A stretch of 64,000 nt of DNA from Candidatus Poribacteria bacterium (GTDB lineage: Bacteria > Poribacteria > WGA-4E > WGA-3G). Within the stretch, counting starts at the first letter, position 1; each line of letters starts with the position of its first letter. Where the stretch lies: positions 124,001-188,000 of the forward strand of contig JAPPBX010000090.1 of NCBI GenBank assembly GCA_026702755.1, in the 5' to 3' direction. The translations under genes were made by a program, and so were the position numbers. Positions 1 to 64,000 of the stretch are shown here, one piece after another. Below the pieces are notes generated by a model, which searched no databases, was not told the origin of the DNA, and saw only the letters and a program-made list of their open reading frames with translations.

Positions 1-1
1 T

Positions 2-2071
2 GTCTCCCTATTTGGGCTTATTTTAGTCGTCGGGATTGTTGTTGATGATGCCATTGTCGTCATAGAGAACATCTACCGGCATATTGAGGCAGGTGAATCA
101 CCGAAAGTTGCCGCCATTCGTGGTGCGGAAGAAGTCGGCTGGCCCGTTGTAGCAGCAAGTTTGACGACCATCTGTGCTTTTGGACCGTTGATGTTTATGT
201 CTGGTGTTACTGGACAGTTTATGCGGATCGTGCCGGTTATGGCGATTCTGGTTTTGATAGCATCTCTTTTTGAAGTCTTCGTAATTTTACCAGCACACGT
301 CGCTGAATGGGGAAAAGCCAAAATTCGCACAGGACGCAGCAGGCTTGAAAATCTCCGAACCGGGTCCCCGAGGGGTTTCACCTTCGGTGTCCGCATTGTC
401 AGCTTTTTCGTGTGGTTTGCTATGTTTTTTGAATTAATTCGGAACCGATATGTTAGAATCCTGAAAATAACCATTCGACACCGATATGCGTTTGTAGGGA
501 GTGTCCTCTTCTTCGGATTGGTTGCATGCATCGGAGCATTTTTTGTTCTTGACAGGGAACTCTTCCCTGGTGAAGAGTTCCCACAATTTTATGTCAAAGC
601 TGAGATGCCACCTTCCTACGGAATACAGGAAACAACAGAAGTAATTGTCCAAATTGAAGAGATGGCTAAAGGACTTCCATCAACTGAAGTTGACGCGGTC
701 GTCAGCAATGTCGGTTTACATACATTTATGTCAGGTTTGATAAGAAGAAGTGTTACCTACGGCTCAAATTTAGGAGAGGTAATCGTCGAGCTCACACCAA
801 AGCAAAAACGCACCCGTGGTGTGGATGAGATCATCGCAGAACTACGCACGAAAACCACAACCATTAGTGGAATTGAGCGGCTGAGTTTCGTCACACAAGA
901 TGGGGGTGCACCACAAGTAGCAGATGTGAGCGTCAAAGTAAAAGGACCGAGATTTGAGAATCTGACTGAAATCGCTGGCGTTCTTAAGACAGCCCTATCT
1001 CAGATAGATGGCGTTTACGATATCCAAGATGATTTCAGCATTGGAAAATCTGAACTGCGCATCTACTTAAATCAGGAGAAAGCGCGTCAATATGGATTAA
1101 CCACGTTTCAGGTCGCACAAACCGTTCAAACGGGTATTGAGGGTGCCAAGGCAACCACCTATCGAGAAGCAGACGAGGCGATTGATGTTATCGTCAAATA
1201 TGAGGAAGACAGGCTTAGGAATCTCGCAGCACTTAGCAATCTCTTGGTTGCGACACCCACTGGTGCCGCTGTTCCCCTTAAGGACGTTGCAGATATAAGG
1301 GAAGAAAAGGGGTACGCAGATATCCATCGCTTCGATGGGGAACGAGCAATCACAGTTTATGCCTCGGTAGATAGAGAAAAGACGACTGCCTTTAAAGTGA
1401 GTCAATCGCTCATCAGCGCATTTGCTGATATAGAATCTTTGTATCCGGGATACCAACTCGATTTTCGAGGGGTTTTTGATGAAATTACAGAATCCTTTTC
1501 CGAGTTGTGGAAGTTGTTCATTGTTGGGCTGTTGCTCATCTATGTCGTATTGGGTGCACAATTCAAATCGTTTATACAACCGATTATTATTATGTTTGCT
1601 GTTCCATTCGGTATGATCGGTGCGATGGTTGGACTCCTACTTTCCCATGCGACCCTTAGCATCGTCGCTATGTTTGGTATCGTTGCACTCGCTGGGATTG
1701 TGGTGAACGATTCAATTGTTCTTATCGACTTCATTAACAAGTACCGAGAAAAGGGATATAACAAGTGGTACGCTATTCTGAAAGGCAGTAGTCTCCGATT
1801 ACGTCCAATTGTTCTCACCACAGTGACGACGATTTTCGGACTCATTCCGATGGCAATCGGGTTAGGCGGCAAGTCGCCTATATGGATGCCGATGGCGTAT
1901 ACGATCATTTTCGGACTCGCCGTTGCAACATTGATGACGCTGTTCGTGATGCCGGGATTATATGCCATCACAACGGACCTTCGTAGACTCGTCTTGAAAG
2001 ACCCAGAAGGACGTTTCCGTTCCGTTTCAGAAGAAGAATTATTAGGTGCAGCAGTTACAGCAGACGATTAG
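2..2071 (+). CDS. RND efflux transporter permease, 5' end outside the window
   Basis: This is the C-terminal two thirds (about 689 residues) of an RND (AcrB/MexB-type) inner-membrane proton antiporter; the open frame runs in from the window edge. The first visible residues include VDDAIVVIEN, matching the transmembrane-4 motif whose paired Asp carry protons in AcrB. Further on come the second periplasmic porter domain and a second set of transmembrane helices (GIVVNDSIVLIDF, then PIVLTTVTTIFGLIPMA), both characteristic of the family. RND pumps work with a periplasmic adaptor and an outer-membrane channel; neither is visible here and they may lie upstream. The substrate cannot be told from the sequence. 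The region before the first in-frame ATG (161) is clearly coding. Confidence 0.93.
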   Translation, partial: VSLFGLILVVGIVVDDAIVVIENIYRHIEAGESPKVAAIRGAEEVGWPVVAASLTTICAFGPLMFMSGVTGQFMRIVPVMAILVLIASLFEVFVILPAHVAEWGKAKIRTGRSRLENLRTGSPRGFTFGVRIVSFFVWFAMFFELIRNRYVRILKITIRHRYAFVGSVLFFGLVACIGAFFVLDRELFPGEEFPQFYVKAEMPPSYGIQETTEVIVQIEEMAKGLPSTEVDAVVSNVGLHTFMSGLIRRSVTYGSNLGEVIVELTPKQKRTRGVDEIIAELRTKTTTISGIERLSFVTQDGGAPQVADVSVKVKGPRFENLTEIAGVLKTALSQIDGVYDIQDDFSIGKSELRIYLNQEKARQYGLTTFQVAQTVQTGIEGAKATTYREADEAIDVIVKYEEDRLRNLAALSNLLVATPTGAAVPLKDVADIREEKGYADIHRFDGERAITVYASVDREKTTAFKVSQSLISAFADIESLYPGYQLDFRGVFDEITESFSELWKLFIVGLLLIYVVLGAQFKSFIQPIIIMFAVPFGMIGAMVGLLLSHATLSIVAMFGIVALAGIVVNDSIVLIDFINKYREKGYNKWYAILKGSSLRLRPIVLTTVTTIFGLIPMAIGLGGKSPIWMPMAYTIIFGLAVATLMTLFVMPGLYAITTDLRRLVLKDPEGRFRSVSEEELLGAAVTADD

Positions 2072-2101
2072 AACTCACATCACAACTGAAAAAATTTCCA
2101 C

Positions 2102-2130
2102 TTCTCAAATAGCACAAGAGTTGCTATAAT
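2102..2130 (+). promoter_or_regulatory. Promoter of the ATPase/DUF4276 pair
   Basis: A -35-like TTCTCA (2102-2107) lies 17 nt before a perfect -10 TATAAT (2125-2130), which is preceded by TGC, an extended -10. Transcription would start near 2137. This excludes the GTG at 2136 and supports the ATG at 2181 as the start of the next gene. Confidence 0.6.
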
Positions 2131-2180
2131 GCAGGGTGAGTTGTTTTGATATCCGCAGAAATGAAAATGGAGATTGCAAA

Positions 2181-3467
2181 ATGGCAACATTAGAAGGCTT
2201 CAGAGTAAGAAATTTTGGAGTTCTTAAAGATGTAACACTGGGTCGCCTATGGGATAGAAAAAAAGAAGAAGCCCTCACGCCAATGACAGCGGTAATCGGA
2301 AAAAATGGGGTCGGTAAGAGTGCATTATTCGATGCCTTCGGTTTCCTTGCTGATGCGCTCAAGTTCAATAATGTTGAGGAAGCTTGCGATGCCCGCGGGC
2401 GAGGTGGTTTCGAGAAAATGCGGACACAAGGTGCAACAGATCCGATTGAATTTGACGTGTACTACAGAGAACACGGAAACGCCAGACCCATTACATATCA
2501 AGTTGCTATTGAAGTAGATGAATTCGGACGGCCTTATGTACTGCAAGAACATTTTCGACAAAGGCGAACGGGTCAGAAAAGTGGTTGGCCCTTCTCTTTT
2601 TTAATACTGAATAATGGCAGCGGTGTAGTATGGAAAGGAAGTCAAGCAGGATACCAAATTGATCAACCAATTAAGGACTTACAATCATTTCAAGCATTTT
2701 GGGAATTCATAAAAACAGAGGAAGCTGGTGAAACAGAGACTATTGACTTAAGTGACCCGCGTAAACTCGGTATTGCCACAATTGGAGCATTGAAACAACA
2801 TCCAAGAATATCCGCTTTTCGTCGGTTCATCGAGGGATGGTATCTCAGTTATTTCACGCCTGATGCTGCGCGTAGTTTGCCACTTGCGGGTCCTCAAGAA
2901 CACCTCAATACCCACGGTGACAACCTCGGTAACGTCGTGCAATTCATGGAACGTGAACATAAGCAGCGTTTTCAGGCTATTCTAAAAAAAATCGCCGATA
3001 AAATACCCGGAATAGACCGAATTGACACTGAAAAAACCAGTGACGGCAGACTATTACTTAGGTTCAACAACAAAGGATTTCAAGATCCCTTTTATGCACA
3101 ACAAATGTCTGACGGAACACTCAAAGTATTCGCTTATCTACTAATGCTTGAAGACCCAACACCGCCTCCTTTTATTTGTATTGAGGAACCGGAAAACGGC
3201 TTATATCACAAACTTTTGGAGACGCTCGCCACCGAATTTCGTGAGCATGCCACAGGACACAAAGGAGGCTCACAGGTCTTCATTACGACACACCAACCAT
3301 ATTTTGTCAATGCCTTAGAACCGAAAGAGGTTTGGATACTGGAAAAGGGTGAAGATGGGTTTTCCAAAATCCGTCGGGCAAGCGAAGACCCGCTCGTGAA
3401 CGACCTTGTTGAAGAAGGACTTCCTTTGGGTGGACTCTGGTACAGCGACTATCTTGACCCAAGGTAA
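2181..3467 (+). CDS. ABC-type AAA ATPase (AAA_21/AriA-like), partner of a TOPRIM-like protein
   Basis: A 428-residue cytosolic ATPase of the SMC/RecF/OLD-like branch. Walker A is GKNGVGKS (residues 40-47). An ABC signature-like QMSDGTLKVF precedes Walker B (ICIEEPENGL), and an H-switch ITTHQP follows. The split organisation, with a long insertion between Walker A and the signature, is typical of defence-associated ATPases. The start is ATG 2181, with GGAG upstream; an in-frame GTG at 2136 would precede the predicted transcript. The stop lies 4 nt before the start of a DUF4276/TOPRIM-like gene, so the two are translationally coupled. By analogy with ATPase/nuclease pairs (PARIS AriA/AriB, AbiL, OLD) it may sense phage and activate its partner. 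Function is inferred. Confidence 0.8.
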   Translation: MATLEGFRVRNFGVLKDVTLGRLWDRKKEEALTPMTAVIGKNGVGKSALFDAFGFLADALKFNNVEEACDARGRGGFEKMRTQGATDPIEFDVYYREHGNARPITYQVAIEVDEFGRPYVLQEHFRQRRTGQKSGWPFSFLILNNGSGVVWKGSQAGYQIDQPIKDLQSFQAFWEFIKTEEAGETETIDLSDPRKLGIATIGALKQHPRISAFRRFIEGWYLSYFTPDAARSLPLAGPQEHLNTHGDNLGNVVQFMEREHKQRFQAILKKIADKIPGIDRIDTEKTSDGRLLLRFNNKGFQDPFYAQQMSDGTLKVFAYLLMLEDPTPPPFICIEEPENGLYHKLLETLATEFREHATGHKGGSQVFITTHQPYFVNALEPKEVWILEKGEDGFSKIRRASEDPLVNDLVEEGLPLGGLWYSDYLDPR

Positions 3468-3471
3468 AAGA

Positions 3472-4113
3472 ATGCACTTTGAAATACTTGTTGAAGACCA
3501 ATCTGGAAAGAAAGCTCTTGATATTCTGATACCAAAGATTATCAGTAATCAACACAAGTTCAAGGTCCGTCCCTATCAAGGAATCGGGCACATTCCCAAA
3601 AACCTCACCAATCCTACTAATGCGAATACAAACCTTTTGCTCAATCAACTTCCCATGCAGCTTAGGGCGTACGGAAAAAATTATGCCAATGATCCTACCA
3701 AAGTCGTAATTGTGGTGTGCGACTTGGATAATAACTGCTTGAGAACGTTTCGCCGACAACTCTTCACTGTTCTAAATGCTTGTAACCCCAGACCAAAGAC
3801 TCGGTTTTGTATTGCTATAGAAGAGGGTGAAGCTTGGCTGCTGGGCGATATTCCAGCAATCAAGGCAGCTTATCCGAGAGCCAAGGACAATATCCTGAAT
3901 GGTTATCAAAATGACTCCATTTGTGGAACATGGGAACTTCTGGCTGATGCAGTATTTAGAGGTGGTTCAAGTAGGTTAAAAAAGAGAGGATGGCAGACAG
4001 TTGGTAGGGAGAAATCAACATGGGCACAGAAAATCACTCCATATATGAACGTAGACCAAAACGCATCACCCAGTTTTTGTTACTTTCGAGATAAGATTCG
4101 AGAACTCATCTGA
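3472..4113 (+). CDS. DUF4276-like TOPRIM-fold protein, putative nuclease effector
   Basis: 213 residues. The protein begins FEILVEDQSG with Glu8, has a hydrophobic strand ending in CDLDNN (Asp84, Asp86), and then EEGEAWLLGD (117-126). This glutamate, DxD and EExEAWLLGD arrangement is what I know of DUF4276 proteins, which have a TOPRIM-like fold. TOPRIM proteins bind metal and many cut nucleic acid. The start is ATG 3472, with an AAGG run just upstream inside the end of the ATPase gene; the open frame extends further upstream but overlaps the ATPase. It is probably the effector or partner of the upstream ATPase. The family assignment is from motifs only; nuclease activity is inferred. Confidence 0.7.
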   Translation: MHFEILVEDQSGKKALDILIPKIISNQHKFKVRPYQGIGHIPKNLTNPTNANTNLLLNQLPMQLRAYGKNYANDPTKVVIVVCDLDNNCLRTFRRQLFTVLNACNPRPKTRFCIAIEEGEAWLLGDIPAIKAAYPRAKDNILNGYQNDSICGTWELLADAVFRGGSSRLKKRGWQTVGREKSTWAQKITPYMNVDQNASPSFCYFRDKIRELI

Positions 4114-4163
4114 GTATCTACCGTTGACGTATCAACTCATTGGAAATCAAGGAGAAAAATCAA

Positions 4164-5138
4164 GTGAATCAACAGAATTTGAAAATTGCTTTCATTGGCG
4201 TTGGGGGCATCGCTGGCAATTACCGCCGAAGTCTCAATCAACTTGAACGTCCCATCGCTGCTGTCTGTGATATAAATGCAGAACGCGCGGCAGCGGTCGC
4301 CGCTGAGGAAAACGCCACAGCATACACTGATCACAGCGAAATGCTACAGAAAGAGAAACCGGATGTCGTGTTTACCTGTATCCCACCGGGCGCACACACG
4401 ACCCAGGTTGCCGATGCAGCAGCGGCGGGTGCGGCGGTTTTCGTTGCCAAACCCGTTGCACAAGACTTAGAAACCGCCCAACATGCTCGTGATGCGATTG
4501 CTGCCGCCGGTGTCATCAACCAAGTCGGTTACATGGCACGATATAGCGACATTACAGCAAAAGCGAAGGAGTTAGTCGGAGATCAGAAACTCACTATGGG
4601 GATTGGACGGTTTCTCACACGGATGGGGACAAACCACCCGTGGTGGGGAAAATACGAAGTATCGCGCGGACAGATGGTCGAGCAGACGACCCATGTTTTT
4701 GATTTGATTCGCTATTTCCTCGGTGATGTGGTGAGTGTTCACGCCTACGGTATCAAAGGCGTTTCTGACGGGATTGCTGATTTTGAGGAGTGTACCGTCT
4801 GTAACATGCAGTTTGAAAGCGGTGCGGTAGGCAGTATTACCAGCACGTGTGTCGCTCGCGCACACGACAATTTCGCAACTGAATTAGTCGGCGATGACCT
4901 CTATCTCAAGCTCACGCATGACCTCGGATTGCGTGGACAGATTGGCGGTGAAGGGATTGACTATACCGGTACAGAAGCCGGTTATTTCCGACAGGTTGAG
5001 CAGCTCATCAATGCGGTTGACGCAAACGATCAAGGATTGGTGCTCTCGCCCTACGCCGATGCTGCGAAGAGTCTTGCCGTTACACTCGCTGCGAACCGTT
5101 CATTAGAAACAGGACAGGTTGAGCAGGTTGCTGTCTAA
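4164..5138 (+). CDS. Gfo/Idh/MocA family NAD(P)-dependent oxidoreductase
   Basis: 324 residues. The N-terminal Rossmann fold has GVGGIAGNY near the start and the segment CIPPGAHTTQVADAA followed by VAKPVAQD, which carries the conserved family lysine-proline motif. The C-terminal alpha/beta domain has the family GQMVEQTTHVFDLIRYFLGD substrate-side segment. Such enzymes oxidise or reduce sugars and inositols with NAD(P). GTG at 4164 is chosen as start because AAGGAG lies 9 nt upstream; TTG 4140 would give eight extra residues without a ribosome site. It is convergent with the GH88-type hydrolase and separated from it by a perfect hairpin. The exact substrate is unknown. Confidence 0.88.
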   Translation: MNQQNLKIAFIGVGGIAGNYRRSLNQLERPIAAVCDINAERAAAVAAEENATAYTDHSEMLQKEKPDVVFTCIPPGAHTTQVADAAAAGAAVFVAKPVAQDLETAQHARDAIAAAGVINQVGYMARYSDITAKAKELVGDQKLTMGIGRFLTRMGTNHPWWGKYEVSRGQMVEQTTHVFDLIRYFLGDVVSVHAYGIKGVSDGIADFEECTVCNMQFESGAVGSITSTCVARAHDNFATELVGDDLYLKLTHDLGLRGQIGGEGIDYTGTEAGYFRQVEQLINAVDANDQGLVLSPYADAAKSLAVTLAANRSLETGQVEQVAV

Positions 5139-5149
5139 TTACTCCAATC

Positions 5150-5170
5150 GGCGCGCTTGCAAAGCGCGCC
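5150..5170. repeat. Family C palindrome between convergent genes
   Basis: A perfect 9-bp inverted repeat (GGCGCGCTT at 5150-5158, AAGCGCGCC at 5162-5170) with a 3-nt loop, followed by CTACC. It lies between two convergent genes, so it could terminate transcription in both directions, although there is no T-run. It resembles the hairpins at 33418-33440 and 45845-45874 in having GTAGG(C/T)G-type ends. Confidence 0.75.
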
Positions 5171-5183
5171 TACCACATACACA

Positions 5184-6554
5184 TTAGAAAAACGTCAAAT
5201 ACGGTTTTTCGTTTATCTCCCGCCATAATAAGACTGCAAGTTCGCGGGCGTGATAATCGCCCCACATCGAAGCCTCACCACACGGGACCTTCCTGCCCTC
5301 TGGCACATAATCCCATCCATTCGGACGGTGATATACCGAATGCAACAGCAACCCTTGATGTGTATCGGATTCCGAGAGATACGGTTCGGCAAAGAGAGTT
5401 TTGGCTACGGTTAAACCGGCTTGGTAATAGGAATCTCCAGCTTCAGACTCACCGTGTTTTCTGAGATAGTTACCAAGTCGAATCAATCCTTGTGCCGCAA
5501 TTGCAGCGGCGGAACTATCTACAGGTTCAAGATCGTTATATGGGTCGGCAGGTGCTGCCAAATAATCACCGAGTTCAACCAGACCAGGTGCGCCAGTATC
5601 CCAGTACGGGATCCCATCTTGTGCTGTGTTTTCAATATAGAAATCGGCGGTGGCTTCCGCTGCCTTGCGTATATGCGCTGTTGCCAAATCATATCCGCCG
5701 TAAGGTTCAAGTTCCTCGGCAGATAACGTATCAAAAAACTCCAGCTGCTCGGCGTAACCTGTAACAATCCATGCAAGTCCACGTGTCCACGTTGTAAACG
5801 GTGAATAGCCCTGCTGTGTGCTCGGACAACGGTAGTTCCCATCGTTCGTATTGAAGATAGATTCATGCACCACCCGTCCCCGTATGTCATAAGCATCGCG
5901 TCCTTCGCCGTAGTAGACGTTATAGTTCGCTGTCGTCTGCGAATGTTGAAGCAGACGTTCCAATAGCGGAATAGCAACATCGCCTTCACCCATCAGCACT
6001 GCGCCGAGTGTATGTCCAAGTCCTAAAACCCGTAGCGAACGAATCGTGTCTGAAAAAAGCGAATGCGGTCCGTTGAAAGAGGCAATATATCCCGTCCCGT
6101 CTTTAATTTGCGTCCAGCGACTCGCTTGTACGGCAGCGGAGGCTTTCAGTGCGAGTTCATAGAAATGCATCTCGCCATCGTTCCACGGAATCACACCGTC
6201 CCGCATCAAACGGCGGAGGTTGCCATAAGTCGAAACATTATTGAAACCGTGGTCATGCACACCGATGTGTGTCACGTGCGGTGCCATCTTTTCAATCGTG
6301 TTCTGCCTACCGATTTCAAGGAATTGCTCATCGCCAGTAGCATCAAATTGGAGGATCGCAGAGCCGAATTGGAACCCTTGTGTCCATTCCGTCCAGCCGC
6401 GTGTTGTGTAGGTCCCAGCGACGGTAAAAACGGGGGTGCCTTTTTCAGGGAGCCATGTGTCCTCAATGGCTAAAATTTTTTGACCTGAGTATTCAAAAAG
6501 TCTTTCAATTTGAGGCTTCAGATCGGTGGGACGTAATGAATGGTTTACTTGCAT
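5184..6554 (-). CDS. GH88-like unsaturated glucuronyl hydrolase
   Basis: 456 residues of predicted alpha/alpha barrel. Family-type motifs are HDHGFNNVSTYGNL in the first half and QGYSPFTTWTRGLAWIVTGY later, which parallel the DTGF and WxRGxAWxxYG segments of GH88 hydrolases. GH88 enzymes hydrate and cleave the delta-4,5-unsaturated uronic acid left by polysaccharide lyases, using two aspartates. No signal peptide is visible, so it is probably cytosolic and acts on imported oligosaccharides. GAGGAGG lies about 14 nt before ATG 6554, which is a long spacing. The neighbouring oxidoreductase fits uronate or sugar catabolism. The family call is good; the substrate is not determined. Confidence 0.82.
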   Translation of the reverse strand: MQVNHSLRPTDLKPQIERLFEYSGQKILAIEDTWLPEKGTPVFTVAGTYTTRGWTEWTQGFQFGSAILQFDATGDEQFLEIGRQNTIEKMAPHVTHIGVHDHGFNNVSTYGNLRRLMRDGVIPWNDGEMHFYELALKASAAVQASRWTQIKDGTGYIASFNGPHSLFSDTIRSLRVLGLGHTLGAVLMGEGDVAIPLLERLLQHSQTTANYNVYYGEGRDAYDIRGRVVHESIFNTNDGNYRCPSTQQGYSPFTTWTRGLAWIVTGYAEQLEFFDTLSAEELEPYGGYDLATAHIRKAAEATADFYIENTAQDGIPYWDTGAPGLVELGDYLAAPADPYNDLEPVDSSAAAIAAQGLIRLGNYLRKHGESEAGDSYYQAGLTVAKTLFAEPYLSESDTHQGLLLHSVYHRPNGWDYVPEGRKVPCGEASMWGDYHARELAVLLWREINEKPYLTFF

Positions 6555-6673
6555 TGGGCTATGATTGCCTCCTCAGTTAGATTGTTGGGTTTTGCTATGT
6601 CTGTTTCTATGAATAGACCATTGAAAAGCGGTACTTTCTTGATAGACTTGAGGTTTCTTGGTCATTCACCGCT

Positions 6674-7183
6674 CTACCCAACGGACGACGGTGACTGTGT
6701 GTCTTTATATCGTTCACAAATCACTTGGATGAGATTGGTTGTGGATTTACCGGGGACGTTCAAACCGACGACAACCTTACCGCCGTTTGCCTCAACGACA
6801 TCCTTTTCAATGAGTTGCTCCAGTTTATAGTCTCCCCCTTTAACGTGAATGCTGGGCTTAAGCTCAGAAAGCAAATCAATGGGTGTTAATTCTGGAAAGA
6901 TGACGACGTAATCGACACATGCCAACCCTGCCAGCATCTCTGCGCGTTCTGCTTCAGGCACAAGCGGACGGTTTTCGCCCTTGAGCTGCCGCACCGAACT
7001 ATCACTGTTGACCGCTACCACAAGCATATCTCCAAGCTGGCGCGCCGCCTGCAGATACCGGAGATGTCCCAGGTGTAGCACATCAAAACAACCGTTGGTC
7101 GTGACAACGGTCTTACCTTCAGTTTTCAGTTGCTGCAGAACAGATGCGAGTTCGCTCCGATGATAGATTTTTTGGTTCCACAT
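6674..7183 (-). CDS. rfaE2: D-glycero-beta-D-manno-heptose 1-phosphate adenylyltransferase
   Basis: 169 residues of a nucleotidyltransferase (HIGH superfamily). NGCFDVLHLGHLRYL near residues 30-44 contains the HxGH motif, and NRPLVPEAERAEMLAGL is diagnostic for the stand-alone HldE C-terminal domain. The VKGGDY segment also matches. The enzyme makes ADP-heptose from ATP and heptose 1-phosphate for the LPS inner core, which implies a Gram-negative envelope. ATG 7183 has GGAGATAG upstream. The kinase (HldE N-terminal domain or RfaE1) is not in this window, so this is the split form of the pathway. Confidence 0.92.
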   Translation of the reverse strand: MWNQKIYHRSELASVLQQLKTEGKTVVTTNGCFDVLHLGHLRYLQAARQLGDMLVVAVNSDSSVRQLKGENRPLVPEAERAEMLAGLACVDYVVIFPELTPIDLLSELKPSIHVKGGDYKLEQLIEKDVVEANGGKVVVGLNVPGKSTTNLIQVICERYKDTQSPSSVG

Positions 7184-7209
7184 TTTCTATCTCCAGCGTT
7201 TTGACAATG

Positions 7210-9012
7210 CTACTCCAAGTCGCGAAGTGCTTTTTCAATGTCAGCTTTGAGACTTGGATCTATACTCAGACGGATCTTCACATTTTCGGAGTCTATTTCC
7301 TTGCGAGTCGACCTTGAGGTGCTTTTTGGCTGTTGTAAGAGTTTCAAGGCAGTTTTGAGGTCTGTTTTTGCCTCCGAAGTACGCTCCAGGGCAGCATTTG
7401 CGACACCTCGATCGTAGTAAAATTTAGCATGATTCGGTTCCAACTGGATAGCCTTACTATAGTCCACAATGCTATCTATATTGTTACCCTGAGCCGATTT
7501 TACTTTACCTTGAATGTTATAAGCCATAGCAAGAACAGTATCCCCTGGTTTCAAGCGAATCGCCGCGTTGCAGTCTTCAATCGCACCTCTATTATCACCC
7601 AAATCAAACTTCGTGTTTCCGCGATTAACATACGCTAAAGCTAGAGGATCGTCCTTCGGTTTTAGGCGAATAGCCGTATTATAGTCTTCAATCGCGCCCT
7701 TCTTATCTTCTAAAGCAGATTTCGCAACACCACGATTGACATAAGCTGAAGCCAGAAGATCATTCTCTGGTTTTAGGCGAATAGCCGTATTATAGTCTTC
7801 AATCGCGCCCTTCTTATCTTCTAAAGCAGATTTCGCAACACCACGATTGACATAAGCTGAAGCCAGAAGATCATTCTCTGGTTTTAGGCGAATAGCCGTA
7901 TTATAGTCTTCAATCGCGCCCTTCTTATCTTCTAAAGCAGATTTCGCAACACCACGATTGACGTAGGGCCCAATATGGGCTGGATCAAGACGGATCGCCA
8001 TGTTATAATCTTTAATGGCACCCTCCTCATCTTCTAAGTTAGACTTTGCAATACCGCGACTAGAGTAGACATAAGTATAATCTTCACCCAGGCGAATAGC
8101 GGTATTATAGTCTTTGATAGCCCCCTCAAAATTACCTAACTTTTTTCTTGCATCTCCACGGCTGATATAGGCATCAGCAAAATCTGGTGCGAGACGGATA
8201 ACCGCATCATAGACTTTGATAGCATTCTTAAATTCGCCGCGACCCGCCGCATCCACCGCACTATAGTAGCGGATGAGAGGTTCCTCACGCCATTTTTCTA
8301 TAGGTTTTACTTGCGTCGGTATGTCTTTAAGTAATTCTCGGAGATAATTTGAAGGAATCGCGTAGCCGGCACCAACTCTATACCCTTGGAATGTAATGCC
8401 TATCACATCTCCATGAACATTTAAGACGGGTCCACCACTATATCCTTCACGATTGTTCCTCGCTCTGAAGTCAAGGAAATTGGGAGTGGTACGACTAATT
8501 CGACCTACTGAAACATCGCCTTGCAAGAATTTACCATCCTGAACCGGGTTGCCAATGACTATAATTCTATCATCCTTCTCCACTATCCCACTATCGCCGA
8601 GTGAAAGAACGTCTGCGTCTTCACCGACCATCTTTGCAACCTTTAAGATAACCAAATCCCGTTTCGGATCACTCGCCATGACCCCTTCAATAGTGTACCA
8701 TGTCGGTTTGTTCACCAATTTAGCAATGCTGACAGCACCATCAAAGGACTTCTGGTTGATAACGTGAACGTTGGTGGCAATTATATCTTGCCCGATGAAG
8801 AATCCACTGCCTGATGATGGTGATCCTTCAACACTTAAACTCCCTATTTGTACGGTGGCTGCTTTACCAATTTTCGCAATTTGATCAAGATCCGGTCGCG
8901 CTGAGACTTTTTCGCTTCGCGTCGTTTGGTGTTTGACGCTTGAAGCACAAGATAGGAAAACTCCTAATGCAAAGCATCCTACCAACGCTAATACTTTTTC
9001 CGCAAATTTCAT
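7210..9012 (-). CDS. Lipoprotein trypsin-like (S1C) protease fused to about nine TPR repeats
   Basis: 600 residues. A lipoprotein signal ends in FLSC (Cys22), so the protein should be membrane-anchored outside the cytoplasm. An HtrA-like trypsin fold follows with catalytic His83 (ATNVHV), Asp119 (KRDLVIL) and Ser192 (GYSGGPV), so all three triad residues are present. There is no PDZ domain; instead residues from about 240 onwards are TPR units of the NRGVAKSALEDKKGAIEDYNTAIRL type. Three of these units come from a nearly identical 111-nt tandem repeat. AAGGGGA lies 9 nt before ATG 9012. It is divergent from the EF-Tu-like gene. Periplasmic quality control, or cleavage of TPR-bound proteins, is inferred. 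Confidence 0.87.
   Translation of the reverse strand: MKFAEKVLALVGCFALGVFLSCASSVKHQTTRSEKVSARPDLDQIAKIGKAATVQIGSLSVEGSPSSGSGFFIGQDIIATNVHVINQKSFDGAVSIAKLVNKPTWYTIEGVMASDPKRDLVILKVAKMVGEDADVLSLGDSGIVEKDDRIIVIGNPVQDGKFLQGDVSVGRISRTTPNFLDFRARNNREGYSGGPVLNVHGDVIGITFQGYRVGAGYAIPSNYLRELLKDIPTQVKPIEKWREEPLIRYYSAVDAAGRGEFKNAIKVYDAVIRLAPDFADAYISRGDARKKLGNFEGAIKDYNTAIRLGEDYTYVYSSRGIAKSNLEDEEGAIKDYNMAIRLDPAHIGPYVNRGVAKSALEDKKGAIEDYNTAIRLKPENDLLASAYVNRGVAKSALEDKKGAIEDYNTAIRLKPENDLLASAYVNRGVAKSALEDKKGAIEDYNTAIRLKPKDDPLALAYVNRGNTKFDLGDNRGAIEDCNAAIRLKPGDTVLAMAYNIQGKVKSAQGNNIDSIVDYSKAIQLEPNHAKFYYDRGVANAALERTSEAKTDLKTALKLLQQPKSTSRSTRKEIDSENVKIRLSIDPSLKADIEKALRDLE
7661..7964. repeat. 111-nt in-frame tandem repeat inside the TPR region
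   Basis: Two full copies (7661-7771, 7772-7882) and an 82-nt partial copy (7883-7964) are almost identical in nucleotide sequence. Each encodes one 37-residue TPR unit rather than the usual 34. The lack of synonymous drift points to very recent expansion or gene conversion. Confidence 0.9.
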
Positions 9013-9072
9013 CCAGATGTCCCCTTGTCTGTTTTGCTTGTTAATCTAAACCCCTTTATCATATAAGTCCGA

Positions 9073-9084
9073 TGTAATATTACA
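9073..9084. promoter_or_regulatory. Perfect 12-bp palindrome in a divergent intergenic region
   Basis: TGTAATATTACA is a perfect palindrome in the 226-bp space between the divergent protease-TPR and EF-Tu-like genes. A second imperfect one, ACACAA-A-TTGTGT, lies at 9093-9105. Either could be an operator; nothing else supports this. Confidence 0.35.
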
Positions 9085-9162
9085 ACACAAACACACAAAT
9101 TGTGTTAACTTCAAGCGTTAATAGTCTATCACGCATTGGGCTGTTTGGCAAGTTTTTCCACA

Positions 9163-9191
9163 TTGCACAATTCCGAACTTTGTGCTACAAT
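9163..9191 (+). promoter_or_regulatory. Promoter of the EF-Tu-like gene
   Basis: TTGCAC (9163-9168), a 17-nt spacer and TACAAT (9186-9191), preceded by TGC as an extended -10. The predicted start of transcription is near 9198, about 40 nt before ATG 9239. Confidence 0.65.
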
Positions 9192-9238
9192 GAAGAGGAA
9201 ACTGTAGTAAAGAAATTATGCCCATCAGGAGAGAAAAT

Positions 9239-10399
9239 ATGACGGAGAAAAAAGAAATTGGACACCGCGGACTGCCTATCTGCACGCTCGGCGCGGACGG
9301 ACACGGTAAAACAACATTGACAGCAGCAATCGCGAAAGTCGTCGCGAGAATCGGAGCGATTCACACAAACGGAGACAGCGATTTTGAAGCACAACCCCCA
9401 ATCAGTCACCCAATCCGAGAAGGCGTTGGCATCGCCTACCGGGCAATCGTTTATGAAACCAGCGGTAAACTCTATACACAAATTGACTGCGAAACACACC
9501 TTGATGTCGTCAAAATGCTTGTCAGCGGCTCACCGCCAATTCAGGGCGCAATTTGGGTCGTGAATGCAGTCGAAGGGGTCACACCCGACGCTGAGGCACA
9601 TCTCCGACTCGCAAGCCAGATGCATTTTCCAACAGTGCTCTCCTTCCTCAACACAGACGATATTTCAAAAGACGATGAACTTTTAGACATCTGCCAAGAG
9701 GAAATGAACGAACTGCTGAGTGCGTGTGGATGGGATGCGGAAACCGCACCGATAATCGTTGGTGATGCCCGCAAGGCATTAGAATACAAGGGCAACAAAA
9801 TCACCTCCGCACAATGGCAACCGATTGTTGATCTTATCTTCGCGATGAACCGTGCAATGCCCACACCCGCGGATACCGCACGTTTACCGCTCATCATGCC
9901 TATTTACGAAATCACTGAAGAAACGGACGAGAGTGTATCCGTGCGTGGGGACATTGTACAGGGGCAACTCGCTGTTGGGCAAGCGGTAGATATTGTGGGT
10001 AAGGGTGATAGGATCAAGACACGGGTTCTCAGCACAAGGGAGGATGAAGTATGCGTCGAATCTGAACCCGACTGGTTGTCCGTTGGGCAGGTGCTTTGCA
10101 CACCGAAGACGATTAAATCGCATTCCGAATTCACTGCGATTATTTATCTACTTACACACGAAGAAAGCGGCACACACATCCCACTTATCGAAAATGACAG
10201 ACCTGACATTTACCTATGGGGTGTTGATATACCGGCGCACCTAAAACTTCCGCCAGAACTCTCCCTTATTACACCGGGTGCTTATGCCCATGTAGCACTC
10301 ACACTCGATTTACCTTTGGTGATGGAGGTCGGTACCCGATTTGAGGTGAAGAAGATGGGCGTACGAATCGGATTCGGTGTTGTGACTGGCATGGCGTGA
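9239..10399 (+). CDS. Degenerate EF-Tu paralogue (pseudo-GTPase)
   Basis: 386 residues aligning along the full length of EF-Tu: G domain, domain 2, and domain 3 (HSEFTAIIYLL..., ending VRIGFGVVTGMA, like the EF-Tu end VGAGVV). Walker A survives as GADGHGKT (18-25). The other GTPase motifs are altered: the switch I Thr aligns with Gly64, DCPGH reads DCETH (83-87, His kept), NKCD reads NTDD (138-141) and the SAL motif reads DAR (176-178). Guanine specificity and normal hydrolysis are therefore doubtful. ATG 9239 has AGGAG 7 nt upstream, which is better than ATG 9218. The frame is intact and the gene has its own promoter, so it is not an obvious pseudogene. Its role is unknown; it is not the housekeeping tuf gene. 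Confidence 0.85.
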   Translation: MTEKKEIGHRGLPICTLGADGHGKTTLTAAIAKVVARIGAIHTNGDSDFEAQPPISHPIREGVGIAYRAIVYETSGKLYTQIDCETHLDVVKMLVSGSPPIQGAIWVVNAVEGVTPDAEAHLRLASQMHFPTVLSFLNTDDISKDDELLDICQEEMNELLSACGWDAETAPIIVGDARKALEYKGNKITSAQWQPIVDLIFAMNRAMPTPADTARLPLIMPIYEITEETDESVSVRGDIVQGQLAVGQAVDIVGKGDRIKTRVLSTREDEVCVESEPDWLSVGQVLCTPKTIKSHSEFTAIIYLLTHEESGTHIPLIENDRPDIYLWGVDIPAHLKLPPELSLITPGAYAHVALTLDLPLVMEVGTRFEVKKMGVRIGFGVVTGMA

Positions 10400-10402
10400 T
10401 TT

Positions 10403-11110
10403 CTAACGGGCGGCAACGATTGCGTCACAAAGTGTGAGGTCACCGGTATAGAGCGCGCGCCCTATAATCGCACCACTGGCACCGATGTCTTTCAAAGCGG
10501 TTACATCAGTAAGCGATGTAACTCCGCCCGAAGCAATCACATCCGCAGATACAGCATTGATAATATCAGTAGTCGCGTCAACATTCGGTCCCTTGAGCAT
10601 TCCATCGCTCTTGATGTCGGTGTAAATAAGCGTTTGCACTTCTGCCATCTCCACAGCAAATTCAACAGCAGACTTTTGAGAGACCTCCAACCACCCTTCT
10701 GTCGCGACCATTCCGTCTTTGGCATCAATACCCACTGCGATACGCGCACCGTATTCGGCACACGCTTGTTTCACCAGATCCGGCTGTTTGAGCGCAACCG
10801 TGCCTAAAATCGCGCGGTCCACACCTAATCCCAAAACCGCTTCCAACCGCTCCATACTGCGGATACCACCACCGAGCTGGACAGGAATATCAAGCGCAGA
10901 GACAATCTCGCTGACAATATGGAGGTTCGCCGATTCACTCTGAAATGCGCCATCCAGATCCACGAGATGCAAGTATTCCGCACCTTCGGCTTGCCACTGT
11001 AATGCCATTTCTATAGGTGCGTCCGAGAAGACCGTCTCTTGTGAGGCAATACCCTGGACCAAATTTACACATTTTCCACCCCGAAGATCTATTGCGGGTA
11101 GTATATACAA
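10403..11110 (-). CDS. hisA: Phosphoribosylformimino-AICAR ribotide isomerase (histidine biosynthesis)
   Basis: 235 residues of TIM barrel. The protein begins YILPAIDLRGGKCVNLVQG with the catalytic Asp8, and has VQLGGGIRS, YTDIKSDGM with the second catalytic Asp, and the ASGGV and IIGRALY phosphate-binding segments. It catalyses the Amadori isomerisation of ProFAR to PRFAR. I choose TTG 11110 because GGAAGGGA precedes it and it gives the usual HisA N-terminus; the frame extends upstream only into the repeat pair at 11134-11184. No other his gene is in the window, so the pathway genes are scattered. Confidence 0.92.
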   Translation of the reverse strand: MYILPAIDLRGGKCVNLVQGIASQETVFSDAPIEMALQWQAEGAEYLHLVDLDGAFQSESANLHIVSEIVSALDIPVQLGGGIRSMERLEAVLGLGVDRAILGTVALKQPDLVKQACAEYGARIAVGIDAKDGMVATEGWLEVSQKSAVEFAVEMAEVQTLIYTDIKSDGMLKGPNVDATTDIINAVSADVIASGGVTSLTDVTALKDIGASGAIIGRALYTGDLTLCDAIVAAR

Positions 11111-11133
11111 AGTCTTTCCCTTCCGTGGTTGAC

Positions 11134-11184
11134 GGCACAACGGCGTGTGCCTACTACTTGGTTGACGGCACAACGGAGTGTGCC
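11134..11184. repeat. Family B paired hairpins upstream of hisA
   Basis: Two copies of an 18-nt hairpin with GGCACA and TGTGCC arms around a 6-nt loop (11134-11151 and 11167-11184), each followed by TACTAC. They repeat with a 33-nt period. The near edge is 23 nt from the hisA TTG start. The same paired arrangement recurs at 14035-14088. Confidence 0.85.
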
Positions 11185-11189
11185 TACTA

Positions 11190-12089
11190 CTATTCGTCTC
11201 GGAAAATGCCGAGCAATTTCAATTGGACGATTGAGATAACTGCAATAATGAAAAAGAGGACCCAGCCGATTGTCGCTGCATAGCCGAGGCGCATAAACTG
11301 AAACCCGTTTTTGTAAAGATACATGACGATCGTTGAACCTGCATCCGCCGGTTCACCACCGTTTGTCAAAATGAAAGGTAGATCAAAGAGTTGGAGCGAA
11401 CCGATCATCGAAACGACGAAAACGAAGGCGATCACCGGTCGCAATGAAGGAAGCGTGACGTGGATAAACGCCTGCCACCAGTTGGCACCGTCGACTGCTG
11501 CTGCTTCATATAACTCCTGTCGGATGCCCTGTAAACCGGCTAAAAAATAGATCATATTGAACCCTGCCCACTGCCAAACGCCTGTCAAAATAACCGCTGG
11601 CATCACATAGTTCTCCTCGTTCAGCCAACCGATCTCTTTGCCAAAGAGGACAAATTCTTGGTTCACCAAGCCTGCTCGCTGATCGTAGACGAGGTTGAAG
11701 ATAATCGCAACGAAGACACCAGCGACCAGAACGGGTGCGAAAAAGGCGAGACGTAGGAAATTTTTCCCTCTGACGAACTTGGAGTTGAGCAAAATCGCTA
11801 AGAGTAAGGCGATCGGCAATTGGAGAGTGAGCGTGCCCACTGCGAAATAGGCGGTGTTCCGAAGGGATTTCCAAAAAATTGGGTCGCGAAACAGGTCCGT
11901 GAAATTACCAATGCCGACAAATATTCGGCTCTGGAAACCGCGCATCTCATACAGGCTCATAACGAGCGACGAAACGAGCGGATACCCCATAAAAATGACG
12001 AAGAGCAGGTAAAACGGGGCAATAAAGAGATAGGGTGCTATTTTCTGTTGTTGATTCCAAAACGGGTTTGTTGTACGTTTCCTATCCAT
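11190..12089 (-). CDS. Sugar ABC transporter permease (MalF-type, CUT1)
   Basis: 299 residues with about six transmembrane helices. The N-terminal stretch KIAPYLFIAPFYLLFVIF is typical of CUT1 permeases, and the coupling-loop segment EAAAVDGANWWQAFIHVTLP matches the EAA motif that contacts the ATPase. ATG 12089 gives the usual N-terminus; the longer frame would run almost to the stop of the binding-protein gene. It lies 34 nt downstream of the solute-binding protein gene, so both form one operon. The second permease (MalG type) that normally follows is absent; hisA comes next after a repeat pair. Confidence 0.9.
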   Translation of the reverse strand: MDRKRTTNPFWNQQQKIAPYLFIAPFYLLFVIFMGYPLVSSLVMSLYEMRGFQSRIFVGIGNFTDLFRDPIFWKSLRNTAYFAVGTLTLQLPIALLLAILLNSKFVRGKNFLRLAFFAPVLVAGVFVAIIFNLVYDQRAGLVNQEFVLFGKEIGWLNEENYVMPAVILTGVWQWAGFNMIYFLAGLQGIRQELYEAAAVDGANWWQAFIHVTLPSLRPVIAFVFVVSMIGSLQLFDLPFILTNGGEPADAGSTIVMYLYKNGFQFMRLGYAATIGWVLFFIIAVISIVQLKLLGIFRDE

Positions 12090-12123
12090 AAAAGCTTTCT
12101 TTAAAGCGCACAGGGCAAGAAAA

Positions 12124-13482
12124 TTACATCTCTCCCCATCTGCCTGTATCCTTCGCAATAAGGGCGCGCACCTTCTCAGCAAGATCGGTCAAGGCTTCTC
12201 TCGGTGTCTGTTTTTCTGTAACAGCCGCGAAGATGGCATCGTTGAGTAAATCTGCTCCTTCCGACCAATACGGATTCTGATAACGTGGCGGTAAATCGGG
12301 TGCTAACTGGATGAACAATTCCCCAAGCGGTTGTCCACCCAAGTAGACATCCGGTTCTTTGAAGATAGGCGCATCCCACGCCGATTTGAGAGGCGGAATA
12401 ATCCGCGTTGTCTCATATCGGTTGACGAGACCGGGTCTATCAAAATAGGTAAACTTGAGAACTTCCCACGCGAGATCCGGGTTTTCGCACTGCTTGGTCA
12501 TCCCGATCATCGTGCCACCGCGTGTTGTGGTTCGTCTACCACCGGGGGACCACGCGGGCATACCGATCGCCTTCCATTTACCGGACATCTGCGGGACCTG
12601 ACTTTTGAGAATGCCCACGTACCAATCTGGTGCCAGAATAGAGAGAATCTTGCCATCCTGCATGGCGGCGAAATTACTCGGATCACCGTGCCACGTTCCA
12701 TATACAGGGGTGGCAATCTTATGTTCGTTGAACAACGCCGTAAAAAACTCCAACGTCTCAATCGCGAGTTCACTGTCGATAATGACGTTGCCCTCTTCGT
12801 CGAAAAATCCGCCGCCCTGTTGAAGGAGTAGACTGAAATAGTCGCTCTCCGTGCGCCGATCTAACACGATTGCGTACTGGTCAACCTCACCATCGCCATC
12901 AAGGTCACGAGTCGCTTTTTTCCCAGCGGCGATGAAATCATCCCACGTTTCAACCTCCGTCATCTCAACGCCTGCAGCTTTAAAAAGGTCATCTCGATAA
13001 AGCAGTACAACGGGGTGTAAGTCGTGTGGGATACCAAAAATCTTGCCTCGGTAGGACCAAGGGGTGAATCGGCTGACGACTAATTTCTCCATCCAGCCTT
13101 CGCTTTCCAAACGCGGGCGGAGATCGACAAAACCAACTTCGTCAATCGCTCCCTTGAGGAATCGACCGATGGATGTAATCTCCACCTCAACGAGATCAGG
13201 GGCACCGAAATTGGACAACATGGCGGCGAGGAGTTTATCGTGCATTGTGCCACCGAAATTGATAAGTTGGACGTTAACCCCAGGATTCTGTGCCTCAAAA
13301 ATAGGGACGCGCGCTTGGTATTCCTCATAATGGGTGTTCGCAAAAATCCAAAATTCAAGATTCTCACCTTCCTCCTCGGAACGTCCGAAGATGAAAAGGG
13401 TAGAAATAAGAAATAGAATTAGCATTACCATCGGTCCTTTACCGAGTGGAAAGCTTTCAGAATCAATAGGCAGACGAAACAT
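12124..13482 (-). CDS. Extracellular sugar-binding protein of an ABC transporter (SBP family 1)
   Basis: 452 residues. A hydrophobic signal segment (MVMLILFLISTLFIF) near residues 17-33 is followed by a mature part beginning with LEFWIFANTHYEEY, and PIFEAQNPGVNVQLINFGGTMHDKLLAAM is typical of family 1 binding proteins. ATG 13482 has GGAG 6 nt upstream, so it is preferred to the longer frame start at 13518. It captures a sugar or glycoside outside the membrane and delivers it to the downstream permease. I see no lipobox cysteine, so it is probably soluble in the periplasm or held by an uncleaved signal. The ligand is unknown. Confidence 0.9.
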   Translation of the reverse strand: MFRLPIDSESFPLGKGPMVMLILFLISTLFIFGRSEEEGENLEFWIFANTHYEEYQARVPIFEAQNPGVNVQLINFGGTMHDKLLAAMLSNFGAPDLVEVEITSIGRFLKGAIDEVGFVDLRPRLESEGWMEKLVVSRFTPWSYRGKIFGIPHDLHPVVLLYRDDLFKAAGVEMTEVETWDDFIAAGKKATRDLDGDGEVDQYAIVLDRRTESDYFSLLLQQGGGFFDEEGNVIIDSELAIETLEFFTALFNEHKIATPVYGTWHGDPSNFAAMQDGKILSILAPDWYVGILKSQVPQMSGKWKAIGMPAWSPGGRRTTTRGGTMIGMTKQCENPDLAWEVLKFTYFDRPGLVNRYETTRIIPPLKSAWDAPIFKEPDVYLGGQPLGELFIQLAPDLPPRYQNPYWSEGADLLNDAIFAAVTEKQTPREALTDLAEKVRALIAKDTGRWGEM

Positions 13483-13658
13483 AAAAACTCCAATTACAAA
13501 ATTACTTGACTTTTGCACACGTAACGATTAAAATTTATCAGAACACGTTCTTTTTATCAACAAACTTTTTATTGCAACAGCGTATCACGGTTTGGAGAGA
13601 TAGCATTTCTATAGCGATGCCTTTTCGCAAAATATGTTAAAATGGAGGATAATTTTAC

Positions 13659-13970
13659 ATGCCCACTTATGAGTATAAATGTCTCGTCTGCGACAACCGA
13701 TTTGAGCAGTTTCAGGGCATTACTGCCCCCGCACTTGAGGAGTGTCCGGAGTGTAACGGCAAAGTGAAACGGCTCATCGGCGCAGGCGCAGGCTTGATCT
13801 TCAAAGGCTCTGGGTTCTACACGACAGACTATCGAAGCGAAGGCTACAAAGAATCGGCGAAGAAGGATAAAAACGAGTCATCAGACAAAACCACTTCATC
13901 GGATAAAGGCGAAAAAAAAGAAAAGAAGACGGATACGAGTAGCGAATCGAAGAGCAAATCCACCGATTAG
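13659..13970 (+). CDS. FmdB-family zinc-ribbon protein
   Basis: 103 residues. The N-terminal ribbon is MPTYEYKCLVC with CLVC and, further on, CPEC, giving two CxxC pairs that should bind one zinc. GAGLIFKGSGFYTTDYR is the conserved continuation of the family. The C-terminal 40 residues are Lys/Ser/Glu/Thr rich and probably disordered. GGAGGA lies upstream of ATG 13659. Family members are often called putative regulators (FmdB), but their role is not established. A long stem-loop followed by a T-run ends the unit. Confidence 0.88.
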   Translation: MPTYEYKCLVCDNRFEQFQGITAPALEECPECNGKVKRLIGAGAGLIFKGSGFYTTDYRSEGYKESAKKDKNESSDKTTSSDKGEKKEKKTDTSSESKSKSTD

Positions 13971-14028
13971 AACCGAGCGAACCCGTATTATAGGGCGAGG
14001 TTCCACACCTCAGCTCGGTTACCTTTTT
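13971..14028 (+). terminator. Likely terminator after the FmdB-type gene
   Basis: AACCGAGC (13971-13978) pairs with GCTCGGTT (14013-14020), closing a long loop that contains a smaller GAGGT/ACCTC hairpin. ACCTTTTTAG follows at once. The T-run after the stem fits an intrinsic terminator, although the loop is long. Confidence 0.5.
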
Positions 14029-14034
14029 AGTTTC

Positions 14035-14088
14035 GGCACAATGGCGTGTGCTTACTACTTTTACAGTTTCGGCACAACGGAGTGTGCC
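14035..14088. repeat. Family B paired hairpins upstream of the CDF transporter gene
   Basis: Two copies of the GGCACA/TGTGCC hairpin (14035-14052, where the last arm base is T, and 14071-14088), each followed by TACTACTTTTAC and repeating with a 36-nt period. The near edge is 23 nt from the proposed GTG start of the transporter. Open frames run through the repeats, so automatic starts at 14046 are probably wrong. Confidence 0.85.
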
Positions 14089-14111
14089 TACTACTTTTAC
14101 ACGGAGACGCT

Positions 14112-15059
14112 GTGCACAATCACAGGCACGACCATCACCACCATAACGACGATGGGCACGGGCATAGCCACCAAACACATCTTCAGAAGAAATTTAAGTT
14201 TGCTGTACTTGTCACGTTCTGTGTCTTCCTCGGTGAACTCATCGGCGGTATCTGGTCGGGCAGTCTCGCACTGCTAAGCGATGCGGCACATGTCATGTCG
14301 GATGTGTTCTCGCTGTTGATTAGTTGGCTCGCAATTTATCTCTCAACACGTCCGGCCACCTCATCGCGGACTTATGGGTATCACCGCGCAGAAGTTTTCG
14401 CTGCGTTTGTCAACGGCGTGACACTCATCGGCATCTCCGGCTGGATTTTCTACGCAGCATATCAACGTTATACATCACCGACAGAGATAAAAGTAACAGG
14501 AATGTTTGTTGTGGCGTGTCTCGGTTTTCTGGGGAATCTTCTCATCTTATGGAAGCTGCATGGTGAGAGTCATGGAAACCTCAATGTTCGGAGCGCGATG
14601 CTTCATGTCATAGGCGATACGCTCTCCTCCGTTGCTGTTGTCATCGGCGGTGCGATTATCTTCTGGACAGGATGGTACCCGATTGATGCGTTGCTTAGTT
14701 TCCTGATTGGCGGGATTATTCTTTTTGGGGCGGTGAATGTGACGAGAGAAGCCGTGCATATTCTGCTGGAAAACTCGCCACGGAACGCAGACGCACACAC
14801 CGTCGCGACCCATCTTTGCAGTTTAGATGCAGTCAAAGATGTCCACGACATGCACATCTGGTCGTTGTGTTCCAACTACTCTGCGCTGAGTGCACATGTC
14901 GTCGTCGATGAAAATACAACCTTAGCTCCTGACCGGATCCTTGAACAGATCAACACCGAATTGCAAACACACTTCGGCATCAGCCACACGACTGTACAGT
15001 TAGAGCAGGTCGCGTGCGCACAAGCAGGAAATCTCCTGTGCAACGCCCAACACTCATAG
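14112..15059 (+). CDS. Cation diffusion facilitator (zinc/cobalt/cadmium exporter, CzcD-like)
   Basis: 315 residues. A His-rich cytosolic N-terminus (HNHRHDHHHHNDDGHGHSHQTH) precedes six transmembrane helices. The metal-site signatures are SDAAHVMSD in helix 2 and HVIGDTLSS in helix 5. A C-terminal cytosolic ferredoxin-like domain (VKDVHDMHIWSL) follows. CDF proteins export Zn2+ and similar ions in exchange for protons. GTG 14112 is chosen because GGAG lies just upstream and the protein then begins at the His-rich tail; the longer frame would translate the repeat pair. It is convergent with the ferritin-like gene, with 5 nt between the stops. Confidence 0.9.
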   Translation: MHNHRHDHHHHNDDGHGHSHQTHLQKKFKFAVLVTFCVFLGELIGGIWSGSLALLSDAAHVMSDVFSLLISWLAIYLSTRPATSSRTYGYHRAEVFAAFVNGVTLIGISGWIFYAAYQRYTSPTEIKVTGMFVVACLGFLGNLLILWKLHGESHGNLNVRSAMLHVIGDTLSSVAVVIGGAIIFWTGWYPIDALLSFLIGGIILFGAVNVTREAVHILLENSPRNADAHTVATHLCSLDAVKDVHDMHIWSLCSNYSALSAHVVVDENTTLAPDRILEQINTELQTHFGISHTTVQLEQVACAQAGNLLCNAQHS

Positions 15060-15064
15060 TTTTG

Positions 15065-15607
15065 CTAACTGTGCTCCGCCTTTAAACGATGTGCCTTCCG
15101 AATCAGGTCAGCATCCTTCGCAAACTTTTGTGTCGCCTTAACCAACCCATCTACATGCGATACCATATCCTTCTCCACTTGCACAATCCGATCCATCAGA
15201 TACGGTTGATCGCTCTGCTCAATCGCCTTTCTCATGATAGAAAGCAGGTGCATATAGATAGTATCCGCCTCGCTACCCTCAATTGCGATCGCAATATGGA
15301 ACGCTTCATCAAGTGAAATGTCCCCACTGTCGACTTTCTGTTCGTGGGCATCCAGCGCGTCCGTAATTTGTTGAACTGGGAGATCCGATAACTCTGTCAC
15401 AGGTGAATCAATTCCGAAGGCATCAACACACAAAGACCGCCCGAAATCCACGAGGATGTGGTGCTGCCACTCCTCTGTACTCATCTGTTCCCAAAACCGC
15501 GCGATCCGTTCATCAACACTCCCCAAACGCAGCGAAAGGGAAGCATAGAGTTTCGCTTGCCGCAGTTCAATGTCTTGACAAAGATTAAAAAGCTCTCCGA
15601 GTGTCAA
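15065..15607 (-). CDS. Ferritin-like (rubrerythrin-type) four-helix protein
   Basis: 180 residues, almost all helical. Carboxylate and histidine residues sit where a di-iron site would be: Glu14 in the first helix, EEWQHH (Glu46, His49) in the second, EGSEAD (Glu110, Glu113) in the third, and EKDMVSH (Glu145, His151) in the fourth. The spacing in the fourth helix is not the classic ExxH, so metal binding is probable but not certain. It lacks the rubredoxin domain of rubrerythrin. The start is TTG 15607 with AAGGAGA upstream. Possible roles are peroxide or iron handling. Confidence 0.6.
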   Translation of the reverse strand: MTLGELFNLCQDIELRQAKLYASLSLRLGSVDERIARFWEQMSTEEWQHHILVDFGRSLCVDAFGIDSPVTELSDLPVQQITDALDAHEQKVDSGDISLDEAFHIAIAIEGSEADTIYMHLLSIMRKAIEQSDQPYLMDRIVQVEKDMVSHVDGLVKATQKFAKDADLIRKAHRLKAEHS

Positions 15608-15667
15608 GTGTTTCTCCTTTTAAAGGGATAGGTACACGCCGCTGTAATGAACAAAGTTCCATACCGC

Positions 15668-15716
15668 CGCTGGCGAGGTTTGAAACCTCGCCAGCGAGGA
15701 GGCTGCATAAGTTCTA
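15668..15716. repeat. Family A palindrome with GCATAAGTTCTAC tail
   Basis: 14-bp arms CGCTGGCGAGGTTT (15668-15681) and AAACCTCGCCAGCG (15683-15696) around a single G, then GAGGAGGCTGCATAAGTTCTAC. The end of the tail supplies the TAG stop codon of the neighbouring minus-strand gene. Confidence 0.9.
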
Positions 15717-16754
15717 CGAAATATGAAGCGGCAAAGTAATCGCTGTTCCCGATTGCATACTCCGCGTGACCGCCTCCGTAAACTCCATGTATTTCACACC
15801 CGTCTCAAAGTCGGTGTGCGTGATAACCTCTCCACCACGGATCGCGTTCACAAACTCTTCCTCGACTCGCCACGCACCAGCCTCTGACGCAGGAATGTCG
15901 ATCTCTGTCAATTCAGTGTCGTCTTTCTGACCACCGTAGAGTTTATTCCCGGAAAAACGCAAAGTCCCGTTGCTACCGAAGATATAAACCTCCGGCGCGC
16001 CTGCTAATCCGGCAACGTTAGAAACTTGTATATGGAGTTGTGCGCCGCACGCCAGATCCCCAACGACATCAATATGTTCAGGAATCCGCACAGAACGCAT
16101 CACACCGTTAGCATCCGGACGCATTTTGACGAAGGTCTTACCCATCGCCATAATCCGCGTCGCCTCTCCTATCCAACGTATCAATGCCTCGTACCAGATC
16201 CCCATGCTCATAATATTCAGACCGCTGAGGTCAAAATCTTGTCGCCACTGGAGCGGTGCTTCGCTGTCCAAAAATGCACCACCTGCGCGTGCTTCCACGG
16301 CGAGTACGTCCCCGATATAGCCCTCAGCGATGAGGCGTTTTATGGTGTTATCCACCCGCAGCGTCATCGGCGACGGGACAATCTGCGCGATGAGATGTGT
16401 TTTCTGACGCGATACTTCTCGCATCCTATGTGCTTCTCCGGCGTTCATCGCCATCCGTGCCTCGCACATCACGTGCTTATCCGCCTCAAGTGCTGCGACG
16501 GTCGCGCGGCAGTGCATATAGGGCCATGTCCCAATGACGATTGCATTGGTATCAGGGTCAGCGATGGCATCCTGCCAATTGCCGTAGGTTTTCGGGATGC
16601 CGAACTGGTCTGCCACCCGTTGTGAGGATTCCTGACTCCGATTGCAGACACCTACGATCTCAACGCCTTCGATTGCTTGCAGTCCTGGAATATGTCGTGA
16701 TGTTGTGTTGCCACCTGCGCCGATAATACCGACTCGAATTGTGTCTTGTGCCAC
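15714..16754 (-). CDS. Gfo/Idh/MocA family oxidoreductase
   Basis: 346 residues. The N-terminal Rossmann motif is GIIGAGGNTTSRHIPG, and VIGTWPYMHCRATVAAL followed by HVMCEARMAMN corresponds to the family substrate/cofactor segment (EKP region), here with Glu-Ala-Arg in place of Glu-Lys-Pro. That change removes the usual catalytic lysine and is worth noting. A C-terminal beta-sheet domain follows. The start is GTG 16754 with GGAAGGAG upstream. Its stop codon lies inside the family A repeat. The substrate is unknown. Confidence 0.85.
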   Translation of the reverse strand: MAQDTIRVGIIGAGGNTTSRHIPGLQAIEGVEIVGVCNRSQESSQRVADQFGIPKTYGNWQDAIADPDTNAIVIGTWPYMHCRATVAALEADKHVMCEARMAMNAGEAHRMREVSRQKTHLIAQIVPSPMTLRVDNTIKRLIAEGYIGDVLAVEARAGGAFLDSEAPLQWRQDFDLSGLNIMSMGIWYEALIRWIGEATRIMAMGKTFVKMRPDANGVMRSVRIPEHIDVVGDLACGAQLHIQVSNVAGLAGAPEVYIFGSNGTLRFSGNKLYGGQKDDTELTEIDIPASEAGAWRVEEEFVNAIRGGEVITHTDFETGVKYMEFTEAVTRSMQSGTAITLPLHIS

Positions 16755-16932
16755 TTATTTTGCTCCTTCCATTTTTTGTGTCGCACGCTCCATCTTAGCA
16801 GAAATCGGGGAAAATGTCAAGCGGTAATTTTTAGTCACTCTAAGTCATTCAGTTCCATCATAATTTTGACTTTTCGCTAATCACCTCTTTGCTGTAGAAG
16901 CGACCTTCCAGTCTCAATTCCTCACCTAAAAC

Positions 16933-16961
16933 TTGACATCTAACAAACCTAATGGTATACT
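16933..16961 (+). promoter_or_regulatory. Strong promoter of the DUF433 gene
   Basis: Consensus TTGACA (16933-16938), a 17-nt spacer and TATACT (16956-16961), preceded by TGG. It lies about 65 nt before the DUF433 start codon. Confidence 0.75.
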
Positions 16962-17025
16962 CTTAAAAGAATCATATTGAGACTGCCTGCCCTCGCACCA
17001 GCGGTTGCCAAGGAGGTCATGACAG

Positions 17026-17256
17026 ATGAAATCTGAAGAGAGAACGAGGCTCACAATAGACAAACTTATTACTTGCGATGCTGAAATTATGAGCGGCACG
17101 CCGGTATTCAAAAACACCCGCGTTCCAATAAAAAACCTGATTGACTATTTGGAGACCGGAGAAAGCCTTGATGATTTTCTGGAGGATTTTCCATCTGTCA
17201 GTCGTGAGCAAGTGGTACAGACGTTAAAATTAGCGCGGAAGGGACTTTCCATATAG
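17026..17256 (+). CDS. DUF433 family antitoxin-like protein
   Basis: 76 residues. ITCDAEIMSGTPVFKNTRVPIKNLIDYLETG is the DUF433 core, and a helix-turn-helix-like region (DDFLEDFPSVSREQVVQTLKLA) follows. DUF433 proteins are usually encoded just before a DUF5615 PIN-like protein and are considered antitoxins. Here the next frame begins correctly (MRILLDECLPKKLK) but stops after 34 codons, so the partner is truncated. It has a strong promoter of its own; AAGGAGG precedes ATG 17026. Confidence 0.85.
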   Translation: MKSEERTRLTIDKLITCDAEIMSGTPVFKNTRVPIKNLIDYLETGESLDDFLEDFPSVSREQVVQTLKLARKGLSI

Positions 17257-17260
17257 GCTT

Positions 17261-17365
17261 ATGCGGATTCTTCTTGATGAATGCTTGCCGAAAAAATTGA
17301 AGGCAGAATCCCTCGACTACATAATTTTCACTGCTAAGAAAGCTGATAGAAGAAATATTGCCTAA
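17261..17365 (+). pseudogene. Truncated DUF5615-like PIN toxin
   Basis: ATG 17261 opens a 34-residue frame beginning MRILLDECLPKKLK, the typical start of DUF5615 proteins with the first acidic PIN residues. The family is normally over 100 residues. After Leu18 the sequence no longer resembles the family and ends at TAA 17363. It lies 4 nt after the DUF433 stop codon. It is probably a deletion remnant, which leaves an antitoxin without an active toxin. Confidence 0.65.
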
Positions 17366-17389
17366 TCTAACATTTCTGCCCTGAAGTGC

Positions 17390-18010
17390 CTACTGCAATC
17401 CAGATAATGAATTCATAAGTTCTGCCAGTTGCTGCCAAACTTCATCAATCCTAGTTCCCCATTCGTTGATACGTTCATACCATCTCATTATTTGATCGAG
17501 TGTTAGTTTGGATTGGATTGTATCTTGATTGTCTATAATTTGCTTCAGGATTTTCATATCCTCAGATTCCATGAGAACCTTTACTTTATAGACAGATTGT
17601 TTCATCTCATCTATCCCTAGATCGTCCTTAAGAGTTCTATATAGGTAAAGATGAGTCTCAAGCAGTTCTTCCGAATAGTTTAGACAGTATTCGAGTCCTA
17701 GCTTGTTCCTTTCCTCCCACTCATTTGAATATATAAGGGCTTCGGATGCGACTAAATATTGTTTTACTATGTCTGAGTCTAGGTAATTTTCCGTTAGTTT
17801 GATGTAAGCCTCTGCGTCTTCTACGGCAGATTCTAAGCCGTTTATGGCTTGTTTCAAACCACTTTTTAATACTTGGTCCAGACACTTTGTCGCTTCCTCA
17901 CAATACTGTTTGGACAAGGAGGACTTCGCAAGTGACTCTGATGCTTTTAAGTATTGACCTAACTTGTCTAAGGTTATACTGTCTTCTAAAGACAAGCCTG
18001 ACTGATTCAT
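17390..18010 (-). CDS. Helical protein of unknown function
   Basis: 206 residues, rich in Leu, Glu, Lys and Ser, and predicted almost entirely alpha-helical with coiled-coil-like stretches (for example AINGLESAVEDAEAYIKL and HLYLYRTLKDDLGI). I do not recognise a family, and there are no signal or membrane segments. AAAGGAGATC precedes ATG 18010, so it is probably expressed. It lies on the same strand as, and 174 nt downstream of, the nuclease-methyltransferase gene, so it could be an accessory or immunity factor, or an unrelated passenger. Lower GC than its neighbours suggests transfer with the defence region. Confidence 0.55.
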   Translation of the reverse strand: MNQSGLSLEDSITLDKLGQYLKASESLAKSSLSKQYCEEATKCLDQVLKSGLKQAINGLESAVEDAEAYIKLTENYLDSDIVKQYLVASEALIYSNEWEERNKLGLEYCLNYSEELLETHLYLYRTLKDDLGIDEMKQSVYKVKVLMESEDMKILKQIIDNQDTIQSKLTLDQIMRWYERINEWGTRIDEVWQQLAELMNSLSGLQ

Positions 18011-18184
18011 CTTTCTGATCTCCTTTGCATAAAGTAAACATCAAATCGGTTACTTATGCATATAGACTCTGTAAGGAATAAAAAGGATAGTAAAATTTTC
18101 ACGATAAAAGACCAAAAGGCTTTGATTTCTGATGGATCTGCTGGTCCCAAACATCTCGCCGCGACAAAATTGTTTCGCATTCAC

Positions 18185-21073
18185 CTAAACCTCCGACTTC
18201 TTCCCACCGTGAATGCTCGGCTCTTGGGATAGCATTTTCCGAAGCAGTGCAAGCCCTTCATGTACATCAGGACGCTCCGCCTCCGTAATGCCAAGTACCT
18301 CTGATAACAACAACCGATCCAACTTATGACGCGTTGGATCTGTATCCATCTGATGAAAAGCGCGCAGCTCTCTGTCCTTCAACGCGTTAAAAATCTGTTC
18401 CGCGTTCACCAATCCATCAGCGGAGAGCCTGCGGACATCCAAAGTCGGCATCGCATCAAAGGCAGCACGACTCATTTTCCCGCGCCCCTGCTGTTGTGTA
18501 CCGCTATGCATCCAATGCGTAAGCAAGCCAAAAGTTGAATTGCACCACAACGTCCACGCATACTCGTATTTTTCGTCCGTGAAGCAAACGTTAGGGATTA
18601 AGGCAATGCCGAGTGCCTTTTCTTCCGTGAACATCACTGCTAACGAATTCGCATTAAACTGCAATTCCATATTATAGTGCGTTCGACTATTCAATTTCAA
18701 AATTCGCTGAACTTTTTCGTCCGAATTTGGGCGCGGGCGCGCGTGAGAATCTGGGGCGACAAGCATCGTTCGTTGGGAATCCGAAAGCACATGCCATAAG
18801 GCTGGATACTGTGCGGTGTCCGGACAACCTTTTTCTACATCAAACGCTCCTCTACCACCGCCACCGTATATGTCCTTTGGGCCTGCCCCGAGTGTCCCAA
18901 TTTCTGACGCGGGACAACATGGAAATTCAATAGCGTCTCTCTGACGTGGAAGCCGTATGTATCCGTTCGCGAGATGGTATGCAGCTTGAACGGCAACCAT
19001 ATCTTTCACGCGGGAAACAGCCCAACCCGTATCGCTCAGGACAAGCGGTGCTGAGATAACCTGCCCTATACTCGCATCGCCTATCATGAGGGGATCCCCC
19101 CCGGCCAGGCTGTCTCCAAGATGGCGGATGGTCTTAGGTTTCTCACGAATCTGCTTTGCGACTTCCAATGCCTCCAATTCACCCTCAGGAGAGCGCGTCA
19201 GACAGACGAACGTTCCGTGCCCTGTGTTCTTACCTACGCCTTTTGTTGCGACAACGAGACACTCTGCCATCCCCGTATCTGCCGAGAACGCGCTTTTCTC
19301 GATGCTCGCATCCGCGATCGTGACGACAAGCACATCGCGATATTCTTCTGTCCATAACTTCCGTACCTTGTACCAACTACTGCCAGTGATAGCCGTTGCG
19401 GGTAGCACAAATGCCATCTTGCCGTTTCGCTTTAGCATCCTGTCGGCGAGGTCGACGAAGTGTGCCCCCAGCCCTGTGTTATTGCCTGTGAGCTGACATT
19501 TCTGAGCTCTGAGCGAATCTCGCATTGCTGCCGCTGCCTTCTTGTCACCGAAAATGCTCTTTGGTACATTTGCGTTATTATCACCTGTTCGGGTATACGG
19601 TGGATTCTGGATAACGATGTCAAATTCGCCATGTCTGAATGCATCCCTAAGGTCAGTCGCTTCAGATCCGTGTCCAGCGGCGGTTTCTGTTGTATCTAAT
19701 GCCAACGGCAGTGTCCCCGCAGGATCACTGAGGAGGTTAAGGGCACCGATAGCGTAAAGTCCATCTGCACGCGGGGTGCCGTAAGGCATTGTGTGGATAC
19801 GCGTGCCACCGATGCGGACATCAGGATAGGTGCTAGCAATGATAGAGGCGGTCAGGTGTGCTGCGTTCGGTAAGATGTCACACCCAACGAGATTATTCTC
19901 CATCATGTACTGATGGATGGTTTTTCCTTCACCGCCTGCCTGCTCGTAAAGCATCAGCAGGCGTTGATAAACACCGTTGAGGAGTGAACCGGTACCGCAA
20001 GCGAAGTCCGCGATTTTTAGTTTTTTTGGATCTCCCTTGAGTTCCGGTAACACGAGGGCACAGAGAAGTGCAGAGGATTCGGGACGGGTATAATTCGCCT
20101 TGAGGATTTTCCGATTGTCAATGAGTTTCTGGAACACAATTCCAGCGAGTTCATGTTCTTGCGCAAGTCCCATCCTCTCTAATTCACGGGCGGTATCTCG
20201 CAGGACACTTAAAATCTCGCCGACGAGTTTGTCGTCGGCTGCGAGCGTCTGAACGAGATTGTAAGCGACGTTAAAAATCGGGGCATAGTTAACCTTTTTA
20301 ATTTCTCGCCACGCGCGGAGTACTTCGTCTGAATTGAGTTGTCCGTAATCGGCGGTGAGTTCACTGAGCGACGGGACTGCTTCTAAATCTGGTGTGCGGG
20401 CAAGGGAACTTTGGAACACAAGAGCGTTGCTGATAATCAGCATCGCCATTTGTGTTGTCTGTTCGCCGGGTTCCTGGACAAGGAGTTCTCCTATCCTTTC
20501 ACCGATATGCGGTCGGTCTTGAATCGCGCTATTGACAATGACAGCGGCACGGTGAATGCCGTTTTCCAACACCTCGGCGGCTTGCTCAATCTTCGTGATG
20601 GGTGTTGACCCGATGCGGATAGCAGTTGCGATGTCGGCAATGCTGCCGTGAAGCCATCCTTTTTTGGGAAATCTGTGAGGTTCGTCAACACTGAGCAGTG
20701 CATAAGCGAAATCGTATGACGCTTCTAAATTTTCGCGGATTTCGTCGCGTGGCATCGTGCGGAATCTCTGTGGAAGGCGGATCACTATTGCGCTGGCAAT
20801 TGTTTCGCCTGTTGTGCGGAGGGTCTTGCCCAAGTAATGTTCGCTTGCCTGTTTTTCACCTGTTTCATTGGGACCGCGTTTGTAGTCGATTTTCACCTCA
20901 ACTGCCATCGGATATCGCTCAACTGTACGGATGATCACATCGGGTTTCCTCTGATTTTCGAGGAGTGGTTTTGTCGTCTGCTCATAAATGCGCCATGTGG
21001 CACTCATCGGCATCAGGATTTCGACGAATAGGGTGGTGATGGTGTCTTCACTGTTGGTGGGTTGTCGGTTCAT
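18185..21073 (-). CDS. Single-chain restriction-modification enzyme: PD-(D/E)XK nuclease fused to N6-adenine methyltransferase
   Basis: 962 residues. Residues 44-61 hold PD (44-45) and EVK (59-61), the spacing of a PD-(D/E)XK nuclease site. A helical linker leads to a gamma-class methyltransferase with SAM motif DFACGTGSLL (356-365) and catalytic NPPY (490-493). The C-terminal 300 residues probably recognise the DNA target (SRAAFDAMPTL near the end). There is no helicase domain. This order (nuclease, methylase, recognition) is that of type IIG/IIL enzymes. ATG 21073 is chosen because the promoter at 21163-21192 would start transcripts near 21156, leaving an 83-nt leader. The nuclease assignment rests on the motif alone. 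Confidence 0.85.
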   Translation of the reverse strand: MNRQPTNSEDTITTLFVEILMPMSATWRIYEQTTKPLLENQRKPDVIIRTVERYPMAVEVKIDYKRGPNETGEKQASEHYLGKTLRTTGETIASAIVIRLPQRFRTMPRDEIRENLEASYDFAYALLSVDEPHRFPKKGWLHGSIADIATAIRIGSTPITKIEQAAEVLENGIHRAAVIVNSAIQDRPHIGERIGELLVQEPGEQTTQMAMLIISNALVFQSSLARTPDLEAVPSLSELTADYGQLNSDEVLRAWREIKKVNYAPIFNVAYNLVQTLAADDKLVGEILSVLRDTARELERMGLAQEHELAGIVFQKLIDNRKILKANYTRPESSALLCALVLPELKGDPKKLKIADFACGTGSLLNGVYQRLLMLYEQAGGEGKTIHQYMMENNLVGCDILPNAAHLTASIIASTYPDVRIGGTRIHTMPYGTPRADGLYAIGALNLLSDPAGTLPLALDTTETAAGHGSEATDLRDAFRHGEFDIVIQNPPYTRTGDNNANVPKSIFGDKKAAAAMRDSLRAQKCQLTGNNTGLGAHFVDLADRMLKRNGKMAFVLPATAITGSSWYKVRKLWTEEYRDVLVVTIADASIEKSAFSADTGMAECLVVATKGVGKNTGHGTFVCLTRSPEGELEALEVAKQIREKPKTIRHLGDSLAGGDPLMIGDASIGQVISAPLVLSDTGWAVSRVKDMVAVQAAYHLANGYIRLPRQRDAIEFPCCPASEIGTLGAGPKDIYGGGGRGAFDVEKGCPDTAQYPALWHVLSDSQRTMLVAPDSHARPRPNSDEKVQRILKLNSRTHYNMELQFNANSLAVMFTEEKALGIALIPNVCFTDEKYEYAWTLWCNSTFGLLTHWMHSGTQQQGRGKMSRAAFDAMPTLDVRRLSADGLVNAEQIFNALKDRELRAFHQMDTDPTRHKLDRLLLSEVLGITEAERPDVHEGLALLRKMLSQEPSIHGGKKSEV

Positions 21074-21162
21074 AGGTTCTCTTATACGAGTAAAAAAGAA
21101 ATGCAGAGACTTCCTTTCGTAAATTAATGGTTTCAATTGCAATATCAATTCTGCTTAACATT

Positions 21163-21192
21163 ATTATAGCATATCTGGCAAATAGATGTCAA
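21163..21192 (-). promoter_or_regulatory. Strong promoter of the restriction-modification gene
   Basis: Read on the minus strand: TTGACA (21192-21187), an 18-nt spacer ending in TGC, and TATAAT (21168-21163). Both hexamers are perfect consensus and the -10 is extended. It is the best promoter-like site in the window. Confidence 0.75.
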
Positions 21193-21339
21193 TTGAATAG
21201 ATGGAATTAATACACATGCCGCCCCGCTGGGGCTAAAGATTGTGGTGGTGTGTTTTCTACAAACATACTGAAAAAATACCCAAGCAAGTAAACCCGACAA
21301 GACTAAAGAAGTACCGTGTTGGGTTTCAATCCATAGGTA

Positions 21340-22932
21340 TCAATTAGCAGAAGAGGTTTCCTGCACCACAGGAATGACATAACTTCGAATCTGCACGCCG
21401 TCCACAACTTCCGTCTGTACGCCCCGTTCTGGCTTCCTGCGATGATCAAAGACGACGTAGTACCCCTCGCTGACTCCTTCCGTTTTGAGATAAGTAGCGA
21501 GTTGTTTCTTCCCTGCCTCATAACGGACGTTGCCTCTCCAAATCTTTGTTTCAACAATGTATTTCTGCTGCTTGTGAAGGATAAGGAGATCCATCTTACC
21601 CGCGCCTGTTCCGACTTCAAAAGACATGACCCCTCCCACTGCCTTGACAAACGAGTCGAGGTAGGTAAGGAGGAGGTGTCTACCTACATATTCTTGTGGA
21701 GTTTCTGGAACCTGTAGAATCTTGAAACCTACGCGTGTGATAAAATCTCGAAAGTTATCAAGGAGGCGGTCGATCTCAAGTTGTCCTCCGGGGGTGAGGT
21801 AACTGTGGAATCCGTTGCTATTGTCTTCCGCGAAGTAGTCTCGTTCTAATCCGTTCACGGTTGGCGTGAACGCTTCTATGATGCAATGCAGATAAATCGG
21901 GTTAATAATCTCACATTTTCCATCTGTGCCTTTGACGATAACCCCATAAGTGGCGAGTTCACTGATGAGCGGATCACGTGGATTGAAGCGTACCCCCTCC
22001 TCGTACGACATGATGTCCATGAGGAGCGTTTCAAAGCGGCGATCCCTGCGGATATTTGTCACGAGGTGTGTCAGGTTGGTATTATCTTCCCCAAGCAGTT
22101 GTTCATAAGCTTTTACAAAGTGTGCCATCGTAATGGTGTTCGTTTTGGGAATGTCGAGTTCCTCAGTGAGAATTTGTGCGGTGCGGTTTACAAGAAAGGG
22201 TTGCCCGGCGGTCTGTGTGTGAATAGATTTCACGACCTCAGGAACGAAGGCTTGTCCGACTTCTTGGGTATACTGTCCGAAGAGCTCACCTACCTGCTCA
22301 AGGGTGAAATTGGGCAAATGAAGTTCATCTTGGATATTAAAGGGTGAGATGGATCGGTCATAATCAAGCTGCATTATACTTTTGACACCGACGATACCGA
22401 CACTGTGCGGGCATAGAAACATATCAGACAGGTATATGTGACGAAGTGTATAAAGAAAATCACTCACAAGGCTTTGAGGAATGCCATCAAACTCATCAAT
22501 GAGGAGAACGACCCGCTGCTTACCAAGCAAATTTCCAAGTCGTTCAAAGAACGTCACCATTGAAAAAGCATCTGTCAGTTGTGTGCTCTCTAAAAATTGT
22601 GTTAGTGCTGTGGAAGGAACCTCGCCGCGTTCTTGAAAAACAAACTGGATCTGCCAACGCATCATTTGGTAAAGCCGCTCATAAAAAGTGGCAGCAGAAG
22701 TGTTACGCTGTATTTGAAAATCTATTTGAATGGGAAAGTAGGTTGGATCCTCGGCTGTGAGCGTAGCGAGTGCCCATCGAAAGAAGGTTGTCTTTCCAGT
22801 TTGGCGCGGCGCAAAAAGAACGATGTACCGTCCCTCTTTAATGCGGTTGATGAAGTCTTTAACCTCTGCTGTGCGGGCAACAACATAGTGCTGGTCCGGC
22901 CGCACAGTGCCTCGGGTTCCAAATGTTCTCAT
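21340..22932 (-). CDS. AAA-like ATPase with C-terminal PD-(D/E)XK nuclease-like domain
   Basis: 530 residues. Walker A is APRQTGKTT (41-49) and Walker B is VVLLIDEFDG, typical of the AAA-ATPase_like/AAA_14 STAND-related group. A winged-helix-like region is followed by a C-terminal domain with GKMDLLIL and YIVETKIWRG, the D...ExK core of the PDDEXK_9 (DUF1703-like) family. Such genes are frequent in mobile and defence regions; their biochemical role is not settled. ATG 22932 has AAGGAGG 6 nt upstream. It lies about 270 nt upstream of the R-M gene on the same strand, but the R-M gene has its own promoter. Cooperation is inferred. Confidence 0.82.
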   Translation of the reverse strand: MRTFGTRGTVRPDQHYVVARTAEVKDFINRIKEGRYIVLFAPRQTGKTTFFRWALATLTAEDPTYFPIQIDFQIQRNTSAATFYERLYQMMRWQIQFVFQERGEVPSTALTQFLESTQLTDAFSMVTFFERLGNLLGKQRVVLLIDEFDGIPQSLVSDFLYTLRHIYLSDMFLCPHSVGIVGVKSIMQLDYDRSISPFNIQDELHLPNFTLEQVGELFGQYTQEVGQAFVPEVVKSIHTQTAGQPFLVNRTAQILTEELDIPKTNTITMAHFVKAYEQLLGEDNTNLTHLVTNIRRDRRFETLLMDIMSYEEGVRFNPRDPLISELATYGVIVKGTDGKCEIINPIYLHCIIEAFTPTVNGLERDYFAEDNSNGFHSYLTPGGQLEIDRLLDNFRDFITRVGFKILQVPETPQEYVGRHLLLTYLDSFVKAVGGVMSFEVGTGAGKMDLLILHKQQKYIVETKIWRGNVRYEAGKKQLATYLKTEGVSEGYYVVFDHRRKPERGVQTEVVDGVQIRSYVIPVVQETSSAN

Positions 22933-22998
22933 TTCTCCCTCCTTGTGCTTAACACGCCCGCTATTCATTATACTGCATCCAAAGGCAATTATCTATAA

Positions 22999-23829
22999 CT
23001 ACCACATCACCGTACCACCGGTGTTGATATCCTGCCCCGTCATGTTAGCGGAATCATCTGAGGCGAGGAACACTGCCAACGCAGCAGCATCCTCAGATCC
23101 TGAACCTTTATCGCTATAGCCCTCATCCGAGCACCATCTCCCGGCGATGACGCTCTTCGGGTTCGTCTGTTTATATCGCTCACGCAACGCGTCTTCATCA
23201 AAAGGTTTGTTCATGTACTCCGCTCTGCCCCTCGCGAGTTCCAGGCTTCTCTCCAAGTGCCAACCCGGACAGATGGCGTTGACGGTGATATTGTAACGTC
23301 CGACATCGGCAGCGAGTGTGCGCGTGAAACCGATAACTCCCATCTTAGAAGTCGCATAAGGTGCCCTATGCGAAAGCGGCTGTTTGCCTGTTCCAGAACT
23401 GAAGTTTATGATTTTTCCGTATTCCTTTCGGATCATCTCCGGTAGGACGGCTTTAGAACAGATAAACAACGAATCGAGGTTAACCTCAAGTGTGCGCCGC
23501 CATTCCTCCAAAGACATGTCCCAGACATCCTTCGTTGGTCCAGCAATGCCGACAACATTGGCGAGGATATCGACGGTGCCGAATTTCTCGATGGTGGCAG
23601 CGACCATCTCATCGACGGGTGCTTCTTGCGAAACATCGGTCTCAAAACAGATGACATCTCCACCAGCGGCTCTAATCTCTGAACCGACCTTTGCCTCTAA
23701 CGCTTGCACAGGAATAACATCACAGATGGAAACCGCTGCGCCTTCCTTTGCGAATCTCCGCGCGACTGCTTCCGCGTGCCCTCTGGCAGCACCCGTTACG
23801 ATTGCGACTTTGCCCTCTAATCTGCCCAT
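22999..23829 (-). CDS. SDR family NAD(P)-dependent dehydrogenase
   Basis: 276 residues. The cofactor motif is TGAARGHAEA near residues 12-20; ILANVVGIAG takes the place of the NNAG segment; the catalytic residues are Ser in INFSSGTGK and Tyr/Lys in APYATSKMG. A 20-residue insertion around GRWCSDEGYSDKGSGS sits near the substrate lid and is unusual. ATG 23829 gives the standard N-terminus (MGRLEGKVAIVTG) with GGGGA upstream; the longer frame start has no support. The substrate is unknown. Confidence 0.88.
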   Translation of the reverse strand: MGRLEGKVAIVTGAARGHAEAVARRFAKEGAAVSICDVIPVQALEAKVGSEIRAAGGDVICFETDVSQEAPVDEMVAATIEKFGTVDILANVVGIAGPTKDVWDMSLEEWRRTLEVNLDSLFICSKAVLPEMIRKEYGKIINFSSGTGKQPLSHRAPYATSKMGVIGFTRTLAADVGRYNITVNAICPGWHLERSLELARGRAEYMNKPFDEDALRERYKQTNPKSVIAGRWCSDEGYSDKGSGSEDAAALAVFLASDDSANMTGQDINTGGTVMW

Positions 23830-23955
23830 GAAAAACTTTCCCCTTGTTTGCGAATGAAAATAGACATAGTGTGTTAACAGCATAGCAGAGGAAGTCGCTG
23901 GTGTCAATTGTAATTGGAGAATTGGGATTCGGAGATCCCTCCTACAAAGGAGACT

Positions 23956-23984
23956 TTGACAAATTTCAGTATCTGATATACACT
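23956..23984 (+). promoter_or_regulatory. Promoter of coaE, possibly giving a leaderless transcript
   Basis: TTGACA (23956-23961), a 17-nt spacer and TACACT (23979-23984). Transcription would start at about 23990-23992, at the ATG itself (23992), and no Shine-Dalgarno sequence is visible before that ATG. Confidence 0.5.
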
Positions 23985-23991
23985 CAAAAGC

Positions 23992-24648
23992 ATGAAAACA
24001 GAAACGACACACCACGCACGCGGCACCATCGTCGGGATTACAGGCGGGATTGCCTGCGGAAAAACGACCGTCTCAGATTTGCTCGCTGAAAAGGGCGCGA
24101 TTCCGATCAATGCAGACGAAATCGGACACCAACTCCTCAAGGCGGACAGTCCTGTTATCAATGAACTTACCAAGGCATTTGGACAGGAGATTCTGGACGC
24201 ATCTGGAGATGTCAGCAGGAAAAAACTGGGGGCAATTGTTTTCAAGGATAAAGCCGCCCGAGAACGATTGAACAGTATCCTGCATCCGTTGATTATCGAA
24301 CGTTCACGCGGGCAGGCACGCCAACTCGTCACGGAAGACCCGACGTGCGTCGTGCTACTCGACGCGCCGCTCCTTATCGAAGCCGGTGCTTATGACACCG
24401 TTGATCTGATAGTCGTCGTGACGGCATCACCGGAGGCGCAGCTGCGACGCACATTAGAACGCAGTGTCGCGCAAGGGAGACCCCTCACGGAAACCGAGGT
24501 TCAGGCACGGATTGATTCACAGATGCCAGTCTCAGAAAAAGTCAAGTATGCGGATGTTGTTATAGAGAATGAAGGGACGCTTGAAGAGCTCTGTATGCAG
24601 GTGGATGCGCTTTGGGAGAGACTTCAGGCTAATCCCACATCAGATTGA
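23992..24648 (+). CDS. coaE: Dephospho-CoA kinase
   Basis: 218 residues. The P-loop is GGIACGKT (18-25), and INADEIGHQLL carries the conserved Asp that positions dephospho-CoA. LHPLIIE and VVLLDAPLLIE follow, then a lid with arginines. It transfers phosphate from ATP to dephospho-CoA, the last step of CoA synthesis, in the cytosol. Its 3' end overlaps the convergent modC gene by 20 nt. Family identity is clear from motif order and length (usual 200-210 residues). Confidence 0.95.
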   Translation: MKTETTHHARGTIVGITGGIACGKTTVSDLLAEKGAIPINADEIGHQLLKADSPVINELTKAFGQEILDASGDVSRKKLGAIVFKDKAARERLNSILHPLIIERSRGQARQLVTEDPTCVVLLDAPLLIEAGAYDTVDLIVVVTASPEAQLRRTLERSVAQGRPLTETEVQARIDSQMPVSEKVKYADVVIENEGTLEELCMQVDALWERLQANPTSD

Positions 24649-25702
24649 TAGCACTTGCCTTAATGACACAGTAAACCGCTAACCCCTCCGTCAATTGCAA
24701 CTGTTCCCGCGCTTCGTGTGTGATTTTCACGACAAGGTGATGCCGTTCAACGAGAATAGATACCCATGTTCTTTCGTTCTTGATATCAAGATTCCGAATT
24801 TTTCCCGGTAATACGTTACGGGCACTAATCGAGAGATTCGGCTCAAGCGAGATAATAATATCCTCAGCACGGATAGCAACTGGAACGACTTCGCCGACCT
24901 CAATATCAATATAAGGTATCATCAGGGATTGACTTCCGATTTCCAACGAAGTCAAACCGCGAGGCTTGTCTGAAGCCGTCACAGGAAGGAACAGAATATT
25001 TTCGACCCCAGTCAATTGTGCGATGGGCATTGCGGAAGGCGCAGTTAACAATCGGTGCGGTGCGCCTCTCGCCATAATTTCACCATCAGCGAGCAGGAAG
25101 GCTTCGTCAGCGAGTGCCATTGCCTCGGAAAAAACATGGGTAACGTAAAGGATAGGGATCGCAAAGGTTTCTTTAACGTGGTGCAGATACGGTATAATCC
25201 GATTTTTCAGTGCACTATCAAGCGAAGCAAGGGGTTCATCCATCAGAAGCATTCGCGGCTCCATAGCGAGTGCGCGCGCGATCGCAACCCGTTGACGTTG
25301 ACCCCCAGAGAGTTCATTCGGATACCGCTGAAGCAATTCGGTAATTTCAAGTACTTCTATCGCAGCCGATGATTCTCGCGAATTCGGTTGCCCATATCGG
25401 ATGTTCTGCGCAACCGTGAGATGTGGAAAAAGGTACCCCTCCTGAAAAACATAGCCGAACCGCCGCTTTTCAGGTGGCAGATTAATTTTAGAGGCAGACG
25501 CGTAAAGGATCTCGTCTCCAAAAGCGATCTCACCCTCATCCGGTGTCAACGTGCCGCTAACGCAATTGAGAAGCGTGCTTTTACCACTCCCAGATACACC
25601 CAAAAACGCCGAAACCTTCGTTTCCAGCGTGCAATTGACATCTAACGTGAAACTACCGAGGCTTTTGCGAAAATCGAGTCTGATTTCGGTGCTATCTGCC
25701 AC
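24629..25702 (-). CDS. modC: Molybdate ABC transporter ATP-binding protein
   Basis: 357 residues. Walker A is GVSGSGKST (35-43), the Q-loop is YVFQEGYLFPHLTV, the signature is LSGGQRQRVAIARAL and Walker B is MLLMDEPLASLD. The C-terminal 120 residues form a MOP/TOBE domain that binds oxyanion (VPVAIRAEDIIISLE, then TWVSILVERHHLVVKIT), as in ModC. It powers molybdate import with ModB and ModA encoded upstream. The start is GTG 25702 with GAGGG upstream. It is separated from modB by a small membrane-protein gene and a family A repeat. The end overlaps coaE. Confidence 0.93.
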   Translation of the reverse strand: MADSTEIRLDFRKSLGSFTLDVNCTLETKVSAFLGVSGSGKSTLLNCVSGTLTPDEGEIAFGDEILYASASKINLPPEKRRFGYVFQEGYLFPHLTVAQNIRYGQPNSRESSAAIEVLEITELLQRYPNELSGGQRQRVAIARALAMEPRMLLMDEPLASLDSALKNRIIPYLHHVKETFAIPILYVTHVFSEAMALADEAFLLADGEIMARGAPHRLLTAPSAMPIAQLTGVENILFLPVTASDKPRGLTSLEIGSQSLMIPYIDIEVGEVVPVAIRAEDIIISLEPNLSISARNVLPGKIRNLDIKNERTWVSILVERHHLVVKITHEAREQLQLTEGLAVYCVIKASAINLMWD

Positions 25703-25713
25703 AGTGAACCCTC

Positions 25714-26010
25714 TTACTCAAATCCGCCGCCATCAAATCCGCCACCGTCGAATCCACCACCGTCATCCACGCTGTCAAATCCATCAGAACCCGCATCTTT
25801 AGGTGGATCGTCATCATCATATACCTCACTGAGTATCAAGCCAGTCAAAAGCATATCCTCATAGCCTCCATCAGCATGATCAACAGTATCCGTATTGTCA
25901 GTTTGATCTTTTTTGTTTTTATCTGCGTTTTTTTGTGAACGTCGGTATAGATACCAGACGAGCGCACCACAAGCGATTAAGCCTAAAAATATCCACATTT
26001 CCAAACCCAC
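25714..26010 (-). CDS. Small single-span membrane protein with GGGFD repeats
   Basis: 98 residues from GTG 26010 (AAGGAG 7 nt upstream). One N-terminal transmembrane helix (MWIFLGLIACGALVWYLY) is followed by basic RRSQKN and then a strongly acidic Asp-rich tail ending in three GGGF(D/E) repeats. Asp-rich and Gly-Phe tails occur at the C-terminus of some TPM-domain membrane proteins, but no such domain is present here. It lies between modB and modC on the same strand, 11 nt upstream of modC, so it is probably translated from the same transcript. I do not recognise the family. The DNA repeat coding for GGGFD may vary in copy number. Confidence 0.6.
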   Translation of the reverse strand: MGLEMWIFLGLIACGALVWYLYRRSQKNADKNKKDQTDNTDTVDHADGGYEDMLLTGLILSEVYDDDDPPKDAGSDGFDSVDDGGGFDGGGFDGGGFE

Positions 26011-26057
26011 TGTTTTTCTCCTTTTTTTCAAATCGAGATCAATACATTATGCACGCC

Positions 26058-26106
26058 GCTGGCGAGGTTTTAAACCTCGCCAGCAAAGGATGCTGCGTAA
26101 GTTCTA
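26058..26106. repeat. Family A palindrome between modB and the small membrane protein
   Basis: 13-bp arms GCTGGCGAGGTTT (26058-26070) and AAACCTCGCCAGC (26072-26084) around one T, followed by AAAGGATGCTGCGTAAGTTCTA. It splits the mod operon between modB and modC and could lower downstream expression. Confidence 0.88.
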
Positions 26107-26112
26107 TTATGT

Positions 26113-26778
26113 TTAACGGAGCGTGAAACGTTCCGTCAACCAGAGTGCTATGAAGGCAACAACGGTTGAAATAAACACCAATCGATAGACGGAAGCATCT
26201 TCTCCGAGATGTACAGCACTGAAAATCGCTAACGCCATCGTTTGGGTTTTGCCCGGAATGTTTCCTGCCACCATGATAGTGGCACCAAACTCACCAAGAC
26301 TTTTGGAAAAACCGAGGATCGTTCCCCCAACAATTCCGCGATACGCGAGCGGGAACGTTATCGTCCAAAATACCTTCAGTGGTGATGCCCCAAGCGTCCG
26401 TGCTGCGTTTTCAAGCTCCAGCGGGACAGATTCCATCCCCGTCACGATACCACGCACTAACAACGGAAATGAGATAATTGAGACCGCAATGATAACAGCC
26501 ACCTGCGAAAAAACGATCTCTATACCGAAAACTTGATAGATAAATCCACCGATGAATCCGTGCCTGCCGAATAGAATAAGCAGTACATATCCGCTGACGA
26601 TCGGTGGGAGTACCAACGGACACATCACAAGTGTATTCAGGAACGCCTTACCCGGGAACGTCCGTTTCGCAAGTAGCCAACCCACCAATAGCCCGGGTGG
26701 AAACATTATAACAAGACTGAACAGCGCAACTTTAATAGATAAAGAGAGGGCGGCAATTTCGGCGGGGGTTATCCTCAT
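26113..26778 (-). CDS. modB: Molybdate ABC transporter permease
   Basis: 221 residues with about five transmembrane helices. CPLVLPPIVSGYVLLILFGRHG and the coupling segment ELENAARTLGASPLKVFWTITFPLA, followed by GFSKSLGEFGATIMVAGN, are characteristic of ModB. It forms the membrane channel with ModC and receives molybdate from ModA. Its ATG overlaps the stop of modA by 4 nt, indicating translational coupling. Confidence 0.95.
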   Translation of the reverse strand: MRITPAEIAALSLSIKVALFSLVIMFPPGLLVGWLLAKRTFPGKAFLNTLVMCPLVLPPIVSGYVLLILFGRHGFIGGFIYQVFGIEIVFSQVAVIIAVSIISFPLLVRGIVTGMESVPLELENAARTLGASPLKVFWTITFPLAYRGIVGGTILGFSKSLGEFGATIMVAGNIPGKTQTMALAIFSAVHLGEDASVYRLVFISTVVAFIALWLTERFTLR

Positions 26779-27572
26779 TTTCGTACCAGAAAGGCAAAGC
26801 CGTGCTTTTCAAAAATTTCACCGCTCTTCATAGAATGTAGATACGTAATAAATTTACGCGCCAATTGCTTTCGGGGGCTACTCTGCATAACAACAGCCGG
26901 GTAGACGATCGGTGTATACGCGTCAGGCGGTAACTGATAAAGCACCTTTATATTCTCAGTCAGTGTCGTATCCGTTTTATATACAATGGCAATATCCACA
27001 TTTCCAGCAGTGACATAAGCGAGCGTTGCACGCACATCCATACCGAAAATCAACTTTGGGTGTAGGGTCTCCCACAATCCAAAGTGAGTCAAGGCTTCTT
27101 TCGCGTAAGTGCCAGCAGGTACTATATTTGGATGCCCGATAGCAATTCTCGAAATCTCAGGCACGGCAAGGTCATCAGGCGTTTCCACAGAAATTTCCGC
27201 GGTTTTATCAGCAACAAGCACTAACCGATTGGCTAATAAATCGTGGCGACTTTCGGCTTCAAGCAGCCCACTCGTTTCCAAGGCAACGACTTGGCGAGGA
27301 CTCGCTGAGATGAAGACATCCGCTGACGCGCCCTTTTCGAGTTGGCGTTGCAACGTCGTAGAGGCTTCAAAATTGTAATAGACCTTAATCCCACTTTCCG
27401 CTGTAAACGCTGTCCCAATTTCACCAAGCGCGTCCGTCAAACTGATGGCGGCGAATACGCTTAATTCAATCGGTTTCTGCTTATCTGTCGTACACCCCGA
27501 AAGCACGGTGGACACGAACACGAAGCCAATTGCAGTGAGAAATTTAACACTTCGCTGCACTGTTTTCTTCAT
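26775..27572 (-). CDS. modA: Molybdate-binding lipoprotein
   Basis: 265 residues. The signal peptide ends in the lipobox VLSGC, so it is membrane-anchored. LSVFAAISLTDALGEIG is the ModA start of the mature protein, with the Ser/Ala that contact the oxyanion, and NFEASTTLQRQLEKGASADVFISAS and AYVTAGNVDIAIVYKTD are further family segments. It captures molybdate (or tungstate) for ModBC. The start is ATG 27572; ATG 27590 would add six residues. A promoter lies at 27606-27634. Molybdenum use agrees with the CinA/MoaB-type protein elsewhere in the window, but that link is loose. Confidence 0.93.
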   Translation of the reverse strand: MKKTVQRSVKFLTAIGFVFVSTVLSGCTTDKQKPIELSVFAAISLTDALGEIGTAFTAESGIKVYYNFEASTTLQRQLEKGASADVFISASPRQVVALETSGLLEAESRHDLLANRLVLVADKTAEISVETPDDLAVPEISRIAIGHPNIVPAGTYAKEALTHFGLWETLHPKLIFGMDVRATLAYVTAGNVDIAIVYKTDTTLTENIKVLYQLPPDAYTPIVYPAVVMQSSPRKQLARKFITYLHSMKSGEIFEKHGFAFLVRK

Positions 27573-27605
27573 ACACACCCGTTGATTCACAAAAAACTCT
27601 TGACA

Positions 27606-27634
27606 AGGATAACAGATTTGCTAAACTAAGTCAA
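27606..27634 (-). promoter_or_regulatory. Promoter of the mod operon
   Basis: On the minus strand TTGACT (27634-27629), 17 nt, then TATCCT (27611-27606), preceded by TGT. Transcription would start near 27599, just before modA. Confidence 0.6.
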
Positions 27635-27704
27635 GTCTGTGCATGAAAATAGGATAGAAGTACTCGGCTTCAAAGTCGTAGGTCGGCGCAAATAGTAACT
27701 TTTC

Positions 27705-27734
27705 TTGCAATCCGTTATAAACCTATGATATTCT
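27705..27734 (+). promoter_or_regulatory. Promoter of the sugar isomerase gene
   Basis: TTGCAA (27705-27710), an 18-nt spacer and TATTCT (27729-27734), preceded by TGA. The -10 lies inside the palindrome at 27729-27746. Confidence 0.5.
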
Positions 27735-27746
27735 ATTTATAGAATA
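27729..27746. promoter_or_regulatory. 18-bp palindrome overlapping the -10, candidate operator
   Basis: TATTCTAT (27729-27736), TT, ATAGAATA (27739-27746): perfect 8-bp arms. It covers the -10 hexamer and the expected start of transcription of the sugar isomerase gene, the usual place for a repressor site. The binding protein is unknown. Confidence 0.5.
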
Positions 27747-27766
27747 ATAGATGATAGGGGAAAACA

Positions 27767-28573
27767 ATGAAATTAGGTTTATGCACCATCGCCTTTCAGG
27801 AAAAACCTTTGGAAGAGGTTATTGATATAGCGGCGGATCACGGCTTTGATGGTATCGAACTGTGGGGAAAGCCACCGCATCTACCAGAGGACTACGATGA
27901 AAGCTATGTCAGAAACGTTAAGGACATGGCACACCGGAAGGGATTAGCGATTTCAGCGTTCGGTTCCTATGTAGACCCGTTGATGCCTCTCCACCAGAAG
28001 CACTTTGAGGAAGCCTTTAAAATTGCACATGAATTAGGTACCGACCTCGTCCGGATCTGGTCAGGCGGCGGTCCCTCCAGATCAATTGCGCCATCGGATA
28101 AACGCTTGATTCAGTTTCGATTGGTGAGCATCGCACAGTGGGCAAATTTTCGCAGTATCCGACTTGGCTTGGAAATGCACAACAACCAATTCACCGACAG
28201 TGTAGACAGCATCTTGGAGACGATTGAAGGCGTTAGATTGCCCGCGCTGAAAACCTATTATCAACCCCTCGCGCGCTCGGATGCCGATGAGCCACACACC
28301 GCCGCTGAAAAACTCGCCGAACATATCGCAAACGTCCATGCGCAAAATTTCGACGAGAGTGGTAAAGGATGTCCTATTGCGGACGGCGTGGTGGATTACG
28401 CCCGAATCGTTGAGATACTCACTGCCGCGGGATATGACGGATACTTAGAGGTAGAATTCGTTCATGGCGACAACAAATTGGAGGCACTCCAACGCGACCG
28501 AGACTACTTAGCGAGTCTGATTAACACAACAAACGGGGACGCTTTGAAAAATTTGGACATGGACCCGGTGTAA
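27767..28573 (+). CDS. Sugar phosphate isomerase/epimerase (xylose isomerase-like TIM barrel)
   Basis: 268 residues of the AP_endonuc_2 family. DHGFDGIELWG holds the first metal-side glutamate, RLGLEMHNNQFTDS the second, and HVHAQNF-type (ANVHAQNFDESG) and GYLEVEFVHGD the later metal ligands. Such enzymes isomerise keto/aldo sugars or inosose with a divalent metal in the cytosol, and they typically work with Gfo/Idh/MocA dehydrogenases, of which three are encoded in this window. A GGGGA site precedes ATG 27767. The substrate is unknown. Confidence 0.85.
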   Translation: MKLGLCTIAFQEKPLEEVIDIAADHGFDGIELWGKPPHLPEDYDESYVRNVKDMAHRKGLAISAFGSYVDPLMPLHQKHFEEAFKIAHELGTDLVRIWSGGGPSRSIAPSDKRLIQFRLVSIAQWANFRSIRLGLEMHNNQFTDSVDSILETIEGVRLPALKTYYQPLARSDADEPHTAAEKLAEHIANVHAQNFDESGKGCPIADGVVDYARIVEILTAAGYDGYLEVEFVHGDNKLEALQRDRDYLASLINTTNGDALKNLDMDPV

Positions 28574-28631
28574 AATTAAGAATCGTCTTGCAAGCAAAAG
28601 GCACCAGATACTAAAGCCTCAAGGGGTCTCT

Positions 28632-29270
28632 ATGCGGTTAGAGGTAGGCATCATCGCACTGGTAGAAGAGGTCTTTGGAATAGCAGCGGAACGCCGTGCT
28701 GAGTTTGACTGGCTCCGCAATAAACCACGACATGAAGATTTTGGTGAATATTACGACGCTGTGATGGCACTCTACATAGAATTAGAAGGCGTATGGGAAA
28801 ATACAACAGCAAAAACCGACGGTTATCTGACACCTGATGCCTATTTTCCAGAACCGTACCACTTTATCTTTGAATTTGATGAACTTCAACACTTTACGCA
28901 ATATCGGGAGCAGACCTTTCGATTTTATTCAGAGAACATTCGGCTGGGTTATGAACCACAGAAATATCGCCAGTTCTGCCAACAGCACCACACGGCAGCA
29001 CTCGCAAAAGGTCCGGATCGGTTTCGACGGCGGACAGCAGACTTCCCGTACACAAATGGTCGCGCAGCGCAGCGCGCTTTCTTTGATACATTTCGGGACT
29101 GGTTGCCACCCCTGCACGGTCTTAACCCAACCGTGCGATTAGCCGAATTTGAAGTGAAACCCATTCTCAACGGACAATTAACAGGCGATGCAGCGAAAAC
29201 TTATATGGAACGCTTACTTTACGAACGCCTCATAAAATCTGCAAATGCCAAAAAACAGTATAAAAGGTAG
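28632..29270 (+). CDS. Conserved-looking protein of unknown function
   Basis: 212 residues with no signal or membrane segments. It is rich in aromatic and charged residues (FGEYYDAVMALYIELEG, FIFEFDELQHFTQYREQTFRFYS, GRAAQRAFFDTFRDWLPPLHGLNP), suggesting a compact mixed alpha/beta fold. I do not recognise a family; the pattern recalls nuclease-like or immunity-like proteins, but I see no certain catalytic motif. AGGGG precedes ATG 28632. It is encoded 15 nt before the cysteine synthase gene and is probably co-transcribed with it. Confidence 0.55.
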   Translation: MRLEVGIIALVEEVFGIAAERRAEFDWLRNKPRHEDFGEYYDAVMALYIELEGVWENTTAKTDGYLTPDAYFPEPYHFIFEFDELQHFTQYREQTFRFYSENIRLGYEPQKYRQFCQQHHTAALAKGPDRFRRRTADFPYTNGRAAQRAFFDTFRDWLPPLHGLNPTVRLAEFEVKPILNGQLTGDAAKTYMERLLYERLIKSANAKKQYKR

Positions 29271-29285
29271 GACAAATAACGCTAC

Positions 29286-30215
29286 ATGAGCAAGCGAAAG
29301 CCTAAAAAGGTGAATCTTTCAGAATATCCACTGCTTCAAGTAATAGGACAGACACCGCTCGCGAAAATAGATATCTTTGCTGATGAGTTGCCGAACGTTG
29401 ACATCTATGCGAAGTTGGAAACCTATAACCCCGGAGGTTCGATTAAGGACCGACCGGTCTTAAGAATACTCACGGAGGCGATCGCGTCGGGAGAACTCAC
29501 ACACGAAAAGGTTATCCTCGACTCCAGTTCCGGCAACGCTGCAATCGCCTATGCCATGATAGGCGCAGCCCTTGGCTACAAAGTTGAACTCGTGATTCCA
29601 GACAACGCCAGCGAAGAACGAATAAAACGTATCCAATCACACGGAGCAACCATCATCCACACCGACGCTCTCCTCGGTTACGATGAGGCACTACGGGAAG
29701 TTGATCGACGCTATGAAGCACAACCTGACCGCTATTTTTTCAACTCCCAATACGACAATGAAAACAACTGGTTGGCACATTATGAAACCACCGGTGTCGA
29801 AATCTGGAACCAAACTGGCGGAAAAGTTACACACTTCGTCGCAGGCGTAGGGACTGGTGGCACCGTTACCGGTGTCGGTAGACGACTCAAAAACTACAAT
29901 CCAGACATCCAAGTCTGTTCAATTTCACCAGAGGTGTTTCCCGGTATTGAGGGACTCAAACCGCTCGGGGACCCAGACGCTATTGTGCCAGCAATTCTGG
30001 ACGAATCAGTGATTGATTGTCGCATCCCGACGACGATTGAAAATGCTTACGAAATGTGCAGTCGCCTCGCACAACAGGGTTGGTTCGTCGGGCAATCTTC
30101 CGGCGGTTATCTCTACGGCGCATACAAAGTCGCCCAACAAATTCAGGAAGGCGTTATCGTCACAGTCTTCAATGATTTGGGCGAACGTTACTTCAGCACA
30201 AGACTTTGGGATTAA
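29286..30215 (+). CDS. Cysteine synthase family PLP enzyme (O-acetylserine sulfhydrylase-like)
   Basis: 309 residues, fold-type II PLP enzyme. NPGGSIKDRP carries the PLP-binding Lys54, SSSGNAAIAYAMIGA is the substrate-binding SGN loop, GVGTGGTVTGVGRRLK binds the PLP phosphate, and a terminal SSGG segment follows. This is the CysK/CysM/cystathionine beta-synthase fold; length and motifs fit cysteine synthase. Together with sat (44638) it points to assimilation of sulfate into cysteine, but the genes are 15 kb apart. It is followed after 13 nt by the DUF1015 gene. Confidence 0.88.
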   Translation: MSKRKPKKVNLSEYPLLQVIGQTPLAKIDIFADELPNVDIYAKLETYNPGGSIKDRPVLRILTEAIASGELTHEKVILDSSSGNAAIAYAMIGAALGYKVELVIPDNASEERIKRIQSHGATIIHTDALLGYDEALREVDRRYEAQPDRYFFNSQYDNENNWLAHYETTGVEIWNQTGGKVTHFVAGVGTGGTVTGVGRRLKNYNPDIQVCSISPEVFPGIEGLKPLGDPDAIVPAILDESVIDCRIPTTIENAYEMCSRLAQQGWFVGQSSGGYLYGAYKVAQQIQEGVIVTVFNDLGERYFSTRLWD

Positions 30216-30228
30216 CCCACGGAGTTCT

Positions 30229-31479
30229 ATGGAAACGACAGTTATTCCGTTTCGCGGCTTACGCTATAACACAGCCAAGGTGGAAAAGATTGAGAATGTC
30301 ATAGCACCACCTTATGATGTTATTAAACCCGAAGAGCGGCTCGCTTTAGAGGCACACCATCCTGCCAATATCATTCGCTTAATTCTAAGTCAACCCCATA
30401 AAGACGACACCGACGGTGCGAATCAGTACACCCGTGCCGCTGTGCTTATGAACCGATGGATTTCAGACGGCACCCTTGTCCGTGACGCAACACCCCGTTA
30501 TTATATCTATGATCAATCCTTTAATGCCCCAGACGGAAAAAACTATACCCGTCGTGCCTTAATAGGACTCGTGAAACTGGAACCTTTTGAAAACCGAGTG
30601 ATCCTACCACACGAAAGAACACACGCAGGACCGAAAGCCGATCGACTCAACCTTATGCGGGAGTGCCACGCCAACCTCAGTCCCATCTTCCTCCTTTACG
30701 CTGATCCGAATGGGGACATCGAACAGATAATGGAAAGTTTCACCGATGAACATTCACCCGAAATTGACTCTCCAGAAACCTTTGGCAGCACACATCAATT
30801 ATGGTGTTTAGATGATCCAGAACGGAACCGTGAGATCCAAACCCTTTTCGCTTCAAAACCGCTCCTGATTGCCGATGGACACCATCGTTATGAAACCGCT
30901 CTCGCTTTCCAAGATGAAATGGCTCATACCGGGTCATCTGGCTACGGTTATATGATGATGAACCTCGTCAGAATGGAATCACCGGGTTTGGCTGTCTTGG
31001 CGATTCATCGGCTGTTGCACAACTTCAGTGAGGATCAGATAGCACGCGTTATCGCGAAACTGCCGCAAGTGTTCGAGGTCCATGAAGTTGACACGCAAGC
31101 AGCTCTCATGGCTAAATTAGAAGCGCTGAAAGGGAAATCAGCTGCGGTTGGCATGTACACACCAGACGATACCTACCGTCTGCTGATTCCATACGCAACA
31201 ACACCGAAGCAATTAGACGTAACGCTCGTTCAAGAAGTGCTTATTAAAGATCTATTTCAGATTGAAACCGCAGCGGAGCATCTCAGTTACACCGCTTACG
31301 CGGACGATGCCGTTGCGCACGTGAAAGGTGGATCGGACCGCGTCGCGCTCCTGATGAATCCAACGCCGGTTGAACAGGTCTTGGAGGTGGCTATGGCAGG
31401 TTCGACAATGCCACAGAAATCCACTTACTTCTATCCAAAGATGGCAACTGGGTTCGTTTTAAACCTGTTGAATACGTAA
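30229..31479 (+). CDS. DUF1015 family protein
   Basis: 416 residues. PFRGLRYN near the start, VIAPPYDVI, RLILSQPHKD, LIGLVKLEPFENRVILPHERT and ADGHHRYETALAFQDEM are the hallmark segments of DUF1015 (COG4198) proteins, whose biochemical role is not known. Conserved His and Asp in ADGHHRYET suggest an enzyme. ATG 30229 has GGAG 5 nt upstream; an open frame runs further upstream but overlaps the cysteine synthase gene, so it is not used. Probably in one operon with cysteine synthase. Confidence 0.87.
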   Translation: METTVIPFRGLRYNTAKVEKIENVIAPPYDVIKPEERLALEAHHPANIIRLILSQPHKDDTDGANQYTRAAVLMNRWISDGTLVRDATPRYYIYDQSFNAPDGKNYTRRALIGLVKLEPFENRVILPHERTHAGPKADRLNLMRECHANLSPIFLLYADPNGDIEQIMESFTDEHSPEIDSPETFGSTHQLWCLDDPERNREIQTLFASKPLLIADGHHRYETALAFQDEMAHTGSSGYGYMMMNLVRMESPGLAVLAIHRLLHNFSEDQIARVIAKLPQVFEVHEVDTQAALMAKLEALKGKSAAVGMYTPDDTYRLLIPYATTPKQLDVTLVQEVLIKDLFQIETAAEHLSYTAYADDAVAHVKGGSDRVALLMNPTPVEQVLEVAMAGSTMPQKSTYFYPKMATGFVLNLLNT

Positions 31480-31503
31480 TACGGAATAACTTTTGAAGGT
31501 GAG

Positions 31504-32547
31504 ATGATGTACTACGAACAGGAACGAGATACTTTAGCATTTTCGCACCAACTCTATGCCGAGACACCTCGCCAACTCGCATTTCAGGCGACGAGTGTGT
31601 CAGAAATAGAGGTATGGCAGCGCGAACTGCGGGCAAAACTCATCGAATTAGTTGGTGGTTTTCCGCAGGAAACCTGCGACCTACAATCGGAAGTTCTGGA
31701 CGCTTGTGAATTTCCAACCTATTTTCGTGAGACGGTGCAGTTTCAGAGTCGTCCACACGCTGCTATTTTCGGGTACTTCCTTTCCCCGAAGGGTCTCGAT
31801 GCTTCAACCCCAAATCCGACGATCCTCTGCTTAGCAGGTCACGGACGCGGCGTGGATGACATCGTTGGAATTGAGGAAGATGGCACCATGCGCGCAGAAT
31901 ATGGTGGCTATCAGAACGACTTTGCACTCCAATGCGTGGCAAACGGATATACTGTACTCGCCATTGAACAGTTCGGGTTTGGACACCGACGCGATGCCGC
32001 TGCGCATCAAAAAGGCGGTGGAAACTCTTCATGCCAACCGAGTGCGGGTGCCGCACTTCTGTTAGGACACACGATGGTAGGTTGGAGGGTTTACGATGCG
32101 ATGCGCGCCTTTGATTATTTGGCAACGCGCCCTGAGGTCGATATGAACCGCCTCGGCATAATGGGCATCTCTGGCGGCGGCACGACAACCTTCTTCACCG
32201 CTGCAATTGATGAACGCGTCAAAGCGGCAGTCGTAAGCGGTTATTTCAACACATTTCGGGATAGCATCTTGAGCCTCAGCCATTGTATAGACAACTACAT
32301 ACCAAATGTGCTACAATATGCCGAGATGTACGACATTGCGGGATTAATTGCGCCACGTGCGATGTTCGTTGAATCTGGCACGGAAGATACGATTTTTCCC
32401 ATTGAAGCCACGCGCTTTGCTGTTAACGAGGCAAAAGCAATTTACAAATGCTTTGATGCAGAGGACAAATTAGGACTTGAGGTATTTGAGGCAGGGCATA
32501 GTTTCCACGGTGTCGGCGCATTTGAATTTCTCAAACAGGTCCTATAA
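31504..32547 (+). CDS. Alpha/beta hydrolase, acetyl xylan esterase-like
   Basis: 347 residues. PTILCLAGHGRGVDD carries the oxyanion-hole segment, MGISGGGTTTFF the nucleophile Ser, SGTEDTIFPIEA the Asp, and AGHSFHG the His, so the catalytic triad is complete. The N-terminal 70 residues form a helical cap. The family includes carbohydrate esterases and dienelactone-type hydrolases. No signal peptide, so it acts inside the cell, possibly removing acetyl groups from imported sugars. It starts 24 nt after the DUF1015 gene at ATG 31504. Confidence 0.8.
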   Translation: MMYYEQERDTLAFSHQLYAETPRQLAFQATSVSEIEVWQRELRAKLIELVGGFPQETCDLQSEVLDACEFPTYFRETVQFQSRPHAAIFGYFLSPKGLDASTPNPTILCLAGHGRGVDDIVGIEEDGTMRAEYGGYQNDFALQCVANGYTVLAIEQFGFGHRRDAAAHQKGGGNSSCQPSAGAALLLGHTMVGWRVYDAMRAFDYLATRPEVDMNRLGIMGISGGGTTTFFTAAIDERVKAAVVSGYFNTFRDSILSLSHCIDNYIPNVLQYAEMYDIAGLIAPRAMFVESGTEDTIFPIEATRFAVNEAKAIYKCFDAEDKLGLEVFEAGHSFHGVGAFEFLKQVL

Positions 32548-32557
32548 TACTACACGT

Positions 32558-32607
32558 CGCTGGCGAGGTTTGAAACCTCGCCAGCGAGGAAGCTGCGTAA
32601 GTCCTAC
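32558..32607. repeat. Family A palindrome upstream of the CinA-type gene
   Basis: 14-bp arms CGCTGGCGAGGTTT (32558-32571) and AAACCTCGCCAGCG (32573-32586) around one G, followed by AGGAAGCTGCGTAAGTCCTAC. It lies between the hydrolase stop codon and the next start. Confidence 0.9.
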
Positions 32608-32623
32608 AAAAAAGGGGAATAGA

Positions 32624-33415
32624 GTGGCAATTGAACTGTTTTCGATCGGGACAGAGTTAGTCCTTGGGCAGATTCAGGATACCAACGCCCACTGGATTGC
32701 ACAGCAAATTCTTCAGATCGGTGGTGAATTACGACGCGTCACGATGCTACGCGATAACGCCGATGAGATGTACGAGGCACTCGATTCGGCAGTAGAACGG
32801 GAAACATCGCTTATTCTCACAACAGGCGGTCTCGGACCGACCCCCGACGATATGACGGTCGAGGTGGTTGCTTCCCTTATCGGCACAAAAATTGTGGTGA
32901 GCGAAGAGACCATCGCCGAATTTCGGAAACGCCGCGAGATGTCCGAGAACGACGCACTCAGCGAGGCACTCACAAAAATGGCGACTGTACCGGAAAGTGC
33001 TACCGTTTTGCAGAATCCAGCAGGATGGGCACCCTGCGTCAGCGTTGAACATAAGGAATCGACGCTCATGATGATGCCCGGTCCACCGCGCGAGATGAAA
33101 GCGGTTTTTGAAACCCACATTCAACCCTTGATTGCTGAACGCTACCGTGCAGAGATTACCACAACGCGTGTCTATGTAAGTATGTTTGAAGCCGAAGTTT
33201 CACCACTGATGCAGAAGGTGATGGAACGCCACCCGGATGTCTATCTAAAGGCGTATGTCTCTCTCCGTAAAGCGGACGGAAGCACAATGCCGGTTGACCT
33301 CGTTTCAACAAGTACCGACAAAGCAGATGCCGAAACGCAACTGCAACTTGCCGCGGACTATTTTCAAGAACTTGTTGTTGAAGCGGGGAAACGTTTTAGT
33401 TTTGAAGATGAATAA
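32624..33415 (+). CDS. CinA-type molybdopterin-binding domain protein
   Basis: 263 residues. ELFSIGTELVLGQIQDTNAHWIAQQ opens the MoaB/Mog-like fold, TTGGLGPTPDDMTVE is its conserved GGxGPTxDD motif, and MMMPGPPREMKAVF is the CinA PGPPxEM segment. The C-terminal nicotinamide-nucleotide deamidase domain of full CinA is missing, so this is the short form. Short forms have been associated with pyrophosphatase activity on NAD/ADP-ribose-type compounds. GTG 32624 with GGGGA upstream is chosen; the frame start at 32477 lies inside the hydrolase gene and runs across the repeat. Confidence 0.87.
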   Translation: MAIELFSIGTELVLGQIQDTNAHWIAQQILQIGGELRRVTMLRDNADEMYEALDSAVERETSLILTTGGLGPTPDDMTVEVVASLIGTKIVVSEETIAEFRKRREMSENDALSEALTKMATVPESATVLQNPAGWAPCVSVEHKESTLMMMPGPPREMKAVFETHIQPLIAERYRAEITTTRVYVSMFEAEVSPLMQKVMERHPDVYLKAYVSLRKADGSTMPVDLVSTSTDKADAETQLQLAADYFQELVVEAGKRFSFEDE

Positions 33416-33417
33416 GT

Positions 33418-33483
33418 AGGCGGACTTCCTAAGTGCGCCAATCCGTGGATGCTTTACCGTATGCTGTAGTGCGAAGCATCCAC
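33418..33483. repeat. Two hairpins upstream of infA (family C-like plus a longer stem)
   Basis: The first, GTAGGCGGACTT with AAGTGCGCC (33418-33440), has one mismatched pair and resembles the palindrome at 5150-5170. The second has 10-bp arms GTGGATGCTT (33445-33454) and AAGCATCCAC (33474-33483) with a 19-nt loop. It could affect the leader of the IF-1 gene. Confidence 0.6.
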
Positions 33484-33515
33484 CCATTACACCTATAGAA
33501 AAGGAGATTTATACC

Positions 33516-33884
33516 GTGAATCGGAGACCTTCAGGAAATAAACGAAAGCCGCAGCAGCGATATGGCAACCCCGGTCGCTCGAAAAAGAAGTCGAAACCCA
33601 AAAAGCGTCGGGAGGCTGATGCTAACCTTGATACGGAAATCCAAGTCGAAGACCAAGAGCAAACGCCCTCTAAAAACGATAAAATAGAGGTTGAAGGCAC
33701 TGTCGTGGAACCCTTACCCAATGCGATGTTCCGTGTAGAATTGGACAATAAGCATCAGATTCTCGCACATATCTCCGGTAGAATGCGAAAGTTCTTTATC
33801 AAAATTTTGCCGGGTGATAAGGTAACTGTGGAGCTATCCCCCTACGATCTCACGCGGGGACGTATTACCTACCGAAAAAAGTAG
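33516..33884 (+). CDS. infA: Translation initiation factor IF-1 with basic N-terminal extension
   Basis: 122 residues; IF-1 is normally about 72. The C-terminal 67 residues ([22 protein letters not shown]..., [32 protein letters not shown]) are standard OB-fold IF-1. Before it come about 53 residues beginning with [15 protein letters not shown] and a Lys/Arg cluster, then an acidic segment. No ATG, GTG or TTG occurs in the frame between the extension and the core, and AAGGAG lies 9 nt before GTG 33516, so the extension is probably translated. IF-1 occupies the ribosomal A site during initiation. A hairpin without U-tract (33905-33923) follows. Confidence 0.9.
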
Positions 33885-33904
33885 TTTCCAAACTGACTTA
33901 CTGG

Positions 33905-33923
33905 GCGCGGTTTTTGACCGCGC
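33905..33923. terminator. Hairpin downstream of infA
   Basis: GCGCGGT (33905-33911), a 5-nt loop, ACCGCGC (33917-33923). It is the only hairpin between infA and the next gene, so it may end the infA transcript; there is no T-run. Confidence 0.35.
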
Positions 33924-34009
33924 ATCGGTCCAGATCCTTGCGGGAATACTTTTAAAGCACGCACCTGTTTAGAGAACAAAACGTTTTTACCACGCTATGG
34001 AAAATTCCT

Positions 34010-34831
34010 ATGAAACCTGCTGCCTTAGTTCACATCAATACCAATGATGAAAAGGAAACAGCGCGGCTACTGAAGGCTATTGAAGCGACACAGGCGCAGG
34101 TAGAGGAACTCACAATAGCAATTGAGACACTCAAGTCAGAAGTCAACCTGTTTGAACGACGCTATAATGCCCATATCAGTCGTCACTATCTTGAACTTGA
34201 TAAAGTCGAACTCGAAATGAAAGAGTATCGCCTCCGACTACAGTTACGTCGGGAAAACGTGAGTGAGGAGGAGATAGAAGCACGGGTAGAATCGTGTTTT
34301 AGAACGAGCCGCGCACGTGTTGACGCATACAAGGAAATAGAGGAATCAGAACCAACACCTCAAGCGGAGAAACTTCCTGACACCAAAGCGAAACATCTCC
34401 AAGACCTCTACCGTAAACTCGCCAAGCGGTATCATCCCGACAAGGCTGTAGACTCGAAGAAAGAGGAACGACGAGAACAATTAATGCCGCTGATTAACCG
34501 AGCCTATAATGAACAAGACATCGAAATCTTAGAGCGGTTGAGCCTCGGCGAAACAGCGTTACATGTCTCCGAAAAAACGGTCGTTGAAAAACGCGCAGCA
34601 CTACAAGCAGAACTGCGAAGCCTTAACCGCGCAGCCAGTCAATTGCGATTAGAGATAAATCGAGTTAAAACGGGACGGAGCTATCAACTTAAGCAACAGG
34701 TCGAAAACGCGAAAGAGGCCGGAACAGACCTGCTTACGACACTCGCCAAAGACTTAGAACGAAAAATCAAGGCAAGTCGCGGGCAACTGGCACATCTGAT
34801 GAATATATGGCACCGTTCACACTCAGCTTAA
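34010..34831 (+). CDS. J-domain protein flanked by coiled coils
   Basis: 273 residues. Residues 15-110 are predicted coiled coil. Residues 126-175 contain KHLQDLYRKLAKRYHPDKA with HPD at 142-144, the motif that stimulates DnaK ATP hydrolysis. Residues 185-265 form a second coiled coil. There is no G/F region or zinc domain, so it is a class C J-protein; having the J domain in the middle is uncommon. It may recruit DnaK to a particular client or structure. ATG 34010 has only a weak ribosome site. Confidence 0.8.
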   Translation: MKPAALVHINTNDEKETARLLKAIEATQAQVEELTIAIETLKSEVNLFERRYNAHISRHYLELDKVELEMKEYRLRLQLRRENVSEEEIEARVESCFRTSRARVDAYKEIEESEPTPQAEKLPDTKAKHLQDLYRKLAKRYHPDKAVDSKKEERREQLMPLINRAYNEQDIEILERLSLGETALHVSEKTVVEKRAALQAELRSLNRAASQLRLEINRVKTGRSYQLKQQVENAKEAGTDLLTTLAKDLERKIKASRGQLAHLMNIWHRSHSA

Positions 34832-34901
34832 CACATTCCAAAAAACTCGTAAGTGCGATTTCTCGGCACATATATCATAAATTTCTCAAAAGGAATTAAT
34901 C

Positions 34902-35636
34902 ATGCAACTCAAAGATAAAGTCGCTATTGTCACCGGTGGGGGACGAGGCATCGGCAGAGCCATCGCCGTTGCCTATGCCGCGGAAGGTGCGCGGGTTGTT
35001 ATTGCAGCGCGAAGCACCGCACAACTTGACGAAGTTGCCGCCGAAATAACCGAACAAGGCGGAGAAGTCCTTACCGTGCCAACCGACTTACGAGTCCGGA
35101 CAGAAGTGGAAAACCTTATTCAGCAAACCGTTGACAAGTTCAGTCGAATAGATATCCTTGTCAACAACGCAGGTATCAACCCAAGAGGTCCGTTTCTGGA
35201 GAGCACAGATGAAGAGTGGGAACAGGGGTGGCAAATCAATGTCATGGGCGTTGTGCATTGTTGTCGTGCGGCGTTGCCAATCATGCAGCAACAGGGAAGT
35301 GGGAACATCATCAACGTCGGTTCCGGTATGGGACAGGTTGGACGTTCAAACCTCAGCGTCTATTGCGCCTCTAAAGCGGCACTGCACGGGTTGACACAAT
35401 CAATCGCTGAAGAGGTTTGGGAGGACGGTATTATCGCCAACGTTCTTATCCCTGGCCCGGTGAAAACAGAACTTTCAAAACCTGCGTGGGAGAATTCGGG
35501 AACCTTCAGAGCGCAAAGCGATCCGTGGAAGGAACCGGAACAAGTGGTCGCCTCCGCGCTTTTCCTTGCGACGCAACCACCCACCAGCGGCATGACGGGC
35601 CAGATCCTCAGCATCATGCGCCGAAACAGCCCGTGA
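34902..35636 (+). CDS. SDR family oxidoreductase (3-oxoacyl-ACP reductase-like)
   Basis: 244 residues. TGGGRGIGRAIA binds the cofactor, LVNNAGINPRG is the NNAG motif, and Ser in INVGSGMG and YCASKAAL carry the catalytic Ser, Tyr and Lys. ANVLIPGPVKTELS is the usual PG segment. AAGGAATT lies upstream of ATG 34902. Motifs are those of FabG-like classical SDRs, but in a sugar-metabolism neighbourhood other alcohol substrates are as likely. Convergent with the next oxidoreductase gene. Confidence 0.9.
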   Translation: MQLKDKVAIVTGGGRGIGRAIAVAYAAEGARVVIAARSTAQLDEVAAEITEQGGEVLTVPTDLRVRTEVENLIQQTVDKFSRIDILVNNAGINPRGPFLESTDEEWEQGWQINVMGVVHCCRAALPIMQQQGSGNIINVGSGMGQVGRSNLSVYCASKAALHGLTQSIAEEVWEDGIIANVLIPGPVKTELSKPAWENSGTFRAQSDPWKEPEQVVASALFLATQPPTSGMTGQILSIMRRNSP

Positions 35637-35658
35637 AGCACAAAAATGAAGCGATATT

Positions 35659-36711
35659 TTAGAGCGGAAACGTGATACGTCGTCCCTCCTGGGCAGAGCG
35701 ATATGCTCCCAAAATCATCTCCACCGAAACGCGTCCATCCTCCACTGTGACATCAGGTTCTGTCCCGTTCTTCAGGCAGTCGATAAATGGGCGCGGTACA
35801 CCGCCAATTCGTTCCCCGTGGCCATCTGGAATAGGGATACCAAGGTCTTTCCATGAGGGTTCGTCTCGTGTATACAACTTCAGCGCAACTGCATCTGCCG
35901 GACGAGGGATATTGCACGAAGGTGCGTCGCCATAGTTCTGAATTACCACACCTTCATCGCCGTAGATTTCAGTTGTATTCTCACCAGCGAGTGTCACAGA
36001 TGTGTTCAGTAGAATCGCCATCTCTCCACCCGCAAACCGATAGACCGCCAACCCCGTGTCATCGGGTGCGACATCCGTCAAAATGTTATCAATCTCGGCA
36101 ATAACGCTCGTCGGTTTACCGAGCATCCAGTGGATAAAATCGGTTGCGTGAGAGGCATCGTCCATGAACATCCCCATGTTCTTCTCTGGATCGATATGCC
36201 AACGACTGGGTCCCGTCACAAAGGCTTCGCTAAATAAGGCGTTGATACAGTGCCGACGACGTAGCACCCCAACTTTACCCAAAACACCGCTATCAATCAG
36301 TTCTTTCATCGCGATGTTTGCCGGATCGCGCCGCATCTGATAACCCATCATAAATTTCACACCCGTTTTCTCGACGACCTCAGCAATCCGATCGCAATCT
36401 TCTAACGTGAGTGCCATCGGTTTTTGGCAGAGGATGTGCTTCCCCTCGGACGCTGCTGCCGCCACCATCTCCGCGTGCCGATTCGTTTCACACGTCACAA
36501 TAACGGCGTGAATATCGGGGTGGTTGACAACATCTTCGAGATGCGGTGAGTAATGCATGCCGTATTGTGTCGCGGCGGCTTCGCCGCGTTCAGCGTTATC
36601 GTCCCAACACGCAACGAGTTCAACATCGTCAAACGTTTGCATCTGGCTGCAGTATGCGTTCGCGTGCCCATGCGCAAAACTTATGATGCCGATACCAATC
36701 TTTGTTTTCAT
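35659..36711 (-). CDS. Gfo/Idh/MocA family oxidoreductase
   Basis: 350 residues. GIGIISFAHGHANAYCSQM opens the Rossmann fold without the classical GxGxxG, VIVTCETNRHAEMVAAA leads to ILCQKPMALTLEDCD with the QKP variant of the catalytic EKP motif, and the C-terminal domain has GMFMDDASHATDFIHWMLG. NAD(P)-dependent sugar or inositol dehydrogenation is expected. It is the third member of this family here; the three differ at the EKP motif (AKP, EAR, QKP), suggesting different substrates. Confidence 0.88.
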   Translation of the reverse strand: MKTKIGIGIISFAHGHANAYCSQMQTFDDVELVACWDDNAERGEAAATQYGMHYSPHLEDVVNHPDIHAVIVTCETNRHAEMVAAAASEGKHILCQKPMALTLEDCDRIAEVVEKTGVKFMMGYQMRRDPANIAMKELIDSGVLGKVGVLRRRHCINALFSEAFVTGPSRWHIDPEKNMGMFMDDASHATDFIHWMLGKPTSVIAEIDNILTDVAPDDTGLAVYRFAGGEMAILLNTSVTLAGENTTEIYGDEGVVIQNYGDAPSCNIPRPADAVALKLYTRDEPSWKDLGIPIPDGHGERIGGVPRPFIDCLKNGTEPDVTVEDGRVSVEMILGAYRSAQEGRRITFPL

Positions 36712-36714
36712 ATA

Positions 36715-37212
36715 TTAATCTATCCAATCTGTGAGTATCTGTTGTGAATCTATTTCCGGGTTGAAGGTTTGTAATCCCTCAGCGTGGGCAGCTCTGAGAA
36801 GTCGCTGATCTGATGCGACGAGTACCAACGTATTTCCCGTGTCGCGAAGTTCTGCTGCTATTTCCAACGCGGAGCACAACACTATTGCATCGACACTATT
36901 GAGAGAATGCGTTTCAATCAAACGCATTACGTCCCAGATAACCGAATCTGGCGTTGAAATTGTTTAAAAGTCTGATTGACTATTGATCACCTCATGTCTT
37001 AAGTGGGTAACAGCCCTTTCAAATTGATGACTTGTGATGCGACCATCGTTTCGTTTGCGGACACAGATCCAAAAGACTTCCATCGCGCCAATTGTCAAGC
37101 ACGATAAATGTGCCAAAGGGACATTGCGAAAAAGAAAAAGCATTTTATCGCTACCGGATTCGCGAGTATACCTTTTAACAAGCGCACTCACATCGAAATA
37201 GAAATAGTACAA
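36715..37212 (-). pseudogene. PIN-domain toxin gene (VapC-like) with an in-frame stop
   Basis: TTG 37212 (GGGAGA upstream) starts FDVSALVKRYTRESGSDKM, the normal first PIN segment, but the frame ends at TAA 36964-36966. The same frame continues downstream with LIETHSLNSVDAIVLCSALEIA and VASDQRLLRAAHAEGLQTFNP, the normal second half of PIN toxins with its acidic residues. One nonsense change therefore splits an otherwise intact gene of about 165 codons. The upstream gene 37215-37562 is probably its antitoxin. Alternatives are a sequencing error or recoding. Confidence 0.75.
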
Positions 37213-37214
37213 GA

Positions 37215-37562
37215 TTATTTCTCCCGTTCTGCGATAATTGCGCGGCTAAACTCATTGTCCTCAGCACGAATACCGTGTTGTCTCATACTTTCATGAAGTT
37301 CTTCAATAGAACCGGGATCAAAATCAGGCGGAATCCCCATTTGTTCAAATAGTTTGTCCAAGATTTCCTCGGTAATATGTGCATCTCGCTTGCTGTTTTT
37401 GAGTGCCTCAGCTCCCCTCATCTTTGCTCTTGCCTCGGGACCCATTGGAACATCCGGCACCGGTTTTTCAACAAGCGCGGAGAGTTTCTGATTCATCTCT
37501 GCGACGGTTTTCTCTAATCTATCCAAACGTTGGGTAATAGTTTCGAGCATCTCTTTTTCCAT
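37215..37562 (-). CDS. Small coiled-coil protein, probable antitoxin of the PIN locus
   Basis: 115 residues. The N-terminal 30 residues are a coiled coil (TITQRLDRLEKTVAEMNQKLSAL), followed by a Pro-rich linker and a helical C-terminus containing ITEEILDKLFEQMGIPPDF. GGAGG precedes ATG 37562. The stop lies 2 nt before the start of the broken PIN gene, the usual antitoxin-toxin arrangement. I do not recognise a named antitoxin family. Confidence 0.6.
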   Translation of the reverse strand: MEKEMLETITQRLDRLEKTVAEMNQKLSALVEKPVPDVPMGPEARAKMRGAEALKNSKRDAHITEEILDKLFEQMGIPPDFDPGSIEELHESMRQHGIRAEDNEFSRAIIAEREK

Positions 37563-37641
37563 CGTAAAACCTCCTATATCTTTTTATATTGTCTGTTATA
37601 AGAATACCACAAAAGCCTTCGGATATCCTGCTAACACATCT

Positions 37642-39270
37642 TCACTTTTCCAAAACAATCCTAACCTCCGTATTCACGCCGTGCTCATCAAAATTTACTT
37701 CAGCAGAAATCGGACCGAGAGACTCTAACGGAAATAGGTTCTCTGTGATATGCTGCGTTACTATGGTATCCAATTTCTGTCCTGAAAGAGAGGCAAGCGT
37801 TGTTGCGATAGGGAGGAAGCGTTTCAATTCTGGCACAAGCAGATCCGGCTGAATAAATGCCTGAACACCATTCGTATCTACGTTGAATGTTAGGTCGTTC
37901 AAAGCGGGTGTGTTACCCATAGTCGTATCAATCACAGATTTTAACCCAGCAAGCGTTGTACTGAAGACGAAATAATTATCGACGATTGCATAGCCGCCTG
38001 TAATTGCCAATAGAAAATTGAGGCGGAGTTGCACGGGTTGCAGTGCGATACCTTTGTAATCCTGCGGTTCAAGGAATTCAAGCGGTTTACCTACAACAGA
38101 AATCTTTCCGTCCCTCACGATTCCCAAAACAGCGTTTAATGCATCGGGAGCCTTGGCATGAGCAGCCAAAATCAATGAAGGCATTACCGATGCTTGACTG
38201 GCTTCAGGGGCAACTAACAGGACAGTTAAGTCGGTGCCCAAAACTTGGGAAAGACCTACATCACCAAAGAGTTCCTTCATCTGATTTGGAACGGGAAGTG
38301 TCGTAGCAAAGGCGGTTCGCTCTGGAAACGTAAGGAATGGTTTCGTGTTTTCTCTAACTGGAACGGCGCGCGGGTTCGGGTTTGCTTCCGTGCGGAGCTG
38401 ATGTCGTGAAAGAATCACACCATCTTCATATCGGTTGCGGAACGTCCAGAACTGCATATCCCCAAGCAATCCATAAATTTGCTTAACCAACACATGAGCA
38501 TCCACATTCTCTAACAGATGTCCCAACCTCTGCACATCCGCATACCCAGTACTTTTGTCCTTAAGATAACCTTCCTGTATATCCGCCGCCATTGGGTGTT
38601 CGGCGAGAAATCCTTGCTTCTCTGGTGCAGTTTTTCCGCTGGAAAGACCGGTATAGATGTCAAGCGTCTCTACTAATAGCAGCGGATCGAGGCTTAACAT
38701 GCCAATTTTCCCGATGAAGGTATAACTAAAGGCGCGTGGATACCCTATAATGGTATTAATCGTGAAGTCGCCGTAATCGGTTTGGATGCGTTCGTATTTT
38801 GGATTGATTGCATCCGTCGCCGTAATCGCCTCAATGCTCAGTTTCTCCTTGCCTCCCATTGCACTAATGAGCAGAAAGGAAAACTCACCCTCACGCTGAT
38901 AGATAGCGAGAATAGTTTCCTCCCCAAAATAGCCGGTGATCGTCTTGAGGTCAAGTTCAGCACCCATCTCGTATTCCCACAACTGCTTCTGATAGACCAG
39001 CTCCTTCCACCATCGCTCCTTTTTAATTTCAGCGAGAATCGGCATCTTAGCCGTCTGTTTTCCGAATTCACTACGATTGAAAGTTTCCACCAAACCTTTC
39101 AACTCCTTGAGCGTCAGATAACAGATTGGAGATTTCGGGAGTAGTGTGATAAGATGCTGTTCCGGTTCCCACAACGCGCGCTGGTGATAGATAATGGATA
39201 GCAAAATGATAACCCCAATAAGAACGATTAGAGAAATAAAAATGATTTTTTTAGATTTGTTCAGAGGCAT
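37642..39270 (-). CDS. DUF3352-like secreted or membrane-anchored protein
   Basis: 542 residues. One N-terminal transmembrane helix (IIFISLIVLIGVIILLSIIY) is followed by a large extracytoplasmic domain. The layout (LLPKSPICYLTLKELKGLVETFNRS near the start, YGDFTINTIIGYPRAFSYTFIGKIGMLS, and GGYAIVDNYFVFSTTLAGLKSVIDTT later) resembles DUF3352 proteins, which have no known activity. No catalytic motif is visible. It stands alone, with a 273-nt gap upstream. Confidence 0.6.
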   Translation of the reverse strand: MPLNKSKKIIFISLIVLIGVIILLSIIYHQRALWEPEQHLITLLPKSPICYLTLKELKGLVETFNRSEFGKQTAKMPILAEIKKERWWKELVYQKQLWEYEMGAELDLKTITGYFGEETILAIYQREGEFSFLLISAMGGKEKLSIEAITATDAINPKYERIQTDYGDFTINTIIGYPRAFSYTFIGKIGMLSLDPLLLVETLDIYTGLSSGKTAPEKQGFLAEHPMAADIQEGYLKDKSTGYADVQRLGHLLENVDAHVLVKQIYGLLGDMQFWTFRNRYEDGVILSRHQLRTEANPNPRAVPVRENTKPFLTFPERTAFATTLPVPNQMKELFGDVGLSQVLGTDLTVLLVAPEASQASVMPSLILAAHAKAPDALNAVLGIVRDGKISVVGKPLEFLEPQDYKGIALQPVQLRLNFLLAITGGYAIVDNYFVFSTTLAGLKSVIDTTMGNTPALNDLTFNVDTNGVQAFIQPDLLVPELKRFLPIATTLASLSGQKLDTIVTQHITENLFPLESLGPISAEVNFDEHGVNTEVRIVLEK

Positions 39271-39490
39271 CGGCTTTTGAGACCTTTGTCATGATACGGA
39301 GATTTCCGTGAGTGGTAAGTTTTACTAAATAGCACCAAAAATCCGTGTTAGCAATTTCTGCTGCAGCTTCACCTTTACTTTTATTCGATTATACCACATT
39401 TGTTGTCAGTAAACAACTTAATCGATGACAGTGTTCAGCAGGTTCACAGAGTATACCCATAGTTTACCCAGTAGCAAACAAAAAAACAGG

Positions 39491-39519
39491 TTGTCTGAAA
39501 CCGAAAAAAGGTGTAAAAT
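39491..39519 (+). promoter_or_regulatory. Promoter of the first DUF6785-type gene
   Basis: TTGTCT (39491-39496), 17 nt, TAAAAT (39514-39519). The predicted start of transcription is near 39526, giving a leader of about 18 nt before GTG 39544. The rest of the 273-nt gap from 39271 holds nothing I can identify. Confidence 0.5.
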
Positions 39520-39543
39520 AGTAACGCTATTTCTTGAAAGAGG

Positions 39544-41430
39544 GTGAACAACGTTCCGACCAAAGATCTCAAAATTCGGCCATTCACTATTTTCCTTATC
39601 TGTGTGTTAGTGCCTGCCAACTGTTGGTGGGTGTCTGCCTCTATCATGCGTGGCGGTGGGAGTCCAACGCAGGTTTCGCTTTTCTACAATGCCGTTATCA
39701 CCATTTTAATCTTATTAGGTATCGGGCTTCTCTTGCGTCGGTTGCATCACGCATTTGCGCTCAACCGCGCTGAATTGCTCGTCATCTACACCTGCATCTC
39801 AGTAGGTGCCGGGCTTGCAGGTGTGGATCGATTCCTCGTGCTCATGCCGATTATCGGGCATGCACACTGGTTTGCAACCCCAGAAAACGACTGGGCAAAC
39901 CTGTTCCATCTGCACGTTCCACAATGGTTAGCAGTTAGCGATAAGCGCGTGCTTGAAGGGTATTACAACGGATTTGCGAGTATCTACGAATCGCGTTACT
40001 TAACCGCGTGGCTACCGGCAATCTTTTGGTGGACGCTTTTCTTAGTCGCTGTCCACCTCGTGATGCTCTGCCTCAGTCTAATCTTTCGGAAGCAGTGGGT
40101 TGAATCGGAACGACTCAGTTACCCCATCATTCAACTGCCGTTCGAGATGACGACCCGCAGCCGTAACTTCTTCCGCTCGCCGTGGATGTGGCTTGGGCTT
40201 TCAATCGGTGTCACAATTGACATTATCAACGGGTTAAACTTCCTGTTTCCTGCCGTTCCAAGCCTCGGTGGAAAATTGTACGATTTGCGTAGGATTTTCA
40301 CAGAGCGTCCATGGAGCGGTATCGGTTGGAGTCCACTCGGTGTTTTCCCCTTCGGTGTTGGGCTTTCGTTCTTTATACCTTTAGACCTCTCCTTCTCATG
40401 CTGGGCATTCTGGTTGATATGGCGAGCAGAACGCCTGTTAGGGGTTATTGCAGGGTGGCGTGGACTGCCGCGCTTCCCCTACGAAGCAGAACAATCACAC
40501 GGTGCATACTTAGGACTTTGCGTCGTCGCTATCTGGATGAGCAGACGCTATCTGAAAGGAATCGTCCACCAACTCATCTCCCCAAAATCAGGTGAACCGA
40601 TTTCATATCGCCTGATTGTTCTCGGTTTCCTTAGCGGAGCGGTGTTCATCGTCGGATTTTGCCTGAAGATGGGGATGAGTTTTTGGATCATCATCGTCTA
40701 CTTCGCGATCTGGTTCGCGATTGCAATGGCGATTACACGTCTGCGTGCGGAGCTCGGTTCGCCGGTGCACGATTTGCATTTCATCGGACCCGATGAAATG
40801 TTGCCAAGGTTGTTAGGTATCCGCCGATTGGGTTCAGTGAACTTAACGGGGTTCGCCTATCTTTACTGCCTAAATCGCGCACACCGTTCACATGCAATGC
40901 CACACCAACTTGAAGGCTTTAAACTGGCTGAAGGTGCCAACATCCCACTGCGCAAGTTTGCCGTCCTCATGATGTTGGCTTCCGCGCTGGGCGCGCTCGG
41001 TTCGTTTTGGGCATATTTGTCCATGTATTATGCAGAAGGCGGTTTCGCCGGATTCGGACGCGAATCCTTTAATAGGTTGGAGACATGGCTCACCTACGCC
41101 GCACCTCCGGATGTGCCAGCAATCGGTTTCGCATCGTTCGGATTCGTCCTGACGTTATTGCTCGCCGCAATGCGGATGCGATTCATCTGGTGGAATCTAC
41201 ACCCCGTCGGTTACGCGATCTCTGGGAGTTGGGCGATTAATCCAATGGTAGGTTCAATTTTTGTCGGATGGTTGCTCAAGTGGCTCGTGTTGAAGTACGG
41301 CGGACTCCATTTACATCGAAAAGCCGTTCCATTTTTCCTCGGCATTGTGCTCGGTGAGTTCGTGATTGGTTCGTTCTGGAGCCTCCTCGCCGTAGCACTC
41401 GACCAACCGATGTATCGCTTCCTCTTTTAA
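39544..41430 (+). CDS. DUF6785/DUF6784-type polytopic membrane protein, copy 1
   Basis: 628 residues with about 14 transmembrane helices. Conserved segments shared with the gene at 49633 include HWFATPENDWANLFHLHVP, LFRKQWVESERLSYPIIQLP, a GSPVHDLHFIGP loop, and a C-terminal GSIFVGWLLKWLVLKYGG. I know this family as uncharacterised membrane proteins common in Poribacteria and Planctomycetes; an activity is not established. GTG 39544 is the proposed start, but its purine stretch (AAGAGG) is too close to be a good ribosome site, so the true start is uncertain. Confidence 0.7.
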   Translation: MNNVPTKDLKIRPFTIFLICVLVPANCWWVSASIMRGGGSPTQVSLFYNAVITILILLGIGLLLRRLHHAFALNRAELLVIYTCISVGAGLAGVDRFLVLMPIIGHAHWFATPENDWANLFHLHVPQWLAVSDKRVLEGYYNGFASIYESRYLTAWLPAIFWWTLFLVAVHLVMLCLSLIFRKQWVESERLSYPIIQLPFEMTTRSRNFFRSPWMWLGLSIGVTIDIINGLNFLFPAVPSLGGKLYDLRRIFTERPWSGIGWSPLGVFPFGVGLSFFIPLDLSFSCWAFWLIWRAERLLGVIAGWRGLPRFPYEAEQSHGAYLGLCVVAIWMSRRYLKGIVHQLISPKSGEPISYRLIVLGFLSGAVFIVGFCLKMGMSFWIIIVYFAIWFAIAMAITRLRAELGSPVHDLHFIGPDEMLPRLLGIRRLGSVNLTGFAYLYCLNRAHRSHAMPHQLEGFKLAEGANIPLRKFAVLMMLASALGALGSFWAYLSMYYAEGGFAGFGRESFNRLETWLTYAAPPDVPAIGFASFGFVLTLLLAAMRMRFIWWNLHPVGYAISGSWAINPMVGSIFVGWLLKWLVLKYGGLHLHRKAVPFFLGIVLGEFVIGSFWSLLAVALDQPMYRFLF

Positions 41431-41461
41431 ACCAACAACGGACACGAGGTATAAAAAGGCG

Positions 41462-41489
41462 TTGCTATTTTTTCTGTTTATGGTATAAT
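41462..41489 (+). promoter_or_regulatory. Promoter of nth
   Basis: TTGCTA (41462-41467), 16 nt ending in TGG, TATAAT (41484-41489). It places the transcript start near 41496, about 25 nt before TTG 41521. Confidence 0.65.
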
Positions 41490-41520
41490 ATTAAAAACGC
41501 GACACCTTGGAAGAAAACAA

Positions 41521-42183
41521 TTGGAACTACAGCAGAAAGCAGAAATTATATCAGACGCACTTGAGGTGTTATTCGGTGTGCCGACTCGCGACGGGGCAGA
41601 AGATGTGCTGGAAAGTCTCATCCTAACAATCCTGTCGCAGAATACGACAGATGTCAGCCGCGACAAAGGCTATACTCGGCTCAAAGAACGCTTCCCGACA
41701 TGGGAGGATGTGCTACACGCCGATGTTAAGGCGGTAGAGGCAGCGATAAGGGTCGTCGGACTGGGAGAACAGAAAAGCAACACTATCAAAAATTTCCTCA
41801 CATGGCTCCAAGCCGAACACGGCGAACTCTCATTGGAATTCATGCACAATATGGAAACGGAGGAAGCATTAGAATTCCTGTGTCAACACAAAGGCATCGG
41901 TATCAAAACGGCTTCCGTTACACTCTCCTTCGCGTGCGGCCGGGAGGTCTTCCCAGTTGATACACACATCCTGCGCATCTCCAAACGTCTCGGACTGATT
42001 CCACCGAATTGCAGCGCGGAAAAGGCACATCAACTGTTACCACCGATTGTGCCGGAGGGAAAGGCGTATCCATTCCATATAAACCTGATTTATTTCGGTA
42101 GACAAATTTGTGATGCCCGAAAGCCGTTATGCGAACGGTGTCCATTGACGCAGCACTGCCTTTACTTTAAAGATAACTTGTAG
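41521..42183 (+). CDS. nth: Endonuclease III-type DNA glycosylase
   Basis: 220 residues. ESLILTILSQNTTD is the usual Nth N-terminal segment, the helix-hairpin-helix holds HKGIGIKTASVTL with the catalytic Lys129, FPVDTHILR supplies Asp147, and four cysteines at 197, 204, 207 and 213 (spacing 6, 2, 5) bind a 4Fe-4S cluster. It removes oxidised pyrimidines and nicks the abasic site. The start is TTG 41521 with GGAAG upstream. It is followed by the membrane GT-like gene after 35 nt. Confidence 0.92.
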   Translation: MELQQKAEIISDALEVLFGVPTRDGAEDVLESLILTILSQNTTDVSRDKGYTRLKERFPTWEDVLHADVKAVEAAIRVVGLGEQKSNTIKNFLTWLQAEHGELSLEFMHNMETEEALEFLCQHKGIGIKTASVTLSFACGREVFPVDTHILRISKRLGLIPPNCSAEKAHQLLPPIVPEGKAYPFHINLIYFGRQICDARKPLCERCPLTQHCLYFKDNL

Positions 42184-42218
42184 ACTTAGGGAGTACTTCC
42201 CTGTATGGGAGGGAAAAT

Positions 42219-44318
42219 ATGTTTAATTGGAGAAACTTGTCATGGAAACATCTGTTTGTGGTGTTGTTGGTATTACACATCCTCCCCGTCTGGATCTTTG
42301 CCTATTTCCCTTCGCAAGACGGTGTTAGCCACGTCTATAACGGTTTAGTGCTGAAGGAATATGGGAAACACGAGAATTACAAAATGCGGGATGCGTGGGA
42401 GTTGAATATTACCGTTTTCCCGAACTGGTTATCCCATATTTTACTCGCAGCACTCCTCTACATATTTCCACCCGTTATCGCGGAGAAGGTCTTTCTCACA
42501 ATCGCGATAGGCATGGTCCCGTTCGCTTTCCTCTATTTCCTCAGTGCTGTCCACAAAGGTCAAAATGAGAAATTTGTGTACGCTTGGCTCGGTTTTCCGT
42601 TTGCCCTCAATTATCTGCTTTACATGGGTTTCTACAACTTCCAATTGAGCATTTCGTTTTTCTTCTTTAGTTTCGGATTCTGGTGGAAGCATAAGGATAA
42701 CATCCAAGTAAAGCATCTCATTGGGCTTTATGTGTTATTACTGCTGACTTATCTGTCGCACATTGCCTCTTACGGTCTCGTCATGTTGGGTATCTCCATA
42801 GCAGGCGGATGCTTGTCAGGGGCACCGGCGATAGCCGAAGCGTGGCGAGCACGCGGTGAAGGGTTCATTGCGGTGTGTCAAAAGTTCGTCGTTAGCCTCA
42901 AGCCTCTTTTTCGCTTTCTTCTCTACATGGTACCGATGTATTTTATCCTGATAGAGTACTACCTACAGAGTATAAAACGACATCCACAAGGAAACCATCG
43001 CGGCATGGAGTGGATTTGGGATTACTTTTTGGGCGTTAAATCAATCGTCTATTTCACCGACTGGCATGTTCCTGTCAACCGTTTTCTCCTCGCGGTGTTA
43101 GCAATAGCAATTGTTATTTCCATCGGCTATCGAATTTACCGAAAGGCATGGGTGAAACAGACGGATGTTTTCTTACTCATCGCATTTCTGTTTACCTATA
43201 TGTTCATCAGGGCACCGTGGAGTTATGGACCTGGTGGTTGGATCAATGACAGGATCCATCTTTATATTCTGTTGATGGTGACAGCATGGCTAATTCCGAA
43301 TATGGGTAAACTCCCGCGCTACGTTATCACAACTTGCCTCATCCTTTTCAGTTTAGTTCACTGCGGCAGGACTGCTTATGACCACGGACGCATTTCTCCA
43401 GAAATTGCCGAACTTCTATCGGGCACACACTTGATAGAATCGCATACAAATTTTAGACACCGCAGTACAGGTTGGCACAAATCGGTCGCTCAGTTTGAAC
43501 ATTACAATTCGGGTTCAAAGAAATGGGAGCTCAAGAATCAAATCAAATACGTGACACCCTTTGTACACTCTACAGCCTTTTACGGTGTCTACGCCGATGA
43601 CGTGGGACACCTCGAAAATTATGAGGCAGCTTATTACTACTTCCCTGTAAACCGCAAAAACGCGAACGCTACTATAGACTATTTCGTCGCGTGGTACCCG
43701 CCGGATACAGAGGCATTCCGCAGGGAAACCGCCAATTACGAAATTATCCACGAAACAGAACACCTTCAAATCTATAGAAAAAAGCGCGCCCCAGGACCGA
43801 TGCTCGAACTCTGGGATAAGACCGAAGAAGGAAATCTTGTCATCCGGTTTGACATGCAACCTGACAACGCTGAAATCGCGTCGAACCATCACGCCATTGG
43901 ACCCAACACAGTATACGAAAGCGGTAAATTCGGATGGGATACGCTCGCGCCCCATGAAGCATACCGCGGGAACAGAAGTAAGACAGAACTCGCGCAGGAT
44001 GCTGTTTGGAGTAAGGAGGACGCTGCTTTCAAACTTGATTTGCCTAACGGAAACTATCGTGTAACCAACACCTTCTCAGCAGCAGGCAATGCTAAGCATA
44101 CAGTCAACCTATTAGCAAACGGAACACCAGTGCTCAAAGGACTCACTGTAACAAAAGAAGTTGAAGTGCATCAGCACACCTATACCGTCGAAGTTACCGA
44201 TGGTTACCTCACCCAAGTCATTTTCACCCCCAAAGATCGGGTAAAGACTGACGCTGAATGGAACAAGAAAGATCACTTTTGGATTTGGAACGGCTGCACG
44301 GTCGAACAAATCCCTTAA
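42219..44318 (+). CDS. Polytopic membrane protein with C-terminal beta-sandwich, GT-C-like
   Basis: 699 residues. About 10-12 transmembrane helices fill residues 1-410; the first loop has FPSQDGVSHVYNG, an acidic residue placed as in GT-C glycosyltransferases. Residues 430-550 are soluble, and the last 140 residues (AVWSKEDAAFKLDLPNGNYRVTNTFS..., HTYTVEVTDGYLTQVIFTP) look like a malectin/CBM-type beta-sandwich that would bind sugar outside the membrane. This suggests a lipid-linked sugar transferase, but no family motif is certain. GGGAGG precedes ATG 42219. A family A repeat follows the stop codon. Confidence 0.5.
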   Translation: MFNWRNLSWKHLFVVLLVLHILPVWIFAYFPSQDGVSHVYNGLVLKEYGKHENYKMRDAWELNITVFPNWLSHILLAALLYIFPPVIAEKVFLTIAIGMVPFAFLYFLSAVHKGQNEKFVYAWLGFPFALNYLLYMGFYNFQLSISFFFFSFGFWWKHKDNIQVKHLIGLYVLLLLTYLSHIASYGLVMLGISIAGGCLSGAPAIAEAWRARGEGFIAVCQKFVVSLKPLFRFLLYMVPMYFILIEYYLQSIKRHPQGNHRGMEWIWDYFLGVKSIVYFTDWHVPVNRFLLAVLAIAIVISIGYRIYRKAWVKQTDVFLLIAFLFTYMFIRAPWSYGPGGWINDRIHLYILLMVTAWLIPNMGKLPRYVITTCLILFSLVHCGRTAYDHGRISPEIAELLSGTHLIESHTNFRHRSTGWHKSVAQFEHYNSGSKKWELKNQIKYVTPFVHSTAFYGVYADDVGHLENYEAAYYYFPVNRKNANATIDYFVAWYPPDTEAFRRETANYEIIHETEHLQIYRKKRAPGPMLELWDKTEEGNLVIRFDMQPDNAEIASNHHAIGPNTVYESGKFGWDTLAPHEAYRGNRSKTELAQDAVWSKEDAAFKLDLPNGNYRVTNTFSAAGNAKHTVNLLANGTPVLKGLTVTKEVEVHQHTYTVEVTDGYLTQVIFTPKDRVKTDAEWNKKDHFWIWNGCTVEQIP

Positions 44319-44322
44319 ACTC

Positions 44323-44412
44323 AGAACTTACGCAGCCCTTCGCTGGCGAGGTTTGTAACCTCGCCAGCTGCACGTAATATGTTGGGATTTATAAAAAAAT
44401 TGCGTAAGTTCT
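44323..44412. repeat. Nested family A element with terminal inverted repeats
   Basis: AGAACTTACGCA (44323-44334) and its exact reverse complement TGCGTAAGTTCT (44401-44412) flank a central palindrome, CGCTGGCGAGGTT with AACCTCGCCAGC (44341-44368). This copy has the tail motif at both ends, whereas the other three have it only on one side. It lies in the 319-bp gap between 44319 and 44637; the rest of that gap holds a structured element (44431-44482) and A/T-rich sequence. Confidence 0.85.
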
Positions 44413-44430
44413 ACAACTATTAAGGTTACT

Positions 44431-44482
44431 CGGTTTTGCTTCCCCTTCCCAGTAATGGGTTGGGATTCTCTATTCAAAACCG
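44431..44482 (+). other. Candidate structured RNA in the sat leader region
   Basis: Nested complementary segments: CGGTTTTG (44431-44438) with CAAAACCG (44475-44482), then TCCC (44441-44444) with GGGA (44462-44465), and CCCA (44448-44451) with TGGG (44456-44459) closing a GTAA (GNRA-type) tetraloop. This gives a hairpin with internal loops 156 nt before the sat start. It may be part of the sat leader or another repeat. Confidence 0.35.
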
Positions 44483-44637
44483 ATTCCTGATTAAGGGTGA
44501 GTTTTTTGAAGATAATTAACGCTATTCTTAACAAAAGTCTTACAATCAATAGACTTTCCATTTTTTGACAAGGACTATCGTTAAAAAAACCATTTTTCGA
44601 TAACAAAGAAAAATGAGCAAGGAGATGTTAGAAAAAA

Positions 44638-45834
44638 ATGATTAAACCACATGGAGCCGAAACCTTAACCCCGCTTTACGTTTCGGATGATGCAGAACGC
44701 GCTGAACTAACCAAAGAGGCGGAGCAACTCCCGTCGGTACTGCTATCTTCAGGTGCCGCTGCATCAGCCGTCATGCTCGCGTCAGGGTACTTTACACCAC
44801 TTACGGGCTACATGAACATCGCTGAAGCGATAAGCGTCGCTGTAGATATGAAACTGCCAAACGGACTCTTTTGGCCCGTCCCTGTGATGAACATCGTTCC
44901 GTCGGAACAACTCACGGATGCAGTAAAGAATACCGATAGAATTGCCCTACGCGATCCGAACGTTCACGGGAATCCACCACTCGCTGTTATGAAGGTTTCG
45001 GCAATCGAGACACTTTCAACAGAACAGAAGCAACTCCTCATCGAAAAGACCTTCGGAACGACCGACCCGGAACATCCCGGTGTCCCTGCTTTTGCAGAGG
45101 TCGGAGATAACGTCCTCTCCGGTCCTATCGAAGTGCTGAACTATTCCTACTTCCGCGAAGACTTCCCGGACACCTTCCGCACAGCCGTCGAGATTCGTGA
45201 AGATATCGCTGCGCGCGGATGGAACACCGTCGTCGCTTTCCAGACGCGGAATCCGATGCACCGTGCCCATGAGGGACTCTGCAAAATCGCACAAGAGGCA
45301 GTCAATGCCGATGGTATTCTAATTCACATGCTTCTCGGTAAGCTAAAGCCTGGGGACATTCCCGCTGGTGTTCGTGATGCTTGCATCCGTACGATGGTGG
45401 AACACTATTTCCCCGAAAACACTGTCTCTATCACCGGTTACGGGTTCGATATGCTCTATGCTGGACCGAGAGAGGCACTCCTCCATGCCGTCTTCCGCCA
45501 GAATTGCGGTGCGTCGCACTTCATCGTCGGACGCGACCACGCAGGCGCAGGCGACTACTACGGCGCATTCGATGCACAGGAGATTTTCGACACAATTCCT
45601 GAAGACGCACTCGAAATCGGTATCTTCCGTGGTGATTTCACCGTATGGAGCAAAAAGCGCAATGAAATCATCATGATGCGCGACTACCCGCACGATGCAG
45701 ACGATTATTTCGAGATCTCTGGGACAAAAATGCGTGAGATGCTCGCCGCTGGCGAACCACTCCCACCAGAAATTTCACGCCCTGAAGTTGCTGAGATTTT
45801 GATGGAGTACTATCAGTCTGAAGCGAACGCGTAG
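44638..45834 (+). CDS. sat: Sulfate adenylyltransferase (ATP sulfurylase)
   Basis: 398 residues. VVAFQTRNPMHRAHE carries the QTRNPxHxxHE active-site motif, LLGKLKPGDIP follows, FIVGRDHAGAGDYYG holds the GRDHAG motif, and FEISGTKMREML is the C-terminal segment. It makes APS from ATP and sulfate in assimilation or, in reverse, in sulfur oxidation. No APS reductase or kinase gene is here, so direction cannot be told. GGAGA lies upstream of ATG 44638, at a long spacing. Confidence 0.94.
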   Translation: MIKPHGAETLTPLYVSDDAERAELTKEAEQLPSVLLSSGAAASAVMLASGYFTPLTGYMNIAEAISVAVDMKLPNGLFWPVPVMNIVPSEQLTDAVKNTDRIALRDPNVHGNPPLAVMKVSAIETLSTEQKQLLIEKTFGTTDPEHPGVPAFAEVGDNVLSGPIEVLNYSYFREDFPDTFRTAVEIREDIAARGWNTVVAFQTRNPMHRAHEGLCKIAQEAVNADGILIHMLLGKLKPGDIPAGVRDACIRTMVEHYFPENTVSITGYGFDMLYAGPREALLHAVFRQNCGASHFIVGRDHAGAGDYYGAFDAQEIFDTIPEDALEIGIFRGDFTVWSKKRNEIIMMRDYPHDADDYFEISGTKMREMLAAGEPLPPEISRPEVAEILMEYYQSEANA

Positions 45835-45844
45835 GTAATTTGTT

Positions 45845-45874
45845 TGTAGGTGGGATTTCCTTGTCCCGCCTACA
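45845..45874. terminator. Hairpin after sat, family C-like
   Basis: GTAGGTGGGA (45846-45855) pairs with TCCCGCCTAC (45864-45873), including one G-U pair, around an 8-nt loop. It lies 11 nt after the sat stop codon and could end that transcript; the T-run is absent. Confidence 0.5.
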
Positions 45875-45921
45875 GCATAACGATACTAAGTCGGTTCATA
45901 CTTACTAACAGGATAGAAAAC

Positions 45922-47688
45922 ATGAGTACTTTCAATAGTGACAAACGCTCTCTCCAGAATATACTTGAAGACATTGAGACTGGACAAATACAACTACCCG
46001 ATTTCCAGCGCAACTGGAGATGGGATGATGAACACATCCTAAGCCTTATCGCTAGTATATCACAATCATTCCCTGTCGGTGCGATAATGATGCTCAAGAA
46101 TGGAGGTTCAGTTCGTTTTGAGAAACGCCGCATTGCGGGAACTAAACCTGAGATTGATGGAGTAACCCCTGACATCTTAATTTTGGACGGACAACAACGA
46201 CTGACAGCCTTATTTCAATCTCTAATATCTGGGCACGCAGTCAATACATTGGATCCCAAAAAGAAAAAGGTTCAACGGTGGTATTATTTAGACATGAAAC
46301 AGTGTGTCGCTGACATAATCGATTGGGAAGGAGCAGTCATTTCTGTCCCGAAAAACCGCATAGTGAAAGGGTTCCGTGGAGAGGTTATTCTTGATCTATC
46401 GGATTCAAATAAAGAATATCAACAAAACCTTTTTCCTGTAAGTCGAATTTTCGATACAGATCCGTGGATGCAGGGTTATCTTGAGTATTGGGAGTTGGCA
46501 CAAGACAAATGGGCATTGTACCAAAAATTCAACAACGAAGTTATCAAGTCTTTTGAACAATATCAAGTACCAACCATTACCCTTGATAAAGACACTCCAA
46601 AAGAAGCTGTTTGTTTGATCTTTGAAAAGGTAAATCAGCAAGGAGTTCAGCTCAACGTTTTTGAACTTCTCACAGCGTCCCTCGCGGCAGAAAGCTTCCG
46701 GTTACGCGATGATTGGAAACTTAGACAAAAACGTCTAAGAGAATATAAAGTCCTAGGAAAACTTGAGGATGTCAATTTCCTACAAGCACTTACATTAATT
46801 GTGACAAAAAATCAGAACCCCGCAATTAGTTGTAAACGCAAGGACATTCTAGAATTGGATCGAAGGAGTTATGAAGATTGGGCAGATCAAGTCGAGAATG
46901 GATTTATGAAGGCAGCCCGCTTTTTGCATAGACAAAAAATTTTCGATGCAAAAGATGTTCCATATTCAGCTCAACTTGTCCCTCTCGCCGCTATTCTAAC
47001 TGACCTAGGTAATATAGGAGAAACAGAAGGAACTCATCGCAAAATAGCTCGTTGGTATTGGTGCGGTGTGTTAGGTGAGATGTACGGTGCTGCTACTGAC
47101 ACTCGATTTGCCAGTGATCTTTCTGAAGTGACAGAGTGGGTGAAAGAAACAGGAAAAGAACCACGGACGATTCGCGAAGCAAACTTCAGAGAAGACAGAT
47201 TATCCGAACTCCGAACCCGTAATGGTGCCGCGTATAAGGGAATCCACGCGTTGATTATGCACGACAGAGACACAACAAAATGCAGCGATTTTCGTACGGG
47301 AGTCCCTATTGATGAAAAGATCTTCTTTGATGACAAGATTGACATCCACCACATATTTCCCAAAAAATGGTGCGATAAACAAGGTGTCGAATCTAATGAC
47401 TATAATAGTATTATTAATAAAACAGCACTCTCGGCACGTACAAATCGTATGATAGGTGGACGCGCTCCTTCAGAGTATTTGCGAAGAATACAAAAAGGGG
47501 CAGCGATAGAAACCTCCAAGATGGACGAAATACTCAATTCTCATCTTATCTGTCCAAGGACGCTTCGTGCTGATAATTTCAAAGATTTTTTTCAAACACG
47601 CAAAGAAGCCCTACTTGAGGTAATTGAGAAAGCAATGGGTAAAAAGGCAATCCGCGAAGGCGATGATCTGCCGGATACTTCGGTATAA
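45922..47688 (+). CDS. DUF262/DUF1524 (GmrSD-like) HNH protein
   Basis: 588 residues. DFQRNWRWDDEHI (27-39) and ILDGQQRLTALFQS (87-100) are the ParB-like DUF262 nucleotide-binding motifs. KIDIHHIFPKKW (His476, His477) and INKTALSARTNRMIG form the DUF1524 HNH nuclease. This fusion is the GmrSD type IV restriction arrangement, which cuts modified phage DNA using nucleotide hydrolysis. ATG 45922 follows AGGAT and gives the normal N-terminus; the frame start at 45850 is inside the hairpin region. It stands alone between sat and a dehydrogenase, so it may have been inserted there. Confidence 0.85.
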   Translation: MSTFNSDKRSLQNILEDIETGQIQLPDFQRNWRWDDEHILSLIASISQSFPVGAIMMLKNGGSVRFEKRRIAGTKPEIDGVTPDILILDGQQRLTALFQSLISGHAVNTLDPKKKKVQRWYYLDMKQCVADIIDWEGAVISVPKNRIVKGFRGEVILDLSDSNKEYQQNLFPVSRIFDTDPWMQGYLEYWELAQDKWALYQKFNNEVIKSFEQYQVPTITLDKDTPKEAVCLIFEKVNQQGVQLNVFELLTASLAAESFRLRDDWKLRQKRLREYKVLGKLEDVNFLQALTLIVTKNQNPAISCKRKDILELDRRSYEDWADQVENGFMKAARFLHRQKIFDAKDVPYSAQLVPLAAILTDLGNIGETEGTHRKIARWYWCGVLGEMYGAATDTRFASDLSEVTEWVKETGKEPRTIREANFREDRLSELRTRNGAAYKGIHALIMHDRDTTKCSDFRTGVPIDEKIFFDDKIDIHHIFPKKWCDKQGVESNDYNSIINKTALSARTNRMIGGRAPSEYLRRIQKGAAIETSKMDEILNSHLICPRTLRADNFKDFFQTRKEALLEVIEKAMGKKAIREGDDLPDTSV

Positions 47689-47706
47689 CAGAGGCAAGAT
47701 AGCACA

Positions 47707-48948
47707 GTGGAAGCCATCCAATACACCAAAAGCATCCCACGTTATCTGGCAATGCGCTACCTTGGGAAACGGTGGCGAAGTCTTTATACGTCGCCCGTCT
47801 CTTGTGTGCATCTCGTTGATATACCAGAGCCACAACTGCCGACACCTGAATGGATCAAAGTCAAGCCCAGACTCAGCGGTATCTGTGGCTCCGATTTGGC
47901 GACAATTACTGCGAAAGGGAGCCCCTATTTCTCGCCGTTCACATCAACGCCTTTTGTGTTAGGACATGAAATCGTCGGCGATATTACGGAGATCGGGGAT
48001 GCTGTGGACGGCTTTTCCGTTGGTGCACGCGTGGTGATTGAACCCGCGCTTTCATGCAAGGTGAGAGGCATTTCGCCGCCGTGTTATCAATGCCAAAACT
48101 TGCGCTTCGCTAACTGCGAAAATATCACAAAAGGAGACATCTCCGAAGGCGTTCAGACAGGCTACTGTCGCGATACGGGTGGCGGGTGGAGTCAGTCCGT
48201 TCTCGCACATCAATCACAACTCCATCTCGTCCCTGACGATATTTCGGACGAAGCCGCTGTCCTCCTCGAACCCTTCGCCTGCGCGCTACACGGGGTCCTG
48301 AAAACAAAAAGTTCGGTAGGAGGGATTTGTGATCCCGACGCTTCGATCTGTGTAATTGGTGGCGGTACCATCGGGTTGCTCACCGTCGCGGCACTTCGGA
48401 CACTCGGTCACCGAAATCGAATTATCATCTTCGCCAAATACCCGCATCAACAGCAATTGGCGCGTGAACTCGGTGCAGATGACGTGCTATCACCGAACAG
48501 CGATCGATACGCGGCGTTCTCTGAGCTAACGGGTGCGGAATCGTACCAACCGGAGTTGGGACAACAGGTATTAACCGGTGGTGTGGACGTTACTTTTGAC
48601 TGCATCGGGTCCAGCGTCACGATAGATGACGCGCTCCGTTTCACCCGTGCGGGTGGCGAAGTTATCTTAGTCGGTATGCCGGGAATCCCCAAAAACGTTG
48701 ACTGGACCTCAATTTGGTATAAGCAATTGCGCGTAACAGGTGCCTATACGTACGGGCTCGAAACGCATAACGAGGAAGAAATTCATACCTTCACACTCGG
48801 TATGCGCCTCCTTCAAAAGATGGAAACCCATTTGCGTCCGCTGGTAAGCACACTTTTTCCGCTCAGAGATTATAAACGTGCCATCCAGACCGCCCTGAAC
48901 ACCGGCAAGACCGTCACGGTGAAAACCGCATTTGATTTACGGTTCTGA
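47707..48948 (+). CDS. Zinc-dependent medium-chain alcohol dehydrogenase
   Basis: 413 residues. GICGSDL holds the catalytic zinc Cys60, GHEIVGDI its His, and CYQCQNLRFANC with an upstream Cys forms the structural zinc site. CVIGGGTIGLLTVAALRT binds NAD(P). An unusual N-terminus (YLAMRYLGKRWRSLY) precedes the family start and may be a membrane-associated or regulatory addition. It acts on alcohols or polyols; the substrate is unknown. The start is GTG 47707. It lies 18 nt after the DUF262 gene stop. Confidence 0.88.
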   Translation: MEAIQYTKSIPRYLAMRYLGKRWRSLYTSPVSCVHLVDIPEPQLPTPEWIKVKPRLSGICGSDLATITAKGSPYFSPFTSTPFVLGHEIVGDITEIGDAVDGFSVGARVVIEPALSCKVRGISPPCYQCQNLRFANCENITKGDISEGVQTGYCRDTGGGWSQSVLAHQSQLHLVPDDISDEAAVLLEPFACALHGVLKTKSSVGGICDPDASICVIGGGTIGLLTVAALRTLGHRNRIIIFAKYPHQQQLARELGADDVLSPNSDRYAAFSELTGAESYQPELGQQVLTGGVDVTFDCIGSSVTIDDALRFTRAGGEVILVGMPGIPKNVDWTSIWYKQLRVTGAYTYGLETHNEEEIHTFTLGMRLLQKMETHLRPLVSTLFPLRDYKRAIQTALNTGKTVTVKTAFDLRF

Positions 48949-48993
48949 AAATATTAGGGTAATCTGATAAGAGAGAGCCTTCAATCAAGAAGG

Positions 48994-49002
48994 TGCTATA
49001 AT
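48994..49002 (+). promoter_or_regulatory. Orphan extended -10 followed by a ribosome site but no gene
   Basis: TGCTATAAT (48994-49002) is followed by GAGGAGG at about 49007, but only tiny frames follow before the 3' end of the opposite-strand gene at 49056. No -35 is visible. It could be the front end of a deleted gene. Confidence 0.3.
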
Positions 49003-49055
49003 CTCTGAGGAGGTGTGTAACGTTTTTGGCAGTGTTGAGAGGTAGGTTGATAAGG

Positions 49056-49463
49056 CTATTTAGTTTTCGGCTGCTGGATAGGGAAAAATCCTTCACTGTT
49101 TTCTTTGGAGTCTCGGATCAGATATCGTAAGGCTTTGTTAACAGATGCAGCGTCTGGAAACACCGCAACAATGTCGGGTTCTAATTTGACAATAGAAGTA
49201 TCATGCTGTTTAGACCCTGGGTCTAAAATCTTCGTTGGTAAGCGGCAAGAATGCGTATTTGTGTTTTCCTCGGAGTCTTGGATCAGACATCGCAGGGCTT
49301 TGTTAACAGTAACATCGTCTGGAAACACTGCGGCGACATCAGGTTCTAACTTGACAAAGTTACCGAACTGCTTACGCCCAGGACCAAACTTCCGCACTCG
49401 CAAGTTTTTCAGATCATACTCTGGACGAAGTTCATCATGTATTATTGTTTTATCCTTGTTCAT
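49056..49463 (-). CDS. Internally duplicated antitoxin-like protein
   Basis: 135 residues in two similar halves. Each half has a KxFG/KQ element followed by VKLEPD(V/I)xAVFPD then (V)NKALRxLI, spaced about 60 residues apart. The xLxPDVAxxFPDxxxVNxALR pattern is familiar to me from small antitoxin-like proteins encoded next to toxins in cyanobacteria and similar genomes. No toxin gene is visible next to it. No Shine-Dalgarno sequence precedes ATG 49463. The duplication is seen directly; the antitoxin role is a guess. Confidence 0.55.
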   Translation of the reverse strand: MNKDKTIIHDELRPEYDLKNLRVRKFGPGRKQFGNFVKLEPDVAAVFPDDVTVNKALRCLIQDSEENTNTHSCRLPTKILDPGSKQHDTSIVKLEPDIVAVFPDAASVNKALRYLIRDSKENSEGFFPIQQPKTK

Positions 49464-49632
49464 AATATATCAAATCGTTGTTTGTTTGAAGTCCTGAATT
49501 ATATTTTGGGTAGATTCATTTTACTATACGCTATATGCGAAAAAATATCAATATGTAGGGAACAAAATTTTTATTGTTAATTTTCTACTTTGGCATAAGT
49601 ACCCCTAAGCAATTGACTGACACACGCCTGTT

Positions 49633-51609
49633 ATGACACCTCCTGCCGCGTCTCACTCTCAGAATCCCGTTCAAACCGCCCATCTTACTCATACTGGACT
49701 TACGGCGCGGAGTGTCCTCATCGGTATGGCAGCAGTGATATGCCAATGCCTCGTCACCCCCTACAACGATTTCCACGTCGGCGGCACCTACCTTGCGGGA
49801 AACCATCTGCCCATCGCCATTGTCTTCGTCATGCTGGTTTTCGTCCTCAGTGTCAATGTGCTCCTGAAAAAACTGAAACCCGGTACCGAGTTGCAAGGCG
49901 GCGAACTCCTGATTATCTGGGGGATGATGTTGGTCGCATCTGGCATCCCCTCTTCAGGATTGATGCGATACCTCGTTCCACTCGCTGTCAGCCCACACTA
50001 TTTCGCGACCCCAGAAAACGAATGGGTTACCCTTTTTCATCAGCACCTTCCAGATTGGATGGTCGTGAAAGACCCGAAAGCCGTTTTCTATTTCTATGAA
50101 AAACTACCAGACGGTGATTCGATCCCGTGGCGGGCATGGTTGAAACCGATTATCGGCTGGAGCGCGTTTGTTCTGATCTTCTATTTCGTCACCATCTGCT
50201 GGACAGTCCTCCTCCGAAAGCAGTGGGTGGAACATGAACGCTTCACTTTCCCGATCGTTCAACTGCCACAGGAGATGTTTCAATCACCGTCAGGGGGTGC
50301 GCTGCTGAATAGGTTCTTCAAATCGCCGCTGATGTGGTGCGGTTTTGCGATCCCGGTGATACTGCACGGCTTGAGGGGATTGCACCTCTACTTCCCAGCT
50401 ATCCCGAACCCACCTCTCGATTTTGCGATTGCCCGATACTTCACCGAAAAACCGCTGTCCGCTTTGCAGTGGTGGCCCACCGTGCATCTGTTTATCTATC
50501 CGTCGATTATCGCCATCGTTTATCTGCTCACCCTCGAAATTTCGTTTAGCTTCTGGTTCTTTTTCATGCTTGGAAAGATGGAGACAGTCCTTATCTATGC
50601 GACAGGCTCGAAAGTGAATCAGTGGACCTTCCACCAAAATCAACAGATGGGTGCACTGCTCGTTTTTATCGGATTTATTCTCTTCATCGGCAAACGCCAT
50701 TTCGGAAGGGCGTTCGCCACAATTTTTGGTAAACGAGCAAGCGGTGATACCAACGAACCTCTCCCTTACATTTGGGCAGTAGGTGGATTGATTGTCGGGA
50801 CCTTACTGCTGACCCTGATATGCAGTATGGCGGGGATGAGTGTATGGGTGGCACTCGTCATGCTCGGAATCTTCCTCGGTATAACGACAGTCGGAACGTG
50901 GATGGTCGCGAATGGCGGACTATTGTTTATCATCTACTCCTTCCTGCCCGGCGAATTCCTGATTACGTTGTTCGGCAGTTCCCGCGTGAACGCCTCAAGT
51001 TGGACTTTAGTCGCTTATGAACGCGTCTTGATGTTCGATATGCGGGAAATCCTGATGCCGGGCGTGATGAACAACTTCAAACTCGCGGAACCGTTACGTC
51101 TCAGACAACGGCCGTTTCTACTCGCCATGGGCATCGCAATCGTCTTGGCAATGGGGGTCTCCTACTATTCCTCTTTAGACCTCGCGTACACGCACGGCGC
51201 GGTGAACCTACAACACTGGACCTACATGATCTCCACAACCACCCCATTCAATCGCCTCACAAGTATCCTCCAAAACCCGACCGGTATTGAACTGGAACGG
51301 ATCGGTTCGTTCCTCTTCGGCGGTGGCACGATGTTCGGGATGCTCTGGATGCGCCACCACTATCTCTGGTGGAAACTGCACCCGATCGGCTCTCTCCTAA
51401 TGACAAGCTACGCAACCTATTGTTTTTGGGGTTCATTCTTCATCGGTTGGCTCCTCAAATACACTGTTCTGAAGTTCGGTGGCGTTGCCCAGTACCGTAA
51501 ACTCCGTCCGCTCGTTTTAGGCGTTGTGTTAGGCGAGTGTTTCATCGGTGGTATCTGGATTATCGTTGGACTGATGACCGGCATCGGCTATCGTCTACTA
51601 CCCGGTTGA
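49633..51609 (+). CDS. DUF6785/DUF6784-type polytopic membrane protein, copy 2
   Basis: 658 residues with about 14 transmembrane helices, paralogous to the gene at 39544. Shared segments are FATPENEWVTLFHQHLPDWMVVKDP, LLRKQWVEHERFTFPIVQLPQEM, FKLAEPLRLRQRP (compare FKLAEGANIPLRK) and GSFFIGWLLKYTVLKFGGVA. The function is not known. It begins with ATG 49633; no ribosome site stands out. The two copies are about 8 kb apart in the same orientation with unrelated genes between. Confidence 0.75.
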   Translation: MTPPAASHSQNPVQTAHLTHTGLTARSVLIGMAAVICQCLVTPYNDFHVGGTYLAGNHLPIAIVFVMLVFVLSVNVLLKKLKPGTELQGGELLIIWGMMLVASGIPSSGLMRYLVPLAVSPHYFATPENEWVTLFHQHLPDWMVVKDPKAVFYFYEKLPDGDSIPWRAWLKPIIGWSAFVLIFYFVTICWTVLLRKQWVEHERFTFPIVQLPQEMFQSPSGGALLNRFFKSPLMWCGFAIPVILHGLRGLHLYFPAIPNPPLDFAIARYFTEKPLSALQWWPTVHLFIYPSIIAIVYLLTLEISFSFWFFFMLGKMETVLIYATGSKVNQWTFHQNQQMGALLVFIGFILFIGKRHFGRAFATIFGKRASGDTNEPLPYIWAVGGLIVGTLLLTLICSMAGMSVWVALVMLGIFLGITTVGTWMVANGGLLFIIYSFLPGEFLITLFGSSRVNASSWTLVAYERVLMFDMREILMPGVMNNFKLAEPLRLRQRPFLLAMGIAIVLAMGVSYYSSLDLAYTHGAVNLQHWTYMISTTTPFNRLTSILQNPTGIELERIGSFLFGGGTMFGMLWMRHHYLWWKLHPIGSLLMTSYATYCFWGSFFIGWLLKYTVLKFGGVAQYRKLRPLVLGVVLGECFIGGIWIIVGLMTGIGYRLLPG

Positions 51610-51636
51610 TATAGGGCAGATACCTCCGTATTTTTC

Positions 51637-51665
51637 TTGACTTTTACCTGTTTTTGTTATATAAT
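51637..51665 (+). promoter_or_regulatory. Strong promoter before the 112-residue gene
   Basis: TTGACT (51637-51642), 17 nt, TATAAT (51660-51665). The predicted leader of about 128 nt before ATG 51801 is long for such a small gene and ends in AAGGAG. Confidence 0.7.
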
Positions 51666-51800
51666 GCCTACATAGTTAACCCATCTTGTGGCTGACACTT
51701 GGTATTGAGTCGCAAGACCTAAGTTTATCGGGTGATCCTTCCCTAATATTTAGGCACCAACTTCTCTAAAAAGACCTGAACCATTTTTAAGGAGATAATC

Positions 51801-52139
51801 ATGGAAAATAACGTACCAATGACCCGCGAAGACCATTGGAGCCGTCCGGTGGCTATGGCTCCCGACGGGCAATGGCTCTCTTTACGAGAAGTGGTAGACG
51901 AAGAACCCGCTCAGTTTTCGTTTATCCAATTGACCCCTGAGCAACAATCTGAATTAGTTGCGGAACGTATTCGACAGCGCCCCAAATTTGACGTAGGTAT
52001 CTTGGGGCTGGGCGTATTCAGTAAAAAGCGTGCCATTAACGAAGTCAGGGCGCGAACGCGTATAGGACGTACGTTAATTGAGGTAGAGCAGCGAATGATA
52101 AGACTTTTGATTGAACGTGCCCGCCAAGGAACTCTCTAA
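51801..52139 (+). CDS. Small protein of unknown function, possible antitoxin
   Basis: 112 residues. AAGGAGATAATC precedes ATG 51801, which is a good ribosome site, and a strong promoter lies upstream. The middle has FIQLTPEQQSELVAERIRQRPKFDVGILGLG; the C-terminal half is helical and basic (AINEVRARTRIGRTLIEVEQRMIRLLIER), as in DNA-binding antitoxins. I do not recognise the family. A short remnant of another frame follows at 52197, as if a partner gene were lost. Confidence 0.5.
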   Translation: MENNVPMTREDHWSRPVAMAPDGQWLSLREVVDEEPAQFSFIQLTPEQQSELVAERIRQRPKFDVGILGLGVFSKKRAINEVRARTRIGRTLIEVEQRMIRLLIERARQGTL

Positions 52140-52196
52140 TCTGCAAAATAAGAACACTTTTCAGATAAAAAACACAGCATTAAATTGGGAACATTT

Positions 52197-52310
52197 TTGA
52201 AAATTCTCGCTATTGATTCCAGTTACGATGAAATTACACAAGTATCGTGTGTCTATCGAAATCGGCATGTTTATCCTTACTTGGAATCCAGAGGGTTTGA
52301 ACTTGTTTGA
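52197..52310 (+). pseudogene. Possible remnant of a partner gene
   Basis: A 37-codon frame from TTG 52197 reads KILAIDSSYDEITQ then RNRHVYPYLESRGFELV and stops. It looks like the start of a real protein with a beta-strand followed by a helix, but there is no clear ribosome site. In the 561-bp gap from 52140 to 52700 it is the only coding-like sequence; otherwise the gap holds only the promoter at 52604. Confidence 0.3.
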
Positions 52311-52603
52311 GAACCCAGATATTATCAACCCTCGTCTGTTTAGCAGTCATCCATCATACCCGTTAAAACCATTCTTCAAGATTGACTTCTGCCTCCAAAA
52401 TTCACGCCTTACCTACAATAAATAACCCAAAAACCTCGTCAAACAGCGAAAGCCCCGAAACTGCACCATTCTGTGCAACTCAGCATGAACCTTGCCCTAT
52501 TCGGTGCAATTTTTGCCAAAAATATCAGTCTTGATGCAGTTTAGGTTGGCATAAAACTTGCTCGTACCAACTACAGTATGAATGCTTAAATCTGATAAAA
52601 AAT

Positions 52604-52632
52604 TTGCATATTCCCATAAATTGTGCTAAAAT
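52604..52632 (+). promoter_or_regulatory. Promoter of the LarA-like gene and following operon
   Basis: TTGCAT (52604-52609), 17 nt ending in TGC, TAAAAT (52627-52632). The start of transcription would be near 52639, about 60 nt before ATG 52701. Confidence 0.6.
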
Positions 52633-52700
52633 AAATTGGCGATTGCAAGCCGTAAAGACATCAATTGAAATCATCTTATGAAGCGAGTTATCCCGTTTAA

Positions 52701-54251
52701 ATGAAGTATTTCACCTATTTTGGAAATCATCTCATCAACGCAAAACTACCGGACAATTCAGAGGTTTACTACGCGAACCCTCCGCTGCCCGGCATCAAGC
52801 GCGACGCACTAAGCGAACACACGCAGCACGCCTTTGAAAATCCACTTGAGATGCCACCGCTGAGCGAACTCGTCAATGGTAACTCAAAAGTGCTTATCCT
52901 GTTCGACGACAACTGCCAACCCTTTCCAGCCACGAAAAAACCTGATATGCGGCAGATTATGATTGAGACACTCCTGAGGATGCTTTACGGTTCCGGTGTG
53001 GAGAAGAAGAACATCGAACTGATATGCGCTGTCGCACTGCACCGAAAGATGAAGGAACACGAACTCGCTTATATGCTCGGCAAAAACATTATGGACGAGT
53101 TCTATCCAGACCAACTCCGAAACTTCGATGCGGAGGATGCAGAGCAGATTGTTTATGTAGGGCACACAGAAAAGGACGAAATCGTTGAGACGGATAAAGC
53201 CGTGCTCGAAGCCGATCTGGTAATTTATGTAGATACGATACAGATCCCACTCAACGGTGGACATAAATCTGTCGCCGTGGGTCTTGGGACGTATAACTCC
53301 ATCGCACCTCACCACTCACCACACATGACATCGGAAAGTCCACACGTGATGCAACCGGAAGGTTCACACATGCATGCCTGTATCGAGCGGATGAGTCGTC
53401 TCATTCAGAAAGAGACCCCTATCTTGGTACTCGAAGCGGCGATGAACGGTGCGATCTATCCATTTCATCTTCGCTACGTCGGGAAACCGAACCGCGACTG
53501 TAACGTGGCAGAGCGCGTCATAAAAGCCTTTACACCGGCGACTTTATCACTTCTGCCCGAATCACTGCGTTACGCAATTCTCAAGAGTGTGCGGACGGAC
53601 TATGAACCCATACAGATTAACGCAGGCGACATCGATGCTGTTCATGCAAGAACGTTGAAATCAATGAAAGATCAGTTGGCAATAGACATCCCGCGCCAGT
53701 TCAGTACTTTAGTCTTCGGACTCCCTGATATGAGTCCTTATGCTGTCGACGCGCGTATCAATCCCGTTCTGGTGGTGAGCGACATCTTAGGCTACGTCTT
53801 CAATTGGTTCTACAACAAACCCATCATCAAAAAGGACGGCGTTGTTATCATCATGAACCCGACGTATGAGATTTTCCACGAAGAGTATCACGTCGCCTAC
53901 AAGCAGTTTTACGATGAAGTCCTCGCCGAAACGACGGAACCCTTTGAGATGCAGCAGAAGTTTCAGGAGAAATACGCGAAAGACGAGTATCTCATCGACT
54001 GCTATCGGAACAAATTCGCGCATCACGGCTTTCATCCGTTTACTGTCTGGTATTGGGCAACATATCCGTTGAAATATCTGGCGAAGGTGATTCTCGTCGG
54101 TCCGAAGGAGCCGAGAGTCGCACAGCGGTTGGGTGTTGATTGGGCAAAAAACTTAGACGACGCGCTCGCAATGGCACGCGAAATCTCCGGTGATGACGAT
54201 GTAGTCGCCTTAACAATGCCGCCGTTCTTCTATGCAAACGTTGGAGGTTAG
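52701..54251 (+). CDS. LarA-like protein (DUF2088, lactate racemase N-terminal domain)
   Basis: 516 residues; LarA itself is about 425. LILFDDNCQPFPATKKPDMRQ parallels the DxTRPTP segment of LarA, and ICAVALHRKMKEHELAYMLG parallels its HRxxTxxE segment. A DLVIYVDTIQIPLNGGHKSVAVG region resembles the nickel-pincer side of the fold. Members of the family racemise or epimerise 2-hydroxy acids with a nickel cofactor, but many members act on other substrates, and no lar maturation genes are here. The C-terminal 120 residues are an addition. The first of a run of close genes. Confidence 0.65.
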   Translation: MKYFTYFGNHLINAKLPDNSEVYYANPPLPGIKRDALSEHTQHAFENPLEMPPLSELVNGNSKVLILFDDNCQPFPATKKPDMRQIMIETLLRMLYGSGVEKKNIELICAVALHRKMKEHELAYMLGKNIMDEFYPDQLRNFDAEDAEQIVYVGHTEKDEIVETDKAVLEADLVIYVDTIQIPLNGGHKSVAVGLGTYNSIAPHHSPHMTSESPHVMQPEGSHMHACIERMSRLIQKETPILVLEAAMNGAIYPFHLRYVGKPNRDCNVAERVIKAFTPATLSLLPESLRYAILKSVRTDYEPIQINAGDIDAVHARTLKSMKDQLAIDIPRQFSTLVFGLPDMSPYAVDARINPVLVVSDILGYVFNWFYNKPIIKKDGVVIIMNPTYEIFHEEYHVAYKQFYDEVLAETTEPFEMQQKFQEKYAKDEYLIDCYRNKFAHHGFHPFTVWYWATYPLKYLAKVILVGPKEPRVAQRLGVDWAKNLDDALAMAREISGDDDVVALTMPPFFYANVGG

Positions 54252-54263
54252 GGCAAGGGAAGT

Positions 54264-54743
54264 ATGTCTTCAAAAGTTTACGTTGAAACCTCAGTTATTG
54301 GTGCATACTTTGAGGAGAGAAAAGATATTGTCTCGGCTTCACAACGTCATTGGTCCCGTCTTTGGTGGGATCAAATCAAAAGTGGGTATGATGTAGTAGT
54401 TAGCGAAGCAGTCATTAACGAATTAGCCAATCCGAACTACCCTTACTCACAAGATACCGTTGCTTTAGTAGAGGATATACAACGTGTTGAGTCTGTCGAC
54501 GAGGTCTATGACATTATTAACGTTTACGTTACGCGAAAGCTGATGCCACAAGATATTTTGGGAGATGCCCTGCACTTAGCTCTTGCTTCATACCACAAAT
54601 GTGATTACTTATTGACATGGAATTGCAGACATTTAGCAAACCCAAACAAATTTCAACATATTCGGATTGTGAACACAGCGTTAGGGTTGTACGTCCCAGT
54701 AATTACTACACCAAACCAGTTAATAGGAGAACCCAATGATTAA
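54264..54743 (+). CDS. PIN-domain toxin
   Basis: 159 residues. VYVETSVIGAYFEE is the PIN start, with Glu8 where Asp is usual; SEAVINELANP supplies the second acidic residue, and DALHLALASYHKCDYLLTWN the third and fourth. Such proteins are Mg-dependent RNases held off by an antitoxin. The stop overlaps the following antitoxin-like gene by 8 nt, so toxin comes first, the reverse of the usual order. It is 12 nt downstream of the LarA-like gene. Confidence 0.83.
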   Translation: MSSKVYVETSVIGAYFEERKDIVSASQRHWSRLWWDQIKSGYDVVVSEAVINELANPNYPYSQDTVALVEDIQRVESVDEVYDIINVYVTRKLMPQDILGDALHLALASYHKCDYLLTWNCRHLANPNKFQHIRIVNTALGLYVPVITTPNQLIGEPND

Positions 54744-54954
54744 AGATTCCCCCATTGTTGAAGACACCCGTCGTGTTCGCCGCATGATCTCTGAGAAATT
54801 CGATCATGATATAGGTCGCTATATTGCCTACTTGCAAAGCGAGGCAGCTTCACGTCAAGCGAAGAAAGCCGCTCAACAGTCCAACAGCAACGGAAATCGC
54901 ATCACTGACACGGAAAACCACGAACAGACAGACAAGGAAACTACAGCAAATTGA
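54736..54954 (+). CDS. Antitoxin-like partner of the PIN protein
   Basis: 72 residues. VEDTRRVRRMISEKFDHDIGRYIAYLQSE is a helical segment like those in antitoxins that precede PIN toxins. The C-terminal 30 residues are polar (Asn/Thr/Glu rich) and probably disordered, as is usual for the toxin-binding part of an antitoxin. Its start codon lies inside the end of the PIN gene, so the two are coupled. GGAG at 54726-54729 precedes ATG 54736. The role is inferred from context. Confidence 0.7.
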   Translation: MIKDSPIVEDTRRVRRMISEKFDHDIGRYIAYLQSEAASRQAKKAAQQSNSNGNRITDTENHEQTDKETTAN

Positions 54955-54991
54955 ACTCGCTAACCTATTAGGTAAGAAACAGAGGAGTCTG

Positions 54992-56026
54992 ATGCAAGAT
55001 ACGGACATTTTGATACCTACAAGTACGATCGGAAGTTACGCCCCGCCGAGTTGGCTGTGTGTGACACTGGAGGCAATCGGACGCGGAGAACTCGGCGAAA
55101 CCGACATCAACGAAACCCTTGACGACGCAGTCCGAACTGCCATCGCCGATCAGGAGCGCGCTGGCGTTGACATTGTTACAGAGGGTGAGATGCGCCGCCA
55201 AGACTTCGTGCTCGGTTTCTATGAACGGTTCCCCGGATTAGAACAACTTCCGGCTCCCAGAACACAGGGGCCGGATGGACACGATCAGCGAGGCAAATGG
55301 CTGCCCTCTGTTCCACTCGCAGCACCTGATGGACTCGGTATCCTCGCAGAATTTGAATTTGCGAAAAACGAAACAACGAAACCGCTCAAGGTAACATGCC
55401 CCGGTCCGTTCACCCTCTCCGGACGAATTCAGACAGGTGGTATCTATAAAGAGCGACTTGAAGTTGCTTACGCTTGTGCCGAGATTATCAATACAGAACT
55501 CCGTCAACTCGTCGCAGCAGGTACGGAATTTATCCAGTTAGACGAACCCTCTTACGCCGTTTACCCCGACCGGCCCGAAGAGTTTGTCAAACTTTTCAAT
55601 CACACGGTTGAAGGTATCTCTGCAAAGATTGGACTGCATATCTGTTTCGGTAACTACCGCGGCAGAGCCGTCGGTAAACGTTCATACCGTCCGCTCTTCC
55701 CACACATTTTAGACGCAGCTTTCGATCAACTTGCACTGGAGTTTGCAAACCGAGAAATGGCAGAAATCGCATTGTGGAGCGAATTCCCGAACGATAAAGA
55801 ACTCGCCGCAGGGCTTATCGATGTCAAAAATTACTACGTGGAGACACCAGAGGACGTTGCAGCGTTGCTGCGCGAAGCACTCAAGCATGTGCGTCCCGAA
55901 AAACTTGCGATTACACCGGATTGCGGTTTCAGCCAGACAGCGCGATGGGCAGCCGCCGCCAAACTTAAAACGATGGTAGCCGGTACTGAGATTGTTCGTC
56001 ATGAACTCACAGGAGCATCCTCCTAA
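54992..56026 (+). CDS. Core MetE-like cobalamin-independent methionine synthase family protein
   Basis: 344 residues, equal to the catalytic C-terminal domain of MetE only. STIGSYAPPSW is the usual first segment; HICFGNYRG carries the His-x-Cys zinc pair, and ITPDCGFSQTARW the third zinc Cys. Core-MetE proteins use methylcobalamin proteins or other methyl donors rather than methyl-tetrahydropteroyl-triglutamate. Substrate here is unknown. ATG 54992 has GAGGAG upstream; the frame start at 54824 overlaps the antitoxin gene and is rejected. Confidence 0.8.
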   Translation: MQDTDILIPTSTIGSYAPPSWLCVTLEAIGRGELGETDINETLDDAVRTAIADQERAGVDIVTEGEMRRQDFVLGFYERFPGLEQLPAPRTQGPDGHDQRGKWLPSVPLAAPDGLGILAEFEFAKNETTKPLKVTCPGPFTLSGRIQTGGIYKERLEVAYACAEIINTELRQLVAAGTEFIQLDEPSYAVYPDRPEEFVKLFNHTVEGISAKIGLHICFGNYRGRAVGKRSYRPLFPHILDAAFDQLALEFANREMAEIALWSEFPNDKELAAGLIDVKNYYVETPEDVAALLREALKHVRPEKLAITPDCGFSQTARWAAAAKLKTMVAGTEIVRHELTGASS

Positions 56027-56077
56027 TTGGGCACAAGGCGTGAAGATAAAAACTACCGCGAGGAACATTAAAAAGTT

Positions 56078-57655
56078 ATGAGCACAAACAGGAAAATACC
56101 TACACCTGAAGAAATCGAAAAGGAATTCCAAGAATTCGTACAACAGAAGTATGGTGGTAGCGTCCGCTTGATTAACGCGACCGCCAGTGAAGCCACACCC
56201 GAAACACAAGAAGAGGACGAAGGACCGGAGCCGAAAAAGACCTTCGATCTGAAGTTTGATCTCAAACCGAAAGAGATTAAGCAATACCTCGACCGATACG
56301 TGATTAAACAGGACGATGCAAAGAAGGCACTCGCGATCGCCGTCTGTGACCACTATAACCACGTCCGGGAGTGCCACGAAGACCCAACCGCTGCGGATGC
56401 AGACTACTCCAAGCAGAACATTGTTATGCTCGGACCAACCGGTGTCGGCAAGACGTATCTCATCCGACACATTGCCAAACTCATCGGCGTGCCGTTCGTC
56501 AAAGCGGATGCGACCCGATTCAGCGAGACGGGTTACGTCGGTGCGAATGTAGACGACTTAATCCGAGAATTGGTAACGCAAGCCGAAGACAACCTCGAAT
56601 TGGCACAGTACGGCATCATCTACCTTGACGAAGCGGACAAAATCGCGACACCCCCAAATATCATCGGACGTGATGTAAGCGGTCGCGGTGTGCAGATCGG
56701 GCTTCTCAAATTGATGGAGGAGACCGAAGTTGACCTGCGCGCAGGAAACGATGTCGCCTCGCAGATGCGTGCCGCCATGGAATTCCAGAAAAGTGGTAAG
56801 GTCGATAAAGAGGTCATCAATACGCGGCACATCCTCTTTATTATCAGCGGCGCGTTCACCGGTATGGCAGATATTATCAAGAAACGTATGCATCAAAGTA
56901 AAATCGGCTTCAATGCCGAGATTACCAGCCAAACTGATGAGACGGCACAGTATTTTGAGGATGTCACACCGAAAGACTTCATCGACTTCGGTTTTGAACC
57001 TGAGTTCATCGGACGACTCCCCGTGCATGTCGTCTGTACGGAACTTAGAGTAGATGACCTATTCTACATTCTGAAGCACTCCGAAGGCTCCATCATCCGC
57101 CAATATGAGAACGCCTTCCGCGCTTATGGCATCACGGCACTGTTTTCGGACAGCGGTTTACAGCGAATCGCCGAAAAAGCGATTGAACAAAAGACCGGGG
57201 CGCGCGCCTTGATGACGGTTTGCGAAAAGGTACTGCGCAATTATAAATTTGAGCTTCCCTCTACCGGGGTCACGGAATTCGTCGTTACCGCCGAGGTTGT
57301 CGATGATCCCGATGTTGAACTCAAACGGATAATCGAAGATACCGATTACAACCGTAATTCCGTGATGTGCGAGCAAATTCGCCGATATGAGGCACAGTTC
57401 TACGCCGAACACCAATTGCACATCCAGTTCGATGACGAAGCAACGGCACTCATCTGTGAACGCGCGATTGCAGACGGACAAACAGTCCAACAGGTCTGCG
57501 ATCAGCTGTTAGAAAGCTACCAGCACGGGTTGAACCTCATCAAACAGAACACGGGGCAATCTACATTCACCTTTCCAAAGTCGGTTCTGGAAAACCCAGA
57601 TCAGGTACTTGAAGAGTGGATACGGGACTCCTATACCACAAAAGGTGGAGAATAG
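56078..57655 (+). CDS. ClpX-like AAA+ unfoldase without zinc-binding domain
   Basis: 525 residues, compared with about 424 in ClpX. Walker A GPTGVGKT (119-126), pore loop GYVG (152-155), Walker B IIYLDEADKI (180-189), the IGF loop KIGFNAE (275-281), EFIGRLPV with the arginine finger, and KTGARAL sensor 2 are all ClpX-like. The N-terminal C4 zinc-binding domain is replaced by an acidic, Pro-rich 60-residue stretch, and about 110 extra residues follow the small domain. The IGF loop suggests binding to ClpP, which is not in this window. It could be a second unfoldase with its own substrates. Confidence 0.82.
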   Translation: MSTNRKIPTPEEIEKEFQEFVQQKYGGSVRLINATASEATPETQEEDEGPEPKKTFDLKFDLKPKEIKQYLDRYVIKQDDAKKALAIAVCDHYNHVRECHEDPTAADADYSKQNIVMLGPTGVGKTYLIRHIAKLIGVPFVKADATRFSETGYVGANVDDLIRELVTQAEDNLELAQYGIIYLDEADKIATPPNIIGRDVSGRGVQIGLLKLMEETEVDLRAGNDVASQMRAAMEFQKSGKVDKEVINTRHILFIISGAFTGMADIIKKRMHQSKIGFNAEITSQTDETAQYFEDVTPKDFIDFGFEPEFIGRLPVHVVCTELRVDDLFYILKHSEGSIIRQYENAFRAYGITALFSDSGLQRIAEKAIEQKTGARALMTVCEKVLRNYKFELPSTGVTEFVVTAEVVDDPDVELKRIIEDTDYNRNSVMCEQIRRYEAQFYAEHQLHIQFDDEATALICERAIADGQTVQQVCDQLLESYQHGLNLIKQNTGQSTFTFPKSVLENPDQVLEEWIRDSYTTKGGE

Positions 57656-57680
57656 CAATCAGCCGTCGGGAGAAATAACC

Positions 57681-57734
57681 TTAACCATCAACGCGTGCCG
57701 TATCAAAATTATCTGTAGACGCGTTGATGGTTAA
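57681..57734. repeat. 16-bp inverted repeat between the ClpX-like and HemQ-like genes
   Basis: TTAACCATCAACGCGT (57681-57696) and its exact reverse complement at 57719-57734 enclose a 22-nt loop. It is the main structure in the 111-bp gap. It could end the ClpX-like transcript or be part of the HemQ-like leader. Confidence 0.7.
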
Positions 57735-57766
57735 AACCATAAATCCGAAAGCCATTATAAAAAATT

Positions 57767-58510
57767 ATGAACACCGAACGAAAAAGACAACCACGACCAG
57801 AACCGGTAGACCTACGAGAAATCGGTGCGCCTATTGACGGAGAACCACAGATTAGCGACCAACGTTTGTTCTTCCAACTCCACGTTTTTGAAGGATGCTT
57901 AGACCCCAGATTCATCACCGAGACACTTGAAAAAGGAAGTTTAGACGCAGTCGTATACGATGATCTGAACCATCCAACAGGGAGCGGTGTGCTTTTTATT
58001 GCCGAAGACCCAGCGATGCTAATGCCAGCGTCGCGAACCTTACTCCTAAAAGCACAAGAGGTTCCTGACCTTTTGTATCGTTCAGAGATGACCATGACGG
58101 GTCGAACCTATTCAAGCGGCAGAGAGCCTAATTTGGAAGAATGGCTTCTCAATAAACCGCGCCAAAATGTTCTCAACCCTGACTTTCCATGGGCAATTTG
58201 GTATCCGTTGCGCCGAAAACCCGAATTCTATCGCCTTGAACACCGTGAGCGCGGAAGAATTTTAGGTGAACATGCTATGCTCGGTCGCAGTTATGCCGCG
58301 GGAGGATATGCCAGCGATATCCGTCTCGCTTGTTTCGGATTAGATACAAACGACAATGAATTTGTTATCGGTTTAGTCGGTCCTGAATTATACCCGCTAT
58401 CGCGTTTGATACAGGATATGCGGCAAACGGAGCAGACGACCAAATACATTGAATCGCTCGGTCCGTTCTTTGTGGGGAAAGTTCGGACGCAATTTTCAAT
58501 TAAACACTAA
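57767..58510 (+). CDS. Chlorite dismutase/HemQ (coproheme decarboxylase)-like protein
   Basis: 247 residues. Tyr146 in WYPLRRKPEFYRL aligns with the reactive Tyr of coproheme decarboxylase (YPMSK segment), His169 in GEHAMLGRSYAAGG with the proximal heme ligand, and LGPFFVGK with the HemQ C-terminal GSFFVG. The family signature is therefore good. Between residues 105 and 135 there is an insertion not seen in HemQ, and the N-terminal half is divergent. If active, it would turn coproheme III into heme b. It lies directly upstream of gldF-type genes, which is unusual for hemQ. GTG/ATG context: ATG 57767, weak ribosome site. Confidence 0.72.
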   Translation: MNTERKRQPRPEPVDLREIGAPIDGEPQISDQRLFFQLHVFEGCLDPRFITETLEKGSLDAVVYDDLNHPTGSGVLFIAEDPAMLMPASRTLLLKAQEVPDLLYRSEMTMTGRTYSSGREPNLEEWLLNKPRQNVLNPDFPWAIWYPLRRKPEFYRLEHRERGRILGEHAMLGRSYAAGGYASDIRLACFGLDTNDNEFVIGLVGPELYPLSRLIQDMRQTEQTTKYIESLGPFFVGKVRTQFSIKH

Positions 58511-58557
58511 GCGTGACAGAAAGAGATTTGTACCATACTGCAAGGAAAAGTAAAAAA

Positions 58558-59283
58558 ATGAGAAATGTGCTTGCCGTTTGCACAAAAGAACTTTATACAT
58601 ATTTCGTCTCACCGATCGCCTATTTCGTCTGCTTTGTCTTCACAGCGATTTCAGGGTTCCTTTTTTCCATCATGCTCATTACTGCAAGCAACAGTGGCGG
58701 TACAGGCGGATTCGTGATGGGGACACTTTTCGGCAATATGGCTATCATCTTGATCTTTTTTACGCCAGTGTTGACGATGAGACTCTTTGCAGAAGAACGG
58801 AAATCCGGAACAATTGAACTCCTCCTCACCTCCCCAATTACAGATGGACAAGTCGTTCTCGGCAAATTTTTCGCGAGTTGTACACTGGTGCTTATCATGC
58901 TCAGTCTGACATTCCTGTTCCCACTACTGACGCAACGTTTCGGTTATCTCGACAAGGGTCTCCTGCTAAGCGGCTATCTTGGTATTTTTCTAATTAGTTC
59001 TTCGCTTCTGGCATTAGGGATGCTGATGTCATCAATGTGCAAGAACCAACTCGTCGCAGCATTGACGAGTTTCGGCATCCTCATAACGTTATGGGTGGTC
59101 GGCGCGCTCTCAGCCCGCGGTGGATCCATAGTCCAATTCCTGAGCTACCTATCGCTATCCGAACACTACCACGACTTTGCCCGTGGTGTCATCCTTTTGA
59201 AAGATGTTGTCTACTACCTCAGTTTCACAGGTGTCTGCCTGTTTGCGACGTTCAAGTCCATCGAATCATCAAAATGGAGGTAG
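58558..59283 (+). CDS. ABC-2 type permease, GldF-like
   Basis: 241 residues with six transmembrane helices. MRNVLAVCTKELYTYFVSPIAYFVCFVF opens as in GldF/NosY-like permeases, and FAEERKSGTIELLLTSPI is the family's conserved cytoplasmic segment. ATG 58558 is preferred, with AGGAA upstream; GTG 58513 would add 15 polar residues. The ATPase that normally precedes it is absent here. Next gene starts 3 nt later. Confidence 0.85.
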   Translation: MRNVLAVCTKELYTYFVSPIAYFVCFVFTAISGFLFSIMLITASNSGGTGGFVMGTLFGNMAIILIFFTPVLTMRLFAEERKSGTIELLLTSPITDGQVVLGKFFASCTLVLIMLSLTFLFPLLTQRFGYLDKGLLLSGYLGIFLISSSLLALGMLMSSMCKNQLVAALTSFGILITLWVVGALSARGGSIVQFLSYLSLSEHYHDFARGVILLKDVVYYLSFTGVCLFATFKSIESSKWR

Positions 59284-59286
59284 AAC

Positions 59287-60879
59287 ATGGAAACTAACAA
59301 AGGGATCACGGGTCCGCTCTTCGGTTTTCTCACATTAATTTTCAGTTTCATCACCATCGCCAGTTGGATTTTCCAAGCATTCCCCATTTTCTGGATTTGC
59401 CTGCTTCTTGCACTTGTCTCATTGGCTGTTTTTGCTCGCTTGCAATTTGCCGACTTCATGAATTTCTTTGTCAGTCGCCAAGCGCGTTACGGTGCGAACG
59501 TTGCCTTGAGTATCGTTGGGGTTATCGGCATAGCGGTTTTTGTCAACGCCATTGTTATAAATCGGTTCGATAAAAAGGTAGACTTAACGAAGTTCCAACT
59601 TTACACGCTCTCGGAGCAGACGCAGACCGTTCTCAAAAACCTTGAGAAAGAAATCCATGTAATAGCGTTCTTTAAAGACAGTAACTCACAAGCAGCCCGC
59701 GTCAAAGATATGCTGGAATTGTATCAGCGCGAAACCGAATATCTCACGGTCTCATTCAAAGATCCTGAAATTGACATCCAACTCAGCAACAAGTATAATA
59801 TCCTGTGGGACGGCACAACAATTTTTGAGAGTGGTGAGCGGCTGGAGAAGGTAACCAGCGTTGAGGAACAGAAATTCACGAGTGCAATTCTCAAACTCAT
59901 CCGCGACGAAACCAAGAAGATTTACTTCCTTGTCGGTCATGAAGAACACGGACTTGATGATTTATTTGATAACGGATACAGTACCGTGCGGACAGAGTTA
60001 GAGAATCAGAATTACGATGCCGTCCCGCTCTCGCTCTTGATAGAACCAGATATCCCGGCGGATTGTGAGGCACTTGTCATTGCGGGTCCAAAAACCGCTT
60101 TGTCCTCTCATGAAATCAACATAGTGTCGAAATATTTGCGGCGCAACGGGAAACTGTTCCTGATGCTCGACCCATCGGTAATCTCAGCGGAAGATGTCAA
60201 TAGAGGACTCGTCCGACTTATGAGACGATGGGGTATCACGATCGGAAACGACCTCGTCATCGACAAGACCCAATTTTTTCCATTGTTCGGACCGAAGGCA
60301 CCGGTTCCAGGTCCCGAATTGCACGAGATCACACGTCCCATGCGAGAACCCGTAGTGTTTCCGTATACGCGTTCTGTGACACCCATAGAAGACAGACCCG
60401 CGAGTCTCAGTGTTAAATCCCTTATGAAGACCGTCGGTGGCACACAAGACAGTTGGGGAGAAACACAACGTATCAGTGACGGCACATTCGGCGAAGACTC
60501 CACCTATACAACCGGTGTAGACACACCGCCTCCTGTGTCCATTTCTGTCGCTATTGAGCAGAAAGCCGACGAAAACAACTCGGACAAAACTACAGGTGGT
60601 CCCACCCGCATTGTCGTTTTTGGGGATTCAGATTTCGCAGCAAACGCTCTTTTCCGAGCACCAGCCAGAGACCTATTTCTATCTATAATTAATTGGCTCA
60701 CACTGGAGGAGGATCTCATTGGGATCCGTCCTATCGACTTACAAGGACAAACGCTGCGGCAGATGCACGTGCAAGACGGACGTTTGGTGCAAATAACTTC
60801 AGTCTTCCTAATGCCTTCAATTGTCTTTATTGCCGGGCTAATTGTCTGGTGGCAGCGCCGCAAAGGAGAGAACGCGTGA
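59287..60879 (+). CDS. GldG-like ABC transporter auxiliary protein
   Basis: 530 residues. Two or three N-terminal transmembrane helices, then an extracytoplasmic domain (DLTKFQLYTLSEQTQTVLKNLEKEIHVIAFFKDSN) typical of the GldG/ABC_transp_aux family, a Rossmann-like middle (CEALVIAGPKTALSSHE), and a C-terminal helix (VFLMPSIVFIAGLIVWWQRR). In gliding bacteria GldFG with GldA form a transporter; in other bacteria similar sets occur without gliding. It is coupled to gldF upstream (3-nt gap) and to the DUF4340 gene downstream (GTGA overlap). Confidence 0.85.
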   Translation: METNKGITGPLFGFLTLIFSFITIASWIFQAFPIFWICLLLALVSLAVFARLQFADFMNFFVSRQARYGANVALSIVGVIGIAVFVNAIVINRFDKKVDLTKFQLYTLSEQTQTVLKNLEKEIHVIAFFKDSNSQAARVKDMLELYQRETEYLTVSFKDPEIDIQLSNKYNILWDGTTIFESGERLEKVTSVEEQKFTSAILKLIRDETKKIYFLVGHEEHGLDDLFDNGYSTVRTELENQNYDAVPLSLLIEPDIPADCEALVIAGPKTALSSHEINIVSKYLRRNGKLFLMLDPSVISAEDVNRGLVRLMRRWGITIGNDLVIDKTQFFPLFGPKAPVPGPELHEITRPMREPVVFPYTRSVTPIEDRPASLSVKSLMKTVGGTQDSWGETQRISDGTFGEDSTYTTGVDTPPPVSISVAIEQKADENNSDKTTGGPTRIVVFGDSDFAANALFRAPARDLFLSIINWLTLEEDLIGIRPIDLQGQTLRQMHVQDGRLVQITSVFLMPSIVFIAGLIVWWQRRKGENA

Positions 60880-62714
60880 ACTTCCGCACGACCCTCATCA
60901 TCATTGTTCTCCTTGCAGGCATTGGCGGTGCGTACTTCCTGTTTTTTCAGGAATCGGCAGATGAAACGCCGAATGAAAAACAGCGGATCCATCAGGTCTA
61001 CGGCATAGCAAGAGAAAATGTTCAGCAGGTGGAAATCTCGTTTGCGGATGCAGCATACCAAGACCTGAAATTGGTAAAAGACGCAACGGACGATTGGCAG
61101 TTAGAAAACCCGTTTTATGCGGATGCAGACGGCGAAAAAGTGAACCAAATGTTAGATGATATCCTCAACAAACGCGTCAAGCAGAAACTTGAGGTAACAG
61201 GACTCACACAGTATGGGTTGGATACACCGAGCATAACGCTTTCGCTTTGGACAGCAGGAACATCACCCGCGGCAACATTTCTTATCGGTAAGAAAGCGAT
61301 TAACTTTTCTGTCTATGTCAAAGAAAAGTCCGAAGCACACATTTTTCTGATCGAATCCAGTGCGCTTGACGACCTGACGAAATCTCCCACTGACCTTCGC
61401 AGCCGTTCAGTTATTAAGTTCAGCACGGAAACGGTGTCTAACATTCAAATTGAACGCAGAGCCAAAGGATTGACCTCTCAACCCAGCACCGTTAATTGCG
61501 AGAAGCGAGGGAACACGTGGTTCGTCACGCACCCGATTGAAGCAAAGGCGGATGTCGAAGAAATTGAGACCGTGCTTTCAGAATTGCGTGCATTGCAAGT
61601 GTCAACCTTTGAAGCAGACACAGTAGAGGCTAACGTTCCTGCCCGGTTAGAGAACTCCGGTTTGGATACGCCGCGCCTCCAGATAGAACTTACAGATGGA
61701 GATAAAACCTACGCGCTTCACGTCGGTTCAGTAGTCCTATCAGAGGACGGAACACAGGAACGCGTTTATGTCAAATCCGTTCACCAAGATGCTATCTACA
61801 CCGTTAGCGACGACATCTATACACTTCTCAACAAATCTGCTTTTGATCTGCGAGATAAACGGGTTATTGATTTTCAACGGACGGATACAATCGGCTTTGT
61901 AATTTCCAAAAGAAACCAACAGGACGATGAAAAAACTGTCGGCATAAAAAACTATGACAATATATGGGAATTAGAAACTCCGACAGGCAAAATAAAGACA
62001 GACGCGAAGGCGGTAGACGATCTGCTTTTCGGTGTAGACTCCCTTGAGGCTTCTGCATTCGTTGACGAGCCAGTTAAAAGCCTCACATCCTACGGGTTAG
62101 CAGCACCATCAATTAAAGTTGCATTCACACAACGTGGTGAGGAAAAGCCTGCAGTGCTGCTCATCGGAGACCATGCGGAGGACGGCACCGTCTACGTTAA
62201 AGCCGAACACACTGCCCAAGTTGCTCGTGTCAAACGTTTCCTAATTGATAAGATCGCATTAGGGGCAGCGTGGCTGCGGGATAAACAGGTGCTCAACTTC
62301 CACATTGACGATGCAATCCGACTCACGTTGTTGCACGCGGAAGAATCGCTGACCTGTCAACGTCTTGGCACAAACTGGCGACTCACCGCACCAGTGAAAG
62401 AAAATGCGAACAATGCAGAAGTTAACGCCATCATCTACGAACTCGACGATTTGAGGGCAGACGCTTATGTAGGGAGTGAATCTACACTTACTGATACCAC
62501 TACAGGCTTCAATTCCCTGCAGGTCCAACTTACTATTGAATTAAGAAACCAGAAAGTGTATACTTTGCAAGTCGGTAGGTCAGACGCGTCCGGACGTTTT
62601 TACGCGCGGCTCCAACATGAACCGAACTTAATTTTTCTGCTCAATGCAGAACTCGTTCCAAAACTAAAAACAACGCTCGCGCTGCTTCGTACGTCGGAAC
62701 AGGGATCTCCGTAG
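60876..62714 (+). CDS. DUF4340 domain protein
   Basis: 612 residues. An N-terminal transmembrane helix (TTLIIIVLLAGIGGAYFLFF) anchors an extracytoplasmic part made of about four related beta-rich units; WQLENPFYADAD, WFVTHPIEAKAD, WELETPTGKIKTD and WRLTAPVKENAN mark them, each followed by Ala/Asp-x-x-x-(L/V) stretches. DUF4340 genes are nearly always placed next to GldG. GTG 60876 overlaps the gldG stop, and AAAGGAGAG precedes it. Its role is not known. Confidence 0.85.
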   Translation: MNFRTTLIIIVLLAGIGGAYFLFFQESADETPNEKQRIHQVYGIARENVQQVEISFADAAYQDLKLVKDATDDWQLENPFYADADGEKVNQMLDDILNKRVKQKLEVTGLTQYGLDTPSITLSLWTAGTSPAATFLIGKKAINFSVYVKEKSEAHIFLIESSALDDLTKSPTDLRSRSVIKFSTETVSNIQIERRAKGLTSQPSTVNCEKRGNTWFVTHPIEAKADVEEIETVLSELRALQVSTFEADTVEANVPARLENSGLDTPRLQIELTDGDKTYALHVGSVVLSEDGTQERVYVKSVHQDAIYTVSDDIYTLLNKSAFDLRDKRVIDFQRTDTIGFVISKRNQQDDEKTVGIKNYDNIWELETPTGKIKTDAKAVDDLLFGVDSLEASAFVDEPVKSLTSYGLAAPSIKVAFTQRGEEKPAVLLIGDHAEDGTVYVKAEHTAQVARVKRFLIDKIALGAAWLRDKQVLNFHIDDAIRLTLLHAEESLTCQRLGTNWRLTAPVKENANNAEVNAIIYELDDLRADAYVGSESTLTDTTTGFNSLQVQLTIELRNQKVYTLQVGRSDASGRFYARLQHEPNLIFLLNAELVPKLKTTLALLRTSEQGSP

Positions 62715-62745
62715 CAAGCAGCATGCGAAGCAACGGTTGAACGTT

Positions 62746-63957
62746 ATGCAGACGTATATTATCGCAACCGCTTACTTTTTCTTTATTATTGAACTGCTCA
62801 TTATCAGTCGGTCTTTTCGGTACGCGCGGCGCGAACGTCGTGCTGAGCGCCCTGCTTATACACCAAAAGTCGCAATCATCGCGCCTCACTACGGATGGGA
62901 TGCCGACACAGCGGAACACGCGAGAGGACTTTTGCATCAAGATTATGCGGGTGAGTATGAAATCTTCTTCGTCACACACCAAAAAGTAGATGTAGGACAT
63001 GATGTCTCTTACCCCCATCTGTGTGAAATTGCTGAGGCAGATCCACACGCGCATGTGTTGCTCGCACCCAACATCGTTGAAAACAATCTTCCACGTTCAC
63101 AAAAGGTACAGAACCTCCTCACCGCCATAGAAACACTTCCAGACGATATTGAAGTCATTGCCTTTGTAGATGCGGATGTCGCTGTTCGAGAGGATTGGTT
63201 AACACTTCTTGTTAACCCACTCCAAGAACAAGAGATCGGGACAACCGTCGGTGGACGGTTCTATTTCCCACAGACATGGAACATCGCATCCCTTGTGGAA
63301 TCCATCTGGGTCAATTTTCAGATGAGTTTTCAAGGCGATCATCCGTTCTCAATGGTATGGGGCGGCTCTAATGCGTTCCGACGCGAGATGCTTGAGAAGG
63401 CACACATCCTTCAACGTTGGGAAGAGGCAACAATAGAAGACCTCAATACCACGCTTGCGATGAGAGATGTTAAGCACAAGGTGCACTTTGTCCCGGACTG
63501 TATAGCCATCACACGCACCGCCAATCGTACATGGCACCAAATCGTCGAATTCACAAACCGTCAGATGATTATGACGCTTCACATGGGGCTTTGGAAGCAA
63601 TGGCTCGCAAGTCTCGTTGTGTGTCTGCCAAAAGGTCTCTTCATGTTCGGATCAATTCCGCTGCTATTCCATAGAAGAGAATTACTACCGATTATTTTTA
63701 TCATTTTTCTCGAAGCAATCAGCTATCGGCTCTATTCCAAAAACTTACCGCGCTGGCTCCAAAACATGCCAAAAGTACGGCAGGCAATTAGTATCTCCTC
63801 CTACGTCGCTTCAGTCGGTATATTCCTCGCGGGTCTCAATGCGGTATATGCCGTATTCCAACGCAAAATTACATGGGGTGGTGTGCGTTACGAAATCCTG
63901 TCCGCGACAAAATGTCGAGTTTTAGGAGCAGTAAAGCCGAAAGAGAAAAACAGTGAT
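62746..63957 (+). CDS. Membrane-bound family 2/21 glycosyltransferase
   Basis: About 404 residues. One N-terminal transmembrane helix, then a GT-A domain: PKVAIIAPHYG, IAFVDADVAVREDW with the DxD motif, GGSNAFRREML, IEDLNTTLAM and FTNRQMIMTLH, matching ceramide glucosyltransferase/HpnI-type enzymes. C-terminal transmembrane helices follow (VVCLPKGLFMFGSIPLLF). It probably transfers a sugar from a nucleotide donor to a lipid. ATG 62746 is chosen; TTG 62737 would add three residues. It starts 31 nt after the DUF4340 gene. Confidence 0.83.
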
Positions 63958-63972
63958 TAAGGAAATACCAAT

Positions 63973-64000
63973 TTGCTTTTTTTCCACAATGTGGTATAGT
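63973..64000 (+). promoter_or_regulatory. Promoter at the end of the window
   Basis: TTGCTT (63973-63978), 16 nt ending in TGG, TATAGT (63995-64000). The gene it would serve begins beyond the window edge. Confidence 0.45.

Follow-up and report, generated by a model that had tools for sequence, protein, structure and literature searches.

What is an EF-Tu paralogue retained for once most of its GTPase motifs have been lost? Few proteins are as conserved across life as EF-Tu, and extra copies of tuf normally either stay identical through gene conversion or disappear. The locus that raises the question lies in the window, the whole stretch of 64,000 nucleotides that was analysed, which belongs to a Poribacteria genome of 5.84 Mb in 126 contigs; the order is uncultured and largely sponge-associated. 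The plus strand of the window carries an intact open reading frame (9239-10399; 386 amino acids and a TGA stop), the coding sequence of an EF-Tu-derived pseudo-GTPase.

EF-Tu ancestry and expression signals of the gene

The initial annotation of this DNA had described a full-length paralogue with three EF-Tu domains, and alignments to Pfam and NCBIfam models bore this out: all three domains aligned (GTP_EFTU, 68 bits; GTP_EFTU_D3, 51 bits). The score against the NCBIfam EF-Tu model (TIGR00485) was 224.4 bits, short of the equivalog cut-off of 522.4 bits. A search of the genome for the canonical tuf, which had been proposed as a check, located it elsewhere (G000:C33:17376-18521; 724 bits), next to fusA and genes for ribosomal proteins. 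The pseudo-GTPase gene sits outside this cluster, and its product shares 33% identity with the canonical EF-Tu of the same genome. By descent and fold (three-domain fold, grouping in the tree) the paralogue belongs to the EF-Tu superfamily; by equivalog score, by the five G motifs and by aminoacyl-tRNA contacts it does not qualify as a functional EF-Tu. A second EF-G-like gene, with an open frame of 725 aa, was also observed away from the canonical fusA (G000:C58:17451-17912).

The start was assigned to position 9239, because an alternative in-frame ATG at 9218 was not conserved upstream of the orthologues and the Shine-Dalgarno sequence fits the ATG at 9239 (Table 1). The intact frame, the good ribosome site and the extended -10 promoter, all noted in the initial annotation, were confirmed, and both signals were conserved in all the upstream regions aligned. 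The codon bias of the frame, ranking ninth among the 43 long ORFs of the window, was uninformative on expression. A further conserved block upstream of the gene is best read as the divergent promoter of the minus-strand neighbour (-35 TTGCCA, -10 TAGACT). In a scan of the genome, the exact sequence TTGGCAAGTTTTTCC occurred once and its near-matches were at control level; a regulon marked by this block was rejected on account of these control-level matches and of the better explanation offered by the divergent promoter.

Table 1. Window positions of the sequence features of the pseudo-GTPase gene and its upstream region; tallies of motifs refer to 60 distinct orthologues.
Feature	Position	Strand	Remark
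Conserved block TAGTCTA...TTGGCAAGTTTTTCC	9123..9159	-	upstream of the pseudo-GTPase gene
-35-like TTGCAC	9163-9168	+	spacer of 17 nt to the extended -10
Extended -10 TGcTACAAT (TG-C-TACAAT)	9183..9191	+	TAYAAT in 16/16 aligned relatives; same -10 from promoter scan
Shine-Dalgarno AGGAG	9227..9231	+	7 nt ahead of ATG; ribosome site conserved in 16/16 aligned upstream regions
G1/P-loop GADGHGKT, residues 18-25	9290..9313	+	GxxxxGK[ST] in 59/60; sole G motif retained
Gly64 replacing switch I Thr61 (G2)	9428..9430	+	Thr in 0/60
DCETH replacing DCPGH (G3/switch II)	9485..9499	+	DxxG in 1/60; His in 42/60
NTDD replacing NKCD (G4)	9650..9661	+	NKxD in 1/60
Helix D, residues 147-160	9677..9718	+	partly retained; E147, E155 invariant
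GDAR replacing GSAL (G5)	9761..9772	+	S-A of SAL in 0/60; Asp176 in 58/60
S275-E276, junction of domain 2 deletion	10061..10066	+	gap in 60/60
Invariant His313, remodelled T-stem face of domain 3	10175..10177	+	
Invariant Trp327 (Arg333 in EF-Tu)	10217..10219	+	
Invariant Lys371-Lys372 (Arg377-Glu378 in EF-Tu)	10349..10354	+	60/60; turn points at T-stem

GTPase motifs, tRNA contacts and predicted structure

Every residue that had been named as altered (Gly64, DCETH, NTDD and the DAR of GDAR) was recovered in the sequence and in the alignment. The accompanying statement that only the P-loop survives held for the loss of the G2 to G5 motifs and had to be amended on two counts: the P-loop itself is altered (from GHVDHGKT to GADGHGKT), and the Asp of DxxG (Asp83), the Asn of NKxD (Asn138) and the switch II His (His87) remain in the window's paralogue. 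Moreover, the distribution of constraint is inverted: the G domain, which in the order's canonical EF-Tu is the most conserved part, is in the paralogue the least conserved, with weaker constraint than domains 2 and 3 (1.28 bits vs. 1.05 and 1.11; P 0.016).

The P-loop, kept in all but one of the orthologues, hints that binding of a nucleotide or phosphate still matters. Such retention, together with that of Asp83 (60/60 orthologues), Asn138 (59/60) and Asp176, has also to be weighed as a changed base specificity, e.g., for ATP, with the protein signalling by binding without hydrolysis; the NKxE found in one family recalls the NxxE motif of YchF/OLA1, which are ATP-binding proteins. A change of this kind is rather improbable, given that a new specificity would be expected to be fixed, whereas the base-contact motif varies freely among families (NTGG, NTRN, NQTD, NKAE, NKAD), and that one orthologue lacks the P-loop. 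This sequence (L081:5977-7134, genome G042; GEKSNDL in place of the P-loop) is the most diverged of the orthologues; it retains a DxxG-like DAHG, the KK turn and W327, and its domains 2 and 3 are slightly better preserved than its G domain.

Permutation and Fisher tests on functional surfaces were run on residue lists of our own, the contact residues being those that we take from established EF-Tu structures; since the lists were author-supplied and the sequences are related, the P values are guides. The paralogues retained 6% identity at 21 aminoacyl-tRNA contact positions that never vary in canonical EF-Tu, vs. 36% at all canonical-invariant sites, and 0 of 3000 random draws were as low. This near-total loss contradicts the binding of normal aminoacyl-tRNA, where tRNA binding had been among the tasks suggested in the initial annotation, and it makes a spare elongation factor, from the sequences at hand, very unlikely. 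The deletion in domain 2, on which the initial annotation was silent, removes about 14 positions (E. coli 268-281, including Asn273) that hold part of the 3'-end pocket; near the deletion site, orthologues of family f4 (L072-L076, L079, L080) carry a variable charged insert.

In domain 3, the positions facing the T-stem have mostly been exchanged and then frozen (H313, W327, K371 and K372), and the enrichment of invariant residues on this face had a Fisher P of 0.013 within the domain, for a contact list of our own choosing. The surface patches of the paralogue, assigned from sequence position, are putative. The domain 3 turn has been described as pointing to the tRNA T-stem, and a change to Lys in the EF-Tu of bovine mitochondria made canonical tRNA binding 13-fold weaker and let an armless tRNA be bound (PMC12221289). 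Lys372, which we align with the position of that change, may offer an analogy for RNA binding, not proof of it. Helix D of EF-Tu is the contact helix for EF-Ts and bL12. In the paralogue it kept 51% of the canonical-invariant sites vs. 36% (P 0.08), which is suggestive only of better retention than the background; in examining the helix, the EF-Ts/EF-Tu complex (PMC5770553) served as the analogy.

At the kirromycin and domain 1-3 sites, 14% of the canonical-invariant positions were kept, E378 having become Lys. These figures bear on a possible decoy that titrates EF-Tu-directed toxins or antibiotics. Sponge symbionts live alongside organisms that produce antibiotics, and both kinds of agent are known to target EF-Tu; a decoy, however, should have preserved the target surfaces that are exchanged here, and the order-wide presence and steady purifying selection described below bear no sign of an arms race, so that this role is highly improbable.

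The AlphaFold model (AF2, alignment of 56 rows) showed a confident EF-Tu fold (pLDDT 90.9). Its best matches among solved structures were EF-Tu, mostly in the GDP form (Z 44-46, rmsd of about 2 A), and superposition on EF-Tu carrying pulvomycin and a GTP analogue gave an rmsd of 8.2 A. The predicted GDP-like shape fits a protein that no longer switches; the preference of AlphaFold for this shape may also be a training effect by which one state is favoured.

Distribution, selection and gene setting

In a search of 85 genomes of the phylum, orthologues were detected in 71 of the 73 genomes of the same Poribacteria order and in none of the 12 genomes outside it. The two genomes of the order with no match (G002 and G014) are fragmented assemblies, 86% and 78% complete, and in G048 the orthologue is split across two contigs. 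A separate public collection, scanned with a reach of close relatives only, yielded 36 loci, all of them labelled Poribacteria. The family may extend further, since the sequences searched beyond Poribacteria were those of close relatives, phages and viral contigs only. A phage origin was rejected, the phage records giving only EF-Tu-like matches of about 30-33% identity, of which the annotated ones were host EF-Tu; no match was obtained in an alignment scan of viral contigs.

Identity among the orthologues was 97% for members of the genus and fell to 38% for the most remote members of the order, and no internal stops were seen in them, over dozens of species. Pairwise dN/dS (Nei-Gojobori, 305 pairs with dS of 0.1-1.2) was 0.06-0.15, with a median of 0.09. 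The altered motifs were shared across the order. The initial annotation had set the sharing of motif losses and the dN/dS ratio as its two tests, and on both its view of a pseudo-GTPase retained for a new task rather than decaying was upheld. A decaying or condition-specific spare tuf copy would be in keeping with the degradation of four of the five G motifs; the low dN/dS, the frames free of stops and the conserved promoter and ribosome site already refute decay, and the absent tRNA contacts contradict a spare elongation factor, leaving this explanation a chance close to nil. Since the parts that cut GTP and bind aminoacyl-tRNA were lost and yet selection is strong, an essential translation factor appears to have been turned to another job. 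Judged by its sequence, the protein is a pseudo-GTPase, with the fold kept, motifs for catalysis or nucleotide binding lost, and purifying selection acting on it.

The phylogenetic analysis (IQ-TREE) recovered the paralogues as a single clade inside EF-Tu (support 100/100), grouping with bacterial EF-Tu and apart from CysN (99/98); a tree of EF-Tu-like proteins had been proposed in the initial annotation. With a stem of great length (2.57 changes per site), the clade is placed within EF-Tu as a whole rather than at one particular branch. The paralogue has evolved a median of 3.5-fold faster than the EF-Tu of the same genomes, and the distances of the two are correlated, which fits vertical descent. 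These patterns are best explained by one ancient derivation from bacterial EF-Tu, which gave a single Poribacteria order a core pseudo-GTPase in single copy. For the toxin-like action that had also been suggested, no finding spoke in favour, the gene having no operon partner and a core, vertical inheritance.

The pseudo-GTPase gene stands alone, and no operon partner is conserved. Within its own family it usually lies between an rfaE-like nucleotidyltransferase gene and hisA, with a protease-TPR gene intervening between the nucleotidyltransferase gene and the pseudo-GTPase gene in the host genome; in other families the neighbours include peptidase M20, NamZ, PhyH, LRR and other unrelated genes. 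An operon partner was consequently rejected, the neighbours varying by family and being metabolic or without known role, and for the same reason the gene context gives a link to translation no support. The protease-TPR gene (window 7210-9012, minus strand) encodes a trypsin-like protease domain and, after it, numerous TPR repeats, of which several are near-identical and in tandem; a relative adjoins the paralogue at just 4 of 53 loci. The idea that the partner might be a second EF-Ts was rejected as well, given one EF-Ts gene per genome in and outside the order; the few extra matches were fragments of a single gene. The EF-Ts of the host genome (G000:C15:35860-36363) is of the short form of this phylum (about 200 aa) and single copy per genome. 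No match to a defence system was found with PADLOC.

The gene setting and the loss of all known tRNA contacts could both be accommodated by a scaffold or enzyme regulator outside translation, for which the EF-Tu fold would have been reused as in CysN, a translational GTPase moved into metabolism, in sulfate activation (PMC1780047). Against such a scaffold, which we consider unlikely, no conserved metabolic neighbour points to a pathway and helix D is partly retained. CysN, moreover, retained its GTPase motifs.

Proposed role and comparison with known systems

The protein is probably a non-switching, non-hydrolysing EF-Tu derivative that would act by binding to the translation machinery or to RNA. 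A fixed-shape factor of this kind is favoured here over a scaffold, and a scaffold over a changed nucleotide specificity; we regard the fixed-shape factor with about even confidence, its translation link being suggested by descent and by the retention of helix D (P 0.08). In the mechanism that we infer, the protein would no longer cycle between GTP and GDP states and would hold one fixed shape, predicted to be like that of EF-Tu-GDP, possibly with a phosphate or nucleotide in the P-loop. Its partner would be either a part of the translation machinery or some RNA that is not normal aminoacyl-tRNA, bound by domains 2 and 3 and perhaps also by helix D; like Tsr1 or Ski7, the protein might serve in assembly, hibernation or regulation. 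More tentatively, it may represent a previously undescribed bacterial pseudo-translation factor, which would have arisen by duplication of EF-Tu in an ancestor of the order, lost both GTP switching and the binding of aminoacyl-tRNA, and become a fixed core factor that binds ribosomes or RNA through the new invariant surface of its domain 3, a counterpart of Tsr1 and Ski7. The case suggests that the EF-Tu fold is exaptable in bacteria as in eukaryotes. An order-wide pseudo-GTPase moreover gives the search for new factors among uncultured symbionts a well-defined object; for these genes, automatic annotation as "elongation factor Tu" would mislead.

Within the collection of papers searched, nothing relevant on Poribacteria and EF-Tu was found. 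Compared with bacterial EF-Tu, the paralogue has the same fold, domain order and P-loop, and most of it aligns, but it is without G2-G5, the aminoacyl-tRNA pocket and the T-stem contacts. In a 2015 survey of translational GTPases, actEF-Tu was the only clearly distinct bacterial EF-Tu-like subfamily, and was presented as a condition-specific translation factor resisting EF-Tu antibiotics (PMC4342817). Also named EF-Tu3, and found in Streptomyces and other Actinomycetales, actEF-Tu is likewise a divergent paralogue beside the canonical EF-Tu; it is, however, a working factor, while the Poribacteria paralogue lacks the motifs and is set apart by its GTPase centre and its host. CysN is similarly a relative of the translational GTPases with a non-translational job, and differs in that the tree separates it from the paralogue. 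Among eukaryotic proteins, the pre-40S assembly factor Tsr1 structurally mimics an EF-Tu-type GTPase but is inactive, and it has been conserved as a protein that functions without hydrolysing GTP (PMC4895721); it differs in having four domains, in the loss of all five G motifs and in its GTP-like domain arrangement, and it is not known to be closely related in sequence. The yeast pseudo-translational GTPase Ski7 is an EF1-family paralogue that has kept the fold and the pocket and probably not hydrolysis (PMC4509514), yet it binds GTP stably in the active shape, whereas the Poribacteria protein has lost switch I, switch II and the base contacts. By analogy, Tsr1 and Ski7 may be considered the closest functional precedents for a paralogue that itself groups with bacterial EF-Tu.
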